Assembly (NCBI GenBank): GCA_032622095.1
Contig: CP136066.1
Span: 115,651,319 to 115,715,318, forward strand
Origin: Siphonodentalium dalli
Taxonomy: Eukaryota > Mollusca > Scaphopoda > Gadilida > Siphonodentaliidae
Reading direction: 5' to 3'
DNA length: 64,000 nucleotides
This document shows, in pieces, positions 1 to 64,000 of the stretch. The translations under genes and the position numbers were made by a program. Below the pieces are notes generated by a model. The model did not search any database. It was not told the origin of the DNA and was given only the letters and a program-made list of their open reading frames with translations. Each line of letters starts with the position of its first letter. The stretch's first letter is position 1.

Positions 1-388
1 TCTATGCTATGCTTGTCACATGAGTTATCTTGTTTTGTTTGTACAATATAAAATATTAAGTCAATACATGTTTGCTGTTATTATTTACATGAGCGACTGT
101 TAGCGACATTTTTAATGTCATAAGCGACCCGCAGTTGGTAGGGAATTCCTGATTACGTCAGGCACTTATGAATATATGTCTCCGTCTATAAACAACGAAA
201 CTCAGGAACATTTATATTAATTATTTATTTTATATACATGTAAAAGTTTGTTCATAAATATTATCAGCAAATGAATGCAACATATTGCCAAGTATATCAA
301 ATCAATAACGCTATTTTTTTTCATGCTTGTTACTAGTATCATGCTCAAACAGTTCTACTCAAGTTTATTGGTGACGATATTTAGTCAT
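1..388. other. AT-rich sequence, nothing recognised
   Basis: I see no coding potential, tRNA or clear repeat in this stretch. It may be the interior of the element whose right end lies at 389-448. Confidence 0.5.
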
Positions 389-448
389 ACCGCGGTATTA
401 TTTTCAATACCGTAGTCCATATTAAAATCTGGATACCTTGAAGCCCTA
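389..448. mobile_element. Possible right end of a hAT-like element
   Basis: The segment holds the palindromic motif ATACCGCGGTAT with further ACCG copies. It ends ...CAAGGTATCCAG in reverse, closing with TAGGGCTTCAAGG read on the minus strand. A TAGGG terminus preceded by palindromic subterminal motifs is what the complete hAT-like elements elsewhere in the window show. The 8 bases after it (CTTAAATG) would be the target duplication, but I find no matching left end, which probably lies outside the window. The call is by analogy only. Confidence 0.35.
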
Positions 449-1132
449 CTTAAATGTAACAATGTCCTGTGGTTTTAGGTAAATATATAATACAAACTGT
501 AGAAGTTGATTTACAGTTAAGGCACCAAGTGTATATTCAGTTGAGAAAGGGTCAATAACTCTAAAAATAAAAACCTGGGGCACATTTTTATCGAAAAACC
601 CCCCAATAAAATAACATCAGACAGCGTGTTTATCCCGATTCTAATTCACATGGACCAAAATATCATGCAAGAGTCACAAGAATCTGCCAAGGATGTACAT
701 GGTTGACAGTTTTCATAAAGTTCATGTCACTTCATCCTTGACATCATGCCCCACTTCATGAAGATATAGCTCCATATTATGAAATAAACAGAGTCATCAA
801 AAGGAATCCGCGAAATTCATTGACTCAAATTCCATATCCTGTCAATTTGACATCGGATATGCATAAAATATATTAATAAATGCAAGTTTTTGGTCAATGT
901 ATTACACTACTAACAGCCCACTGGAATTGCATCAGTTGTCAAGGGGGCACATCAACCTTCATAGCATAGCGACCAGTGGTTTGCTTTTTTGCAACATCAT
1001 GTTTGCGTCAATTACATAACCATTCCAACGTCCTTTGATTCCTTTAAAAAGACTGGTTTCAATTATAAACGGGTTGTCCAGTTCCTTCTCACATATTTCT
1101 AAAACAGTTACCGGTATCCTTAAACTAACCAG
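449..1132. other. Unique AT-rich sequence
   Basis: No feature can be supported. Short open frames here have no recognisable domain or splice context. Confidence 0.5.
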
Positions 1133-1335
1133 CTTAACCACAGCAGAATCATGGGTAACTTTTCAGGATTTAGTCGGAAATATGGCTTGTTGTCATTCAT
1201 TTAGTCGGAAATATGGCTTGTTGTCATTCATTGGAAACCTCTCAGGGAGAGCTTTCCGATGAATGGCAACAAGCCATATTTCCGACTCCCATAATTCTGC
1301 TGTGGTTAAGGAGTCGATTAATTAGAGCATTACTG
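1133..1335. mobile_element. Foldback MITE, family P, copy 1 (degenerate)
   Basis: Inverted arms begin with CTTAACCACAGCAGAAT on the left and close with ATTCTGCTGTGGTTAAGG on the right, with GGAAATATGGCTTGTTG in both arms. The left arm has a 32-bp tandem duplication (starting at 1169 and 1201), which breaks the symmetry. The same family occurs at 24775, 25121 and 56064. Confidence 0.75.
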
Positions 1336-2744
1336 AATATATAAATAAAATCATACCTGGAATATGACACCGGTGACAACTACCCTAAACTGCAGAAGTA
1401 GAAAGTAAGTTGTGGGATCATAAGCTGCGAGATTCACAAACTGTAGATTATTGTAGAGGCAATAGAGGGAGGCAGGAACAAAATACAGCAGTAGAACTGG
1501 AAAATAAGAGGATACAATAGTCAATGTCAGGTGGCCAGTTTGTGAACAGAATAATCATTCTGGATTTTAAGCTTGACTAATATAATATGCATGGAATATA
1601 GAAGGACCCTGATATGATGTTAAGGGAAAGAGCCTGAAGGATTGTGTAAATAGTCATGAACCTGTCTGGAGTAAACTACATACCCACATATCAAATAGTG
1701 GATTGTAGAGTTTTCATTTCCCAACCCCGGATTCCACATTAGTAGCGCCAATCAGAACTCACTATTAGTAGCACCAAGATAAAGGGGTCCAATCGAAACA
1801 ATTAATGTAGCACGATGTGACGTAATTTGGGGGAATACCGCAAGCCTTCAGAGAAATGAAAAGTTGGTGGGAATACGCAGGAATACAATTGACTCAGTAT
1901 CCTTATAAATCTGAGTGTATGTTTACAAAGACTGGTCATGAACTTGTCCTGTTCAGGCCATATGAAAATACTTGATTAATCTTATAGATCGTTTTTATGC
2001 AAGTAGACTTCTATATACCTAAGGTCTGGACGACATTTGATAATATAGGTCTATAATATACATGTAAATAGTGTATGGTATTGAATGTTATATGTCGCTG
2101 CAGTTAAGCCAATAATCATGCATGCCACCTTAAGACTAATTTTGGTCTTTACAGACACATCGATGTGTAGATGTATACACTTGAATAGAAAGGAGGGTTC
2201 ATATGGATACAGTACTGGTAGGCGCCATATGAATATCCCTTGTTATAGTAATACTGAAGGGGTTATTGCCACAATTTAGTGTGCTGTGAACCTAGCTTTA
2301 CGAAAAGGTGTTTTGGGTATCCAGCTTGACCTTGTGGGTTTATGTTATAGAAATTATCACCTTTCTTAGCATTGTGGCACCAATAAAAAGCAAATATGAA
2401 GCAGGAATAAAGGTTTTAAAGATGAAGTCCTACCCATGAGCCATATGATTAGATGCAAGATTTTGGTATATAAAAACTCCTTCAGCAGATATGGATGTCC
2501 CTTGTTATAGTAACTCAATATACATGTATATATTTACACTCACACATGCATTCGTACTGTGGAACATGAATGCAGGACGTTGGTTGGTCGATATTACGTC
2601 ACATGACGTCGTGTGCTGACCCCAACTTGCATCCATTTTTGTGTAGATGCAACTTGCACCGAGCCACGATAATAACGTTGGAAATGGGCACTTAAAACTC
2701 ATTTAATCTGCCAGTTGACTCGGTTGTGTGTAAATATAAGTAAT
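1336..2744. other. Unique AT-rich sequence
   Basis: No gene is recognised. A short motif (ATCCCTTGTTATAGTAA-like) occurs near 2235 and 2500. A TTACGTCACATGACGTC double CRE-like motif lies near 2594, but nothing nearby makes it a promoter. Confidence 0.45.
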
Positions 2745-2885
2745 GGATGTTGATTTTGTTGCGTTCCATAGAGTATGGATGCAAGTTGGTCTGACATTTT
2801 AATGTGTGGAATGCTTTCGCGTTCCACACAAAATGTCAGACCAACTTGCATCCATACTCTATGGAACGCAAGCAAATCAACAACC
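2745..2885. repeat. Large near-perfect palindrome
   Basis: The left arm (2745-2811) and right arm (2821-2885) are inverted copies sharing GTTCCATAGAGTATGGATG and GGTCTGACATTTT. They are separated by about 10 bases (TGCTTTCGCG). Arms of about 65 bp with very few mismatches indicate a young foldback element or recent palindromic duplication. I see no second copy in the window. Confidence 0.85.
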
Positions 2886-3734
2886 ATTTCTTAAATAGTC
2901 TAGTCTACTGAGGGAAATTAGTTGCTGAATACCACATATGCAGTCTTGTTGAGAGCCAAATACACTTTGACATCATGAAACATTCCATGACATTTTAACT
3001 GACTTATTTTCATTAAACTAAGCAATACAATTTATAAAATGGACCAATTTATTTATAATATATGTATCTGTTTATAAATAAATAAATAAATAATTTAAAT
3101 GTTCAGTACCATATGCGTTCATCGAAAGTTTTGACATTAGCAAATTATTTTTCATCCTGTTGGTCCATTGCTGATTTCGATCTTTTGTGCAACCAGGAAG
3201 TTGCCTGGACTTTTCTCAAACAAGACAATCAAGGACTGTTGAGTCACTCAACTGACACTAAAGACTGAGAAGACTGGGACTCACAACCACTGTATACAAT
3301 CACATGATCGGTGTATGGGTCAGATACTTTCGGATTCGATGTTTAATTTGATGTCAGAATAGGTCAATATTTCCAAAAAATCTGAAATTACAATATTTAA
3401 GGCCGTGATCTATTTCTATCAAACAACAGGACACAGAAGTTTTCCGAATGCCAGGCATTTTTGGGCATTGTTAATTTAGTTAAATCAGCAAATTAGTAAC
3501 ATTATCACCTGATTCTGACAATTGTTACCACATTTTAGGGTTAATTCACACATCTCCGCCCGTTCGGGTCAGAACTTTGCTTGCGCTCATCGGGTCTAGT
3601 TTATTTTCATGATTTTGTCATCAAAATTTGACCAGATTTGTGCAAAGGGTTCCGAAAGTATGCATTACGGGTTAGAGCAATAATTTAGCTTCAATATTAT
3701 TATGTACAGGTTTTCATCAATAAACTAATAAAAG
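2886..3734. other. Unique AT-rich sequence
   Basis: No gene is seen. It includes a short AAATAAAT run near 3076. Confidence 0.45.
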
Positions 3735-4180
3735 GTCAGCCGACCACAGTGTCCCCCGACAACGTGGCAAGTTGAAAATGGTTAATAACTCCGTAAAAAA
3801 ATAATTTTTCCGTCATCTATATACATGTTGCATATCTCCAATATGTGGGTAACAATACTCTGAAGTTTCAAATATCTATGATCAAAACTGTAGGAGGAGT
3901 TGAATACACCATGAAGGTACCCTCTTACAGAAAGTTATAAAAAATGTTTCTAAGTCTAAAAGGGTTAATAAATTCTGTCATCTATATACATGTTGCACAT
4001 CTTCAATATATGGGCAACTATATTCTGAAGTTTAAATCTCTGGGATGAAATCATGAAGGTACTCAAAAGTGTGATGGACGGATAGACGGACGAACGGACA
4101 GATGGACGAACAGACGGATGGACGGACAGAAGGAGCCCGTGCTATAGTCCCCCGAAAATAGATTTTTTGGGGGACAAAAA
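3735..4180 (+). repeat. Tandem-module repeat, family A, with GACGG tract and end hairpin
   Basis: Two diverged modules of about 170 bp share TCATCTATATACATGTTGCA and end before a GACGG/GACGA tract (4073-4130). A hairpin (4147-4175, arms GTCCCCC and GGGGGAC) and an A-run follow. The architecture matches families B to E and H in the window although the bodies differ. Confidence 0.65.
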
Positions 4181-4746
4181 TTAGGTTGGGGCAATAGCAA
4201 TTTTCACTGACAATCTGACAATTAGAGATGGCCTATCTATCTTTCTGGCAAGATTCCAGCTACAAAAAGACACAATCCCATGACATTCTGTTTGAAGACA
4301 TGCTTGCAGAACTATTCCCCAAAACAAAACACAATAGCTGGTATTATTCTTCTTACTTGAATGTGTTTAACCCTTTCAGTGCCAAGTCCGATTTTTGTAT
4401 CAACCCATATTTCCTTGATCATTTTTCAAATTTGTTGATTATAATAATGTGATACATTAATGGAAAGAGCTCTTATAAACTTGTTTTGAAGGCACCTTAG
4501 CACTGCTGTGCCCAAACAAACATATGAGAAACATGTGATGTTACAAATACATGTAGTTCACATAAAAGTGTTTTAAAAGATAAACTCTCAATCAAAATGT
4601 AGTAATGTTCTAAAAATAGCCACAAATGTCCTGGTGGCAGAAGCTCCAGTTGACTGGTTTCCCTGATGAATACTTTTACAACCCAAATCTATACAAAATG
4701 TTCAGGGAAGATATACACCATCTTTAAAAGATTTATTTCAATAACA
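4181..4746. other. Unique AT-rich sequence
   Basis: No supportable feature. The open frame near 4228 has no recognisable domain. Confidence 0.4.
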
Positions 4747-6550
4747 AATGAAAGTGTCAATGACACTGTAGCTCAACTTGGGGAGGTGTTTATAATTTTA
4801 TGCTGAGCAGTCAATAGAATGATAAAGAGGGAAAGTAAATGAAAGTATCACGGACACTGTAGCTCAACTTTGTAAAGAAGGTAATTTTTTTGTGATGAGC
4901 AATGAATAGAGAGATTAAAAAGGAGTGTAAAAAATGAGCAGTAAAGGATTTAGTCATACACAGAGTAAAATCCAAGATGGCAGCTAGCGGCCATGTTCTT
5001 TGGCCGAATGACTCGTTCCCATCTACGTGTAATTATTAACATCCATGACAAATTTTATGATTATCAAACTAAAGGTACGAACTGTAGCTTAAAAAATTTA
5101 GTCATACAAAGAGTAAAATCCAAGTCATGTTAACATCCATGACAAATTATATGATGATCAGACTAAAATTACGACCTGTAGCCCGTGCTAAATGATTTAG
5201 TCATACAAAGAGTAAAATCCAAGATGGCTGCTGGCGGCCATGTTTTTTGGCCAAGACCCCAAAATAAATCGTTCCCATCTACATGTTAATATTAACATCC
5301 ATGACAGATTTCATGATGATCAAATGAACAGTAAGACCTGTAGCCCGTGCTAATGGATTGAATTTTGAAATCCAAGATGGCCATGTTTTTCGTCCGAATG
5401 ACCCCAAAATGACTCGTTCCCATCTACATTCCAATTTCAACAGCCATGAAAAATTTCATGATGATCAGACTCAAGGTACGACCTGTAGTCCGTGCTAAAG
5501 CATGTAGTCATACAAAGAGTAAAATCCAAGATGGCTGCTGGCGGCCATGTTTTTTGGCCAAATGACCCCAAAATTACTCGTTCCCAACTACATGTCATTA
5601 TTAACATCCATGACAAATTTTATGATGATCAGACTAAAGGTACGACCTGTAGCCCGTGCTAAAGAATTTAGTCATCCATGATGGCTGTTGGCGGCCATGT
5701 TTTTCGGCCGAATGAGCCCAAAATTACTCGTTCCCATCTACACGTCAATATTAACATCCATGACAAATTTCATTATGATCAGACGAACAGTACGACCTGT
5801 GGCCCGTGCTAATGGATTAAATTTTGAAATCCAAGATGGCCACTGGCGGCCATGTTTTTTTTCCAAATGACCCCAAAATGACTCGTTCCCATCTACATGT
5901 CAATGTCAACATCCATTACAAATTTCATAATAATCGGACCAAAGGTACGACGTGTAGCCCGTGCTAAAGGATTTAGTCATACAAAGAGTAAAATCCAAGA
6001 TGGCTGCTGGTAGCCATGTTTTTTGCCCGAATGACCCAAAAATGACTCGTTCCCATCTACATGTCATTGTATAACATCCATGGCACATTTTATGATGATC
6101 TGACCAAAGGTACGACCTGTAGCCCGTGTCAAAGGATTTAGTCATGCAAATAGTAAAATCTAAGATGGCTGCCGGTGGCCATGTTCTTTTGGCCGAATGA
6201 CCCCAAAATTACTCGTTCCCATCAACATGTCAATATTAACATCCATGACAAATTTCATGACAATAAGATGAACAGTACAGCCTGTAGCCCGTGCTAATAG
6301 ATTGAATTTTGAAATCCAAATTGGCCACTGGCGGCCATGTTTTTTTTCCGAATGACCCCAAAATAACTCAACAATGTCAACATCCATGACAAATTTCATA
6401 ATAATCGGACCAAAGGTACGAACTGTAGCCCGTGCTAAAGGAAATTGTTGACGCATCACACACGCGCACACACACACACACACACACGGACGACGGATAC
6501 CAAGCCATGGCAATAGCTCAAACTTTACAAAGTAAAGTTAAGCTAAAAAG
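4747..6550 (+). repeat. Tandem-module repeat, family C, copy 1 (complete-looking)
   Basis: The 5' end (GTCAATGACACTGTAGCTCA) is duplicated near 4756 and 4850. About eight degenerate modules of 150-170 bp follow, each with a TTTAGTCATACAAAGAGT, AAGATGGC and GGTACGACCTGTAGCCCG core. A CA-dinucleotide run (6462-6486), a short GACGACGG tract and a palindromic end (ACTTTACAAAGTAAAGT then AGCTAAAA) close it. The open frames across it are only translations of the repeat. Confidence 0.8.
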
Positions 6551-6717
6551 TTTCAGTAAATGGATCAGTGTTCGCGCTGTCGGTGGCCAAATTGGCCAAT
6601 GGCTAATCTTTTTCGAATTTGGCTAATAAAAATTTCATTTGGCTAAACTTTTGGCTAAGATTTTTTGTACCCCACAATTGGAGAAGGAAAGCATGGAGCT
6701 GGAAAGCCAATTAACAA

Positions 6718-6912
6718 CACAGTCAAAGACTGTGGGGTCGCTCACCAGACTGCAAAGACTGATAAGACTGGGACTCTGGAGACCACAACAGTCAGAACTA
6801 TTCATAATCACTTTAAAAGAATTATATCTAAACAGGATATGTGGCTAGAGAGGCTACATGTATGTAGATCAGTGAATATCTACCTTTAAATTACCAACTG
6901 CTCACTACTGAT
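6718..6912 (+). repeat. Dispersed repeat, family G, copy 1
   Basis: About 195 bp starting CAGTCAAAGACTGTGG and ending CTGCTCACTACTGATC. It is matched closely at 18121-18315. A shorter related piece (AAGACTGGGACTC) lies near 3270. No terminal repeats or coding are seen. Confidence 0.75.
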
Positions 6913-7147
6913 CACCCCCCCCCCCCCCCTCCTCCAGCTCAACATGTCCCCTCAATTGTTGGAAATTTCCAATCTCACAAGCGCCTTTTTATAAAACCAT
7001 TTAGACATGTTTAAAGCCCAATTATCCATGGACCCAAAAACACTATATGTATGTCAGATTAATCAGTCAGGTAGTTCCAAGGTAGATGTTTTAATGAATT
7101 TTGTATTTTAATGATTTTATTAGACACAAAAGTCTTAAGTCCCCATA
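6913..7147. other. Poly-C tract and unique sequence
   Basis: A run of about 14 C bases starts at about 6915. The rest is unrecognised. Confidence 0.5.
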
Positions 7148-7738
7148 GCCCCGTCATTTCTTAACAGGTTGACAGTCCAACCTCTCTTGAGAAGACATTT
7201 TAAGTATTACTATAGAAACATACAGTTATGTCCCTGGTCCAACCCTATTTAACCTGGTGACCCCATCTGAATAAATTTGAATCCCAGACACCAAAGAACC
7301 CTTCATACTAAATATCAGTAAAATAAACCTGATGGTCCGTGTGAAGGAAGCATATTAAGAGGAAAACTGTCCTTTGCTTGGCCCCTATTTGACCAGGTGA
7401 CCCCATTTGAACAAATTTGAACTAGTCACCAAATGACCCTTCATACCAAATATGAACCCATTCAACCTGATGGTACATGAGAAGTCGTTTTTAAAAATTA
7501 CTATGGAGGGCAAGAGTTATGGCCCTGGCTTCACAACCATGTGGGAGTGACCTCATTTGAACAAATCTGAATGTGAGTCACCTATGGAACATCCACACCA
7601 AATATGAACCCAATCAGTCTTATGATCTAGAGAAGATGTTCAAAGAATTGTTGATAGATGGATGGACAGACAGATGAACAGGTGACAGATGAGAAGTGAT
7701 GACTATATAGCTTCATCTCAGGTGAGCTTAAAAATTAC
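7148..7738 (+). repeat. Tandem-module repeat, family B, copy 1
   Basis: Three modules of about 180 bp repeat GTTATG(T/G)CCCTGG, GTGACCCCATTTGAA and ACCAAATATGAACCC. A GACAGA-type tract and the end AGCTTCATCTCAGGTGAGCTT with an A-run follow. Copies 2 and 3 lie at 9325 and 18655. Confidence 0.8.
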
Positions 7739-8000
7739 ATTTCATTGAACAAATCTGTCAATCAACCCCACCCCCCCCCCCCCCCCAACAGTGTGGGGAC
7801 ATCCATGAGAGAATATGACATACATGATTTATTTGAATGCCTGACTACATTAGCTTAATAAAATTCCCATGACCTTGAAAGCCAGTGCATTCTCTGGGAA
7901 TAAATTCCATTCATGAAACTACTATCAGCATGTCTTGGAGAGGTGTTGACATTTAGATAATTAGGTTTTAACGACTGCACAAACAGCTTTGCTACAAAAC

Positions 8001-9190
8001 TAGTGATGAGCCGATAATCGGGAACGACAATCGGAATCGGCCGATTGTGGCCCATCGGATGACAATCGGTACTCGGGTTTGAACATCGGGATTTCCGATT
8101 GTCTAAATAATAAATGAGTGCTTGTTTTTCTTTAATAAACTGTTTTAAATATGACGATGTTTTGTTGAATAAATGACCAGTAAACATGGGGAAAGTGATA
8201 CCAAACACAAACTTGATATACATACATGCCCTCTGCAATACCCTGGCCGTACCTGGGTCTATGTGTGAACAATATATTAGTGGGGGTCGCCGGGAAGCAC
8301 GTGACACTTTGAGTTAGAGTGAGGCAGCGAGCATGACACCATGATTGCACATAATAATTCATTAATTATTGGCATACCGGAACAGTCGTTTCAGTCGATT
8401 GATTTCTTTAGCATTGTGATGTACACAACGTACATGTCATGGGACTCATGTACGCCCATAGGTAACTTTATTGTTCGTCAACATGTAGACATTTTGATTT
8501 ATGTATGTCAAACTATAAAAAATCAAAATGTATGCATACGCACTACAACAAAGCTATCTATATAGTACATACAGCGTAACAGGTATAAACACTACTATAG
8601 AAACCGAAAGTGCATGTCACGTGACTTTAAATAGTTGAAGACAATGTCATTCCATCCAGTCAGCCTCGTGTGACGTCACGTATATGTCACCACAAATGAT
8701 TATTATGATGACCACGCCGAAATCGAATCGTGTCTGTGAAATTGACATGAACATGGTGTAACTTGCAACTAGTTCAGTCGGCTCATTTCCTTTGACTTGA
8801 TGTCTTTGAATTGGGATCAAAGAAAAATGCCGTTTGATGAATTGTTATCAAAAACGGACCATGGACATGTCGTTATGCACGTGGCTACATCAAACTTTCA
8901 AAAAAATTGTTGTGGAATAGCCTAGAATACATGGGTATGTTGCCTGTATTCGATCACTAGTCTGCCCATACCCACCTATCTACTTACCCAAACATATACA
9001 TATGTATACAGTGTACTGGCATATTACTACGTTTGTTGCTAGCTTCTAATTCTAAGTATTATATAACACATACAACATATTCTGCTATACATTATTGAAA
9101 TAATCGGAATCGGCACCTGAATCGGCCGATTGTGATCTCAAATAATCGGCAATCGGCGTACGGCTCTATTTGACAATCGGCTCATCACTA
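8001..9190. mobile_element. Non-autonomous hAT-like element 1
   Basis: Terminal inverted repeats TAGTGATGAGCCGAT (15 of 15 matched) bound 1190 bp. The 8-bp target duplication TACAAAAC is exact (7993-8000 and 9191-9198). An 8-bp duplication is the hAT signature. Both ends carry clustered CCGATT/AATCGG motifs, probable transposase binding sites. No transposase is encoded; the open frames at 7855-8565 have no domain. Confidence 0.9.
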
Positions 9191-9271
9191 TACAAAACAA
9201 GGATTTTAATGGGGTGAACTAGGCAGAGATAATATGGTATGGTACAGCGTGGTGTGGCAGGGACAGGAGGT

Positions 9272-9294
9272 GGGGTGGGGAGGGTGGGGTGGGG
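9272..9294 (+). other. G-quadruplex-capable tract
   Basis: Five consecutive runs of three to four G bases are separated by single bases (GGGGTGGGGAGGGTGGGG and onward). This fits the intramolecular G4 pattern with one-base loops. It lies just after hAT-like element 1. Confidence 0.6.
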
Positions 9295-9324
9295 TAGCTG
9301 TGATGTGTCTAAAAAAAAATTAAA

Positions 9325-9846
9325 GGTCCATATCTGACCCAGTGACCCCATTTGAACAAATCTGAACCCCAGTCACCCAAGGTCCCTCCGTACCAAATAT
9401 AAGCTAAATCGGCCCAATATTTTTTGAGAAGAAGTCATTCTAAGAATTACTATGAGTTATGGCCCTGGTTTCTTAACCAATTGACCGGGTGACCTCTTTT
9501 GAATAAATCTGAACACCAGTCACCCAAGGAACCTCCGTACCAAATATTAGCTAAATCGGCCCAATGGTTCTGGACAAGAAGTCGTTGTAATAATTACTAT
9601 GGAGGAATAGAGTTATGGCCCTGGTTTCACAACTATTTGACCCAGTAACCTCATTTGAACAAATCTGAATGAGAGTCACCTAGGGAACATCCGCACTAAA
9701 TATGAACCAATTCGGTCTTACGGTTCCAGAGGAGAAGATGTTTAAAGAATTGTTGACGGATGGACAGAGCGACGGAGCGACGGACAGACAGATGAGGAGT
9801 GATGACTATAGCTCAGCCGGAGACTTCGTCTCAGGTGAGCTAAAAA
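9325..9846 (+). repeat. Tandem-module repeat, family B, copy 2
   Basis: Three modules with GAGTTATGGCCCTGGTTTC and CACCCAAGG, then a GACGG/GACAGA tract. It ends with a hairpin, AGCTCAGCCGGAGAC-TTC-GTCTCAGGTGAGCT, and an A-run (about 9811-9846). Confidence 0.8.
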
Positions 9847-10900
9847 GTGCTGAATAGATCGACATTCAAGACGAAGTTAGGCGACGAAAGTATTTTGTAT
9901 TTCAGAAAAAATAACCACAACGGTCCAATAAATATGCGGAGTTTTGTTTATACGGGGTCGATGACACTGACTATGTAAACATGTATGCTTTGAAGAGAGT
10001 TGTTATCAATTAATAGGTGAATACCTAGTGATGACGCTGTTGTTTTATGGAGTATTTTTGTAATGTCCAATACATTGGCGGATCGGAATAGTATCCATCA
10101 TTCACATTCACTGCACATAATCAAACTTCACCGAGACAGCAACAGGTAAGCTCTGACATTTAACCAGCCTAATCGTCAAAACGCTTAATCTGTACATTGG
10201 TTATGTATTTTATGTGGATTAGGCAGTCTGTAAGATAAAATATCTAAATCCATTGTTCCCTTAATTGGATGTACAGGCGAACAGTTCTTAAAGGATTTAT
10301 TCGGTCTAGAAACTACAAAACACAATCGGAAAGCCCTCCTGTTGTGATTAAAATGATCCAAGTCCCATTCCGATCGCATAATAAATAACCCGTAAAATAA
10401 ATAAATAATACCACCACCGGTATTCGGAGATTTCCGTGACTAAACTACGAGTGACGTATTTGTGGGAGAGCAAATTAAAAACACAGTTTCGGAGCCTGAG
10501 TTTATTATGCTGACTACGATGACGTAATCGTAAGTCAGCCGATACTAAAATGCGGAGTGGTATGTGCGCGTGTTGTGCATAGATTACATCGCTATTCAAT
10601 GTATTATCTAAATAAAGAAGATAGTGTGGCCGCTTTGGCCGTTTATCTGGAATATAAAACAATAATTATGTGAATAAAGTATTAGTAGCGCCTAGAATGG
10701 TTGTTTTTGTAGCCATTAATAACATGCTGCCACGTGTCTGCTTTGTTGAATAGAAGGCAGTAGTGCTTCGATTGTCTTGTATTCACTTTGGTGATTTGTA
10801 ATCACTCAGTGACTATTCATCAGTGTCAGTCGCGAACTTGTTTGCACAGTAAAATGCCCCAAAGTGAATATAAAGGGCGACGGAGGATCACATTCACCTG
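9847..10900. other. Unique AT-rich sequence
   Basis: No gene is recognised. GCGCCCAAAT (about 10915) and ATTTGGGCGC (about 10960) form a small inverted pair just beyond this stretch. Confidence 0.4.
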
Positions 10901-11030
10901 GTCATACATAAGAAGCGCCCAAATGTTATATAAATACTGTGCTGAATAATGTTAACTCTATTTGGGCGCTTTTGTTTTTTTGTTTTTTAACTTTCGATAT
11001 AAATATCCCGAATATCTGTCATCTCCACAT

Positions 11031-11120
11031 ATGCCAAGTAGATGTAGTGTCTTCGGTTGTGGAAGGGCTAGCGATCCATTATTAAGTACCTCCAAAAAGA
11101 CAACACAGTGCGTAATTTAG
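11031..11120 (+). pseudogene. Possible THAP zinc-finger start, truncated
   Basis: An ATG opens 29 codons beginning MPSRCSVFGCGRASDP. The M-P-x-x-C-x4-C spacing is that of the THAP-domain N-terminus (the known family pattern is M-P-x-x-C-x4-C followed by a F-x-x-F-P and a C-x2-H pair). The frame reaches a stop at 11118 without the FP or C-x2-H parts, so only the first Cys pair is present. A TATA-like TATAAATA lies upstream near 11000. It could be a first exon whose donor I cannot place, a fragment of a P-like or THAP-bearing transposon, or chance. Confidence 0.35.
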
Positions 11121-11310
11121 AACGCTCTTTATTGTCTACCGCTTTTGGGAGACGGAAGCATGGACGCTCTTTATATTTAAATGTCACAATACCATACAAA
11201 ATCACCCATGACATATCAAAATAGAGCACGTTCATAATTGAGAACGCTCTTTATTGTCTATGACGCGACGAAAACATGGACGCTCTTTATTAGAGGCAAT
11301 CATTGGATTT
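11105..11310 (+). repeat. Tandem pair with CGCTCTTTATTGTCT core
   Basis: GAACGCTCTTTATTGTCTA and ATGGACGCTCTTTAT appear twice in the same order, about 120 bp apart (11120-11180 and 11240-11295). Function is not evident. Confidence 0.6.
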
Positions 11311-11504
11311 TTTCTAGGCTAACAATTAAAAACAAATCCTCTCTAGAAAGTCAATATCTGCATCAAAACCTAAAATAAAAATAAACGAACAACAAACACA
11401 ACCTGAACAAGGGGTACACATCTAAGATGCTTTTGTCGAGTTTTTTGGCAGTCGAACCAAACTTCTGCCAATAAGGTGCACAACCCCCGGGAAAAAAAGT
11501 TGGA

Positions 11505-12555
11505 CGGTGGTATATTACTGCAATAGACCTATATACCAAATATCAATTGAATCCGTTAATATTTCATTGAGTTATCGCACGAACGGTGATAAAATTGTGA
11601 CTAAATTAGACAAACTAAGACCCATAACTCCGGAAAAAACATTCGGACAAACCTGGTTTTCGAACTCGTCCGAGATATTGTTGCAGGACACTCATACACC
11701 AAATATTGTTGAGATCGGTTAATATTTCATCGAGTTATCGCGGTAACGGTGATAACATTGCTAAAAATAGACAAACTAAGACCCATAACTCCGCGAAAAC
11801 AACTCGGACAAACCTGGTTTTCGAACTCGTCCGAGATATCGTTGCAGGAGACTCACATACCAAATATTGTTGAAATCAGTTAATATGTCATCGAGTTATC
11901 GAGCTAACGGTGATAAAATTGCTAAAAATAGACAAACTAAGACCCATAACTCTCGGCGAAAAAAATTCGAACAAACCTGGTTTTCGAACTCGTCAGAGAT
12001 ATTGTTGCAGGAGACTCATATACCAAATATTGTTGAAATCGGTTAATATTTCATCGAGTTATCGCGCTATCGGTGATAAAATTGCTAAAAATAGACAAAC
12101 TAAGACCCATAATTCCGCGAAAAAAATTTGGACAAACCTGGTTTTCGAACTCGTCCGAGATATTGCTGCAGGAGACTCATATACCAAATATTGTTGAAAT
12201 TGGTTAATATTTCATCGAGTTATCGCGCTATCGGTGATCAAATTGCTAAAAATAGACAAACTAAGACCCATAACTCCTCGAAAAATATTTGGACAAACCT
12301 GGTTTTCGAACTCGTCCGAGATATTGTTGCAGGAGACTCATATACCAAATATTGTTGAAATCGGTTAATATTTCATCGAGTTATCGCGCTATCGGTGATA
12401 AAATTGCTAAAAATAGACAAACTAAGACCCATAACTCCGCGAAAATATTTTGGACAAACCTGGTTTTCGAACTCGTCCGAGATATTGTTGCAAGAGTCTC
12501 ATATACCAAATATTGTTGAAATTGGTTAATATTTGCGTGAGTTATCGCGCTATCG
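11505..12555 (+). repeat. 160/161-bp satellite-like tandem array
   Basis: At least six units. The landmark ACAAACCTGGTTTTCGAACT occurs at about 11650, 11811, 11972, 12132, 12292 and 12453, giving periods of 160-161 bp. Units are homogeneous in the middle and diverge at the 5' edge. Open frames here (for example 11910-12519) are translations of the repeat, not genes. Confidence 0.9.
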
Positions 12556-12589
12556 GTGAAAAACTTAACTAACAAGAACAACACTGGGC

Positions 12590-13985
12590 GTGCAAAATAC
12601 GCCCTCTCTTGGGTCGGCGGAAACTGGTAAAAAAGGGGCATAACTCTGGTAAAAATTGGCGGACGGAACTCAAATTTGAACTTGACCTGTGTTTTGGTGG
12701 GAGAAAGTAATATACCAAATTATCATTGAATCCGATAGGCTCTAGTAAAGTTATCATCCGGACAACAAATTTCAGGGATTTTCTAAGTCAAATTACGTCA
12801 AATAAGGGGCATAACTCCGGTGAAAATTGGTGGACGGAACCCAAATTCGAACTTGAGCTGTCTTTTCTCCTAATAAACCCACATACCAAATTTGATTGAA
12901 ATCGGTTCACTCTAACTAAAGTTATCATCCGGACAACAAATTTCAGGGATTTTCTAAGTCAAATTACGTCAAAAAAGGGGCCATAACTCTCGCAAAAATT
13001 ATCGGATTAAAACGAAATTCGGACTTGAGCTGTATTTCGATATATGTAATCCACAAAAAAACGGATTTTGCGTATAAACATTCCAAAATCGAGTTATCAT
13101 CCGGAAACCAAAAAACATAAGAAAAACTGAATTTTCTGAGTCGAAAAAAGGACATAACTCTGCCAAAAATGGTCGGACAGAACCCAAGTTCGAACTTGAC
13201 CTGGTTTTGGTGGGAGAAAGTAATATACCAAATATGGATTCATTCCGATAAACTATACTAAAGTTATCATCCGGACAACAAATTTCAAGGATTTTCTAAG
13301 TAAAAAAACATCAAATAAGGGGCATAACTCCGGTGAAAATTGGCGGGCGGAACCCAAATTCGAACCTGAGCTGTCTTTTCTCCTAATAAACCCACATACC
13401 AAATTTGATTGAAATCGGTTCACTCTAACTAAAGTTATCATCCGGACAACAAATTTCAGGGATTTTCTAAGTCAAATTACGTCAAAAAAGGGGCCATAAC
13501 TCTCGCAAAAATTATCGGATTAAAACGAAATTCGGACTTGAGCTGTATTTCGATATATGTAATCCACAAAAAACGGATTTTGCGTATAAACATTCCAAAA
13601 TCGAGTTATCATCCGGAAACCAAAAAACATAAGAAAAACTGAATTTTCTGAGTCGAAAAAGGAACATAACTCTGCCAAAAATGGTCGGACAGAACCCAAG
13701 TTCGAACTTGACCTGGTTTTGGTGGGAGAAAGTAATATACCAAATATGGATTCATTCCGATAAACTATACTAAAGTTATCATCCGGACAACAAATTTCAA
13801 GGATTTTCTAAGTCAAAAAACATCAAATAAGGGGCATAACTCCGGTGAAAATTGGCGGGCGGAACCCAAATTCGAACTTGAACTTACTTTTCGGCTAATA
13901 AACCCACATACCAAATTTTATTGAATTTGGTTCACTCTAACTAAAGTTATCATCCGGAAACCAGGTTAACGGACGGATGCCCGGC
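12590..13985 (+). repeat. Higher-order tandem array, about 512 bp, family D
   Basis: GGGGCATAACTCCGGTGAAA occurs at about 12806, 13319 and 13831, a period of 512-513 bp. Each large unit contains three subunits of about 170 bp sharing AAAGTTATCATCCGGA. The second and third large units are nearly identical. A GACGG tract follows at 13970-14012. A terminal hairpin (TACGGCCG...CGGGCGTA) and A-run appear at about 14515-14545, after the GTGGCT-rich interruption. Confidence 0.85.
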
Positions 13986-14027
13986 TCGACGGACGCCCGG
14001 ACGGACGTACCAACAAATGGGTAGATA

Positions 14028-14482
14028 TGTGGCTTCGACCTATGTGGCTAGAAATGGTAATGTGGCTTTAGTTTTTATGTGGCTTCTCAAGTAGCCATAA
14101 AATTTTAAGTGGCTATCAAGTAGTAGATAGTGATAAAACTCCAGATTATGGATTCATAACATGTTGGAATTATAGCAGAAGAAGCTGATTAAAACTCAAA
14201 AACTTGCTCACAGCAACTGGGACAGTGGAATAGGAGAAACTGACAGGTCCGTGATTGGGTGGCTAGCCACATAAATGCCTTGTCAGTGTCCGACATCTCC
14301 TATTGATGGGTCATGGATGTCTTTTTTTTTCCAAATTTTGAGTGACTACAAAATTAAATAAGCTGATTAGGCCAAATAGATCATTTTAGAACGTCCATCT
14401 GAAAGCTGTTACGTGGCTAGCCACGCAACGGAAGTTATGCACATAAATATCCATTTTACACAATCTTAGCCACATAAGTAGT
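14028..14482. repeat. GTGGCT/AGCCAC-rich insertion in family D tail
   Basis: About nine copies of (T)GTGGCT or its complement occur in about 450 bp, including AACGTGGCTAGCCAC-type dyads. The segment separates the GACGG tract from the terminal hairpin of family D, so it is probably an insertion. I could not define clean ends or a target duplication. Confidence 0.45.
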
Positions 14483-14589
14483 CATTAGTAAACACGGACG
14501 GACCAATACTATAATACGGCCGTTTTTTCAAACGGGCGTATAAAAACCATCTAAGATGGATAACTCTTGTAAAAAAGTTCGGACATGAA

Positions 14590-15900
14590 ACCACTATCAG
14601 CATGTCTTGGAGAGGTGTTGACATTTGGGTGACTGCAGGGTGTGTCAATGGATTCAAATATGAAATCCAAGATGGCTCCAGCCGCCAATTTTTTTTTAAC
14701 AAATTTCAGAAGAATGGACAGCTTCCATCTAGAAGTCACACAAAAGAAGCATATGAAGTTGGGATGAGGGATGAGTCATGTAGGCTGGGTGTGCCAAAAG
14801 ATTTTAGTCATGAAAACAGGGGGGGGGGGGGGGTGAGAAAAAAAAATTCCGGCACATATGCCATGGGGGGGGGGGGGTGGGTGGGTGGTCAAAGCCACCA
14901 ACTAGCAATTTTTTCCACAACTCAAAAAATAATTTCCTGCTTTTTAGTGTTTTGGCAATGAGTTGGGCTTCAAAACCACTTTGAATGAGAGAAATAATGT
15001 AATTCTTTCTAACTGGTAAACCAACTGCAGGCAGTTATCGTGTTGTATTTTGTTGCAAATTTTGAAATCCAAGATGGCCGCTGGCAGCCATGTTTTTTTT
15101 GGCCGAATGACCTCAAAATGACTCATTCCTATTTACATGTCCATGTTAACATCCATGATAATTAGTATGCACAGAAATTCATATACAGCTGTTTACAGTG
15201 AATTTCCCCCCGCAAATCTCTGTTTTAGGAAATAAATTTGGCGGTGGGGGTGGGTGGGTACAAAAAATGATCGAAAGGGAAAAAATGCCATACGTGCCTG
15301 AAATTTTTGTCCGATGTAGGGTGTAGGATTTAGTCATGCAAAGAGTAAAATTCAAGATGGCAGTCGGTGGCCATGTTTTTCATCAAAAATCGCTAAAATT
15401 TTATCCTAAACATGCCTGTAAATTTTCAAAACATTTCTCAAATAAATGCGGGCTGCATGGTGTGCCAATGGATTCAAATTTGAAAAACAAAATGGCTGCT
15501 GGAGGCCATGTTTTTTAACGAATTTCGGATGGCTCACATTTAGAGGTCACCCTGAAGATCCATATGAAGTTTGGTGATGATCGGATGAGGGATGCGGCAA
15601 TGCGGTAGGGTGAGACGATGGAAATTGTTGGCAGACAGACGAACGAATGGATGGATGCACACTCACATGGACAACGGATGCCAATAGCTCGAACTTTACA
15701 AAGTAAAGTTGAGCTAAAAATGGTAAGCGCATGTAAGGTCACCTGATGATCGATATGAAGTTTGGTGACGATCGGATGAGATATGTGGCCTGCAGTGTGG
15801 CCTGCAGTGTGTGCTAAAGGAAATTGTTGACAGATGAAAGATGGAGAACCAACCATGGCAATAGCTCAAACTTGACTTTGTCACGTTGAGCTAACTAGAG
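14590..15900 (+). repeat. Family C mosaic, several truncated modules
   Basis: Modules with AAGATGGC and GGCCATGTTTTTT alternate with poly-G tracts (about 14820 and 14865). Two separate family C ends occur: AACTTTACAAAGTAAAGTTGAGCTAAAA near 15692 (written here in part) and a diverged AGCTCAAACTTGACTTTG near 15866. Nested or repeated insertions are likely. Confidence 0.65.
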
Positions 15901-16009
15901 GTGTGACTGTCCCAATGGGACTACGGATACCCCCCTGTTTTTGAAATACTAAGATGTTTCACATGTCAGTAAACATTTAGTTAAAATAATAAAATAACAG
16001 TTCCCATTG

Positions 16010-16668
16010 CAGGTGTACAACCATAACCCTAATCTTAAACCTATTGACCAAAAAATGTAGGAATAAAAGCTTGGACAAAATTATGTATGTTGCGAACAAA
16101 ATTCTAAGTCGAAAAAGGGGAATAACTCCACACAAAATATGTCGGACAGACGTCATAATCGCAGGTGCACAGGTTCCCATGGTACTAAATATCAGTGCCA
16201 AGATTAAAAAACATTGACCGAAAATTGTAGGAATAAAAGCTTGGACAAAATTATGCATGTTGCAAAAAATGTTTCTAAGTCGAAAAAGGGGGATAACTCC
16301 ACCAAAAAATGTTGGACAGACGTCATAATCGCAGGTGCACAAGTTCCCATGGTACTAAATATCTGTGCCACGTTTTTAAAAAATTGACCGAAAAATGTAG
16401 GAATAAAAGCTCGGACAAAAGTATACATGTTGCGAAAAAATTCTAAGTCGAAAAAGGGGGGATAACTCCAGCAAAAAAAGTCCAACAGACGTCATAATCG
16501 CAGGTGCACAGGTTCCCATGGTGGTTGATGGAAATTGATCAAAAAACGACTGAGAAAAACTCCGGACAAATTTGTGTCCACGGACGGACGACGGACGACG
16601 GACGGACGACGGACAGACAAGCTGACTCCAGTATACCCCCCCTAACTTCGTTGCGGGGGGTATAAAAA
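16010..16668 (+). repeat. Tandem-module repeat, family E, with GACGG tract and end hairpin
   Basis: Three modules of about 183 bp share GTAGGAATAAAAGCT, ATAACTCCA and CGTCATAATCGCAGG. A (GGACGGAC)n tract follows (16576-16618). The closing hairpin has TATACCCCCC and GGGGGGTATA arms and an A-run (16633-16668). The minus-strand open frames here are repeat translations. Confidence 0.8.
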
Positions 16669-18120
16669 TGGGCAAAATCTGTCAATAAATGGTATGTTAT
16701 ATAGGTTTGTTGCTGCCCGCCTGCCAACTGTCGCTCTAATAAACTGCATGATGATGGTTGTCAGACCTTGACAAAGAGTGATAACAAATGTTCCCAATGC
16801 AAATTAGAACTTGTATTAAATAAGTTGAGTCTGAGTTCATCATTCAGATCCGTCTTGGCAGGGAGTGGTAATGGTAAATCTTACCATGGAAATGTTTCTT
16901 TACCTCCTCACAGAATGTCGTGACTGAATGGCTGCAAAGATAAACAAGATTTGCATGTTAATAAAGGCCTTTTGAACGCTAATTTGTTTATCAAGTTATC
17001 CTTTCTTACTAGGTGTCAGTACTAAAAAATTAAACTTACCACCTGGAAACAAAACCAAGAGCTGCTGCACTATTGGGCCTTCCTTTGATCTACATGGCAT
17101 ACCACCTAATTATAATGGCACAGCCAGATAAACAAAGAAGGATACGATGTATTAACTCTTGGGTAATCTGAGAACCATAGATGAATACTTTTTTCAAACT
17201 TGGCTGATTGGAATAATTTGTACATATACAAATTACACTTATATTTGTGAGGGAAGTAATACAACACTGGATGAGGGTTGTTCAGAGAGCCATATATTCC
17301 ATCATAACTTCATAAGTGACATAAGAGAACTGTCCAGTTGAACACAATAATCACACCTTTTTACATACAATAACTCACAATGCATATTCTGAGCTGTCAC
17401 TGTGAACTGTTCTAACTAACACTGAGCTGAGGTCGACCTAATCAGGCCAAACCAATACTTTTCCGGACAATATTGAGTAACCCTTCGCTGAGATATCTGC
17501 GCAGATGCAAAAGATAAACAAAGAAGATTAACTCAATTGGATAACGAGAGGCTGATCACGATCAGCAGATCTTTAACTCATATCTTCTACCATATCAACT
17601 CGATCAGGACTGAATTTTCGCCTGTACACATCACATGGAGAAGATTGGAAAGATATATTAAGGGGTTTCCATCAATTGCTTGTATATGTATAAATATGAG
17701 ACTGATCAGATAAAGTATTGCTTTGGATAGAATATTTTCATGTTATGGTTATAGGTTAAAACGGATAAACCAATACCAAGGTCTATACAGGTGAAGAATG
17801 TGTCATGTTTAATTTGGACGTGAATTATGAGTGATAAGGATACAAAAATATTTGACTTATCACATTGGATAGTATGTGTCTTCAGAACAGGGTTAATATG
17901 TGTGTACAGGTTTAATATTTTGAGGCAAATCAACCAAATAACACCAACTATACAGCTCAGGGGTGTGTCATGATAAATTTTGCAATGAAATATAAACACA
18001 ATCTGATGGGAAATATTTTAGTTATCAAATCAGAAATCAAGTGTATGGTCGCTGGAAGAGCAGTAATATTTCCCAAAAATATTAAATCGACTGATCAACA
18101 CGAAATAGTTCATAAACAAG
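16669..18120. other. Unique AT-rich sequence
   Basis: I find no exon, RNA gene or repeat that I can support. The open frames at 17159 and 17706 lack recognisable domains. Confidence 0.45.
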
Positions 18121-18315
18121 ACAGTCAAAGACTGTGGGATCGCCCACCAGACTGCAAAGACTGATAAGACTGGGACTCTGGAGACCACAACAGTCAGAAC
18201 TTTTCATAATCACTTTAAAAGAAGTAGATCTAGACAGGATAGGTGGCTAGAGAGACTTCATGTATGTAGATCGGTGAATATCTATCTCGAAATTACCAAC
18301 TGCTCACTACTGATC
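18121..18315 (+). repeat. Dispersed repeat, family G, copy 2
   Basis: It is closely similar to 6718-6912 over its full length, including GACTGATAAGACTGGGACTC and GCTCACTACTGATC. Confidence 0.75.
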
Positions 18316-18654
18316 TGAGCAAAATAGACATGGTGGTTCTTTCAAAGAACACTTTTCAAGTTTGCCAATTATGTTCTAGTGAAGTGGTGGATGTGTTAAA
18401 TGTCCTTATGAAAGATTTGAACAATACATATGATAGATTGTTGTTGTAATTGGGAATTAATGACCTCTAACATATCTCCAGGGAATGTTTATAAAAATGT
18501 CAGATTTCACTTAACATCTGTAGGCATACCCCACATACAATTAGAGCCAACGTAAATGCTTCTTATTAATGATGCTCTGTCAAGAATTTTAGTAAATATT
18601 ATTTTTGAAACCAGGGTGGCAGAAGCAGTGAACTTGAGTAAAGAGCCAATAAAT
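18316..18654. other. Unique sequence
   Basis: Nothing recognisable is seen. Confidence 0.4.
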
Positions 18655-19208
18655 TTTGTTTAAATATTTTTTGGAGTTATGTCCCTGGCCCCGCCCACAT
18701 TTGACCCAGTGACCTCATTTGAACAAATCTGAACCCCAGTCACCCAAGGATTTTTCATACCAAATATAAACCCATTTGGCCTGGTGGTATTTGAGAAGAG
18801 GTTTAAAAGAATTACTATGGAGGGAAAGAGTTATGGCCCTGGCTTCGCAACTTTGATCCAGTGACCTCATTTGAACAAATCTGAACCCCAGTCATCCAAG
18901 GATCCTTCATACCAAATATGAACCCATTTGGCAAGATGGTATTTGAGAAGATGTTTAAAAGAATTACTCTGGAGGGAAAGAGTTATGGCCCTGGCTTTGC
19001 AACTATTTGACCCAGTGACCTCATTTGAACAAATCTGAATATGAGTCGCCTAGGGAACATCCACACCAAATATGAACCCATTCGGTCTTATGGTTCCAGA
19101 GGAGAAGAAGTTTAAAGAATTGTTGACGGATCGACAGATGGATGGATGGAAGTACAAGGAGTGATGACTATAGCTCCGCCGGAGACTTCATCTCAGGTGA
19201 GCTAAAAA
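18655..19208 (+). repeat. Tandem-module repeat, family B, copy 3
   Basis: Three modules carry GTTATG(T/G)CCCTGGC and GTGACCTCATTTGAAC. A short GACGG/GATGG tract and the hairpin AGCTCCGCCGGAGACTTCAT...TGAGCT with an A-run close it. Confidence 0.8.
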
Positions 19209-19345
19209 AAATAAAAGGTTAAATGAAAAAAAAATTCTGAATTTTTTTGTTCATTTTAATTTGAATTTTTTTCATTCTTTTTTTTTAAATTGAGCAAAGA
19301 TTTCAATTTAACAACTTTAAAAAAAAATGATTTATGTCACTGTAG

Positions 19346-20391
19346 TGTGGTCTGGTACGCAAAAAAGGGGGTTGACCCAGAAGAAATTGGTAAAGAAGCA
19401 ATCTTGGTGTCATTCAACGAGGGAGAATCTCTGCTACAACATATCCAAAATCCACTTTAGGGAAAATCCAGGATCCAACATGGCCGCCGTTAGTCAAACG
19501 AGACTCTGACTGAGATTAATTCGATTATAGTGAGAACAAATGTTGCCATATGTATACAAATGTAAACATTTTTGTGAAGGTAAGGTATTATGCCCCTCGC
19601 CCAAGATGGCCGCCAAAATGGTGGATTAAACTCAAAGATTTGAAGTTTTTGCCTAATATCTTAAATATAAGTTCCTCTTGTTTGATAATGGTTCAGACTG
19701 GCGACTTTGATTAGTCTTATTCATGATAATTCAGCATTGGAGCAATGAAAGACACCATAAATGGGGCCCCAGACTCATCTAAACCCTCAAAAATTCGATT
19801 TTACAAAACGCGGTATAAAATTTCACAAAAATCGCCATTAGGATTCCAGTCAAGAAGTGGACAGAACTGTAAAATGTAAGTTGGGCATACCATTTATAAT
19901 ATCTATGAAAATACTCCAATTCAATGAAACCCAAATTGGCACTTTGTCTCAAAATGGCTGCCAAAATGGCGGTCAAAATATGGAAAATGGCGGATATTTA
20001 GAATGGTCATCGGAGGGTTAGACCCAGAAGGAATTGGTAAAGTACAGGTTTTGGTGTCATTCGACGCGGGAGAAACTCGTGTATAACATATCCAAAATCC
20101 GCTTTGGGGAAAATTCAGAATTCAAGATGGCGTCCAACGGTCGCCAATAGTAATGAAATTAGCAAATCGGTAGTTATTCACGAAAGCCCACTCGACAAAA
20201 AGCCAATTCGGCATCAATACACATCATTGATTGAAATCAATATGTTTTTGTGGTTATGAGTAGCAAATCACTATTCAAAATTATAAGATGGCTACCAAAA
20301 TGGCCACAGAACATCGTCGAAATTTAAGTTCTGCTCAGAGGAAAGCCGAAACAACACTTCGGTTGTGAGCTAACGATGACAGACTCATTAA
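19346..20391 (+). repeat. Dispersed repeat, family F, copy 1, 5' part
   Basis: It begins GGTACGCAAAAAAGGGGG and contains two diverged submodules of about 650 bp, each with GACCCAGAAG(A/G)AATTGGTAAAG and ATATCCAAAATCC. It is homologous to 60062-61506. It carries no insertion at GACCCAGA (19374-19381), where copy 2 has a hAT MITE. It is interrupted at the TTAA of 20388-20391 by the piggyBac-like element and resumes at 23043. Confidence 0.85.
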
Positions 20392-23042
20392 CCCTTTACC
20401 CAACAGTAATATGACTAACGTCATTACCTCCAGCCAACAGAACTTTCTGGTGACGTCAAAGTTTTTGGGGAAAAACATGTATTATTACTAAATGTTATGT
20501 GGCTCTTGATTTAATTATGAAATTATGTTCATCTGTATGGATGGGGACTGGGAGTAAACAAAAATTCAGAGTTGTGAATCCCCTCCCCAAGCATGATAGT
20601 ATGCTGAATATTTAGTAGGTTTTATATTTATATTTTATAACAATAAATGTAATAAACAAACAAAAGGTAAGTTTTGTTTTATCAACAGATCAATGTGACT
20701 TTCAGTTTCAATTTCTCTGTCGGAAAACCATATCACGAAATTGGGTGATTTATTAATGTTTTAAGCAATGGCTACGTGGTGAAATGAAACATAAAATAAA
20801 TCATCAAGTGGCCTATCAACTCTTGGATAGTTACATGTAAATTCAGTTACAATTAATTGACTGCATTATTAGTCCAAACTAGTCAACATTGTGCCATCGA
20901 TTACAACGCACGTGTTTTTTTGTTTACTTCAATTTGGCGCACCGGTTTTTGACCTTGACATTGCAGTCAATACATTCGCACCGCACATATCTTGTGCAAT
21001 TAATAAATTAAACAATTCTTTCGTGCCTACATTGTATCTTACGATGGAGAAAAGTGCTTTCGCTTAGTGAAATTTTGAGCAATCATATTCAATATAAAAT
21101 GACAAGACAGTGCCGATGAGTAATTGGCGGTAAATGCAGCACTAATCGGAATTGATTTGCGCACTTTCAATTTAAAAATAGCCGCGTTTGTCTCGTGAAC
21201 TCTTGTGTTCAAATAAAAGTAACTAATGTTATACAATGTCATTTCTTTGATTTTTCACATCATGATATGGCCAATTTACTTGAGTATTTGGCAGTGTTAA
21301 TGCGCGGAGAAGAATAATTTTATTAATCAAACGAGAGAACAAAAGTGCCGATCGATGCACATTTGTGCTATACAGTATTTTATCATTGTTGCGCTGACGT
21401 CGGCAATGTTCCGAGATGTTTTCATCGTCATCAGCTGATCAATAAGTTCAATGACAACATTCGATAAATGGTCAATTGATACTAACACTAAATCTAAGAT
21501 ATATTGTTTGAATTTGCAATGAATGTCATTCATTTATTACCGAATGGCTAATAGTTATAGCCATGATAAATGACAGTCCCCATTGTGCGCCCCACATTCC
21601 AACACCACGTGTTCGCAGGTACAAATTTTGCGCTCATTATCAGTGGGCGTTTCTTGGCGGGACTGTTTTTTAAATAAACCATTTGGATTGAATCGTGTGT
21701 CCATTCCTTTGTATTTTTAGATTACATTGTGGAGAATATACTCAAGATTATGTAATTGTCAATGCGCGCAGAATAATAATTTTATTTATCAAACGAGAGA
21801 ACACAACGGCCGATGCACATAAATTTGTGCTACAGTATTTTATCATTTCTGCTATGACGTCGACAAGGTTCCTAGATTTTTTCATCATCATCAGCTGATC
21901 AATAAGTTCAATGACAACATTCGATAAATGGTCAGTTGATACTAATACTAAATCTAAGATATATTCTGTTTGAATTTGCAATGAATGTCATTTATCAATT
22001 ACCGAATTGGTAATAGTTAGCCATGATAAATGACAGTCCCCATTGTGCGCCCCAATTTCCAACAACACGTGTTTACTGTAGGTACATATTTTTGCGCACG
22101 TCATCAGTGTCGGTTACTTGGCGGGTGTGTTTTTTAAATAAACCATTTGGATTGAATCATGTGTCCATTCCTTTGTATTTTTCGATTATAGTGTGGAGAA
22201 TATACTCAAGATTATGTATTTGTCAATGCGCTTTAACAACATAATTTATTTGGGTACTAATCCAGGCAATCCCCGTGCCCACAATATTGGGCTGAATTGG
22301 CGTGACGTTGGGACGTGTAACTGAAGAGAAAATCGAAAATGTTGTCGAACTTTCCGATCAAAACTTTATTGAATTCTCAAAATTTCTCACTCAGTGTATT
22401 AAAATAAAATATTATTCATATGATCTTGTGATGAATGAGGGAAAAAATCAAATCAAATGACAGTTTTATTTGAGAACATTTCTAGGGCCAAAAAGAGTTA
22501 GAACAACACGGCGTCCTTAGTAACACCAACACTGCAACAGCGCAGGTGTCTTGGAGTTGATTTGCTTCGCTGGTCAAATCATGATATTGGTCTTTTTAAT
22601 TCAGTTGCATATTATTAATAGCTCAAAAACATAAAGAAGTCAAATAAATATTCTATTAGAAATAAAAATAAAGTTTGTAAATAAAAATCTGTAGAATAAA
22701 ACTATATTAGATGGCTGTACACAGATCACAATTGCGAGTACATTGATTTAGTCGACTTGAAAAATAGCACCGCGACGACGCAGTTTTCATTTTATTACGA
22801 TTTTATTATGAAATGTCGATTAAATTGTACAAAATCTACCACAAAACCCAACAAAAACATAAATATTAATAATGTAACATACAGGTTATTGTTTACATTA
22901 AAAATAAGATCATTTTGTTGTGTTGTAATGCAATATTTTTGTTGTAAACTATGACCAAAAAAAATCCAAAAACTCCGGGCGCTCTGGGGCTTTCTGGACG
23001 CTACGCGGCCGGGCGCTCTGGGGCTCTCTGAACGCTAAAGGG
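20392..23042. mobile_element. Non-autonomous piggyBac-like element, TTAA duplication
   Basis: A 2651-bp insertion is flanked by TTAA (20388-20391 and 23043-23046). Its ends are CCCTTTACC and, on the other strand, CCCTTTAGC. TTAA duplication with CCCTTT ends is diagnostic of piggyBac-type transposition. The uninterrupted family F copy near 61505 shows a single TTAA at the homologous point, giving an empty site within the window. No transposase frame is visible. A 3' subterminal tandem pair (GGGCGCTCTGGGGCT) lies at about 22978-23027. Confidence 0.9.
21290..22235. repeat. 462-bp tandem duplication inside the piggyBac-like element
   Basis: AACGAGAGAACA starts at 21330 and 21792, and AATAAACCATTTGGATTGAA near 21674 and 22137. 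The period is 461-463 bp, with two copies that differ by scattered substitutions and small indels. The open frames inside are not conserved between the copies. Confidence 0.85.
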
Positions 23043-23265
23043 TTAAACATGTTGTCAATAATCTACTACCGGTACCACAATCATTTCAGTGCGTAATATT
23101 CCAACGAAGCAATATCTCGGATTAATTAGTCCGGAAGCATCAGGCTATGGTGGGTTTCTCAGTGATTGCGAAGCGGGAAAGTGGAAAGGACAGGAAGGAA
23201 GAGCGAATGATCTGGGGTTTACTTAATGGGTGGGCAAGTTGGTTATCGGAGCTGGTTTCGAGTTT
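23043..23265 (+). repeat. Family F, copy 1, 3' part
   Basis: It resumes family F after the insertion (AAACATGTTGTCAATAAT, then GGAAAGTGGAAAGGACAGG) and matches 61506-61880. Copy 2 has about 165 extra bases at 61576-61740 that are absent here. Confidence 0.8.
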
Positions 23266-23282
23266 TGAAAACCACGCTTGTC

Positions 23283-24215
23283 CTAGTCTTGTCTTTGCAT
23301 GACTAAATCCTTTGACACGGGCTACAGGTCGTACCTTTGGTCGGATCATCATACAATTTGTTATGAATGTTAATAATGACATGTAGATGGGAACGAGTCA
23401 TTTTGGAGTCATTCGGCCAAAAAACATGGCCACCAGCAGCCATCTTGGATTTTACTCTTTGTATGACTAAATCCTTTAGCATGGGCTACAGGTCGTACCT
23501 TTAGTCTGATCATCATCAAATTTTTCATGGCTGTTGAAATTGGAATGTAGATGGGAACGAGTCATTTTGGAGTTAATCGGACAAAAAACATGGCCACCAG
23601 CGGCCATCTTTGATTTCAAAATTCAATCCATTAGCACAGGCTACAGGTCGTACTGTTCGTATGATCATCATGAAATTTGTCATGGATGTTAATATTGACA
23701 TGTAGATGGGAACGATTAATTTTGGGGTCATTCAGCCAAAAAACATGGCCACCGGCAGCCATCTTGGATTTTACTCTTTGTATGACTAAATCCTTTAGCA
23801 CGGGCTACAGGTCGTACCTTTAGTCTGATCATCATTAAAATCTGTCGTGGATGTTAACAATGACATGTAGATGGAACAGGTCATTTTGAGGTCATTCGGC
23901 CAAAAAACATGGCCGCCAGCAGCCATCTTGGATTTTACTCTTTGTATGACTAAATCCTTTAGCACGGGCTACAGGTCGTACCTTTAGTTTGATCATCATA
24001 AAATTTGTCATGGATGTTAATGACATATAGATGGGAACGAGTCATTTGGCCAAAAAACATGGCCGCCAGCAGCCATCTTGGATTTTACTCTGTATGACTA
24101 AATCCTTTACTGCTCATTTTTTACACTCCTTTTTAATCTCTCTATTCATTGCTCATCACAAAAAAATGTCCTTCTTTACAAAGTTGAGCTACAGTGTCAT
24201 TGACACTTTCATTTA
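23283..24215 (-). repeat. Family C, copy in reverse orientation
   Basis: About five modules carry GGCCATG/AAGATGGC cores on the minus strand. It ends at the family's 5' terminus (AGTTGAGCTACAGTGTCATT, 24183-24202). It abuts family F copy 1. Confidence 0.8.
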
Positions 24216-24774
24216 CATATATCACGAACATTATTCTGTGCTGTTCCGAAAATGTAGCAAATTGTGACTCACTTGGTTATTATACATGTTAGCTAATCAA
24301 CTGACAACTAAATGTCCTATTCTGGTTGTCCCAAATTAATTTTAAAGTTGCCTTATGGAATTTTGCCGAGAACCTCTTTTGGGATACTGGCTATATTTGT
24401 TTTTAATAAATGGGCAGAACTTTGGAACGGAAATTAAATGAATCATAATCTGTGGCTATTCTGGCCTATTAGGATAAAAATTGATCAACTTGATACAGAG
24501 TGCAGGTCAAGATGGCAACCAGAGAGTTGCCGTATGGTCATAGATGAGGTGAGTATGTATAAAGGGAGTTATTGTATGGCCATGAATGATGTGAATAGGT
24601 ATACATGTTTAACTCCTGTATATGGCAACCAGAGAGTTACCGTATGGTCATAGATGAGGTGAGTATGTATAAAGGGAGTTATTGTATGGTCATGTGTGAG
24701 GTGAATAGGTATACAGGGAGTGACTATGGTTATATGGTTATACCCAATGTGGCTGTATGGGAATTGCTGTGGTT

Positions 24775-24986
24775 TACAGTAAAGCCCTAAGTAATCGACT
24801 CCTTAACCATAGCAGAATTATGGGTAACTTTTCAGGATTTAGTCGGAAATATGGCTTATTGCCATTCATCGGAAAGCTCCCCCCCCCCCCCTGGAATGGC
24901 AACAAGCCATATTTCCGAATAAATCCTGAAAAATTACCTATAATTCTGATGTGGTTAAGGAGTCGATTATTTAGAGCATTACTGTA
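24775..24986. mobile_element. Foldback MITE, family P, copy 2
   Basis: Inverted arms run from TACAGTAAAGCCCTAAGTAA to TTTAGAGCATTACTGTA. The apex is replaced by a run of about 14 C bases, and the arms have several mismatches. It is inserted in the minisatellite. Confidence 0.8.
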
Positions 24987-25120
24987 TGTAAATAACGAGA
25001 GTAGCTACATGGTCATATGCGTGTTTGTGTATATATGGAGTGACTGTATGGTCATATATGGTCATGGGTGGGATGTACAGACCTGTGTTACTTGTGTGGC
25101 TATATTGTCACAGGTGGGTG

Positions 25121-25337
25121 TACAGTAATGCTCTAAGTAAGCGACTTCTTAACCACAGCAGAATTATGGGTAACTTTTCAGGATTTAGTCGGAAATATGG
25201 CTTGTTGCCATTCATCGGAAAGCTCTCGGGGAGAGCTTTCCGATGAATGGCAACAAGCCATATTTCCGACTAAATCCTGAAAAGTTACCCATAATTCTGC
25301 TGTGGTTAAAAAGTCGCTTACTTAGAGCATTACTGTA
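25121..25337. mobile_element. Foldback MITE, family P, copy 3, near-perfect palindrome
   Basis: A 217-bp element whose halves are nearly exact inverted copies from TACAGTAATGCTCTAAGTAA to the matching ATTACTGTA. The apex is GAAAGCTCTCGGGGAGAGCTTTC. It lies about 135 bp after copy 2. This is the best-preserved copy of the four. Confidence 0.9.
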
Positions 25338-26542
25338 TATGTATACATGTGTTGTCTGTATGATCATGGGTGGGGTCAATGGATAAATAGATGTGCATAC
25401 GTGTAAATGCGTATAGGTGTGCATGGAATGACAGTAGTCATTATGTGCATGTATACCTGTAGTATGCTGGATGGTCATGTGTGTATGTACATGTATATAA
25501 CGAGTGGCTATATGACTATCGATGTGGCAAAAAGGTATACAGTGAGTGACTGTATGGCCAATAGTGAGGTGAATATGTTTTTAGGGAGTGACTGTATGGC
25601 CAATGGTGAGGTGAACCGGTATACAGGGAGTGACTGTATGATCATGAATGTGGTGAATTGGTATACAGGGTGTGACTATATGGTCATGGTTCAGGTGTAG
25701 GAGTATACCAGGTGTGCCTGCATGGCTGTATGGTCATGTGTAGGGTGTATGGGTATACACAAGTGTGGCTGTATGGTTATGGAGAGGTATGTGTATAAAG
25801 TGAGTGGCTATATCGCCATTAGTGAGGGGCATATGTTTACCAGGAGTGATTCTATGGTCATGGTTGGGGAGTATATGTATATCTTGCGTGGGTATTATGC
25901 CATGGGTTTGGTGAACATGTATACAGGGAGTGACGCATGACCAATGTTGAGGTGAATAGGTATACAAGGATTGACTGTATGATCATGAATGATCATCACC
26001 TGGTGTGCCTGCATGGTGACTCGTGGATGTATGGCATTTGTGGGGTGTACAGGTATACACAAGTGTGGCTATACATGTGTATGGTCATGGGTGAGGGGTA
26101 TGTGTATAAAGCGAGTGGCTATATGGCCATTGACGAGATTCATATTTATACCTGGAGTGACTCTATGGTCAAGGATGGGGTGTACATGTATATCTTGAAT
26201 AGCTATTTGGTCATAGGTGTGGCGAATAGGTATACGGGGAGTGACCGTATGACCAACATTGAGATGAATATGTATACATGGATTGACTTATGATCATGAA
26301 AGTTGTGTATAGGTACAGTGTATACAGGGAGTGATCATGGGTCAGGTGTATGTGCATAGAGTGAGTGACTAACTTGTCATTTGTGTGTTGTTGATGTGTA
26401 TATATGGAGTGACTGTATGTTAGTGGGTTGTTTGTACTTGTGTAACCTGGGTGGCTATCGCTTTCCACAATAACTCAAGGACATATTAATCGATAGGGAG
26501 GTCATGTTAGAGAGTTCTCCATCTTGATGGCGTTTATGGATA

Positions 26543-26873
26543 ATGGAGGAAACGTTAAACCCCCTGACGATAGTGATCAAATTTGATGCTAATGGGCAGG
26601 TGATTCACGTCAGTGATATCGAGATGTCAAATATACAGAAGAATGCAGTTATTGGATTCCATTCCTTCACAGGTAATGATTACCTTCCAAAAAGAAAAAA
26701 AAACTCTTCTGGAAGTTGCTGGAAATACAATTAAAATATATGGAAGTCATGGCTTATTCAGGAATGAATTGGGGTTTGGACAGTGACACGATTACTACAC
26801 TCAAGGAGTTAGCATGTGCCTTATATGATCAACGTTCGATAAAAATGAATCGAGAATCAACAGAAGGTACTTG
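26543..26873 (+). pseudogene. Frame-broken fragment of a repetitive 'GxHxFTGxD' protein family
   Basis: One frame carries a VIGFHSFTGNDY segment at about 26658-26690. After a stop (about 26732), a second frame from 26740 carries MAYSGMNWGL and LKELACALYDQ and stops at 26871. From memory, multicopy proteins in cnidarians and molluscs have a G-x-H-x-F-T/S-G-C/N-D motif followed at this distance by a W-x-L ... L-x-x-F/L-x-C-x-L-Y block. They are often transposon-associated and their function is not known to me. The Cys after FTG is Asn here. At least one frameshift separates the blocks. Confidence 0.5.
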
Positions 26874-26879
26874 ATATTT

Positions 26880-28161
26880 CTTATATGTGAGGAATCTTTA
26901 ATTCTACAGTCAAAATAAGCCAACATGATAGCAAAACAGTGGAGACTTACAACCATTGCCAAATCAACCACACCCGATGTAGCATTTCATGGATGGACGG
27001 CCGATAGGCAACCTGAGCTGTTTGAATCATTCTGCCCTGAACAGCCTTCATAATTGGCTACGGCAATCAGCATTGCCGAAGCAATTTGCTGAAGCAAACT
27101 GGGCCATGGCATAATGTTGCCGTAGCGGATTGCCAAAGCCAAACAATCTGAATTAAGAGGGCTGCCTGAAGATGTTGCACAGGAATGCTATTGACTGATA
27201 CCATCGCATGTTATGAAATTGACAGTGAAGATGAGATTGCATAAACCGTGGGCAATACTATTGCAATATATGGTATGAATTATATCAACTAGTCTGAATG
27301 ACTTTCAAGTTCAGTAGCATAAAGCATAAAATTGAAAGCATTAAGAAAACTATCTTGGGGTAGGGTTAAGTTTAACTTTATTTCTTATTTCTGGTCTGGT
27401 ACATGATTATAGAATTTCATGTCTGGTATTGGGGATGAATTTATGCTTTTGTGGTGCATGTTTTGCAGCTGTGTCCATAAAACTGACAAAGTCATAGGAA
27501 TTTTTCAGAAATTTTTCACTTAAAAATACTGAAAATTTTAGCTAATTTACCCCAAAAAAAAAAAATATTTAAACAAAATAGACTCTCCCATAACATAAAC
27601 CTCCTCAGATACATTCTAATTCCATGATATATGATAATACTCTGAATTGGTTAACAAAACGGAACCAAAACGGGCTATTCTGACTTGACAGGTATTTTCA
27701 TTTTCAGATATAAAATCAGTTTAGGGGGGGGGGGGGGGGGGGTTAAGTTTTTGAAAATATCTCGGCTTCTTGGATATCAGTGGTTGTGATGTTGATAATA
27801 ATGAATCAGGTATATCATGCTGAAAATTTTGATGCACCACTGAGAGCTTTATACCAAAAAATTAAAATTTTATAGAAAATCTTCTGAAAAACTTTTTTGA
27901 AAAAGCACTGCAATTTATGCATTTTTTTGCCATTTTCGTGAATTTTTCACAAAAATATTGGAGAATATCATTTATTGCACATCATTAATATTAAGCAACC
28001 CAGATAGAATAAATATATGATATTCAAGTATATTTTATTCGACATTTGTCTTGTTTTATTGGTTTTCCTGATTATAGTGAAATTTGCAGGTCAAAAACAC
28101 TAAAAAGGTCAAAAAAATATATTTTCCACCTGCTCCGCCCTGGATACCTCAGTGTTTTGGA
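26880..28161. other. Unique sequence with GCCG(A/T)AGC motifs and poly-G
   Basis: A short cluster of GCCGAAGC/GCCGTAGC motifs lies at 27058-27140. An 18-base G run begins at about 27724. No gene is recognised. Confidence 0.45.
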
Positions 28162-28169
28162 ACCGCCAT

Positions 28170-29498
28170 TAGAGCTGAAACGGTTAGACGGTTAACCGGT
28201 TAGCGATGTAACCGGTTAGAAAAAATGAACCGGACGTAACCGCATCCTGTTGTCAGTTGAATGTGAACGTGAATAATCCTCAAAATATTAGGTTAAATGA
28301 TGCAAAACTAATACTAAATCCTGTGACACCGATAGTAGAGTGCAATGCAAGCATTAATCGGTACACGCGGTAGTATCAGATACTTAGTAGCAATTCTCGA
28401 ACTGTCTGGAAGTGTCGGCGACCTTCAATCAATTCCGACCCTTTGAAGTTTTCTTCCGACAAAAGCACGTGTGCAGTCACTGTGTATCAAGTCTGAATTG
28501 CACACAAGGAAGTGACAACATAAAAGTGGCGTTGTGTGGCAATGCGTGCTTTCGTAACTTAATAGTTAATACATGGATTCAAATTGGAATCACACCACGA
28601 CATACTATATATAAAACTGTTTTACAGTGGGGTTTATAAAAACTATGTAAGTCGACAAAGTTTGAGGATTGAGATCAGCTGCACAATGTCTTCACTCTTC
28701 CCGTTCTTCCTTCCTGTTGTGATTTAATATGATCAATTCAATTGAGTGACCAAACAGACATCGTAGTTGAAGCAACCCAAAACTTCTTCAATAATCTTCC
28801 CTTTTATCAAGGAAATTGATGCTCCATGCTACTCTGTAACTGGTTGTGCCTGTGGGACTAATTAATACTCAATTTGGCAGTACCGGTAATTGCTAAATGT
28901 TAAGTGAAAACCGAAACCGAGGTTTTTTTTTACCAAAAAAAAAGAAATCGAAACGTGAATTATATAACCTCCCAACACTAGTGTCCGCTATCATGATACC
29001 GACGAATAGCTCGAATACTGAATAGGACTGCGAGTCTGACCTAACTGACCTTCCTTTTTGTTCTATTGTTATTACTTTCTTGTCTTTATATATAATGCAT
29101 TGGAGGATATACCAATGATGATAATGATATATTACAGATCTTTAATATATAGTTTTGTTACTCGTTTTACCAATACCCATACTTATGTCACACTATTTTA
29201 CTCGTTTTACAAATGCCCAAACATATGCTGATCACGCCAAATAAGCGAATGCTCATTCCCCATCACGAGAGCCAGCAAAAGAACAGTGAATGCATGTTTT
29301 TGAATATCGGTAAATGCCGTGAATAAGGTCTTTATTTCAGCTACTACTTCTCACCTAGGTTTGTCCCTGGAGCATGGCATAATGTCGACATAATTAGTGT
29401 GAGAGAAGTCCGCTAGAAATTTAGCGGTTAACCGGTTGAAATCCGGTTAACCCCGATGGTTAACCGGTTAGAAGAATGGGTCAACCGTTTCAGCTCTA
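28170..29498. mobile_element. Non-autonomous hAT-like element 2
   Basis: Ends TAGAGCTGAAACGGTT match exactly over 16 bp. The target duplication is ACCGCCAT (28162-28169 and 29499-29506). The element is 1329 bp. Subterminal TTAACCGGTTA palindromes cluster at both ends. No transposase is encoded; the 75-codon frame at 28412 is not recognised. Confidence 0.92.
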
Positions 29499-29621
29499 AC
29501 CGCCATGTGGCAAGGATAATTGGAGATAGCGTCAAAATTTCTACCCTTTCGGGTGATACTACCCTCATCTGGGGGACCGGTCTATGTATATTCAGGGATG
29601 AATAAGATAAGTGCTAAAAAA

Positions 29622-29872
29622 TTACAATCAAAGGGCCTTAACTGGTGAAAATGTCCGGCCATGCCTAGTTTGTGAACTTGTTTCAAATATTCCCCTTGTG
29701 AACCCATATAACAAAAATGTCTGAAATCTGTTTATAATTGTTCGAAATAACCCCAGTACAACTTTTCGGGATGGCAAGACAGATGGACTGACAGACAGAT
29801 GGATGCCCTGACAGACAGTCGGACGAAACACATTCCTATATCCTCTGCCGAAAATGTTTCGGGGAGGGGATA
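29622..29872 (+). repeat. Repeat family H, GACAGA tract and hairpin end, copy 1
   Basis: It has a short body with GGGCCTTAACTGGTGAAAA and a (GACAGA)n/GGATG tract (29769-29825). The end TCCTCTGCCGAAAATGTTTCGGGGAGGGGATA folds on itself. Confidence 0.6.
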
Positions 29873-30176
29873 ATGACTGGTTATTCAGTGGTATCAAAAA
29901 TAAGATGCCCATTTACTTACTCTTTGAGATAAATGCCTACAGATACAACAAGTTTGAGGCATTCTGTAAGAAGGACAACAGTTACTGTGTTATAGGTGTA
30001 TGTATTACTTTTGCTTTTAGATGCTGTGACAAGAATACCTGGAAAATAAATGAAAATCTTTTTACACTCTCAAGTCTAAAATACTAGTAGAGTGGGTGGG
30101 TGGGTCTGAGCGCCGGTATCAGATTTTTCCAATGTCATGTAAATTTGTTTCCAAATCTATGTGTAAAGATATATTA

Positions 30177-30505
30177 TGACTAGCAGGTGACCCGACTTCG
30201 TCTGGGCTTTGACCTTGAATTGACCATTTTGAAGGTCAAGTCGGAGTCACTATTTGACACGTCCAAAACACTCCCCGGACAAAAGTAACCCTAGGTATCA
30301 AATTTCGTCGAAATCCGTCAGTTTTACCCGATTTGATCTTGAATTGACCATTTTGAAGGTCAATTTAAGGTCGGGGTAACGATTTGACCCGTCCAAAACA
30401 CTCCCTGGACAAAATTACCTGTAGGTATCAAATTTCGTCGAATCCGTCCAGCAATTTTCCCGGCCATAGCTAACAGACAAACAAACAGATAGAAGTCCCA
30501 AAATA
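30177..30505 (+). repeat. Dispersed repeat, family I, copy 1
   Basis: It contains two submodules with TTGAATTGACCATTTTGAAGG and ends TTTTCCCGGCCATAGCTAAC, ACAAACAAACAGA and AAGTCCCAAAATATATA. The tail recurs at 30838-30898. Confidence 0.7.
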
Positions 30506-30514
30506 TATATTAGA

Positions 30515-30900
30515 TCATTTGTGAGTACCCATTTCAAGGTGAAGGTCACCTCGGGCGGAAAAACTGACCCGATGAAAATCTCCCCCATTGCTGGGAACCC
30601 CTAAGTACGAACAGACATAAGAATCACACAACACGCTCATGTCTGGACACAGACACAACACGCTCATGTCTGGACAGACACGCTCTTTATCAACTATCAC
30701 GCGATTAACCCATGAATTCCCATTGCAGTGGCGGGGAAATGGAGAAGGAGTGCTCCGACGTTCTCAGAAGCGGTGTGATGACACTTCATCTGGGATTTTA
30801 CCCTTAGATAGGAAGTTTGGGCTCAATCCGTCCGGCAGTTTTCCCGGCCATAGCTAACACACAGACAAACAGACAGAAGTCCCAAAATATATAGTAGACT
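30515..30900 (+). repeat. Dispersed repeat, family I, copy 2 (partial)
   Basis: It shares the same 3' tail as copy 1 (CCGGCCATAGCTAACAC, then AGAAGTCCCAAAATATATA). The 5' part is different and carries a short duplication (ACAACACGCTCATGTCTGG at about 30629 and 30656). Confidence 0.6.
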
Positions 30901-32475
30901 ACTAAAATGATTTCAAATGTACAGGCTTATAAACTGGACCAATATAGAGCATTAATCATGATAATTGGGGGCTCCTACATGTAGTTTCAATATTTACCCG
31001 ATAATTGTTCTTTTATAACACAATATCATGGGGTGGGTCCCGCTTCTTACAAGGAATAAATTCATTTTCCATCAACTGGTTCTCATTGTTGTTTTTGACA
31101 TTAAATTATCAGTGTCATGTATATATACTATAATGACGTAAAGCAGGTACGGTACATAAGTGGAAAATTATATTATGTCACTGGGCGACCATATAGTCAT
31201 CATTCTTGAAAAATGGTGTTGAATATACTAGTACATGTACATGTATAATCATGCAATGGATTTGACCATCCTGTTTTAGTTCAAAATTTGTCTCTCAAGC
31301 AGTCTGAGATTAAATTTCACCATTTTACACTTACCTTAATGGTAATTTTTAAAATTAACAGGAGAGTGAATATTGGCCGATATAAATAGCCCATTTAATA
31401 TTAATCATACCTCGCAGTTCAATATCGACTTTTTCCAATTGTCATAACAAACAAAAACATTCTGGTATGTAAGCGCAATATGCACGCTTTAATAAACGTA
31501 TGCAATACAACCGTAGTATTGAATGTAAAACGTAGTTGTAACAGCCTAAAAAGAAGCTATTGGCTTTGTGCAAAAAGTCAGATATGATTATATATAAGCA
31601 TGGCAATACACCTGCCTGACATATCCCGTGTAATATGAAGTTATTGGTTCAATCGCGTTGACAGGAAATAGATTCAAAGAAAACTGACCTCATTATATTG
31701 TAGTTTCCTGTTGAGCACGTGCCATGTGATGTCACATGCTATGTCAATAATTTAAAGCACACACTGAATGAATTAGTACAGTCGTGATCAGAATTGTCTT
31801 CAATAAGGACCAATGTGAGGAGGGGCATAATTAGCTTTTTCATCTGTATGGGCCAATATGGTGAACTACTAGTAGTCCCATATTACACTTGTTTTTTGTT
31901 TCTCTCCACGAGTTGACATTGTTATAGTGATGCTCTCAGTACAAGTTAAGTACAACCTATGCAATGAAATATGCTTAGCTCCATGTTGAACTTGGAGGCG
32001 GTCTCGCGAGAAAAAAAAATTGAGTAGGTGGAACAAAAAAAAGCTTCCCAGTTGTTAAAAGACAAAAGGTGTGAACAATGGGAATTTGGGAAATCTCAGA
32101 CAAATATGACAGCAATTATTATCCATAAGTCTAAATTTAGTTAATAACATCACCATTCCATACATTGTCGCAACATACAAGTATTCAATCAAGACTTTTA
32201 CACCGCGAGCAAGTGTTCCACACACGGTCATAAAGTTACTGAGTTGGCACCTTTGATCTCTTAGTCAAAACAACTACCGGTATACATCAAAGGCAGCGCA
32301 CAACTGACATCGCAGAATTACTTTCGCGACAGCATGTTAAATCGGTCTGATGGGCTTTTTCATTATCAGAACATCACTAAATGTTTATGACGGCAGAGTA
32401 TGTAAACACCTTTTGTAGAGAAGTCTGTCAATAACTGTTAAGAGTTTCAAAATGACATCATATAGCCATAGCAAC
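30901..32475. other. Unique AT-rich sequence
   Basis: No gene, RNA or repeat is supported over about 1.6 kb. Confidence 0.45.
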
Positions 32476-32885
32476 AAGTCTTCTTCACTAAGCTTCAAAC
32501 TCAATTTTGTCTTCCAAAATGAATATTGGAAGTCTTTAGAAGCTAATTGAGTCTTCCAAAATTAAGCTTCATCTCACTTTGTCTTCCAAAATGAAACCAT
32601 CGACTCAATTAGTCTTCCAAAGTTAATCTTCTATTTCAACTTATAGTCTTCCAAAATTAATCTTCATTTTATTAAGTCTTCCAAAATTAAGCTTCATATC
32701 ACCTAGTCATCCAAAATTAAGCTTCATTTCATAAAGGCTTCCAAAATTAAGCTTTGACTCAATTAGTCTTCCAAAATTAGTCTTCAATTTCCACTTAATT
32801 AAAAGTAGTCTTCCAAAATTAATCTTCATCTCATTAAGTCTTCCAATATTTAGTCTTCAAAAGTTGAATTTAGATCTTCAAAATG
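32476..32885 (+). repeat. Minisatellite AGTCTTCCAAAATTAAGCTTCAT
   Basis: Thirteen or so degenerate units of about 30 bp contain GTCTTCCAAAATTAA and (A)AGCTTCAT. Confidence 0.8.
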
Positions 32886-33204
32886 ATCTTCATTGCAAAT
32901 CAGGAAGACAATTTTGTGTTCATTGTACATTTGAAGGCTAGTTACTGTACTGCCCTAACTAAATGACTCATCGAACCGTGGTGGCACCCCAGTTAGACCG
33001 CACTTAGGTTAGACTTTAAATGCGATTATAAACCACAAGACAACCAGAGGATTGTGTAGTTAGTATTAAATCATCAACTGGTAAGAAATGGTAACTTCTA
33101 GTATAATTGTGTCTCCAACAAATTTATGTATGTCATAGTCAGCAGGTACATGCAGCTATGTACAGTGTATTGGCAGTCAAGGAATATAACAAGGGTTTCT
33201 TTCC

Positions 33205-33350
33205 GCATTTAATCGCGGTACATGAAGACTTATGGAAGATTATTGGAAGACTAAAAACGGACAGACGAACATATGGACGGTTAGACTCACGGATGATGGA
33301 GCCCATTTCTATATCCCAGGCCAAACATTGTTTGCGGGGGATAATACGAT
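33205..33350 (+). repeat. Repeat family H, copy 2 (3' end only)
   Basis: It has a GGACAGACGAACATATGGACGG tract (33259 onward), then CCCATTTCTATATCCCAGGC and TTTGCGGGGGATAAT, the same end layout as 29770-29872. Confidence 0.55.
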
Positions 33351-33416
33351 AATAGCTCAGTTGGTTTGGACACAGACCCAGGCATTAAAATAATTAACAT
33401 TCGAGTCAAGTGACCT
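33345..33416 (+). other. tRNA-like segment, possible SINE head or decayed tRNA
   Basis: TAGCTCAGTTGG (33353-33364) fits the RNA polymerase III A box exactly. A B-box-like ACATTCGAGTC lies at 33398-33407, at normal tRNA spacing. I cannot draw a full cloverleaf, and the acceptor stem is not evident, so it is not called as a tRNA gene. Confidence 0.35.
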
Positions 33417-33539
33417 TATTTCGAATGACTGGGACAAGGATATGGTTGGAAGTTAGCAAAAAAGCCATGAGCAATGAACAAGATTGACATTCCATGAACA
33501 TATGAACTTTGGGTGAAAAATTTGTATCATACATCACAA

Positions 33540-34480
33540 AGAATAAATAACATTAATGAATTAAAAAAAGATGTCCTAAAAGAAACAGAAAAAAAACAAG
33601 GAAGAGCCAGGAAAAATGAATAGACTTGAACGAAAATTAATTACAGACAGGCTTTACAATCTGGAGGCGATCATAAACAAAATAATCGACGTTCGACGAT
33701 TCTCAAAAAGTGAAGACAGGTTAGATCTAATTAGAGGGGAGACAGACAATAAAGAATTATAAAGTGGAATCAATTATGTGGAAAACTGAAAACCAAGTCA
33801 GAGATCTCGAAGGGAAACAAAACAAAATAACTGAAAGTCACCTCAAACAACAGGCAAACTGATTTATTGGAAGAGCAGCGAGTCAAAGCAGAAAAAAACC
33901 CAATCAAATCTTCAAGAAGAAATCAATATACCAGACCCTTAAGATTCGACGAGAATCACCGAATCAATTCTCGTAATGATTCTTGCGAAACTTTTCAATT
34001 TTCAGTGCTTTATGACTAACATGATTGTACTAGTACAGCATTTGATTCTCAAAAAATTCAATGTATTTTGAGCCCTGTAAACTGAACAAAGATATCAAAA
34101 CATATATCGAAGAACAGCAAATGAATGGGAGACAGACCACAACGAAATATGGTGGTACAGTAGTCAACATACACAAAATTGGTGCAACTGATGCAAACAC
34201 GCAAGAGACCAGGATTGGTGAATGGTCAAGCGAATTGTAAAAGAAACGACAAATTATAATGCAGAGGACATAGTCGCGTTTGAAAGTATTGGCAACAAAA
34301 TTGAGAACAACAATAGACATGTGCACATTACAACAAGTTCTGTAACCGCAAAAAACAACATGATTCAAACAATAAAATATAACAAGAATAACCAAGGCTT
34401 ATAATTCAAATGCGAATCAGAATTGATCTTTTGCAAAATGATTAAAGTGGAATATGAGAATCAACATTGAATCTCGCATA
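33540..34480 (+). other. A-rich region with broken, protein-like open stretches
   Basis: The + strand is strongly A-rich with several short lysine-, glutamate- and asparagine-rich frames. One begins MNRLERKLITDRLYNLE at about 33617 and another spans 34222-34404. Stops and frame changes separate them. A degenerate LINE ORF1-like coiled coil is possible, but I recognise no RRM, zinc knuckle, endonuclease or reverse transcriptase. Confidence 0.25.
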
Positions 34481-34519
34481 CATATACCTGCTTAATGTTT
34501 ATTGAACAATAGTCATACC

Positions 34520-35021
34520 CAAGGATGGATCCAGGGCTCTTTTGATACCTGTTACAGGTTTGGGCGCCCAAACTCTGGTTGCCTAAATGTCCCCAAATTG
34601 CAAGTGGATAGTTTTATTAAAGCTGAATTTTCTATATTTTGAAGGAAATCTTCTATTATAATTCAACAACATGCAATGCAAATCATCAATATACAGTTGA
34701 TATAGAGCCTTTATTTGCTTAATCAAGTGTCCAGTGAGAAATAATTTAACCCTTTCATGACTGGGGCTTCTTGAAATTTTGCAAAAATCCTGTGCCAATA
34801 CATTCTCTTATATAAATGAGTCTCCCATCTAAGGAGCCTCGTATATATAATATAATACATTGGCCTTTATCTTGACCTTGTAAGCCAGTGCATTTTCTTA
34901 TGCGGGATTTTTAATGCTGCACCTAAGGGAGGGGGCGACCCCCCCCCCTCCCGTACCCACCCCCATCTCGGGCCAACGTCCCAAAACAGGTGTCCCCAAA
35001 AAATCCCTGGATCCATCCCTG
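34520..35021. mobile_element. Non-autonomous hAT-like element 3
   Basis: Ends CAAGGATGGATCCAGGG and (other strand) CAGGGATGGATCCAGGG match 16 of 17. The target duplication is GTCATACC, exact (34512-34519 and 35022-35029). It is 502 bp and contains a G/C-tract hairpin at about 34926-34953. The minus-strand frame at 34583-34798 is not recognised. Confidence 0.92.
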
Positions 35022-35032
35022 GTCATACCATA

Positions 35033-35438
35033 GGTCGGGGGCCGAGAGGTAGCGTACTGGTCTCTCGTGCTATCGGACCGGGGATCGCAACCTGGTCAGG
35101 GTATTCTGACAAAAATCAGAACTCGGTCAGATACCAAGTTTGTCAGGCTAAAAGGTCTCATTCGAGATCACTGAATAAAGATCTGAATGCAAAAATGCCG
35201 ACTTCCACACCATTACAACACTTGTCCAGGTATGTTGTCGTGGGTGCAGTACGCTGTCCGATCGGGCGCTGACATTAATGGCTGACCCGTGTACACGCCT
35301 CGGTGTGTGCACGTTAAAGAATGCTACTAGTACTGGAGTCACCACAGGGTTATAAAGTTACTCGGCCGTGATAGCACCTGGACCTCCACATAATCCTCAG
35401 CACACTGAGGGCGATGGAGTATCTAGTAGATAGATAGA
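35033..35438 (+). mobile_element. tRNA-derived SINE, possibly of the bivalve Meta-SINE/RUDI type
   Basis: The head GGGGGCCGAGAGGTAGCGTA and ACCGGGGATCGCAACCT carries tRNA-like A and B box positions. The body has CGGTGTGTGCACGTTAAAGA and the 3' tail is a (TAGA)n simple repeat. A pol III head, unrelated body and short-repeat tail make a SINE. The family name is a guess from memory of bivalve SINEs. It starts 12 bp after hAT-like element 3. Confidence 0.6.
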
Positions 35439-35814
35439 TAGGGCTGCCAGTAGCACGATTCATCGCGATTCCGATGCATTGCTTTATAAACTTAAAGTTC
35501 ACGATGCAATACATCGTAAACGAAACAATGCATCGTATTGGGACGGTTCGATGCGATGCAAAAACAATTCATGTATGCAGAGTTATAAATAATCAAAGAT
35601 TAAACAAGAAGAAGCCCACTTTTGTCATCCCAATTCAGTATAAAGCCCCTTTAATCATTAATGGCTTTATCTAAGTTTGTCATAAAATATCATGTAAAAT
35701 AAGGTCGCAGAATTGTTAAACTGCCGTAGCTCCATGGTTGTCAAGCCGCAGAATCGTGAAATTGGTCGCAGAATCGTCAAAACGATTGTGCCGTGTGCTT
35801 CTACGGCGTCCCTG
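35439..35814. mobile_element. Possible hAT-like element with degenerate ends
   Basis: The left end TAGGGCTGCCAGTAGCACGA and the right end (minus strand) CAGGGACGCCGTAGAAGCAC are alignable with gaps. The interior has GATGCATCG-type palindromes. No 8-bp duplication is seen, because the left flank is the TAGA tail of the SINE. Confidence 0.4.
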
Positions 35815-35829
35815 TAACTTGGCGTTAGG

Positions 35830-37185
35830 CTGCCCTTACTCAAGTTACTGTGCTATCCCGGGCATTTGGTCGATTAAACTCACTGACTCACCCTGACTCA
35901 CCATCAATTTATCAGTCACAAAACTCACAGTCACATTCAATGATTCAGTGTTTCACTGTTTATGAAAGTTTATCTGACTATGATTCCGACTTTTAACACT
36001 TTATCATTTATGTTCGTGATTTTTATCAGCTGTTTATCGAGAGAAAACAGAATATATGTTACCTTGGTTTATGAAAAATATCATATAAGCAACAAAAATA
36101 CATAAACTGAGTTTTGTGGGGAAGAGATCCGCTGATATCCAAGCCATGTTTAGAGAATTTTGTTAAATTTGTGTGCCCAAATTCTTGTTGGATGAGTTTC
36201 CTTCCATCACATCATGGTTACTAAGAAAGATTGGCAAAGGAAGCGGAACTTATTACACTGTATTTGAGCGTATTTGAGCAACACAGGCTACAGCCGTAGC
36301 CGGCTAGGCATGCGCAGTAGAAAGCTACAGCCGGCCACAGCTGGTGGTCACAAACTATTGTACCGGTGTTCTGAAATATAAGGGTACAATTGTATCTGAT
36401 ATTTTCTTGCAGATATTTTCTTGCAGGTACATGTGAACGCACCATAAATATTATTTATTTGTGATAATCTCGACAAACATCATCCCAAACCGCTCTCCAT
36501 GGCAGTCATATCCATTTCACAGCCATATTTACTTAATTGTCATAAAAAAAAAATATCGGGATATGTCGGGTCAATGTTAAGCCTTAAGAATTGTAAAGTA
36601 AGCTACTATGAGCAATTTTATTCCCAAATGTTTTTGTTGTATAGGCCTACATGGTTATCTTTACAAACATCATGCATCCCTGCTAATCCGCCCTCCAATC
36701 ATATCCATTTGACAACCATATAGGCTACTTATTTTCAGAAAAATCAATACATGTTTTGCAACCGAAAAGATGTCGGTTAACGTATATCCTTAGTGGTATT
36801 TTTGAACGACCATTGATAAAAAAAATCACTAAACTGCTAACCTCTCTCCAACAATTAATTCACGCACATTTGACATATGCAAACCATACTTATTTGTCAG
36901 AAAAAAATAAATATGTATTTTACGAACAGCCAAATTAAACAAATTGGTCGGGTCAATAGTATAGACGCACATGTATGTATTATATATCCGTATAAATATA
37001 TTTATAAATCAATGCGGACGCAGAGAGAGTCTAATGAAGAATATAAAATAATTGTGGACAAGAATGCCATAAATTCTTGTGTTGACACATTAATTTGTGT
37101 TGTGGAAATTAATATTTTACAACCATAATTATTTCAGAACACCGGTACTCCGACCTTGGAATGTGGCTGATGGATAATATTATCG
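35830..37185. other. Mostly unique sequence
   Basis: No gene is recognised. At 36255-36350 a short GCCGGCTA/CAGCTGG cluster with TACTGCGCATG resembles 46635-46720 in opposite orientation. Confidence 0.45.
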
Positions 37186-37189
37186 AAGT

Positions 37190-37440
37190 GGCTAAAGAAC
37201 GGTATACCGCTCTTTAGTACTGAGGGCTAAAGAACGGTATACCGCTCTTTAGTGATGAGGGCTAAAGAGCGGTACGGATAGGCCTATAACGTTATGTGTT
37301 GGCGCAATGCGCAAAATATCTTGGCAACGCACGTGCCGCTCATCCAACCTGGACCGCTCTTTAGCACCGAAGGCTAAAGAGCAGTATACCGTTATTTAGC
37401 ACCAAACGCTAAAGAGTGGTATACCGTTCATTAGCGTATC
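37190..37440. repeat. Cluster of 28-bp dyads GCTAAAGAGCGGTATACC..., left
   Basis: Six imperfect copies of a dyad around GGTATACC (arms GCTAAAGAGC and GCTCTTTAGC) start at about 37191, 37229, 37261, 37350, 37373 and 37409. It ends ATTAGCGTATCAGGCCCA. A related cluster lies at 38403-38620. Confidence 0.85.
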
Positions 37441-37447
37441 AGGCCCA

Positions 37448-38402
37448 CAGGGGAGGTCCGGGCAAAGCGGATCGCCCGGGCAAAGCCGATCACCTTTATT
37501 ATTTCAATACTATCAAATTATTCCTTGTCTATTCGTATTTTAGAATAAAGTAATTGTATAAACAGTACTTTGATTATATTTCACTATAAGTTGCAAACAC
37601 TCTTGTCATAAATCCATTGATTTGAGCCGCCAACATATTCCAAACAATAGCAAGTAACAGCTAATTGGCGACTCGGCGGCTGGCTCGGCTGATTCCAACT
37701 ACAACTATTAGTGTGCTGGAGAACGAAAAATGTCGATAAAAGTTGAAATATAAGACTTACAAATTATCTTTTTATTTGTTTTTTATTTGTAATTGGCATA
37801 ACTTACCACAAACCAAAATTCATCACTATTGGAATTTATATATTAACGACAATAAACGAAATTGATAATCCCAACTACACATTTTACTGGGCTCGGTCTC
37901 GGACTCGAACTCGGACTCGGACTACAACTATTAGTGTGTCCCAACATCCGGTACACAGTCATGCGTAGATTAAGTGAATTTGGACAATTTTATTAAGATG
38001 GGTCGACAAAACTCGTGCCTTGTCGGAGGCATGTCCATAATTGAAAATTTTGAACGTTTGAAAAAACGCGATTTAAATTATTTGCAATAAATATGTATAA
38101 TTGTCATAAATAAAACTGAAAAGTATACGATTAGTTGAGTAGCATTGCATTTTCAGAAGGATTCGTTTGTTGATCAGCTTTGCCCGATGTGGTGATCCGA
38201 TTTGCCCGACGGCCGGGCAAAGCGGATCAAAATTAAAAATCACCATAGCAACCAAACCAATAGCTGCATCTGAATGATGCATCTACGTCAAATGTTATGC
38301 CATCATGCATGGTTAGAAACTGACAGTGCTAATATTTCTGATTGCCGGTTGCATTGTGTACAAGAAAACCTTACGTGATCCGCTTTGCTCGGGTCTCCCC
38401 TA
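37448..38402. mobile_element. TIR element inserted in the dyad cluster
   Basis: The left end is CAGGGGAGGTCCGGGCAAAG. The right end on the minus strand is TAGGGGAGACCCGAGCAAAG. The interior holds a further GCAAAGCGGATC copy at 38155-38235. The sequence CAGGCCCATATAGCTATAA at about 38527 looks like a duplicate of the uninterrupted target. A target duplication of at most 2 bp fits, so the superfamily is not assigned. No coding is seen. Confidence 0.6.
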
Positions 38403-38620
38403 TATAGCTAAAGCGCGGTATATATAGGCCTACCGCTCTAAATAGCGTTTATCACTAAAGAGCAGTAGGCCCCTATACCGTTCTTTAGCACCAAACGCTA
38501 AAGAGCGGTATACCGTTAATTAGCGTATCAGGCCCATATAGCTATAAAAGCGCGGTATACCGCTCTTTATATAGCGTTTGGTACTAAAGAGCGGTATACC
38601 GTTCATTAGCCACGGCCTAA
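38403..38620. repeat. Cluster of 28-bp dyads, right
   Basis: Five further GCTAAAG...GGTATACC...TTTAGC dyads start at about 38407, 38454, 38498, 38542 and 38585. Three short related motifs (GCTAAAGTACCGC) occur at 41268-41340. Confidence 0.8.
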
Positions 38621-38817
38621 TATTATACCGGTATAATGTTGGCATTATGTTGCTATATCAATTCACAAATGGTCTCGCTCGCTGATGCAAGCACATATGA
38701 AGCAATTAACACTCGTACTGAGTCCATGCCTCCATAAATCTGATATTTAAAAGAGTACCGGTATGTGATTATATATATGGGAGGCCCTTTTCACATTTAT
38801 TATTTATTTGCGCTTAA

Positions 38818-39409
38818 AGGGGTACTGTACCCAAGATGTTGTTGTTGGTTTCTATAATCCCCGAGTCGGAGAATAATGTAACAACTTTTCCATTTTTTGA
38901 AAGTTTGTTGAGTACGAAGTATTGTTACGGATGGCAAATTTACCGGAATGCAAAAATACAAATTGTCGTTGTCGAGTAATTTTTGTAAAGTTTTCAACCA
39001 AATGAATCAAATAAACATTATATTATATGGTTAGTAGTCCCATATACTCATTTAAGTTAGTGTACCGTCACTAGTCAATGAGTGGCTTGGGTTTTCTCCC
39101 CGTATAAGCATAATGTTTCAAACGATCGTGTGTGCAATTGTTTTCCTAATCCAATATCCCTCAATTATAATTTGATTACGTTTTGTACACGGAAATTCGA
39201 ATTTTAAGAGACGCCATTTTATGGCTGGAGCCATAAAATCAATTTATATTAAATTATTAACTTTTAAATTATTAAATTTTAAGATAGCCTATTAACCTGA
39301 GCGTTTACAGAATACATCTTCGACTCAAATTACTTATATTTCTATATAGTATCGATAATAGATCGTTGTTATCACCGGGAATTTATTGAAAATGGCGTAC
39401 AGTACCCCT
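38818..39409. mobile_element. TTAA-flanked MITE, piggyBac-like, copy 1
   Basis: Ends AGGGGTACTGTAC are flanked by TTAA (38814-38817 and 39410-39413). The target was the centre of a GCGCTTAAGCG palindrome. The interior shares GGCTCCAGCCATAAAAT-type sequence with 57495-58140 in opposite orientation. Confidence 0.85.
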
Positions 39410-39413
39410 TTAA

Positions 39414-40170
39414 GCGTAGGCCTAAATCATTTGCGCTTAAGCGCAAATATTTGTCTATCAATTTATTTTGCGCTATCATTTGCGCTTAAGCGCAAATACC
39501 TAACACTCCCTTCCTTCCCTCTGATTGTGAATTCATGATTGAGTCCATCTCATAGTATATTATGATGGGCCCATATAGTAATAGCCCCATACAGACTCGA
39601 AGTTGAAGAAAAAACATATTTCCATATGCATATCAGCATCTCTGTCCCTGTTGTCCAAGGAATTGGTGTCTCACTCCCAGAGCTAGTGTATTTTATTAAA
39701 GGGATATCTCCTGCACAGATATATATACCATTTCCATGGCCATAAAAAGGGAATTAGGGGTTACCGGGGGGGGGCTTGCTTCCTTCATATGGTGTACTTA
39801 TTGACTTGAAATAGGGGGAACCTATTTTCATATTATCAGCGTCCTCAGAATGTGTGTCTCCAAAACAGAGATCAAGTATATTTTATAAATGAGACATATC
39901 ATGCACAGATCTATACCATTTCCATGTCATAAAAGGGATCTATAGGCCGGGGTTACTGGGGGATTGCTTCCCTCATATGGTGGGCCTATATAGAATTGAG
40001 TGATGTGTTTAGGCCTGTGCCATTTAAAATTATTTCAGGCGGGAATCAATGAATAGGCCCCTATTAATTTGTATATATTGCGCTAAAAGCGCAAATATGA
40101 TCTATTTGTGCTTAATCGCAAATGATTTACGCTTAAGTGCAAAAATTTATATTTCACATCTTACCAACAA
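39414..40170. repeat. TTTGCGCTTAAGCGCAAA palindromes and a diverged pair
   Basis: TTTGCGCTTAAGCGCAAAT occurs at about 39430 and 39479, with diverged forms at 40078-40140. Between them a segment of about 200 bp is duplicated (CCATTTCCATG and GCTTCC(T/C)TCATATGGTG at about 39730-39790 and 39915-39980). Confidence 0.65.
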
Positions 40171-40183
40171 CAGCTACAGACAT

Positions 40184-40340
40184 AATCATAGTATTATACT
40201 GTCTTGCATGTACACACGCTATGACATCATTAAAGGCGGACAATCCACTCACGGTGTGACAACAGATACGGACATAGGCATAGTGTTATACAGTCTTCTA
40301 TGTACCCACGCTATGACACCATTAACGTACATTGGATGTT
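40184..40340 (+). repeat. 88-bp tandem pair (locus 1)
   Basis: Two units share GACATA(G/A)(G/T)CATAGT(G/A)TTATAC and ACACGCTATGACA. Two more units occur at 41850-42038. Confidence 0.75.
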
Positions 40341-40373
40341 AGGTCTATGACTCTTGAGTATGCACCAATCAAT

Positions 40374-40982
40374 GAGCAAATGAGCAAGAAAATGAGCAAA
40401 TGAGCAAGAAAATGAGCAAATGAGCAATAAAAATGAGCAAAAAAATGAGCAAATGAGCAAGAAAATGAGCAAATGAGCAAGAAAATGAGCAAATGAGCAA
40501 TAAAAATGAGCAAATGAGCAAAAAAATGAGCAAATGAGCAATAAAAATGAGCAAATGAGCAAAAAAATGAGCAAATGAGCAAAAAAATGAGCAAATGAGC
40601 AAGAAAATGAGCAAATGAGCAAGAAAATGAGCAAATGAGCAATAAAAATGAGCAAATGAGCAAGAAAATGAGCCAAAAAATGAGCAAATGAGCAAAAAAA
40701 TGAGCAAATGAGCAAAAAAATGAGCAAATGAGCAATAAAAATGAGCAAATGAGCAAACAAATGAGCAAAAAAATGAGCAAATGAGCAAAAAAAATGAGCA
40801 AATAAGCAATAAAAATGAGCAAATGAGCAATAAAAATGAGCAAATGAGCAAACAAATGAGCAAATGAGCAAAAAAATGAGCAAATGAGCAATAAAAATGA
40901 GCAAATGAGCAATAAAAATGAGCAAATGAGCAAAAAAAATGAGCAAATGAGCAATACAAATGAGCAAATGAGCAAGAGGTGA
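40374..40982 (-). repeat. ATGAGCAA minisatellite with three open antisense frames
   Basis: About 33 units of 18-20 bp (ATGAGCAAATGAGCAA followed by an A-rich spacer GAAA, TAAAA or AAAA). The + strand lacks TTA, CTA and TCA in the unit, so all three minus-strand frames stay open for 205-234 codons (Leu-Ile-Cys-Ser-Phe-Ala-His repeats). I read this as low-complexity DNA, not a gene. Confidence 0.9.
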
Positions 40983-41359
40983 GCAAGTGATCATGTCGAT
41001 AATAAAAAGCAGCATTTTTATAGATCGAAAAGAAATTTTGTCAGAATATTGTCATCAACTCAATCAAGATCTCAACGAAACGCATTATTGACATCGATAA
41101 CTATCATGGTGCATTGACATTCATGGCCAGACAAATTTAATTCGTGTGTCTACAATACAACCTACCTATCCAAATGTCAATGCAATTATGAGTGATTTCA
41201 ATATGAGCACTCTATTATATAGATATGTGTAACCTGGTGACATGATGAAATCGATTGTGATACAAAGCTAAAGTACCGCCCCATAGGGCAGATACATAGC
41301 TAAAGTACCGCTCATAGAGCAGAAGCTAAAATACCGCTCTAACGTTGTCTGAATCTACA

Positions 41360-41525
41360 GCCCCTCATTATTATATCCGTGTTTGGTCAGTTTGACCATT
41401 TTCTTCATGATCATGTTATGTATGGGTGATGTTTTCATTCGATGCTGGTATTCTATTAATCGTTCGTAACTTTTGAGAAAGAGGAACAACAACAATAACA
41501 ACAACAACAACAACAACCGCCGCCG
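41360..41525 (-). pseudogene. Duplicated C-terminal segment of the virus-like acidic protein, copy a
   Basis: On the minus strand the segment encodes LIEYQHRMKTSPIHNMIMKK and KLTKHGYNNE, nearly identical to residues about 105-145 of the protein at 42327-42821. It joins an (AAC)n/(CCG)n microsatellite at 41482-41525 exactly where the homology stops. Confidence 0.75.
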
Positions 41526-41849
41526 TAGCGTGACGAGCAAACTGTGATGTTTACACACTTAAGCTCTGGATAAACAATACATATCGCATCTGCAGCAGTC
41601 TACTTCATTGTGAATTAAGTCACTCTGGGTTAGTTGACTACATGCATGCACACACAACACAGCCGAGGGTTATTGTAATTTAATGAAAATGTCACACCGA
41701 GGTACGCCAGCTTGATTGCTTTCAAAAAATAGTGCAACTTACCTGTTGGTAATTACTCATACGAATGAAGAGTGTTTAACTGATACGAAAATACTACACG
41801 AATGAACTGAGTCTTGACATTTATATTTCACATCTTTCTTAAATGTTCC

Positions 41850-42038
41850 AACACATACAGACATAGACATAGTGTTATACAGTCTTATATGTACACACGC
41901 TACGACACCATTAAAGGTGGACAATACACTCACGATGTGACAACATATACAGACATAGACATAGTGTTATACAGTCTTCTATGTACCAACGCTATGACAT
42001 AATTAAAGGGGGGTAATACACGCACGGTGTGGAATGTT
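41850..42038 (+). repeat. 88-bp tandem pair (locus 2)
   Basis: It has the same unit as 40184-40340 (ACAGACATAGACATAGTGTT at about 41855 and 41949). Confidence 0.75.
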
Positions 42039-42326
42039 AAAGTGACACGAGGTAAGGGACGTTATGTAATATTGGTGTGTGAATATTAATGGAGCACAAT
42101 GCGCTCTAAAGGGACACACACGGCACTCATTTTGAATGATTGTTAAAGAAACACAATACACACGCAGTGGGTGAAAGTTAAAAAGACACAGAACAATATT
42201 TAAACTTCAAATTTTAGGGCTCGTAATATACCATTTATGTATCGTTTCTCGCTCTACAATCTCCCCTCCCCACTTATAGATATATAACGAAGACGAGAAT
42301 AACATGTTGATGAAGTTTATTGAAAT

Positions 42327-42821
42327 TTAATCATTGTCTGAATCTTCGACCGTTAGATTTATTTCTAAGAGTTTCTTGAATTTTCTCATCGCTTCATCTG
42401 CAGCCCATTCATTATTATATCCGTGTTTGGTCAGTTTGACCATTTTCTTCATGATCATGTTATGTATGGGTGATGTTTTCAATCGATACTGGTATTCTAT
42501 TAATCGTCTATAACTTTTGAGAAACAGAGCAAACTCTGTGTCGATGGTAGCCTCTTTTCCCGACATGCTCTCATCTCCCGACATGCTCTCTTCTCCTTTC
42601 GCATCATTGGTGACGCGTTTCATCATACTTTTGAATGTGTCCATCTCGTTGACACATCGCGCAGCTTTCTTAAGACCGAATACCGTTCTACTACCGACGA
42701 CATTATCATCTTCTGAATCTGATATCGTTCCCCGTTCATCTTCATCTGAATCTAGAACCGCTTCGTCAGATTCTAGGTCATCGGTATCTTCTCCGAAGAG
42801 AGTTGTTTTTGTCTCGGACAT
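42327..42821 (-). CDS. Small acidic protein, 164 aa, virus- or Polinton-like (unrecognised)
   Basis: An intact ATG-to-stop frame. The N-terminal half (residues about 1-90) is rich in Asp, Glu and Ser. The C-terminal half is basic, with RLIEYQ, SPIHNMIMKKM and KLTKHGYNNEW, and ends in a short acidic tail. The sequence is complex and not repeat-derived, and the frame has no intron signals. It follows two other minus-strand small ORFs in a compact run, a layout seen in DNA viruses and Polinton/Maverick elements, not in bivalve genes. I do not recognise the family. A segment of its 3' half is duplicated at 41360 and 44905. It may be a remnant or cargo of an endogenous viral element; the assignment is inference. 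Confidence 0.5.
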   Translation of the reverse strand: MSETKTTLFGEDTDDLESDEAVLDSDEDERGTISDSEDDNVVGSRTVFGLKKAARCVNEMDTFKSMMKRVTNDAKGEESMSGDESMSGKEATIDTEFALFLKSYRRLIEYQYRLKTSPIHNMIMKKMVKLTKHGYNNEWAADEAMRKFKKLLEINLTVEDSDND

Positions 42822-43084
42822 AACTCCGTGTTTAATCTGTTTATGTCTTTGTAGATTGTAGTTCGTCGATAAAATAATTCCGCATAAAATGACACCCGTG
42901 CATTATCGCGAATTATTGGAAGAACGATCACTCTTATAAGTAGCGATAAAAAGAGAGAATAAGGTGTGGTATACAACCGTCGCGTTAAGAGTACGTTCGT
43001 CCCGGGGCTAGGGTATAGATATTTGACCGCCGGTGATTCAATTAATGCCAATTTATCAGTATGGTACTCTATGTATTCATTCAT
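42773..43084 (-). CDS. Possible small ORF, 103 aa, doubtful
   Basis: It begins 7 bp after the stop of the 43092-43415 frame (MNEYIEYHTDKLALIESP) and overlaps the start of the 42327-42821 frame by 49 bp in another frame. The first 30 residues look protein-like, while the rest is hydrophobic and less convincing. The reading is supported mainly by tight spacing. It may be a truncated gene running into spacer. Confidence 0.25.
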   Translation of the reverse strand: MNEYIEYHTDKLALIESPAVKYLYPSPGTNVLLTRRLYTTPYSLFLSLLIRVIVLPIIRDNARVSFYAELFYRRTTIYKDINRLNTELCPRQKQLSSEKIPMT

Positions 43085-43091
43085 GATTTGG

Positions 43092-43415
43092 CTAATCGTA
43101 TGACACTTTTCTTTTCATTTTCTTCTTATTATTAGACAAACCTCCAGCTAACACTCTCTTGTTGGTTTGTTTGGACGCTTTACGTGTGTTTGTCAACTTA
43201 TTTGCTGCAACTTCGGCCTTAGCCATTTCAATCGCTTGAGCGATGGGCGTCACTACGTTAATATGTGGTTTTAGAACGTCTTCTTCACTATCACTATTTT
43301 TAGTTCTGTCAATAAAGTAGCGACCCTCATTATCTGGCCTTAACTTCCCATTCATCATGTCTCTGAAATGTTTTCTCCACGTTACAATATCTGCTGGAAT
43401 ATACGTCATCGACAT
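43092..43415 (-). CDS. Small basic-tailed protein, 107 aa, virus- or Polinton-like
   Basis: The intact frame starts MSMTYIPADIVTWRKHF (a second ATG lies two codons on). A YIP-x4-W-x2-HF-x2-M-x-G pattern opens it. A VVTPIAQAIEMAKAEV helix lies mid-protein, and the tail is Lys/Asn/Ser-rich and ends in a basic KKKMKRK cluster. I have a weak memory of similar 'W-x2-H/Y-F/Y...M-x-G' plus 'VTP-x-Q/A' small proteins in Polinton/adintovirus-type elements, but cannot confirm it. No hexon-like capsid, ATPase, protease, PolB or integrase is visible nearby, so at best this is a fragment of such an element. A hAT-like element ends 25 bp upstream of the start. Confidence 0.45.
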   Translation of the reverse strand: MSMTYIPADIVTWRKHFRDMMNGKLRPDNEGRYFIDRTKNSDSEEDVLKPHINVVTPIAQAIEMAKAEVAANKLTNTRKASKQTNKRVLAGGLSNNKKKMKRKVSYD

Positions 43416-43439
43416 GTTTCTTCAAATGTAGGGTACAAG

Positions 43440-44734
43440 TAGGGCCCTGCGAACCTTATAATTTAGGTCGAACCGAACCTTGAAACCGAATCATCGTCTT
43501 GGTTTCGAATCGAACCGAATCTCGAACCCAATTACCGACCGTGTCATTGAAGAGAGTCCAAGCGACGTACTCATAATACTAGTAGCCAGTTAGAACGTAT
43601 GTGGATCATTATAATAGTACAATCAACGTGTTATATACAAATTTATCGTATACGATATAAGATAATTACATGTTGAAGAATTATTTTATATTGGAGATGA
43701 ATGACAATCCGATAAAACGTTGATTTTATGTTCCGTTTATGTCCATACATTATATTACATAACCCCGATTATCATTCTCCGTATATACCCGCGTCCGCTC
43801 ACTGAGCATCACTCATGAAAAATCATAACTTATGACTTATTCTAACAGTAAGTGAGACAGATGTCTGATTGAATCATCGGTCAAGGTTCCAGTAGTACAT
43901 ATGTACAAGGTAAACAACGCGATAAACGACGCATTGAACTCCTAACACACTGACAGCATGAACGCGCCACGTGGCATAACTCGGTAACTATTAACAGACT
44001 CGTCAATCTGTAACTGCGACAACACATGCCAAAGATCAAAGCGTGCCGACGTCGCGTTGTAGCAATTAAGTGTCACAAGACCAAAGCACATCGGGTTACA
44101 TAATCATGTCAATCATTTATGCTGATAAACAATGGCCACACCTTCTCCTCACTGTGATTGGTTGACTCCAATTGTTGACACAGAAGGCTGCCGGAAATAC
44201 CTATTCACTTTCAGCCAGTTTACGGAATTCAAAAAAGCTTGTTCGATCTGTATTCGTCAATAATCATAACTTATTGTCTCGTTTGTTAGGTATAATTATG
44301 TCTATTAGTAAAGTTATATGGAGAATAAAACAAACTTTGACGAGGTAGAACTTTGACTGAGATAGAAATGTTATAGTTTTACTAATTAATTATCACGAAT
44401 TTGACATGTCCGACTGGACCGTTTAGCGGGAGCGGAATAAAGTTATGCCAAAAGACCCGTTCAATGAAATATCACCCAGTTACCCCGCCCGAGTAATGAT
44501 CAAAGTAATTATGTCCAATGTAAACATAAAATCATAGTATCACACAGTTGTATGTAAACCAATTAATATACGGTATATAATCAATAAACAATTCCCAGTA
44601 CGCAAAATTTGCCCATTTTGCGGGACTAAAGAAAAGGTTCGATATAAACGAATCCCGTCTAAGGTTTCGAACCGGACCGAATCATCACAGCGGTTTCGAA
44701 CCGAACCGAACCTCGAACGGTTCGCAGGGCCCTA
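43440..44734. mobile_element. Non-autonomous hAT-like element 4
   Basis: Ends TAGGGCCCTGCGAACC match exactly over 16 bp. The target duplication GGTACAAG is at 43432-43439 and 44735-44742. It is 1295 bp. GGTTCGAACC-type palindromes cluster at both ends (GAACCGAACC, TTCGAATCGAACC). No transposase frame. It separates the virus-like ORF at 43092-43415 from its original upstream sequence. Confidence 0.93.
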
Positions 44735-44785
44735 GGTACAAGTCACTCTTTTTTCTGCATTTTATTTTAGAAAGTTTATCGCCTC

Positions 44786-44987
44786 TTATAAAAATCGATT
44801 ATCTGGATATTTATTAATCGAATCGTCGCTAGTCAGGTACAGATAATAATTAATAATGACTATAATATGACTATAGTTTCTACAAAAAAACAATTCAAAG
44901 TTTTTCTTCATGATCATGTTATGTATGGGTGATGTTTTCATTCGATGCTGGTATTCTATTAATCGTTCGTAACTTTTGAGAAAGAGG

Positions 44988-44990
<3 letters not shown>
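44786..44990 (-). pseudogene. Duplicated C-terminal segment of the virus-like acidic protein, copy b
   Basis: Minus-strand LIEYQHRMKTSPIHNMIMKK is shared with 42327-42821 and 41360-41525. It runs on one side into unrelated sequence and on the other into the (AAC)n/(CCG)n tract. Copies a and b share substitutions against the intact gene (HRM where the gene has YRL), so one was probably copied from the other. Confidence 0.7.
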
Positions 44991-45020
<30 letters not shown>

Positions 45021-45075
45021 AACAACATTGTTGTTGATGCGCCGCCGCCGCCGCCGGCGGCGGTTGTTGTTGTGA
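44987..45075. repeat. Triplet-repeat cluster (AAC)n-(GTT)n-(CCG)n-(CGG)n-(GTT)n
   Basis: About eleven AAC triplets (with one AAT) lead to ATTGTTGTTG, then GCC/CCG triplets, then CGG triplets and GTT triplets. The AAC/GTT and CCG/CGG runs are mutually complementary, so the tract can form a nested cruciform. A simpler version sits at 41482-41525 at the same junction of copy a. Confidence 0.85.
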
Positions 45076-45269
45076 GATCAATGAGTCCAATTATTATAAA
45101 TAATACATTGCAGGCATCGGTGGATACCCGATTGCCACATTTAGTGATCACGTGATAAACTGATAAAATGTCCAAGTGACGTACTATATGTATGCATTCT
45201 GATCCGCTGTCGTTATTCATTCCATAACGTAATGCCTCAGGCCAGTCGAAAATTGGTTGCTCGTCATCT

Positions 45270-45645
45270 TCATTATATTGAAATTTTGGAAGTTTTGGAA
45301 ATTTTGGAAGTTTTTGAAATTTTTGAAATTTTGGAAGTTTTGGAAATTTTTGGAGTTTTGGAAATTTTGGAAGTTTTGGAAATTTTGGAAATTTTGGAAG
45401 TTTTGGAAATTTTGGAAATTTTTGGAGTTTTGGAAATTTTGTAAGTTTTGGAAATTTTGGAAATTTTGGAAGTTTTTGAAATTTTGGAAGTTTTGGAAAT
45501 TCTGGAAATTTTGGAAGTTTTTGAAATTTTGGAAGTTTTGGAAATTCTGGAAATTTTGGAAGTTTTTGAAATTTTTGAAATATTTGAAAGTTTTTGAAAT
45601 TTTGGAAGTTTTTGAAGTTTTGGGTTTTGAAATTGTTTTTTGGGA
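45270..45645. repeat. Minisatellite GGAAATTTTGGAAGTTTT, open on both strands
   Basis: About 30 units of 12 bp in 18- or 30-bp combinations. The + frame reads Phe-Trp-Lys repeats and the minus frame Asn-Phe-Gln repeats, each for over 100 codons, because the unit contains no stop in those frames. I regard these as by-products, not proteins. Confidence 0.9.
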
Positions 45646-45781
45646 ATATTTTAGTACAAACAATTTTACCCCCATAAAATCTATTTTTAGATGTGGACCT
45701 AACGAGACCCCCATACTACTAAAAGGGCCTCCCATAATTATATCTCGTTCTCTAAATCGGCATATGCAAACTTGTATAATT

Positions 45782-45907
45782 AGGAGATAAACATACCCTG
45801 TTGAGTTGTACATTCTGGGATTCGAGTACCCGGTATGAAAACAGTTCACAAACTGTTTTCATGCTCGAATCCCAGAATGTACAACGAAACAGGGTATGTT
45901 TATCTCC
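45782..45907. repeat. Near-perfect 126-bp palindrome
   Basis: Arms start GGAGATAAACATACCCTGTT and end with the complement TTTATCTCC. They meet at GAAAACAGTT-CAC-AAACTGTTTTC. A few single-base insertions occur in one arm. Confidence 0.9.
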
Positions 45908-46049
45908 ATTGTAATTCAATCTAGCAAGGAATTTGCAAAAAAACTGTATAAAAAGTATCATTTAGTCATTTTCATGACACGAATCGAGACTTTCATTTCG
46001 CCGTTGTCACCGTGCACAAATCTTGGGTTTGTTCATTGCGTTACTCGGA

Positions 46050-46370
46050 ACAGTGTTCCATAACCATTTCCTGCGGGGCGGGTTGTCTCGTTTCGCTACT
46101 CCGTTCTGCGCCGATAAAATTGTACCGTGCGACACATTCTGAACTCCTCGACCTGTGACCCCTGCGGGTCTAAAACGGTGACGGAATCTGACGAGGTTTG
46201 CCGAATGCGTGCGACATTCAGATTTGATGCACGCTGAAGCGGCCGATGAACGGTATCTATAGACAACAACGCGCGGGTGTGTTCGTTTCGCTACTCGTTC
46301 TGCGCCGATGCAAATTGACCATGCTACATTCAGATTTGATGCACGCTGTCAAAGCGGCCGATGTCGGTGA
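46050..46370 (+). repeat. Duplicated segment with CGTTTCGCTACTC core
   Basis: TTTCGCTACTC(C)GTTCTGCGCCGAT and ATTCAGATTTGATGCACGCTG each occur twice (about 46090/46288 and 46215/46327), with AAGCGGCCGATG after each of the latter. No gene is recognised. Confidence 0.65.
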
Positions 46371-46742
46371 ATCGAAAACGCAAGTTAGCCGCTCTCGGCC
46401 AATCAGAATGCTTGTTTTTAGTGACAAATACTCAATTGAATTACAATTATATATATTTTTACGAAATAAGTTTAATTATTCACCAAACAAGAAATATATC
46501 ATAGATATAAAATATCTAGTTTGATGTTAACAAAATGGGAATGACAATTATGTGTCCCCAGGGAGGGAGCAGTATTAAAAATATATCTCCCTGATGGGAA
46601 ATCCCATATCAGAGTGGGAGTACAATGTTTAGTAGTTTTCTACTGCGCATGTCTTATAAGCCACAGCCGGCTACAGCTGGCTACAGCTTTTTTGCTCAAA
46701 TACACTCAAATTTTTGAACGCGTCCAACCAGAAATTATTTTC

Positions 46743-46786
46743 ATCACGTGATCGGCACATGACACTTCCGTTTCTTACTTTACAAA
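46743..46786 (+). promoter_or_regulatory. CLEAR-like E-box and ETS-like site before V-ATPase D exon 1
   Basis: ATCACGTGAT (46743-46752) is a palindromic CACGTG E-box like the CLEAR element bound by TFEB/MITF factors, which are known to drive V-ATPase genes. ACTTCCG (46764-46770) fits an ETS site. A pyrimidine-rich TTTCTTACTTT (from 46771) could serve as initiator. The E-box is 35 bp from the ATG. Function is inferred from position and gene identity. Confidence 0.55.
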
Positions 46787-46827
46787 ATGTCGGGCAAAGA
46801 GAGACTCAATGTTTTTCCATCTCGGAT
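46787..46827 (+). CDS. ATP6V1D: V-type ATPase subunit D, first coding exon
   Basis: ATG opens MSGKERLNVFPSR plus two bases (AT) of the next codon, and a consensus donor GTAAGT begins at 46828. The N-terminus of V-ATPase subunit D is strongly conserved (MSGKD/ER-x-x-FPSRM), and a phase-2 intron would complete the M codon with the first G of exon 2. Subunit D is the central rotor stalk of the V1 sector, coupling ATP hydrolysis to proton pumping into lysosomes, vesicles and, in molluscs, mantle or gill membranes. I could not find exon 2 (starting G then Ala/Leu-x-Thr) to the window end, so intron 1 would exceed 17 kb, or the locus is a partial copy. The LTR retrotransposon at 47723 would lie in this intron. 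Confidence 0.7.
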
Positions 46828-47070
46828 GTAAGTTCTCAGTTTGAGTCGGTTCTGGATAAATCTGCTCAATATATTGTCAAAGTTATTTGGGAACAGGGCG
46901 ACGATTTGCAGTAGGTTCGCGGAGTTCCATTTAGGCTTTGCGGAGGTTCCCTAATCCGCGGTGATCCCCTAAAAAATAAAAAATAAAAATTGGCTAAGCC
47001 TGGGCTGAGGCTGAAGTTTTGAAGAATGAAGTGAATAAAGTTAAAAGTCAAGACTCAGATGGGTGGTAGG

Positions 47071-47207
47071 CCTACTAAACAACGAACACAAACGAACATA
47101 AACGAACACGGGTCGAAAAAGTGGAATAGAAGGGTGAAATTTGGTTTGTGTGTGCGTGTGGGTCCACTCTATGTGTTGTGTATGCACAGTCCTAGGAATC
47201 ACTGTCC
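47071..47207 (+). repeat. Solo terminal module of the long-TIR element
   Basis: It runs from CCTACTAAACAACGAACAC to CCTAGGAATCACTG and shares GTGTGGGTCCACTCTATGTG with the right TIR and CCTAGG(G/A) ends with the left TIR of the element at 53738-55773. Confidence 0.6.
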
Positions 47208-47718
47208 ATGTATTTAAACATTGAACTTGATTAAAGTACAATAAATCAATGAATATATAGTACCTCTACTATTTAGAAGAACTTACAGTTGGGCAACTTC
47301 AGATTTTGTTATTATGTAAACAATTCTCTCATTGGCTAATAGTAATACCACTCACAGTGATACATGTATATCACTAAAACGAACAATTGGATTTTTCGTT
47401 AGAAACAAATGCATTTATCTCCCCACAATTGACATGTGACAATTAAGTTAATTGTTCTTAATGCGCTCGTTGGGTCATATCAACTCTACCTGGTCTGAGT
47501 TGTACATAAATCGTGATTTTCCATCCAAATATCAGCATAAATTCACATTTATGGAATTGTTGAAAATCATTTTTATGACGCACAGGAAGTGTCTCTATTC
47601 AGTTCCTTATTACAATTACTTATTTAAAATTTGCAGCACAAGTTATCTCCCATTTCCCCTCTTGGGATGCGGAGCTAACCGGGAGCTTGGAATATAAAAT
47701 TTTCTTTCACATCTCAAG

Positions 47719-47722
47719 GTAT
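47719..47722. repeat. Target-site duplication GTAT, left
   Basis: It matches GTAT at 53179-53182 directly outside the 3' LTR. Four bases is typical of Ty3/Gypsy-type integration. Confidence 0.8.
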
Positions 47723-47926
47723 TGTAGTAGATTTGGGTAATTCCGGACATAGTGCGCATGCGCGGGAAATAGACAGAGATAATACCACCACGACGACCTA
47801 AGATCACAACGACCTGCTTGCATCGATAATCCATCTGCATCAGCCGGCCTGTGATAACCACCGACGTGATATCTCGACCACGACTTGCGGGGACGTCTGC
47901 ACCTTATAGGGTGTAAGTTTACTTCA
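47723..47926 (+). repeat. 5' LTR (204 bp) with NRF-1 and E2F-like sites
   Basis: TG...CA ends. TGCGCATGCGC (47753-47763) is a full NRF-1 consensus palindrome, and GCGCGGGAAAT next to it fits an E2F site. The 3' LTR has the same sites. No clear TATA box is seen. Confidence 0.92.
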
Positions 47927-47927
47927 C

Positions 47928-47944
47928 TGGCGTCGTCGCAAAAC
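47928..47944 (+). promoter_or_regulatory. Primer-binding-site-like sequence
   Basis: TGGCGTCGTCGCAAAAC starts one base after the 5' LTR. TGG at this place pairs with the CCA end of a tRNA. The tRNA is not identified. Confidence 0.5.
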
Positions 47945-48419
47945 AGACTTTTGGAGGACTTTTCTCCGACAACTTTTGTGAAAGTTGTGACGAGGGCTAT
48001 TTTTAGCGCGAGGCTGTTTACAGCTGTTTACAGAGGCTGCAAAATCCGTTTTCGGACCAAACTCCGTTTATATATACGTATATATACAGAGGGGACGAGA
48101 AGAAGTGCTTTAAGGACAGGATTTTGGACCCAGAGGAAGATTCACCTAATTTCTGAGCACTTGTGAACATTTTATAGTCTGCAATCACCTCGAGGTGACC
48201 ATTTCCACCGACGGGCACAGAAGAGCTCGAAAGGTCACCGGGTCAAACCGGAAGTTGTAACATCAGCTGTCAACAATAACATTGCAGCGTAGGACAGTAC
48301 AGAGAATCAGTACATTCATTGGACTTCACCTGAAGTTCAGCGTAAATAAAACACGCTCAAAACGAATAGTCAACATCTGTTTCTGTCTGTCTTCGGTGAA
48401 GATATAAATCAGTAAAGGG

Positions 48420-48960
48420 AAGTTTCATTTTCATAACAATCAACATTAAAGTGACATTCCACATTTCACCTGCTCTAACAACTGATTTCCTTCTGCGAAG
48501 GAAATTGCAGTCATTGTCAATTCATTAAAGTCACACTTCAAGTTGACACACGTCAATTCATCCACAATTCATTAAAGTGAGACTTCATGTTCATATACAT
48601 AATTTCATAACAAGTCATATTTCACTTTCACATACATCATTTACATTTCATTAAAGTGACACTTCACATACATATTCACATTTCCTTAAAGTCATATTTC
48701 ACATGTCAGTTCATTCATATTTCATTAAAGCCATATTTCACGTTCACACACGTCATTTACATTTCATTAAGGGACACCTCAATTTCATATACATCATATT
48801 CATATTTCATTAAAGTCATATTTCACATTCACACGTCTGTTCATTCATATTTCATTAAAGTCATACTTCATGTTCACACAGGTCATTTACATTTCATTAA
48901 AGTGACACTTCACTTTCACATACATCATATTCATATTTCATTAAACTCAATTTCACGTTT
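48420..48960 (+). repeat. Leader tandem repeats of the LTR element
   Basis: About eight irregular units share TTCATTAAAGT(C/G)A and A(T/C)TTCAC(A/G)TTCACA with TCATTTACA. Unit length is near 60-65 bp with internal half-units. The segment is free of long frames except a translation of the repeat (48656-49102). Confidence 0.8.
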
Positions 48961-49200
48961 CCTTTCGCGAAGGAAATTAGTCATTGTCCAGAAATTAAAG
49001 GGACACCTCCCACTCAACGCTTTTATTAAAGCGACACCAGCTCCCGACCGAGATTTTCTTCAGCGAGGAAATTCAGACACATTGTTCCCGTTCCTTCAGT
49101 GAAGGAGAATCCTGACCACTTCAAAGAAGTGATCAGTATTGGCCCCGTTAACTGCTTTAACAAAGGCATTAGCTAAATCACCCTAAATATTGCATCTTTT
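48486..49200 (+). repeat. CTTC...GAAG hairpins in the leader
   Basis: TTTCCTTC-TGC-GAAGGAAA (48486-48504) and TTTCCTTTCGCGAAGGAAA (48958-48976) are near-perfect short stem-loops. Weaker ones follow at 49053, 49089 and 49117. The same stem type recurs after the ORFs (52074-52760). Confidence 0.7.
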
Positions 49201-49251
49201 GTGAAGGAGCAATTCAACGTTATACTTTCCGGTACATTTCAACACGCAACC

Positions 49252-50796
49252 ATGTACCCGAGGAAAGTTAAAATTAATCAATGCTCGTACAAGACATTGC
49301 TGGACATCCCGGGGGTAGGAAAGAAGACTGCTTCATTACTTGTCTGGTATAGGCACACACTGGGGAATATTACACCAGAGAACATTCGATGCGTGCCAGG
49401 CCTCAGAATTACAGAACAACTGCGAGATGCGGTTGACTTTGAACGCAGACAGGATATAGAGTGCGATGATCGGGCTATGTGTGAAGATACCCACAACATC
49501 ACTGCGCTTCTGGAGCCACCGGGTTTTAAAGTGGAATCGGAGGAGCCCGGGACCCCAGATGATTATGAAGACAGAATCTCCCGGGTCATAAATGGCCGAC
49601 ATAGCGCCCCAGATGGGAGACCAGGAATCAGACAGGACCCACCAATTAGTCCAATCGACTTAGGCTCACCAACTAAACGGAACACTGATCAGTCATCTGG
49701 TATGGATAGGAAGCTCCAAGACAGTTTAGACCGACTGGAAAGATTGGTATTGGAACAGACCACCAACCAGAGGAAACCCCGTGATCGAGCGCCAGCCGAT
49801 GACCCACATGCAGCAAGGCCTCAAGACAACCGGGCACCAAAACATCTAATATTTGATGGCACCGGCAGCTGGCCAACATTCAAAATGAAATTCGAGCTAC
49901 ATGCCGACGCCCAGCGATGGAGGTCATCCGAGACGGTGAAGAACCTGGTTTGGTTTCTGGAGGGGGCAGCCGGTGAAGTATACCGGACCCTACTGGCACA
50001 GGACCCGGCCATTGATAAAATGGACCTTATGCGCAAGTTGGAGCGTAGCTTTGGATCCCAGGAGCTCCTGCAAAGTTCTCAACTTAGGTTTCAGCAAGCA
50101 TCTCAACAACCAGACGAGTCCAACAGCGAATGGGCTGATCGAATACTTGCGTTGGGATTATCTGCCTATGGGACCCTGCCAAGGGATTATATGGACAGCC
50201 AAGTGCGCCTCCAGTTTTGCTTGGGGCTCCAGGACAAGGCAGCAGGCCAGGCGGCTGCACTAGGGAAGCCAGAGACACTGGAAGAGGCCATCGACAGCGT
50301 CCAGTGGTACCATTATGCGACCAAGGCTGTACACCAACAACGGCAGAGGGACACCAGTGGTGACCGCAGACAAACCCCCAGGGGAGATCACAGGCCATTA
50401 CGAGTTCTAATGATGCACAGCGATCATCAACGAGCGTCGACTGCCAGTGGATCTCCCATGCCAACCGAGAAGCTCTATGGGGACCACCGAATGGGCAGAC
50501 GAGAAGAGGAAATGGAATCGATGTCCCAGAAAATTAGAAACATGGAAAAACTGGAGGACCGGGTCAAACTGACAGTCGACTCACGACTAAGGAAATTCGA
50601 AGCAACAATGGACTCGAGATTCAGGGATCTCAAAGAAGATAACAATCAGGCACTCAGAAATATCGAAGAACACAACAACAAAGCGCGGACCGACTTCAAG
50701 GAACGTCTGGAGGCCATGATGGATCGATGGATGTCAAAGGTTGGGGCACTCCCAGATTTAAACAAACGAGGGTCACACCCAGAGGCCGAGGGGTGA
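49252..50796 (+). CDS. gag: Gag-like protein with N-terminal HhH motif, 514 aa
   Basis: I chose the ATG at 49252 (context CAACCATGT); the frame is open a little farther upstream but without ATG. Residues about 8-52 form a helix-hairpin-helix region (LLDIPGVGKKTASLLVW, then VPGLRI), a DNA-binding fold unusual in Gag. Residues about 195-330 match the retrotransposon Gag/capsid pattern: W-x2-F-x3-F, then LVWFLEGAAGEVYRTLL, a SFG segment and a leucine/glutamine-rich second half. Residues about 415-500 are heptad-rich, a likely coiled coil. No CCHC zinc knuckle is present. GC is higher than in the surroundings, consistent with a recent arrival. The frame is intact, so the protein could still form particles. 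Confidence 0.85.
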   Translation: MYPRKVKINQCSYKTLLDIPGVGKKTASLLVWYRHTLGNITPENIRCVPGLRITEQLRDAVDFERRQDIECDDRAMCEDTHNITALLEPPGFKVESEEPGTPDDYEDRISRVINGRHSAPDGRPGIRQDPPISPIDLGSPTKRNTDQSSGMDRKLQDSLDRLERLVLEQTTNQRKPRDRAPADDPHAARPQDNRAPKHLIFDGTGSWPTFKMKFELHADAQRWRSSETVKNLVWFLEGAAGEVYRTLLAQDPAIDKMDLMRKLERSFGSQELLQSSQLRFQQASQQPDESNSEWADRILALGLSAYGTLPRDYMDSQVRLQFCLGLQDKAAGQAAALGKPETLEEAIDSVQWYHYATKAVHQQRQRDTSGDRRQTPRGDHRPLRVLMMHSDHQRASTASGSPMPTEKLYGDHRMGRREEEMESMSQKIRNMEKLEDRVKLTVDSRLRKFEATMDSRFRDLKEDNNQALRNIEEHNNKARTDFKERLEAMMDRWMSKVGALPDLNKRGSHPEAEG

Positions 50797-52061
50797 CCCA
50801 AGAAGATCGAGGCCAATTGAACGGGACGGAGGAAGATGGGTTTCAAGGCAGCCTTGGCCAAGGGCCCAGAAGTGACCTTCCGGGAAGGTCAGAACAGAGA
50901 TGGATGACAGAACCAAAGCAGTCACTTTCAGGGGGTGACCAGGACACACACCTCGCGGAGAGGCATGGTGCTTCCACATCTTTTCTCAGAAGACAAAGGT
51001 CGCCTCATAACATAGACGAGGGGCAGGAATACTCACCACCAAGACCACTTTGTCACAAAGAGACTCCATTTAAATCAGGTCTTCCAGGAAGACCAATCAG
51101 GGGGAAGTCTGCAAATAAGCGGATCACTCCAAGTCAGGAATTGAAGCAGAGCTCCAGTGGTGACCTTATAGTCCAACATATCAGCTCGCCATCCAGTGAG
51201 GGCGATATAGGTGATACATGCTTCAAGGAGTTCATCAGGCCATGTAGAACCCCAATAAAAACTCTGGCATATTTAGAACGGAGACATAGACAGCTACTTG
51301 GCAATGACATTTCAATGCCCACATGTGACATCCTAAATCAATTGGTGGGAGTCAAATGTGTATATTTAGAGGAGAGCACAACCGAGGGCCACAGTGGATC
51401 CATCACAGATGGAACCATGAGTCCTACCTTCGTTGAACAGAATCTATTTGACAGTAACCAGTCATGCCACACAGAAACTAGCTCAAATGAGAAACGAGGA
51501 CAGATTACTGGTAGTCCAGAAAGTACCTCTATCTCTCTATCTGGTGAAAACTCACGAGAATTATACACATGGGACGAAATTCTGTCTCTCCCAGTGGACC
51601 AAGTGGAACACTTGGCTAAGCTAGGACACCCCAGTGATACAGAAACTTCCAAAGATGAAATGACCATAAATGACCTTGGTGAAAATTCCATAATTCAATA
51701 CAGCACGGGAATAATAGTCAAAGAAACTGAATCCGACGAAACTGAAAGTAACGACAGTACTCCTGCCACATTCAGCATCTCCTCTGAAAACTTGTTATGC
51801 CAACATTGCACACCGGCCTCATTAACAATCGTCGCTTCGTCTAACACCAGTGGTATAGAAGAACACTACAGTGAATACAGAACTAGCACTCCAATAGATA
51901 CATGTAGTTGTGTATATTTTCCAGTGGAGGAGCAGGACCAAGGATTGATCATGAAAGCAAATGTGAACCCCGATAAGCTGTCCTCAGAAAGATGCAAAAC
52001 ACATACTAGTAGGGGACAATCTAGCAAATGGCCCTGGGATCCTGGAGGAGTGCTGCCATAA
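50727..52061 (+). CDS. ORF2 in the -1 frame of gag, 444 aa from its first ATG; frameshift extension likely
   Basis: The frame overlaps the last 70 bp of gag and joins it at the TTTAAAC heptamer. Translation by -1 shift there would add 432 codons, for a fusion of about 936. The product is rich in Ser, Thr, Glu and Gly with several SSPSSEG/GGDQD-like acidic stretches. A few ordered parts appear (LAYLERRHRQLLGNDI; WDEILSLPVDQVEHLAKLG). I searched by eye for D-S/T-G, YxDD, RNase H and integrase HHCC/DDE motifs and found none. It occupies the place of pro-pol but is not pol. It could be a fast-evolving structural or accessory domain. Its first ATG has no special context, so frameshift expression is more likely than separate initiation. 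Confidence 0.7.
   Translation: MDVKGWGTPRFKQTRVTPRGRGVTQEDRGQLNGTEEDGFQGSLGQGPRSDLPGRSEQRWMTEPKQSLSGGDQDTHLAERHGASTSFLRRQRSPHNIDEGQEYSPPRPLCHKETPFKSGLPGRPIRGKSANKRITPSQELKQSSSGDLIVQHISSPSSEGDIGDTCFKEFIRPCRTPIKTLAYLERRHRQLLGNDISMPTCDILNQLVGVKCVYLEESTTEGHSGSITDGTMSPTFVEQNLFDSNQSCHTETSSNEKRGQITGSPESTSISLSGENSRELYTWDEILSLPVDQVEHLAKLGHPSDTETSKDEMTINDLGENSIIQYSTGIIVKETESDETESNDSTPATFSISSENLLCQHCTPASLTIVASSNTSGIEEHYSEYRTSTPIDTCSCVYFPVEEQDQGLIMKANVNPDKLSSERCKTHTSRGQSSKWPWDPGGVLP
50757..50799 (+). promoter_or_regulatory. -1 ribosomal frameshift signal: TTTAAAC, 6-nt spacer, stem-loop
   Basis: TTTAAAC (50757-50763) is in the required phase, read in gag as T-TTA-AAC (Leu-Asn). A 6-base spacer (AAACGA) follows. 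A stem GGGTCAC (50770-50776) pairs with GTGACCC (50793-50799); after a bulged A an inner CCC/GGG extends it, leaving a 9-base loop. The gag stop TGA (50794-50796) lies within the 3' arm. Heptamer, spacing and stem match known X-XXY-YYZ signals, where UUUAAAC is one of the most efficient. Activity is not tested. Confidence 0.8.
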
Positions 52062-52073
52062 GCGATACTATAA

Positions 52074-52760
52074 TTTCCTTCACAGAAGGGAAGTGCTACT
52101 ATGGTACCAGTACAACAGTAAAAGGGCTTTCAAGGAAGGCAGTACCAGAGTTAGCATAGTCAAAGTGTCCAGTTAATAACACATACTGGTCAGCAGTGAC
52201 TCAAATTTCCTTCAACGAAGGAATCGGTCAAAAATTGGTGGAAGTCAATATCGCATTCCACGATACCATCAGTTTCTGGTATAATTCCCTCCATCGAAGG
52301 GAAGTGCTACAATGATATGACCGTAAATTTAATGGCATGCACAGCCATGGCCTTCTGGGAAGGTGTTGCAGTAGCGTATTGGCGCAGCCAGTCTGCCCAG
52401 TTAATAACATGTACCATTAGTGATGGCATAAATTTAATGACACGCACAGCCATTGCCTTCTGGGAAGGTGTCGTGGTAGCGTACTGGCACAATGACAGTA
52501 AACAGCAGACATAACCATAGTCTTCCAGGAAGGCAATACGGTCCAACCACTAGGTCCAGTCAACATATATCATCAGTGATGGTACATGTATAAGGAATAA
52601 ATTGGTCCAAGCACTGTCTGATGACTTGATCTGGAAACCTTCATGGACTGAAAAGTACTAGGTGTGCATCCCTGTAAGGAAGTGGCTACCAGCATCCTGC
52701 TTATCGTTATAGAAGAATTAGCCTCTGGCACTGATAGCAGTTCCCTTCATCGAAAGGATA
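52074..52760 (+). repeat. CTTC...GAAG hairpins in the 3' region
   Basis: Near-regular stems: TTCCTTCAACGAAGGAA (52206-52222), TTCCCTCCATCGAAGGGAA (52285-52303), TTTCCTTCACAGAAGGGAA (about 52074), then GCCTTCTGGGAAGGT twice (about 52350 and 52459), TCTTCCAGGAAGGC (about 52520) and TTCCCTTCATCGAAAGG (about 52741). Several are followed by AGTGCTAC or GT(A/G)GCGTA(T/C)TGGC. Confidence 0.7.
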
Positions 52761-52817
52761 CACAGTAATGGGCGCAGCCACACTTGATAAAAACATAGAA
52801 AAGGGAGACGAGAACCA

Positions 52818-52897
52818 ATAGAGGATGGCCTTCTAGAGAATACCTTGATGTTTCATAATAGAGGATGGCCTTCTAGAGAATACCTTGATGTTTCATA
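52818..52897 (+). repeat. 40-bp perfect tandem duplication
   Basis: ATAGAGGATGGCCTTCTAGA ... TTTCATA occurs twice head to tail. It is probably a recent replication or reverse-transcription slip, just before the 3' LTR. Confidence 0.9.
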
Positions 52898-52942
52898 CAG
52901 GGAACACCCCCCATTTATTTTTGGATGCCTGGATTCCACTGT

Positions 52943-52974
52943 GGAAGGAAACGGAAAGAGAAAGTGGGGAGGAG
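52943..52974 (+). promoter_or_regulatory. Polypurine tract before the 3' LTR
   Basis: GGAAGGAAACGGAAAGAGAA and GTGGGGAGGAG run directly into the 3' LTR with two pyrimidine breaks (C at 52952, T at 52965). This is the expected plus-strand primer. Confidence 0.75.
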
Positions 52975-53178
52975 TGTAGTAGATTTGGGTAATTCCGGAC
53001 ATAGTGCGCATGCGCGGGAAATAGACAGAGATAATACCACCACGACGACCTAAGATCACAACGACCTGCTTGCATCGATAATCCATCTGCATCAGCCGGC
53101 CTGTGATAACCACCGACGTGATATTTCGATCACGACTTGCGGGGACGTCTGCACCTTATAGGGTGTAAGTTTACTTCA
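52975..53178 (+). repeat. 3' LTR (204 bp)
   Basis: It is identical to 47723-47926 except for two C-to-T differences near 53124 and 53130. It is followed by GTAT. Confidence 0.92.
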
Positions 53179-53182
53179 GTAT

Positions 53183-53737
53183 CAACCACCCCTAGGGTCC
53201 TACTTGAAAATATATAGATATATTAGTTTGAGATGGTCATTTCTACATTTATCTAGTAATGAGAATGAGTTAAAATGTGCACTTAGTAGTGTACAGCAGA
53301 GCCAGTTTTACCACACCCGACGTCTGTTTACTCACATCCGTAATCCCTTTTATTCGGATTAACACCGGGTGCGAATAAGTAAAATGGTATTTATAGAATG
53401 GATATGTTTTTCCAAAATCGTAAAGAATTCCACCGAGTTTGCACCTGAAGGAATATTCGAGTAACTAACAGCTATTTTCTCGTAAGTGGGTAAAGATACT
53501 AACAATCTGAATACACCATCGTTTCAAGAAAAAAATATGGAATATTATGATATAAACTCAGAATTCGCGAATGTTTGTGTGGCATAAAAATTTGTACTCT
53601 GTAATTTCTTGCAAATCATCTGCCAATGAAAATGCAGTATACAAACTTTTTACTTTCCAAACTGTACTTTATATAACTATAATAACTAAATATAAAATAT
53701 TGATTTAATATTATTAAATAATATTTTATTCAACTAA
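53183..53737. other. Unique AT-rich sequence
   Basis: No feature is supported. It should continue the intron or intergenic sequence interrupted by the LTR element. Confidence 0.45.
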
Positions 53738-55773
53738 CAGTGATTCCTAGGGACTGTGGTGTATGTGGTGTTATTTCCAACTTTGATCACTTACTTTTTG
53801 AGTTATTAGCATTATTTGAATACAAAACTACTAAACAACGAACACAAACGAAAATAAGATTAGCCATACTGCAAAGGTGTTAACTAACTACGACTTACTC
53901 TGTCTCCTTGTTAATTGCACATCTGTGAGTTGTTTTTACTGCAAGGTGATTGTCAGTTTTGTCACTGATGGCAATAAAAACACGGGAAACATCAGAGGTC
54001 GGCGGTATGTATGAATTCATGTATGAATGTGATCCTAAGTACATACTATTGTTTCGCACATAGCCACACATACACATGGTTCTTTCTAAGTTTAATTTCG
54101 TCGTTCGATTTTCCACTTCTCCTCTATAGAAGATATTATGTTCGTTATTTTTATCAGTCGAAAAAGTTGCGCATCAAATTTGTTCAACTTCCATATTAAG
54201 ATTACTACAGGTAAGGTCAGTCCCGTTGTAGTTTAGACATCGAATTGCAGCGACATGAAGTTGAACAAAATTTATGTAGTTTGATCGGTTGTTGTGTTTT
54301 ATGATGGACATGACAGTTAGCCAGACTTGTGTCTGTTTTTCCTATTTCAATGCGGAAGCGCTGTTGTTTTAAACATTTTTAAACATTGTTATTTAAACAA
54401 GTGACAAACATTTTACAGTAAGACAGAATAATATAAATAATCGATTGATTGGAAAGGGGATTAAACAACAAGCCCAAGGGCTTTTATTAAGTTTGCTCCC
54501 CTTTTGTTTTGCGCCCGCTCTTCGTTAAGTGTATGTAACTTGATTGACTTGGGCATGCGTTAGAATTATGATAATCACACACATCGTCAAGGACTCTTAG
54601 GACAGACAACGGATCTACTTACACCTAACTATTTAATTAGACGGTTATGATGTCGACATGTTTTAGTCGATAATAGGGCCTACACTCGATATCCCCATTT
54701 GAGCCAAATAGACCAACTGAACGAAAATGGCACCATCCTTGATATTTCTGTGGCATATTAGTACTTATGCCACATTATTGCCTCGTTAACATTCTGATAT
54801 GTAAATATAAGAAATCAATTATTGTTTCGTTCATTTCCATGGTGTGTGAATGCTTGTGAACCTGGAAAATGTGAGCAGTGATTCTGCGCGTCACGCCATT
54901 TTCAGGCCTATATATTATGCATTCTTACCCATTAAATTGAAAGAGACAACCATTCGTTTCCCAAAATGGCAAAGAATAGTGACCACTCGCTCATATACCG
55001 GTACTCCAACAGATCCCCTCACGAACCGCGAGAGAAAATACAACATATTTCTTGATTAACTGCTGTCGAATTTAACCACATACTAGTAGGCCTACATAAA
55101 ATGGAGGAAAAATTCAGGCTAGAGAGTTCTATCTCCATGTGCACTCTGATCCGGAAGCGAGACGATGGTTTCGTAAGCAAAAGGGTTCTATCTCTAAACA
55201 CATTTTTGTCTTTTATTATAAAACTGGCGAGTTTCTAGAACTGAGACTTCGGATATAATAATATTTCAGTTAGCTTTAACATTTTAAAACATAACGACAC
55301 ACACTGAAAACGATTTATGTCTCGAAATTTCAACATAGATTTCCCAACAAAATGATAAATGTTGGATAGAACCATCTGATTCTCACACGACGATATATAA
55401 GCTCGATAAAAAGAACAACTCAAATGTTTTGTTAGATATGCATTAAAACGCCGACCTCTGATGTTTCCCGTGTTTTCCTGCCATCAGTGACAAAACTGAC
55501 AATCACCTTGCAGTAAAAACAACTCACAGATGTGCAAAGAGTAAGCCGTAGTTAATTAACACTTTTGCAATACGGCTAATCTTATGTTCGTTTGTGTTCG
55601 TTGTTTAGTAGCTTTGTATTCAAATAATGCTAATAACTAAAAAAATAAGTAATCAAAGTTGGAAATAACAACACATACACATAGAGTGGACCCACACGCA
55701 CCCACAAACCAAATTTCACCATTCTATTCCGCTTTTTTGGACCTGTGTTCGTTTATGTTCATTGTTTAGTAGG
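53738..55773. mobile_element. Element with long terminal inverted repeats, about 2 kb
   Basis: The left arm (53738-54003) and right arm (55449-55773) are inverted copies sharing ATCAGAGGTCGGCG, GTGATTGTCAGTTTTGTCACT and ACTAAACAACGAACACAAACG. The right arm has an extra module (TGGACCCACACGCACCCA). A solo module with both parts sits at 47071-47207. The interior (54004-55448) is unique with no transposase frame; two frames of 62-69 codons are not recognised. I could not fix a target duplication. Confidence 0.7.
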
Positions 55774-55789
55774 ACCGACTCAGATAGGA

Positions 55790-55870
55790 TCCGGGCCCAG
55801 GGCCCACTCGCCCCAGGCAGTTTTTGGGGCGAGCTGGCCCAGCTTTCAGGGGCGAGTTGGCCCGGGTATT
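55790..55870. other. GC-rich GGGCGAG(C/T)TGGCCC tract
   Basis: CCCACTCGCCCC, GGGGCGAGCTGGCCC and GGGGCGAGTTGGCCC lie in about 70 bp. It may be the end of another element; nothing more can be said. Confidence 0.4.
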
Positions 55871-56063
55871 ACATTTGTATTAAAGTTGTAAATAAGTTAA
55901 TATATTAATTTATTATTAATTTCTTAGGATCAGATTATGATATATTTCAGAGTTATGTCCATCAATTTTGACATTTAGATTACTTTAGGCACGTTTGTTA
56001 GCAAAGATAATAGCCAGTACATCACACTAGTTGGTTTGAACGATGAACCGCGAATTCATAAAT

Positions 56064-56211
56064 AATATGGTTTGTTGCCATTCATCGGAAAGCTCTCAGT
56101 GTGAGAGCTTTCCGATGAATGGCAACAAGCCATATTTCTGACTAAATCCTGAAAAGTCACCCATAATTCTTCTGTGGTTAAGGGGTCGCGATTATTTAGG
56201 GCATTACTGTA
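56064..56211. mobile_element. Foldback MITE, family P, copy 4 (left arm truncated)
   Basis: It starts within the left arm (ATATGGTTTGTTGCCATTC), has apex AGCTCTCAGTGTGAGAGCT and ends GGGCATTACTGTA. The right arm is full length. Confidence 0.8.
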
Positions 56212-56291
56212 GATGTTATACAGTCAATTAAATAATATTATTCATTAGCTATAGCGACTATATATATACAGTCGTTTGTCCGGTAAATGTT

Positions 56292-57428
56292 TAGAGGTGC
56301 CACGATTATTGATTTTGATAATCGATAATCGGTCGTCAATAATCAACTATAATCGATTAATTGTAATAATTCAGTGGAAATATTCCGTAATATGACCTAT
56401 TGGCTGGGTGCTGGTTAACTCAATAACTGCACTGTCGCTTGTTGTTTGAGGCATCGGCTGATGTAATTTTTAGGTTAATAAAGTGCATCATAAACCACGG
56501 TTAATGACTAATGAGCACATTAATGTATTGAATACCAGCACAGTTCTCGGCGATGTTATGGTTATAATATTTGTGAGTTCATTAGAACGAACGTAGCGAT
56601 TAATTTCAGTTTTATCAATAGCCAAATATACAAACAATATAAAAGTAGGAATGAACGATGGACCGCCGGCAGTTCCTAAAAAAAAGGAATAAAATGTTAC
56701 AGAAACTATAAGTATCATCAAACTTTCAGAGTGTGGTTAACAATCACAAACGTGTGCCCCCATCCGCAAATTGCAGAACTCAGAACAAGCTAAGTATTTG
56801 ATAATAGTCAGTTTCATTCAGCATTCACCACACGATATGTGATAGCCTTTACTAGTAACTTCTACATGTAAGTATACATTTGTACTTATGCAAACAAAGT
56901 ACACTCGCAATTACATTGCGGAGAACATCGCTGATTACAATGCCGTATATATTGGTTCCCTGGTTTTAGAGAGAATGTCAATCAACTTCCCATTGGTCCA
57001 ATCAGATTCAAGGGCGAGTGCATTCAGTTCATTGAACACAGTGACAGTCAGTCAGCACATTTCAAAGACATAGTGCCACCTTTCAAGTATAAATATACAA
57101 TGACGTCGCAATGTGTTCAAATTTGTGCTACCAATTTGTAAAATATACAACAACCCGACGAGAAACCATGTCGCATCATCAAATGAACTGCCGACTCTTT
57201 GCAACATATATTAGTAGTACTCATGTTATTGGAATCTCTTTGATACGCGATCAAAGGATATTAACACCTTGGTTGTATAATAAACTGTGTAAAAGACGGT
57301 ATTCAATAATACCCGGCATTTTCTGACGTCCGAAATAAATAACGCAGATTAATCGATGATGGAAATGGCAATCGATTATCGGCATTATCAATGGTTCATC
57401 GATTATACGATTAATCGTGGCACCCCTA
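56292..57428. mobile_element. Non-autonomous hAT-like element 5
   Basis: Ends TAGAGGTGCCACGATTA and TAGGGGTGCCACGATTA (16 of 17). The target duplication is TAAATGTT/TAAATGTA, 7 of 8 bases matching (56284-56291 and 57429-57436). It is 1137 bp, with AATCGATT palindromes near both ends. No transposase. Confidence 0.85.
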
Positions 57429-57494
57429 TAAATGTATTTGTCCGGTAACGCAAATCCCGTTAAAACAATACCTATATATATATACTAGTATTAA

Positions 57495-58140
57495 AGGGGT
57501 ACTGTACCCCAATTTCAATAAATTCCCGGTGACCATAGCGATCTAATATCAATATTATATTTTAAAATAACTAATTTGAGTCGACAATGTCTACTGAAAA
57601 CGTTCCGGTTAACAGGCTATCACAAAAGTAAAATTGAATTATTTAATATAAAATAATTTATGGCTGGAGTCATAAAATGGCGTATTATGCCAGTACGAGT
57701 TACCGTTCTTGAAATCGTATCTGTCGAGTGTCTTTTATCGACGGCCGTTCGCGAACATTATTGAGTTGCAAACATAACATGTTACCTGCAAAAGGAAGGC
57801 CCGCTATAACCGATTCGGAAAAAAGGAGAAAGAAACAAGAGTCATAAAGCGTCAATTATTTTTATAGGGAGTGAGATTGTTCGATGGAAGAGATTGGATG
57901 CATCAATTGAAGCTGTGAACAATGAACTTCCGGTTCTTCCTGCGACCTGAGTCTTCTCCGGTGAAGGTCAAAAACATGGCGCGTAATTTGAAATCGTAAT
58001 ATTTTTGTTTCCAAGATCAATATTTTCTTCGCTAAATTAGGTTTATACGAAACTCATATAACACGAACACAATCTAACTTGAAAGTTATTTCAATGGGAG
58101 TAAATAAAAAAAATTGTCTAGCCCTGTGTACAGTACCCCT
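57495..58140. mobile_element. TTAA-flanked MITE, piggyBac-like, copy 2
   Basis: Ends AGGGGTACTGTAC are flanked by TTAA (57491-57494 and 58141-58144). It is homologous to 38818-39409 in inverted orientation through TTTCAATAAATTCCCGG and ATGGCTGGAG(T/C)CATAAAAT. It is 646 bp and has no coding. Confidence 0.87.
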
Positions 58141-58144
58141 TTAA

Positions 58145-59377
58145 GTATGGACACATTATAAATAAAACTTAAAGTTAATATTTGTTCAGTGGTATATGTT
58201 TGTCAGAATTATATAGGCATACATGTATGACATACCGGTAAAAGATAATGTCATTAATGATGTCTAATTTTATTATCAAGATTACGATCAGCGCCATTTT
58301 TGTTTCCCGATTTCGTGGTAAAAAAAAATATAAAAAAATAGTTAGCTGATCTGCAAGATCCACATGTACGATCAAAAATTGGGAGTTGCATATATGTATT
58401 GCCATATCATAGATCTTTAAATATGAAAAATATCCAGACTTGCAGTTCTCTTTTTCAAATAGAAAAAGTGTTTGTAAAGGTGGCCTATTTGACCGGTATC
58501 GAACCACTCAAATTTCGCAGTAAATGACAATAATGTGGTGTCAATTTTTCAGCTTCAAAGTTCCATCCTACTTTCTTGTTACCAGATTGATGGATAGCTG
58601 CCAATAAACTTTCAAACTTGTATGTTTTGTGTTTTTAAAGCCTTTGAAGCTATGTATTTTAGGGTGTGTATACATTAGATTTTCCCATTTAATTACCAAA
58701 TGTGGATACATACAAATTTGTATAATTATTTATTTTTCATTTATCATCTTTTTGAGAAATTATACAAAACTAACATTTTAGATTGTCCCTGTGATATCTA
58801 GTAATATCCCCAGTGGTCACCGTCATCAATATCATCAGAAGTACTGGAAGTTTACTGAAATATCCATTGTGTAATGACCCATGTATTTGTACCTGTTTCC
58901 AGTAGACTGAAAACAGTCCCCTGTTGCAGCAAGCTATTCAGTTTATTTCTTTCACCATAAGTCTACATGTGTGTATGAGATGGTGATTGTGAGTGTTTAT
59001 CTTTAATAGGTATTAGTTTGTGTATGTGAAGGTGTGCATGTTTCTGAATGGACACAGTTGGAATACAAGAGTTGGTCCCATATATAACAGAAACTTTAAG
59101 ATCATAATTTATTTATTTGATGATATGAAATAATATTAAGCTACAAATTACTAATAATAATAATGAAACAATAAGACAATAATACATATAAATTTAATAA
59201 CAATAAATTCAAACATTGTCTTCTGAGTAGCTGCCTTGTGGTCAAATCTGTGTCCATATAACTTTCAGACGTTGAATATTTGACCCTGTATATGTGTGGT
59301 TGGCTCAGTTGTCTGCTATTGAGACATGTACTGGTATGTAGGAAGGGCACCTGAAGCATCAAGGGCTATGCATTTTT
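58145..59377. other. Unique AT-rich sequence
   Basis: No gene, RNA or repeat is recognised over about 1.2 kb. Confidence 0.45.
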
Positions 59378-60060
59378 AGCTCAACTTTACTTTGTAAAGT
59401 TTGAGCTATTGCCATGGCTTTGTCGTCCATCGTCCGTGTTCGTGTGTGTGTGCGTGATTCGTCAACAATTTCCTTTAGCACGGGCTACAGGTCGTACCTT
59501 TGGTTGGATCATTATGAAATTTGTCATGGCTGTTGACAGTGGCCATCTTGGATTTCAAAATTCAATCCATTAGCACGGGCTACAGGTCGTACTGCTTGTC
59601 TGATCATCATGAAATTTGTCATGGATGTTAATATTGACATGTAGATGGGAACGATTAATCTTGGGGTCGTTCGGCCAAAAAACATGGCCACCAGCAGCCC
59701 TCTTGGATTTTACTCTTTGCATGACTTAATCCTTAGGCACGGGCTGCAGGTCGTAGCTTTGGTCTGATCATCATGAAATTTGTCATGGATGTTAATATTG
59801 ACATGTAGATGGGGTCGTTCGGCCAAAAAACATGGCCGTTGGCATCAGCAGCCATCTTGGATTTTACTCTTTGTATGACTAAATCCTTTGGCACGGGCTA
59901 CAGGTCCCACGTTTGGTCGGATCATTATGAAATTTGTCACGGCTGTTGACATTGACATGTAGATGGGAACGAGTCATTTTGGGGTCATTTGGCAAAAAAA
60001 CATGGCCACCAGTGGCCATCTTGGATTTCAAAATTCAATTCATTAGCACGGGCTACTAGT
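59378..60060 (-). repeat. Family C, reverse copy ending beside family F copy 2
   Basis: It begins with the family's palindromic end (TTTAGCTCAACTTTACTTTG) and a GTGTGTGTG run. About four modules with CATGGCC and ATCTTGGATTT follow. Confidence 0.8.
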
Positions 60061-60061
60061 A

Positions 60062-61880
60062 TGGTCGTGGTACGCAAAAAAGGGGGTTGACCCAGACAGG
60101 GGCGCCGGAAGCATCCAAGGGCAGGGGGGGGGGGGGGCAGAGGCTACAAAAAGGGCACTTTTCCGCCAAAAAAGGGCATTTTCTCCGCAAACTCGGGAAA
60201 ATAACCATAATTCATTGTGGCAAAAATCCCTATTTTAATGGTATTTGTCGGTTTTTATGGCCGTTTTGTGATAAAATTGACAAAAAATTAATATTCCTTG
60301 TGAAATTGGTTGTATTTGGACCAAAAAAGTCACATTTTGCTATAAAAACACGAGATTAAACACACAAAAAGCATTTTCTGTCTCCAGAAAAAGGGCGAGT
60401 CCTGCCCCCCTCTTCTGGCGCCCATGGACCCAGAAGAAATTGGTAAAGAAGCGATCTTGGTGTCATTCAACGCGGGAGAATCTCTGGTACAACATATCCA
60501 AAATCCGCTAAAATCCTCTTTGGGGAAAATCCAGGATCCAAGATGGCGTCCAATATGGCCGCCGTTAGTCAAAAGAGACTCTGACTGAGATTAATTTGAT
60601 TATAGTGAGAACAAATGTTGCCATATGAATACAAATGTAACATTTTTGCGAAGATAAAGTATTATGCCACCTATATATAGAAAAAAATGGAACCCCTCGC
60701 CTCAGATGGCCAAAATGGCGGCCTAAACTCGAAAATTTGAAGTTTTTGCCTAATATCTTAAAGATCAGTTCCTGTTGTTTGATAATGGTTCAGACTGGCG
60801 ACTTTGATTAGTCTTATTCATGTTAATTCAGCATTGGAGCAATGAAAGATACCATAAATGGGGTCCCAGACTCATCCACACCCTCAAAAGTTCGATTTTA
60901 CAGAACGCGGTATAAAATTCCACAAAAATCGCCATTAGGATTCCAGTCATATATCAACAAGAAATGGACAGAACTGTACAATGTAAGATGGGCATTCCAT
61001 TATCTATGAATACTCCAATTCAATGAAACCCAAATTGGCTCTTTGTCTCAAAATGGCTGCCAAAATGGCGGTCAAAATATGGAAAATGCCGGATATTTAG
61101 TATGGTCGTCGGAGGGTTAGACCCAGAAGAAATTGGTAAAGAAGCGGTTTTGGTGTCATTCGACGCGGGAAAATCTCGTGTATAACATATCCAAAAGCAG
61201 CTAAAATCCGTTTTGGGGGAAGTTCAGAATTCAAGATGGCGTCCAACATGGTCGCCAATAATAATGAAAATAGCAAATAGGTAGTTACATGTATTCACGA
61301 AAACCCACACGACAAAACGCCAATTCGGCACCAATATACATAATTGATTGAAATCTAAATGTTTTTGTGGGTATGAGTAGCCAATCACGATTCAATATTC
61401 TAAGATGGCTACCAAAATGGCCACTGAAAATTGTCAAAATTTAAGTTCTGCTCAGAGGAAAGCCGAAACAACACTTCGGTTGTGATCTAACGATGCCAGA
61501 CTCATTAAACATGTTGCCAATAATATCTACTACCACAATCATTTCAGTGCGTAATGTTCCAACGAAGCAGTATCTACTGCAGGATCCAACACCATGTCCA
61601 CTTATTACGAGGGACTATCTGGAAATTAATTAGAAAGAAATTAAATTGCGCACGAATCTGGATTATTTGAAAACACAGTGTCAATATTTCTACTTATAAC
61701 GACTATTCGGAACGTTTCCAGCAAATATATGGGCATCGGTGGTCTAGTCCGGAAGCATCAGGCTATAATGGGTCACCCAGTGATGGCGAAGCTGGAAAGT
61801 GGAAAGGACAGGAAGGAAGAGCGAATAATCTGGGGGTTTACTTAATGGGTGGGCAAGTTGGTTATCGGAGCTAGGTAGTT
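60062..61880 (+). repeat. Dispersed repeat, family F, copy 2
   Basis: It is homologous to 19346-20391 plus 23043-23265. It contains the hAT MITE at 60097-60426, but at about 61505 has an uninterrupted CATTAAACATG where copy 1 carries the piggyBac-like element. A 165-bp segment (61576-61740) is unique to this copy. Confidence 0.85.
60097..60426. mobile_element. Non-autonomous hAT-like MITE 6 (330 bp)
   Basis: Ends CAGGGGCGCCGGAAG and CATGGGCGCCAGAAG (13 of 15). The target duplication GACCCAGA is exact (60089-60096 and 60427-60434). Family F copy 1 has a single GACCCAGA at 19374-19381, a within-window empty site. A poly-G run occurs at about 60125. Confidence 0.93.
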
Positions 61881-62162
61881 TCAAAGTAAAATTATTTTCT
61901 TCAATATCAAGAGGAAAAATGAAAATTCCGTACTTACATTGTATACCATTCACACTCCATGTGACAATTCCGTGTCATGCGACTGAGGGTATATACGTGA
62001 AATGACTGACCTCCGTAACCTAGCCTCAGACTGTAAGCCATGCTCTGATTGGTTTAATTTGATGAACTGCTGTGATTTCAACCAATCAAATACTAGTATA
62101 TTGGATATATCGTCTGCGGCAAAACAACAACACGTGGGCCGTCTGCTCAAAGCTTAAAACTT
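61881..62162. other. Unique sequence
   Basis: Nothing is recognised except that it leads into the BED-like frame. Confidence 0.4.
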
Positions 62163-62333
62163 GTCAATCCGCCAGCGGCCTACAGGTCGAAAGTCTGGCA
62201 ATATTTCGGTTTTGGGACGTACACCGTTGAACTTGAAGAGGATGGATGCATTAAGGCAGACAGAACTAAAACGATCTGCAAATTATGTTCGACGGCAACC
62301 TCTTACAAAACTGGTGTTACGACCAACATGTAA
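62163..62333 (+). pseudogene. BED-type zinc-finger fragment
   Basis: The frame with SKVWQYFGF (62187 onward), then ELEEDGCI and KTICKLCST, ends at TTNM before TAA (62331). VW-x-YFGF followed by C-x2-C about 30 residues on and TTN is the BED-finger pattern; the H-x-H part should follow. ACAT|GTAAAA at the stop could be a splice donor, so this may be a first exon of a ZBED or hAT transposase-derived gene, or a broken copy. Confidence 0.55.
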
Positions 62334-62584
62334 AAACCTAGCATAACTTCAATGGCTCATGAATAAGAACATCAACTTCGGGTGAACTTACTTACAAACA
62401 CTCAGTTAATGTTTGATGCTCCATCATGCTCGCCACTTCGGTTCGGTTCTGACAGTGACAGTGTTATCTGTTACATGTTGTGAGTTGTGACTAATGTCAC
62501 ATTGTTGTGTTGAATTACTGTTGATTAAAATATGAAATGAATTTAAAAAATAAGACTTGAATCACTGTTGCATGAGTTTCGGAT

Positions 62585-62790
62585 TGAAAATTAGCTTTTC
62601 TGACAATATACACAGATATAACTATGAGCATAATACAAAGTAGTGTACAAGAGTCCAGCTGCCCAGCGACATTTCGTCATGTGCCATTATTAGGCATATA
62701 GTTTAATGGTGCATGGCGAACTGTCGCTGGGTGCTTACACTACTTGTCAATAGTTATATCTGAGTATATTGTCAGAGAAGCTCATTTTCA
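62585..62790. mobile_element. Foldback MITE with 80-90-bp arms
   Basis: The left arm TGACAATATACACAGATATA and AAGTAGTGTA and CCCAGCGACA reappears inverted on the right (TGTCGCTGGG, TACACTACTT, TATATCTGAGTATATTGTCA). The arm-internal spacer differs by about 10 bases. A GCCATTA/TAATGG(T/C) pair closes the loop. Confidence 0.75.
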
Positions 62791-62937
62791 GTCAGAAACT
62801 CCAGCAACTGACTGCCAACTGTGAAATGATATACTGTTCACTAAATTTAGTATAGTTCATCATTCTACGATAACACCTGAGAGTTGTGCAAATTTGGAGT
62901 GTTGAACTTGAATAGCTATTTACTCGTGGGATCAAAT

Positions 62938-63028
62938 TTTGCGTATCGCGATACGTATCGTATCGTTGGCCCCGTATCGCGATACGTACATGTATCGTAT
63001 CGTGACCAAGCATATCATTACAGGCCTA
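62938..63028. mobile_element. Possible right end of a hAT-like element
   Basis: TATCGCGATACG is repeated with CGTATCGTATCG. Read on the minus strand, the end is TAGGCCTGTAATGATATG. Palindromic subterminal motifs and a TAGG end resemble the six complete elements. No partner end is convincing. Confidence 0.4.
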
Positions 63029-64000
63029 ATGTATTTGGCACACATATTTTCTAGGACATAAGACATCACCATTCACCGGAGAGTTGATATCTGGGAAGAG
63101 ATAAGAGTAAAACCACTTTTCGTACATGTCGAAATGGGGAATCCATGGGCTACATTTAGTTCCAGCTAGTTCCAAAAATGTGCGTTCACAATCCGTTTAA
63201 CGGAAATTTATAGTCATTATGTTTTACTTTCTATGAAAACCGTCCAACTAAAGAGTTTTTTTTCAGTGTATCTCAACCAGGCTATAAATCGGACACGTTC
63301 CTGTTTTGGTAACCTTATTAAAGAGGTTGGAGAATATGATTTTTCATACATATTCCAGATTAAAACAATACTGTATTCAATAAGAGATATATATGCACGT
63401 AAAATCTTTTTTCGTAAGGAATCAAAGGGCAAATATCCAATTTATGACTTCTATTGTATATTGGATGCCATCTTGGATCTTAAAGTTTTCCCAAAGCTCA
63501 TTTTATCAGATATCCGATAGGTATTCTGAAGTGAAAATCGCTCTCTGCTTACTTATTCTGGATCAACCTCTTTTGCGACTATCGAGACTGTGTACCGTAA
63601 ATGAAACGAAATGATGGCCGAGCCCGAATAGTTAATATTTGCCAACCTGCTGGAAGCCACCAAAAGATTGAAAATAAATAGTTTTTATGTATATAAGCCA
63701 CATAGATTAGCCAACTATCAACTGCATCCACCACTCACAACTTCCATTATAAGACAAGCTGGGCAGAATCTACCATTTTAGTTTTGGAAGCCATATTAGA
63801 TAAAATTTATTGTTTCTTTTGGTCCATTTGAGATGGAATGTTCACAAATAAAAGAAACGCTCAATTATTTTGTAGACAAGATCTGCTCATCCATAAATAT
63901 CCAATATGACCAGAGCCCCAAAGCCGATTTTGGTTAAATTTCATACCGCATTCATTAGAACTTATTAGTGAAGGACCGGAGTAAACTATGACCTAAACGA
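63029..64000. other. Unique AT-rich sequence to the window end
   Basis: The frames near 63233 and 63393 have no domain I recognise and no clear splice context. Confidence 0.45.

What the first reader, a model, noticed from the sequence alone, without database searches (positions are those of the whole stretch)
50757..50799. Canonical -1 frameshift signal linking a Gag-like ORF to a non-pol ORF
Seen: TTTAAAC in correct phase (T-TTA-AAC), a 6-nt spacer, then a 7-bp stem extended by 3 bp past a bulge, all within the 70-bp ORF overlap. The -1 frame stays open for 432 more codons. Known: UUUAAAC with a 5-9-nt spacer and a structure is the standard -1 recoding module of retroviruses and coronaviruses. 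Inference: the element makes Gag and a longer Gag-ORF2 fusion although ORF2 is not pol. The gag stop lying in the 3' arm of the stem means ribosomes unfolding it also reach the stop.
Basis: partly seen in the sequence, partly recalled or inferred. Interest (0 to 1): 0.88.

Follow-up and report, generated by a model that had tools for sequence, protein, structure and literature searches.

The report
Inherited frameshift switch in pol-less retrotransposon
A jumping gene that has lost its replication enzymes still carries the ribosome 'slip' signal of its enzyme-bearing relatives, apparently to fuse its shell protein to a different, still-conserved protein of unknown role.

Summary
The signal is real. 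Window 47723-53178 is an LTR retrotransposon with Gag, no recognisable pol, and ORF2 in the -1 frame. TTTAAAC 50757-50763 is in phase; six bases on lies the lowest-energy 40-mer of the coding region. The heptamer is intact in 24 of 24 other copies that retain the site (14 of 38 fetched copies lack it). Pol-bearing relatives in the same genome carry the same module at gag-pol with compensatory stem changes, so it descends from Gag-Pol frameshifting. Beyond the module ORF2 has no detectable relative except one weak 30-residue motif, yet variants shared between copies show purifying selection in its frame (omega 0.50, p 2.5e-4; shifted-frame controls 0.98 and 1.87). A second subfamily lacks the capsid region and joins the Gag N-terminus to ORF2 in one frame; there the site is deleted or the stem weakened. 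Best reading: Gag plus a minor Gag-ORF2 fusion made by -1 frameshifting. Rate and ORF2 function are untested. New variant of a known kind.

The parts
47719..47722 (.). target-site duplication GTAT (5' copy; 3' copy 53179-53182)
   Evidence: read
47723..47926 (+). 5' LTR, 204 bp, TG...CA
   Evidence: 202/204 identical to 52975-53178
47928..47939 (+). putative primer-binding site TGGCGTCGTCGC, by position; primer tRNA not identified
   Evidence: TGGCGCCGTCGC at the same place in pol-bearing L048
49252..50796 (+). Gag ORF, ATG to TGA, 514 aa; no C..C motif in it
49270..49350 (+). helix-hairpin-helix motif at the Gag N-terminus (22.2 bits, Pfam cut-off 24)
   Evidence: PF00633; weak PDB profile hits EEPD1 (E 0.0065) and ComE protein 1 (E 0.35)
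49918..50148 (+). capsid-like PNMA domain match
   Evidence: PF14893 E 1.8e-8; PNMA2 chains E 7.6e-5 by sequence profile
50757..50763 (+). slippery heptamer T-TTA-AAC
50764..50769 (+). 6-nt spacer
50770..50780 (+). stem 5' arm GGGTCAC-(A)-CCC
50790..50799 (+). stem 3' arm GGG-GTGACCC; contains Gag stop TGA 50794-50796
50784..50787 (+). loop GGCC that could pair with GGCC 50811-50814 (possible H-type pseudoknot, unproven)
50811..50814 (+). downstream GGCC partner of the possible pseudoknot
50763..52061 (+). ORF2 as read after the -1 shift (432 codons; frame open from 50643; ATG 50727)
52961..52974 (+). polypurine-rich tract AAAGTGGGGAGGAG next to the 3' LTR
   Evidence: read
52975..53178 (+). 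3' LTR

Best explanation
The finding is the -1 programmed ribosomal frameshift module of a Gypsy-like Gag-Pol lineage, kept in a non-autonomous derivative that lost pol. Most ribosomes stop at TGA 50794-50796 and make a capsid-type Gag. A minority slip back one base on T-TTA-AAC, helped by the stem (perhaps a pseudoknot), and make Gag-ORF2, 936 residues from ATG 49252. The ORF2 part rides into Gag particles as a minor C-terminal extension, as Pol does in the pol-bearing relatives, while enzymes come in trans from those relatives. Shown by computation: module, frames, conservation, compensatory stem changes, purifying selection on both frames, pol-bearing relatives with the same module, and a sister subfamily with the Gag N-terminus and ORF2 in one frame. 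Inferred: that the shift happens, its rate, packaging, trans-supply of enzymes, and what ORF2 does.
For: In-phase heptamer and strongest stem at the right spacing. Heptamer in 24 of 24 other copies with the site. In 21 type-A rows, variants shared by three or more rows in 50757-50799 fall only in spacer, bulge and loop (50768, 50777, 50788). Pol-bearing L047 and L048 have TTTAAAC in the same phase; in L047 the -1 frame runs 1827 codons with protease, RT, RNase H, integrase and PHD. Window against L048: 0/7 heptamer, 4/20 stem and 14/34 unpaired positions differ and all 10 pairs are kept; chance of that for 4 random stem changes 0.0062. On 20 chosen sequences two pairs are changed on both sides, in 6 cells (0 of 500 shuffles reach 6). 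Nine of 12 more distant loci that I chose have TTTAAAC, TTTAAAT or GTTAAAC at a -1 junction after gag. Shared-variant omega: Gag 0.45 (p 2.4e-6), ORF2 0.50 (p 2.5e-4); shifted frames 0.98-1.87. Capsid-less L033, L034, L036 read Gag N-terminus plus ORF2 in one ORF.
Against: No RNA, ribosome or peptide data. The 43-nt module is not unusually conserved among close copies (27% of windows as low; an invariant 7-mer in 8.6%). Within the family alone there is no covariation, and RNAalifold preferred another fold; all ten pairs are in the 30-nt MFE of 18 of 25 sequences. With relatives, the number of doubly changed pairs (2) is not above shuffles (194 of 500 reach it), and the distant L052 and L054 break three of the ten pairs (alignment, counts). 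The 74-nt fold is only z -1.38. The heptamer persists in capsid-less copies where it is not needed. P-values for shared variants ignore relatedness and gene conversion. Selection in the capsid-less set is not significant (omega 0.67, p 0.16; ORF2 part 1.19, p 0.71). ORF2 codon-usage and period-3 signals are weak, absent in its first half.
Confidence: 0.83

Rival explanations
1. Relic: the module is a leftover of Gag-Pol frameshifting; it may still work biochemically, but Gag-ORF2 has no role and both ORFs are open only because the copies are young.
For: LTRs 202/204 identical, so the insertion is recent. ORF2 matched no Pfam family, PDB chain or protein of the database searched. Many copies are broken in one frame. 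First half of ORF2 is not significantly constrained (omega 0.68, p 0.083).
Against: Shared variants in ORF2 show omega 0.50 and no shared stop, while private variants look neutral (omega 1.17, 5 stops), as expected for selection before insertion. Indels shared by two or more copies are multiples of 3 in 3 of 3 cases in ORF2, 5 of 7 in Gag and 0 of 3 in the 3' flank.
Confidence: 0.1
2. ORF2 is made separately, from a spliced or shorter mRNA or by internal initiation or reinitiation at ATG 50727, and the heptamer is incidental.
For: ATG 50727 is aligned with a Met in 10 of the 11 rows (a gap in L034).
Against: 33 ATGs lie between the Gag ATG and 50727, whose context is GGATCGATGG against GCAACCATGT for Gag (that the latter is the stronger context is recalled). 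The -1 frame is already open 28 codons upstream of ATG 50727. Capsid-less copies carry ORF2 in a fusion frame. The module is shared with Gag-Pol relatives.
Confidence: 0.06
3. Origin rival (compatible with frameshifting): ORF2 is a fast-diverging descendant of the pre-protease linker of the pol frame, so the fusion is a truncated Gag-Pol rather than Gag joined to a new gene.
For: Same place and about the same length (432 codons after the slip; in L047 the protease match begins about 432 residues after it). The module-encoded residues are alike (RVTPRGRGVT against RVALRGLEAT). A 30-residue motif at 43% identity (pair E 0.006; hhalign E 0.0024 but probability 12%).
Against: Whole-length local score not above shuffles (59 of 500 as high). 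A genome search with the linker at E up to 1 did not return the ORF2 family.
Confidence: 0.45
4. Chance: heptamer and stem occur by accident in an overlap made by an indel.
For: Any canonical in-phase heptamer in such an overlap has probability 0.08-0.16.
Against: Same module with compensatory stem changes at the gag-pol junction of relatives.
Confidence: 0.01

Closest known systems
Gag-Pol -1 frameshifting of animal Ty3/Gypsy (Metaviridae) LTR retrotransposons
   Same: TTTAAAC-type heptamer, 6-nt spacer, stem, -1 relation; the same module sits at gag-pol of relatives L047 and L048. [quoted passage not shown]
   Different: Here the downstream frame has no pol domain.
PEG10 and PNMA3/PNMA5 (domesticated Ty3/Gypsy gag genes with -1 frameshifting)
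   Same: Gag-like capsid protein plus a -1 frameshift extension; the window Gag matches PNMA by sequence. Frameshifting of PEG10 and Ma3 from passages of PMC5009743.
   Different: Those are immobile host genes; this is a multicopy element with LTRs and a target-site duplication. That PEG10's extension keeps a protease is recalled.
TR-GAG and other gag-only non-autonomous LTR retrotransposons of plants
   Same: LTRs, gag, no pol (definition recalled; papers seen only as search listing and abstract starts).
   Different: A second conserved ORF reached by a frameshift; PNMA-like Gag.
Coronavirus and arterivirus slippery sites (U_UUA_AAC, G_UUA_AAC)
   Same: Same slip sequences (passages of PMC5009743); relatives L055-L057 and L061 have GTTAAAC.
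   Different: Unrelated elements; same mechanism.

Membership tests
-1 programmed ribosomal frameshift signal | X XXY YYZ heptamer in the 0-frame phase inside a -1 ORF overlap | tested here: met
-1 programmed ribosomal frameshift signal | stimulatory structure 5-9 nt downstream | tested here: met
   6-nt spacer; lowest-energy 40-mer of the coding region; compensatory changes against relatives
-1 programmed ribosomal frameshift signal | pseudoknot rather than simple stem | tested here: inconclusive
   GGCC/GGCC pairing kept in 90% of cells, no double changes
-1 programmed ribosomal frameshift signal | measurable frameshifting above background | not testable with these tools
   needs a reporter, profiling or peptides
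LTR retrotransposon | paired LTRs with TG...CA ends and target-site duplication | tested here: met
LTR retrotransposon | tRNA primer-binding site | tested here: inconclusive
   TGG-starting stretch at the right place; primer tRNA not identified
Ty3/Gypsy (Metaviridae) lineage | Pol with PR-RT-RNaseH-IN order (mark recalled) | tested here: not met
   no pol domain in the window element; order found only in relative L047, whose Gag, leader and LTR align with the window's. No RT tree was made
PEG10/PNMA-type domesticated gene | immobile host gene without LTRs | tested here: not met
   multicopy with LTRs
TR-GAG / gag-only non-autonomous element | LTRs and gag but no pol domains (definition recalled) | tested here: met
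   no Pfam pol domain in either ORF; the second ORF and the frameshift go beyond the definition

The most novel reading that the evidence does not exclude
A satellite-like retrotransposon family keeps an ancestral Gag-Pol frameshift switch under selection in order to put a satellite-specific protein (ORF2), at a Pol-like dose, into particles shared with its pol-bearing relatives; a sister line then dropped capsid and switch and fused the Gag N-terminus to ORF2 outright. Recoding would then serve dosage of a non-enzymatic parasite protein.
Probability: 0.35. Interest if true: 0.75.

Novelty: new variant of a known kind. Interest (0 to 1): 0.57.

Why it matters
Frameshifting in retroelements is usually explained by the need for few Pol per Gag. 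Here the switch outlives Pol: ORF2 shows purifying selection in the shifted frame although no recognisable enzyme is encoded, and a sister subfamily reaches a similar fusion without a shift. That gives a natural comparison of recoded and hard-wired fusion within one genome, and suggests how frameshift extensions of the PEG10/PNMA sort could begin in mobile elements before any domestication. I found no paper on this combination among the listings (open-access library only; titles and abstract starts, not full texts), so its absence from print is not established.

Tried and rejected
ORF2 as recognisable pol: no Pfam family at E up to 1, no PDB relative at E up to 1, no protein relative at E up to 0.001 among 3589 candidates. 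ORF2 as full-length descendant of the pre-protease linker: not supported, left open as an origin rival. Rfam: nothing in 47500-53500 at E up to 1. Covariation within the family alone: none. RNAalifold of the family alignment gave another fold. IMG/VR loci for Gag and ORF2: none. One distant Gag relative, P0001, 30% identity; a profile search with alignment A1 returned nothing. Copies L021 and L023, with Gag parts and ORF2 apparently in one frame, traced to private indels. A first selection count included flanking DNA of L040 and L024 beyond their homologous part; repeated with these masked, similar result. Selection in capsid-less copies alone: not significant. A Gag structure prediction was accepted but had not finished at the last look; the ORF2 job was never accepted. 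For the relatives' stem alignment I chose 20 sequences: window, 13 copies and 6 relatives; the capsid-less copies, near-identical copies and L053, L055-L057, L059-L061 were left out.
Full report
What is there. The window lies in a 2.23-Gb assembly of nine contigs, of unnamed source. Window 47723-53178 is an LTR retrotransposon: direct repeats 47723-47926 and 52975-53178 (204 bp, 202 identical), TG...CA ends, 4-bp duplication GTAT, a TGG-starting candidate primer-binding site after the 5' LTR and a purine-rich tract before the 3' LTR. Gag runs from ATG 49252 to TGA 50796 (514 aa). It carries a helix-hairpin-helix motif and a PNMA capsid match, and a profile of it hits PNMA2 chains in the PDB by sequence (E 7.6e-5). 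It has no C..C motif, whereas the Gag of relative L047 has a CCHC knuckle. No pol domain is found in either ORF.

The signal. TTTAAAC 50757-50763 is in phase. An in-phase TTTAAAC in this overlap has chance 0.0025-0.0075, and the stem six bases on is the lowest-energy 40-mer in 49252-52020. The ORF2 frame is open for 432 codons past the slip; 0 of 2000 shuffles reached 430. Weaker points: the isolated fold is z -1.38, and ORF2's period-3 and codon signals are weak.

Copies. The 62 match pieces group into the window and, by my grouping, 39 other places; I fetched 38 of them and left out a short 3' fragment (C4:142374639). 24 of 38 retain the site and all 24 have the heptamer. The other 14 lack it: six by an internal deletion with sequence on both sides (L030-L034, L039), eight because the matched stretch begins downstream (L027, L028, L035, L042-L046). 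Window, L009, L012, L013 and L020 have both frames complete across the site, with all ten stem pairs; overall 18 of 25 sequences have all ten pairs in their 30-nt MFE. Among 21 type-A rows (window plus 20 copies), variants shared by three or more in 50757-50799 lie at 50768, 50777 and 50788 (spacer, bulge, loop); stem changes are single-copy. The module as a whole is not unusually conserved among these close copies (27% of 43-nt windows as low).

Selection. Variants shared by two or more copies mostly arose while the family was moving, private ones mostly after insertion (inference). For shared variants omega is 0.45 in Gag (S 65, N 81, one stop, p 2.4e-6) and 0.50 in ORF2 (S 47, N 67, no stop, p 2.5e-4); shifted-frame controls give 1.11 and 1.60 (Gag) and 1.87 and 0.98 (ORF2). 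Private ORF2 variants give 1.17 with five stops. The effect sits in the second half of ORF2 (0.31, p 1.4e-4); the first half is 0.68, p 0.083. The counts ignore the tree of copies, so the p-values are approximate.

Relatives with pol. A Gag search found L047 and L048, 88.8% (48637-50729) and 87.6% (48732-50729) identical to the window. L047 has Gag (622-codon open frame), then a -1 frame with aspartyl protease, RT, RNase H, integrase and a PHD finger. Its heptamer TTTAAAC is in the same phase, with a 6-nt spacer and a stem with the Gag stop in the loop. L048, whose pol is broken, has LTRs 99.0% identical to each other and about 78-80% identical to the window's, and an almost identical sequence just after the 5' LTR. 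Window against L048: heptamer 0/7 changed, stem 4/20 changed with all ten pairs kept (A-U to G-C, C-G to U-A), unpaired 14/34 changed; four random stem changes keep all pairs with probability 0.0062. L051 keeps 10 of 10 pairs, L047 9 of 10; the distant L052 and L054 break three. On 20 chosen sequences 6 cells have changes on both sides (0 of 500 shuffles), but the two pairs involved are not more than shuffles give (194 of 500). Ungapped identity to L047, L048, L050 and L051 is 69-72% over the 61-nt module and 20-39% in the stretches beyond it, save the 8 nt just upstream (62-75%). Of 12 more distant loci that I picked, 10 have the frame after gag at -1 (read as pol by eye, no domain scan), 9 of them with TTTAAAC, TTTAAAT or GTTAAAC there; L058 has the -1 overlap but no recognised heptamer, and L062 and L063 show no such overlap.

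Where ORF2 comes from. The residues encoded by the module are alike (window QTRVTPRGRGVT, L047 RIRVALRGLEAT). Beyond that, one 30-residue motif matches (43%, pair E 0.006; hhalign probability 12%), but overall similarity is not above shuffles (59 of 500) and a genome search with the linker at E up to 1 did not return ORF2. ORF2 stands where the pre-protease linker stands and has about the same length; descent with fast divergence is possible but not shown.

A second subfamily. In L030-L034, L036 and L037 the capsid region is missing and the Gag N-terminus lies in the frame of ORF2, uninterrupted in L033, L034 and L036 (769, 773 and 822 codons from the ATG listed), with stops or shifts in L030-L032 and L037. 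They carry a 417-bp duplication inside ORF2 that keeps the frame in the intact ones; L027, L028 and the capsid-bearing L038 also show a duplication there. L030-L034 have lost the slip site. L029, L036 and L037 keep TTTAAAC, and all three share a C-to-A change that breaks one stem pair. This suggests that an N-Gag/ORF2 fusion is the wanted product and that the stem relaxes when no shift is needed; selection in this small set is not significant (omega 0.67, p 0.16).

Mechanism and limits. Most likely the element makes Gag and, by -1 frameshifting inherited from Gag-Pol, a minor Gag-ORF2 fusion of 936 residues. A pseudoknot (GGCC 50784-50787 with 50811-50814) is possible; the pairing is kept in 90% of cells but without double changes. 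Supply of enzymes by the pol-bearing relatives is inferred from similar LTR, leader and Gag. No rate or function is measured. Ordinary part: a textbook slip site of retroelements. Unusual part: its survival, with ORF2 under selection, in an element with no recognisable Pol. Papers: PMC5009743 and PMC6238403 seen as passages; others as search listing and abstract starts only.

Noticed in passing
window 47723-53178; L047; L048: Mini-hairpins CTTC-N3/4-GAAG: 12 in the element against 1 in the other 58.5 kb of the window (shuffled mean 0.18, max 3); 7 in L047, 10 in L048, 6 in L050, 1 in L051, none in L049 or the 12 more distant loci. Possibly an RNA packaging or protein-binding signal, notable as Gag lacks a zinc knuckle.
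   Followed up: partly
L048 3852-7901; L065 3-3362 (minus), downstream of L047: The pol-bearing relatives carry a further long ORF after pol with an RNA 2'-phosphotransferase (Tpt1/KptA) domain and a TatD DNase domain; part of a TatD domain also in L051. One literature search for TatD, retrotransposon and 2-phosphotransferase together gave no paper.
   Followed up: partly
L047, end of the pol frame (38-1954, minus): PHD finger at the C-terminus after the integrase core (PF00628, E 3.2e-9).
   Followed up: no
window 49252-49530 and kin: Gag N-terminus has a helix-hairpin-helix motif, aligned also in the distant relative P0001, and shows purifying selection in shared variants (omega 0.43, p 0.003).
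   Followed up: partly
window 48510-48960: Degenerate tandem TTCATTAAAGTCATATTTCAC-like repeats in the 5' leader, also present in L047 and L048.
   Followed up: no
window 45209-45790: Minisatellite with a 9-bp period, open in several frames.
   Followed up: no
window 53759-53979 and 55473-55680: Long inverted repeats, 92-97% complementary, next to the element; looks like a separate foldback or MITE-type insertion.
   Followed up: no
L050 445-1035: Another Gag with the capsid region missing, here before a stretch like the L047 linker, so capsid loss may have happened more than once.
   Followed up: no
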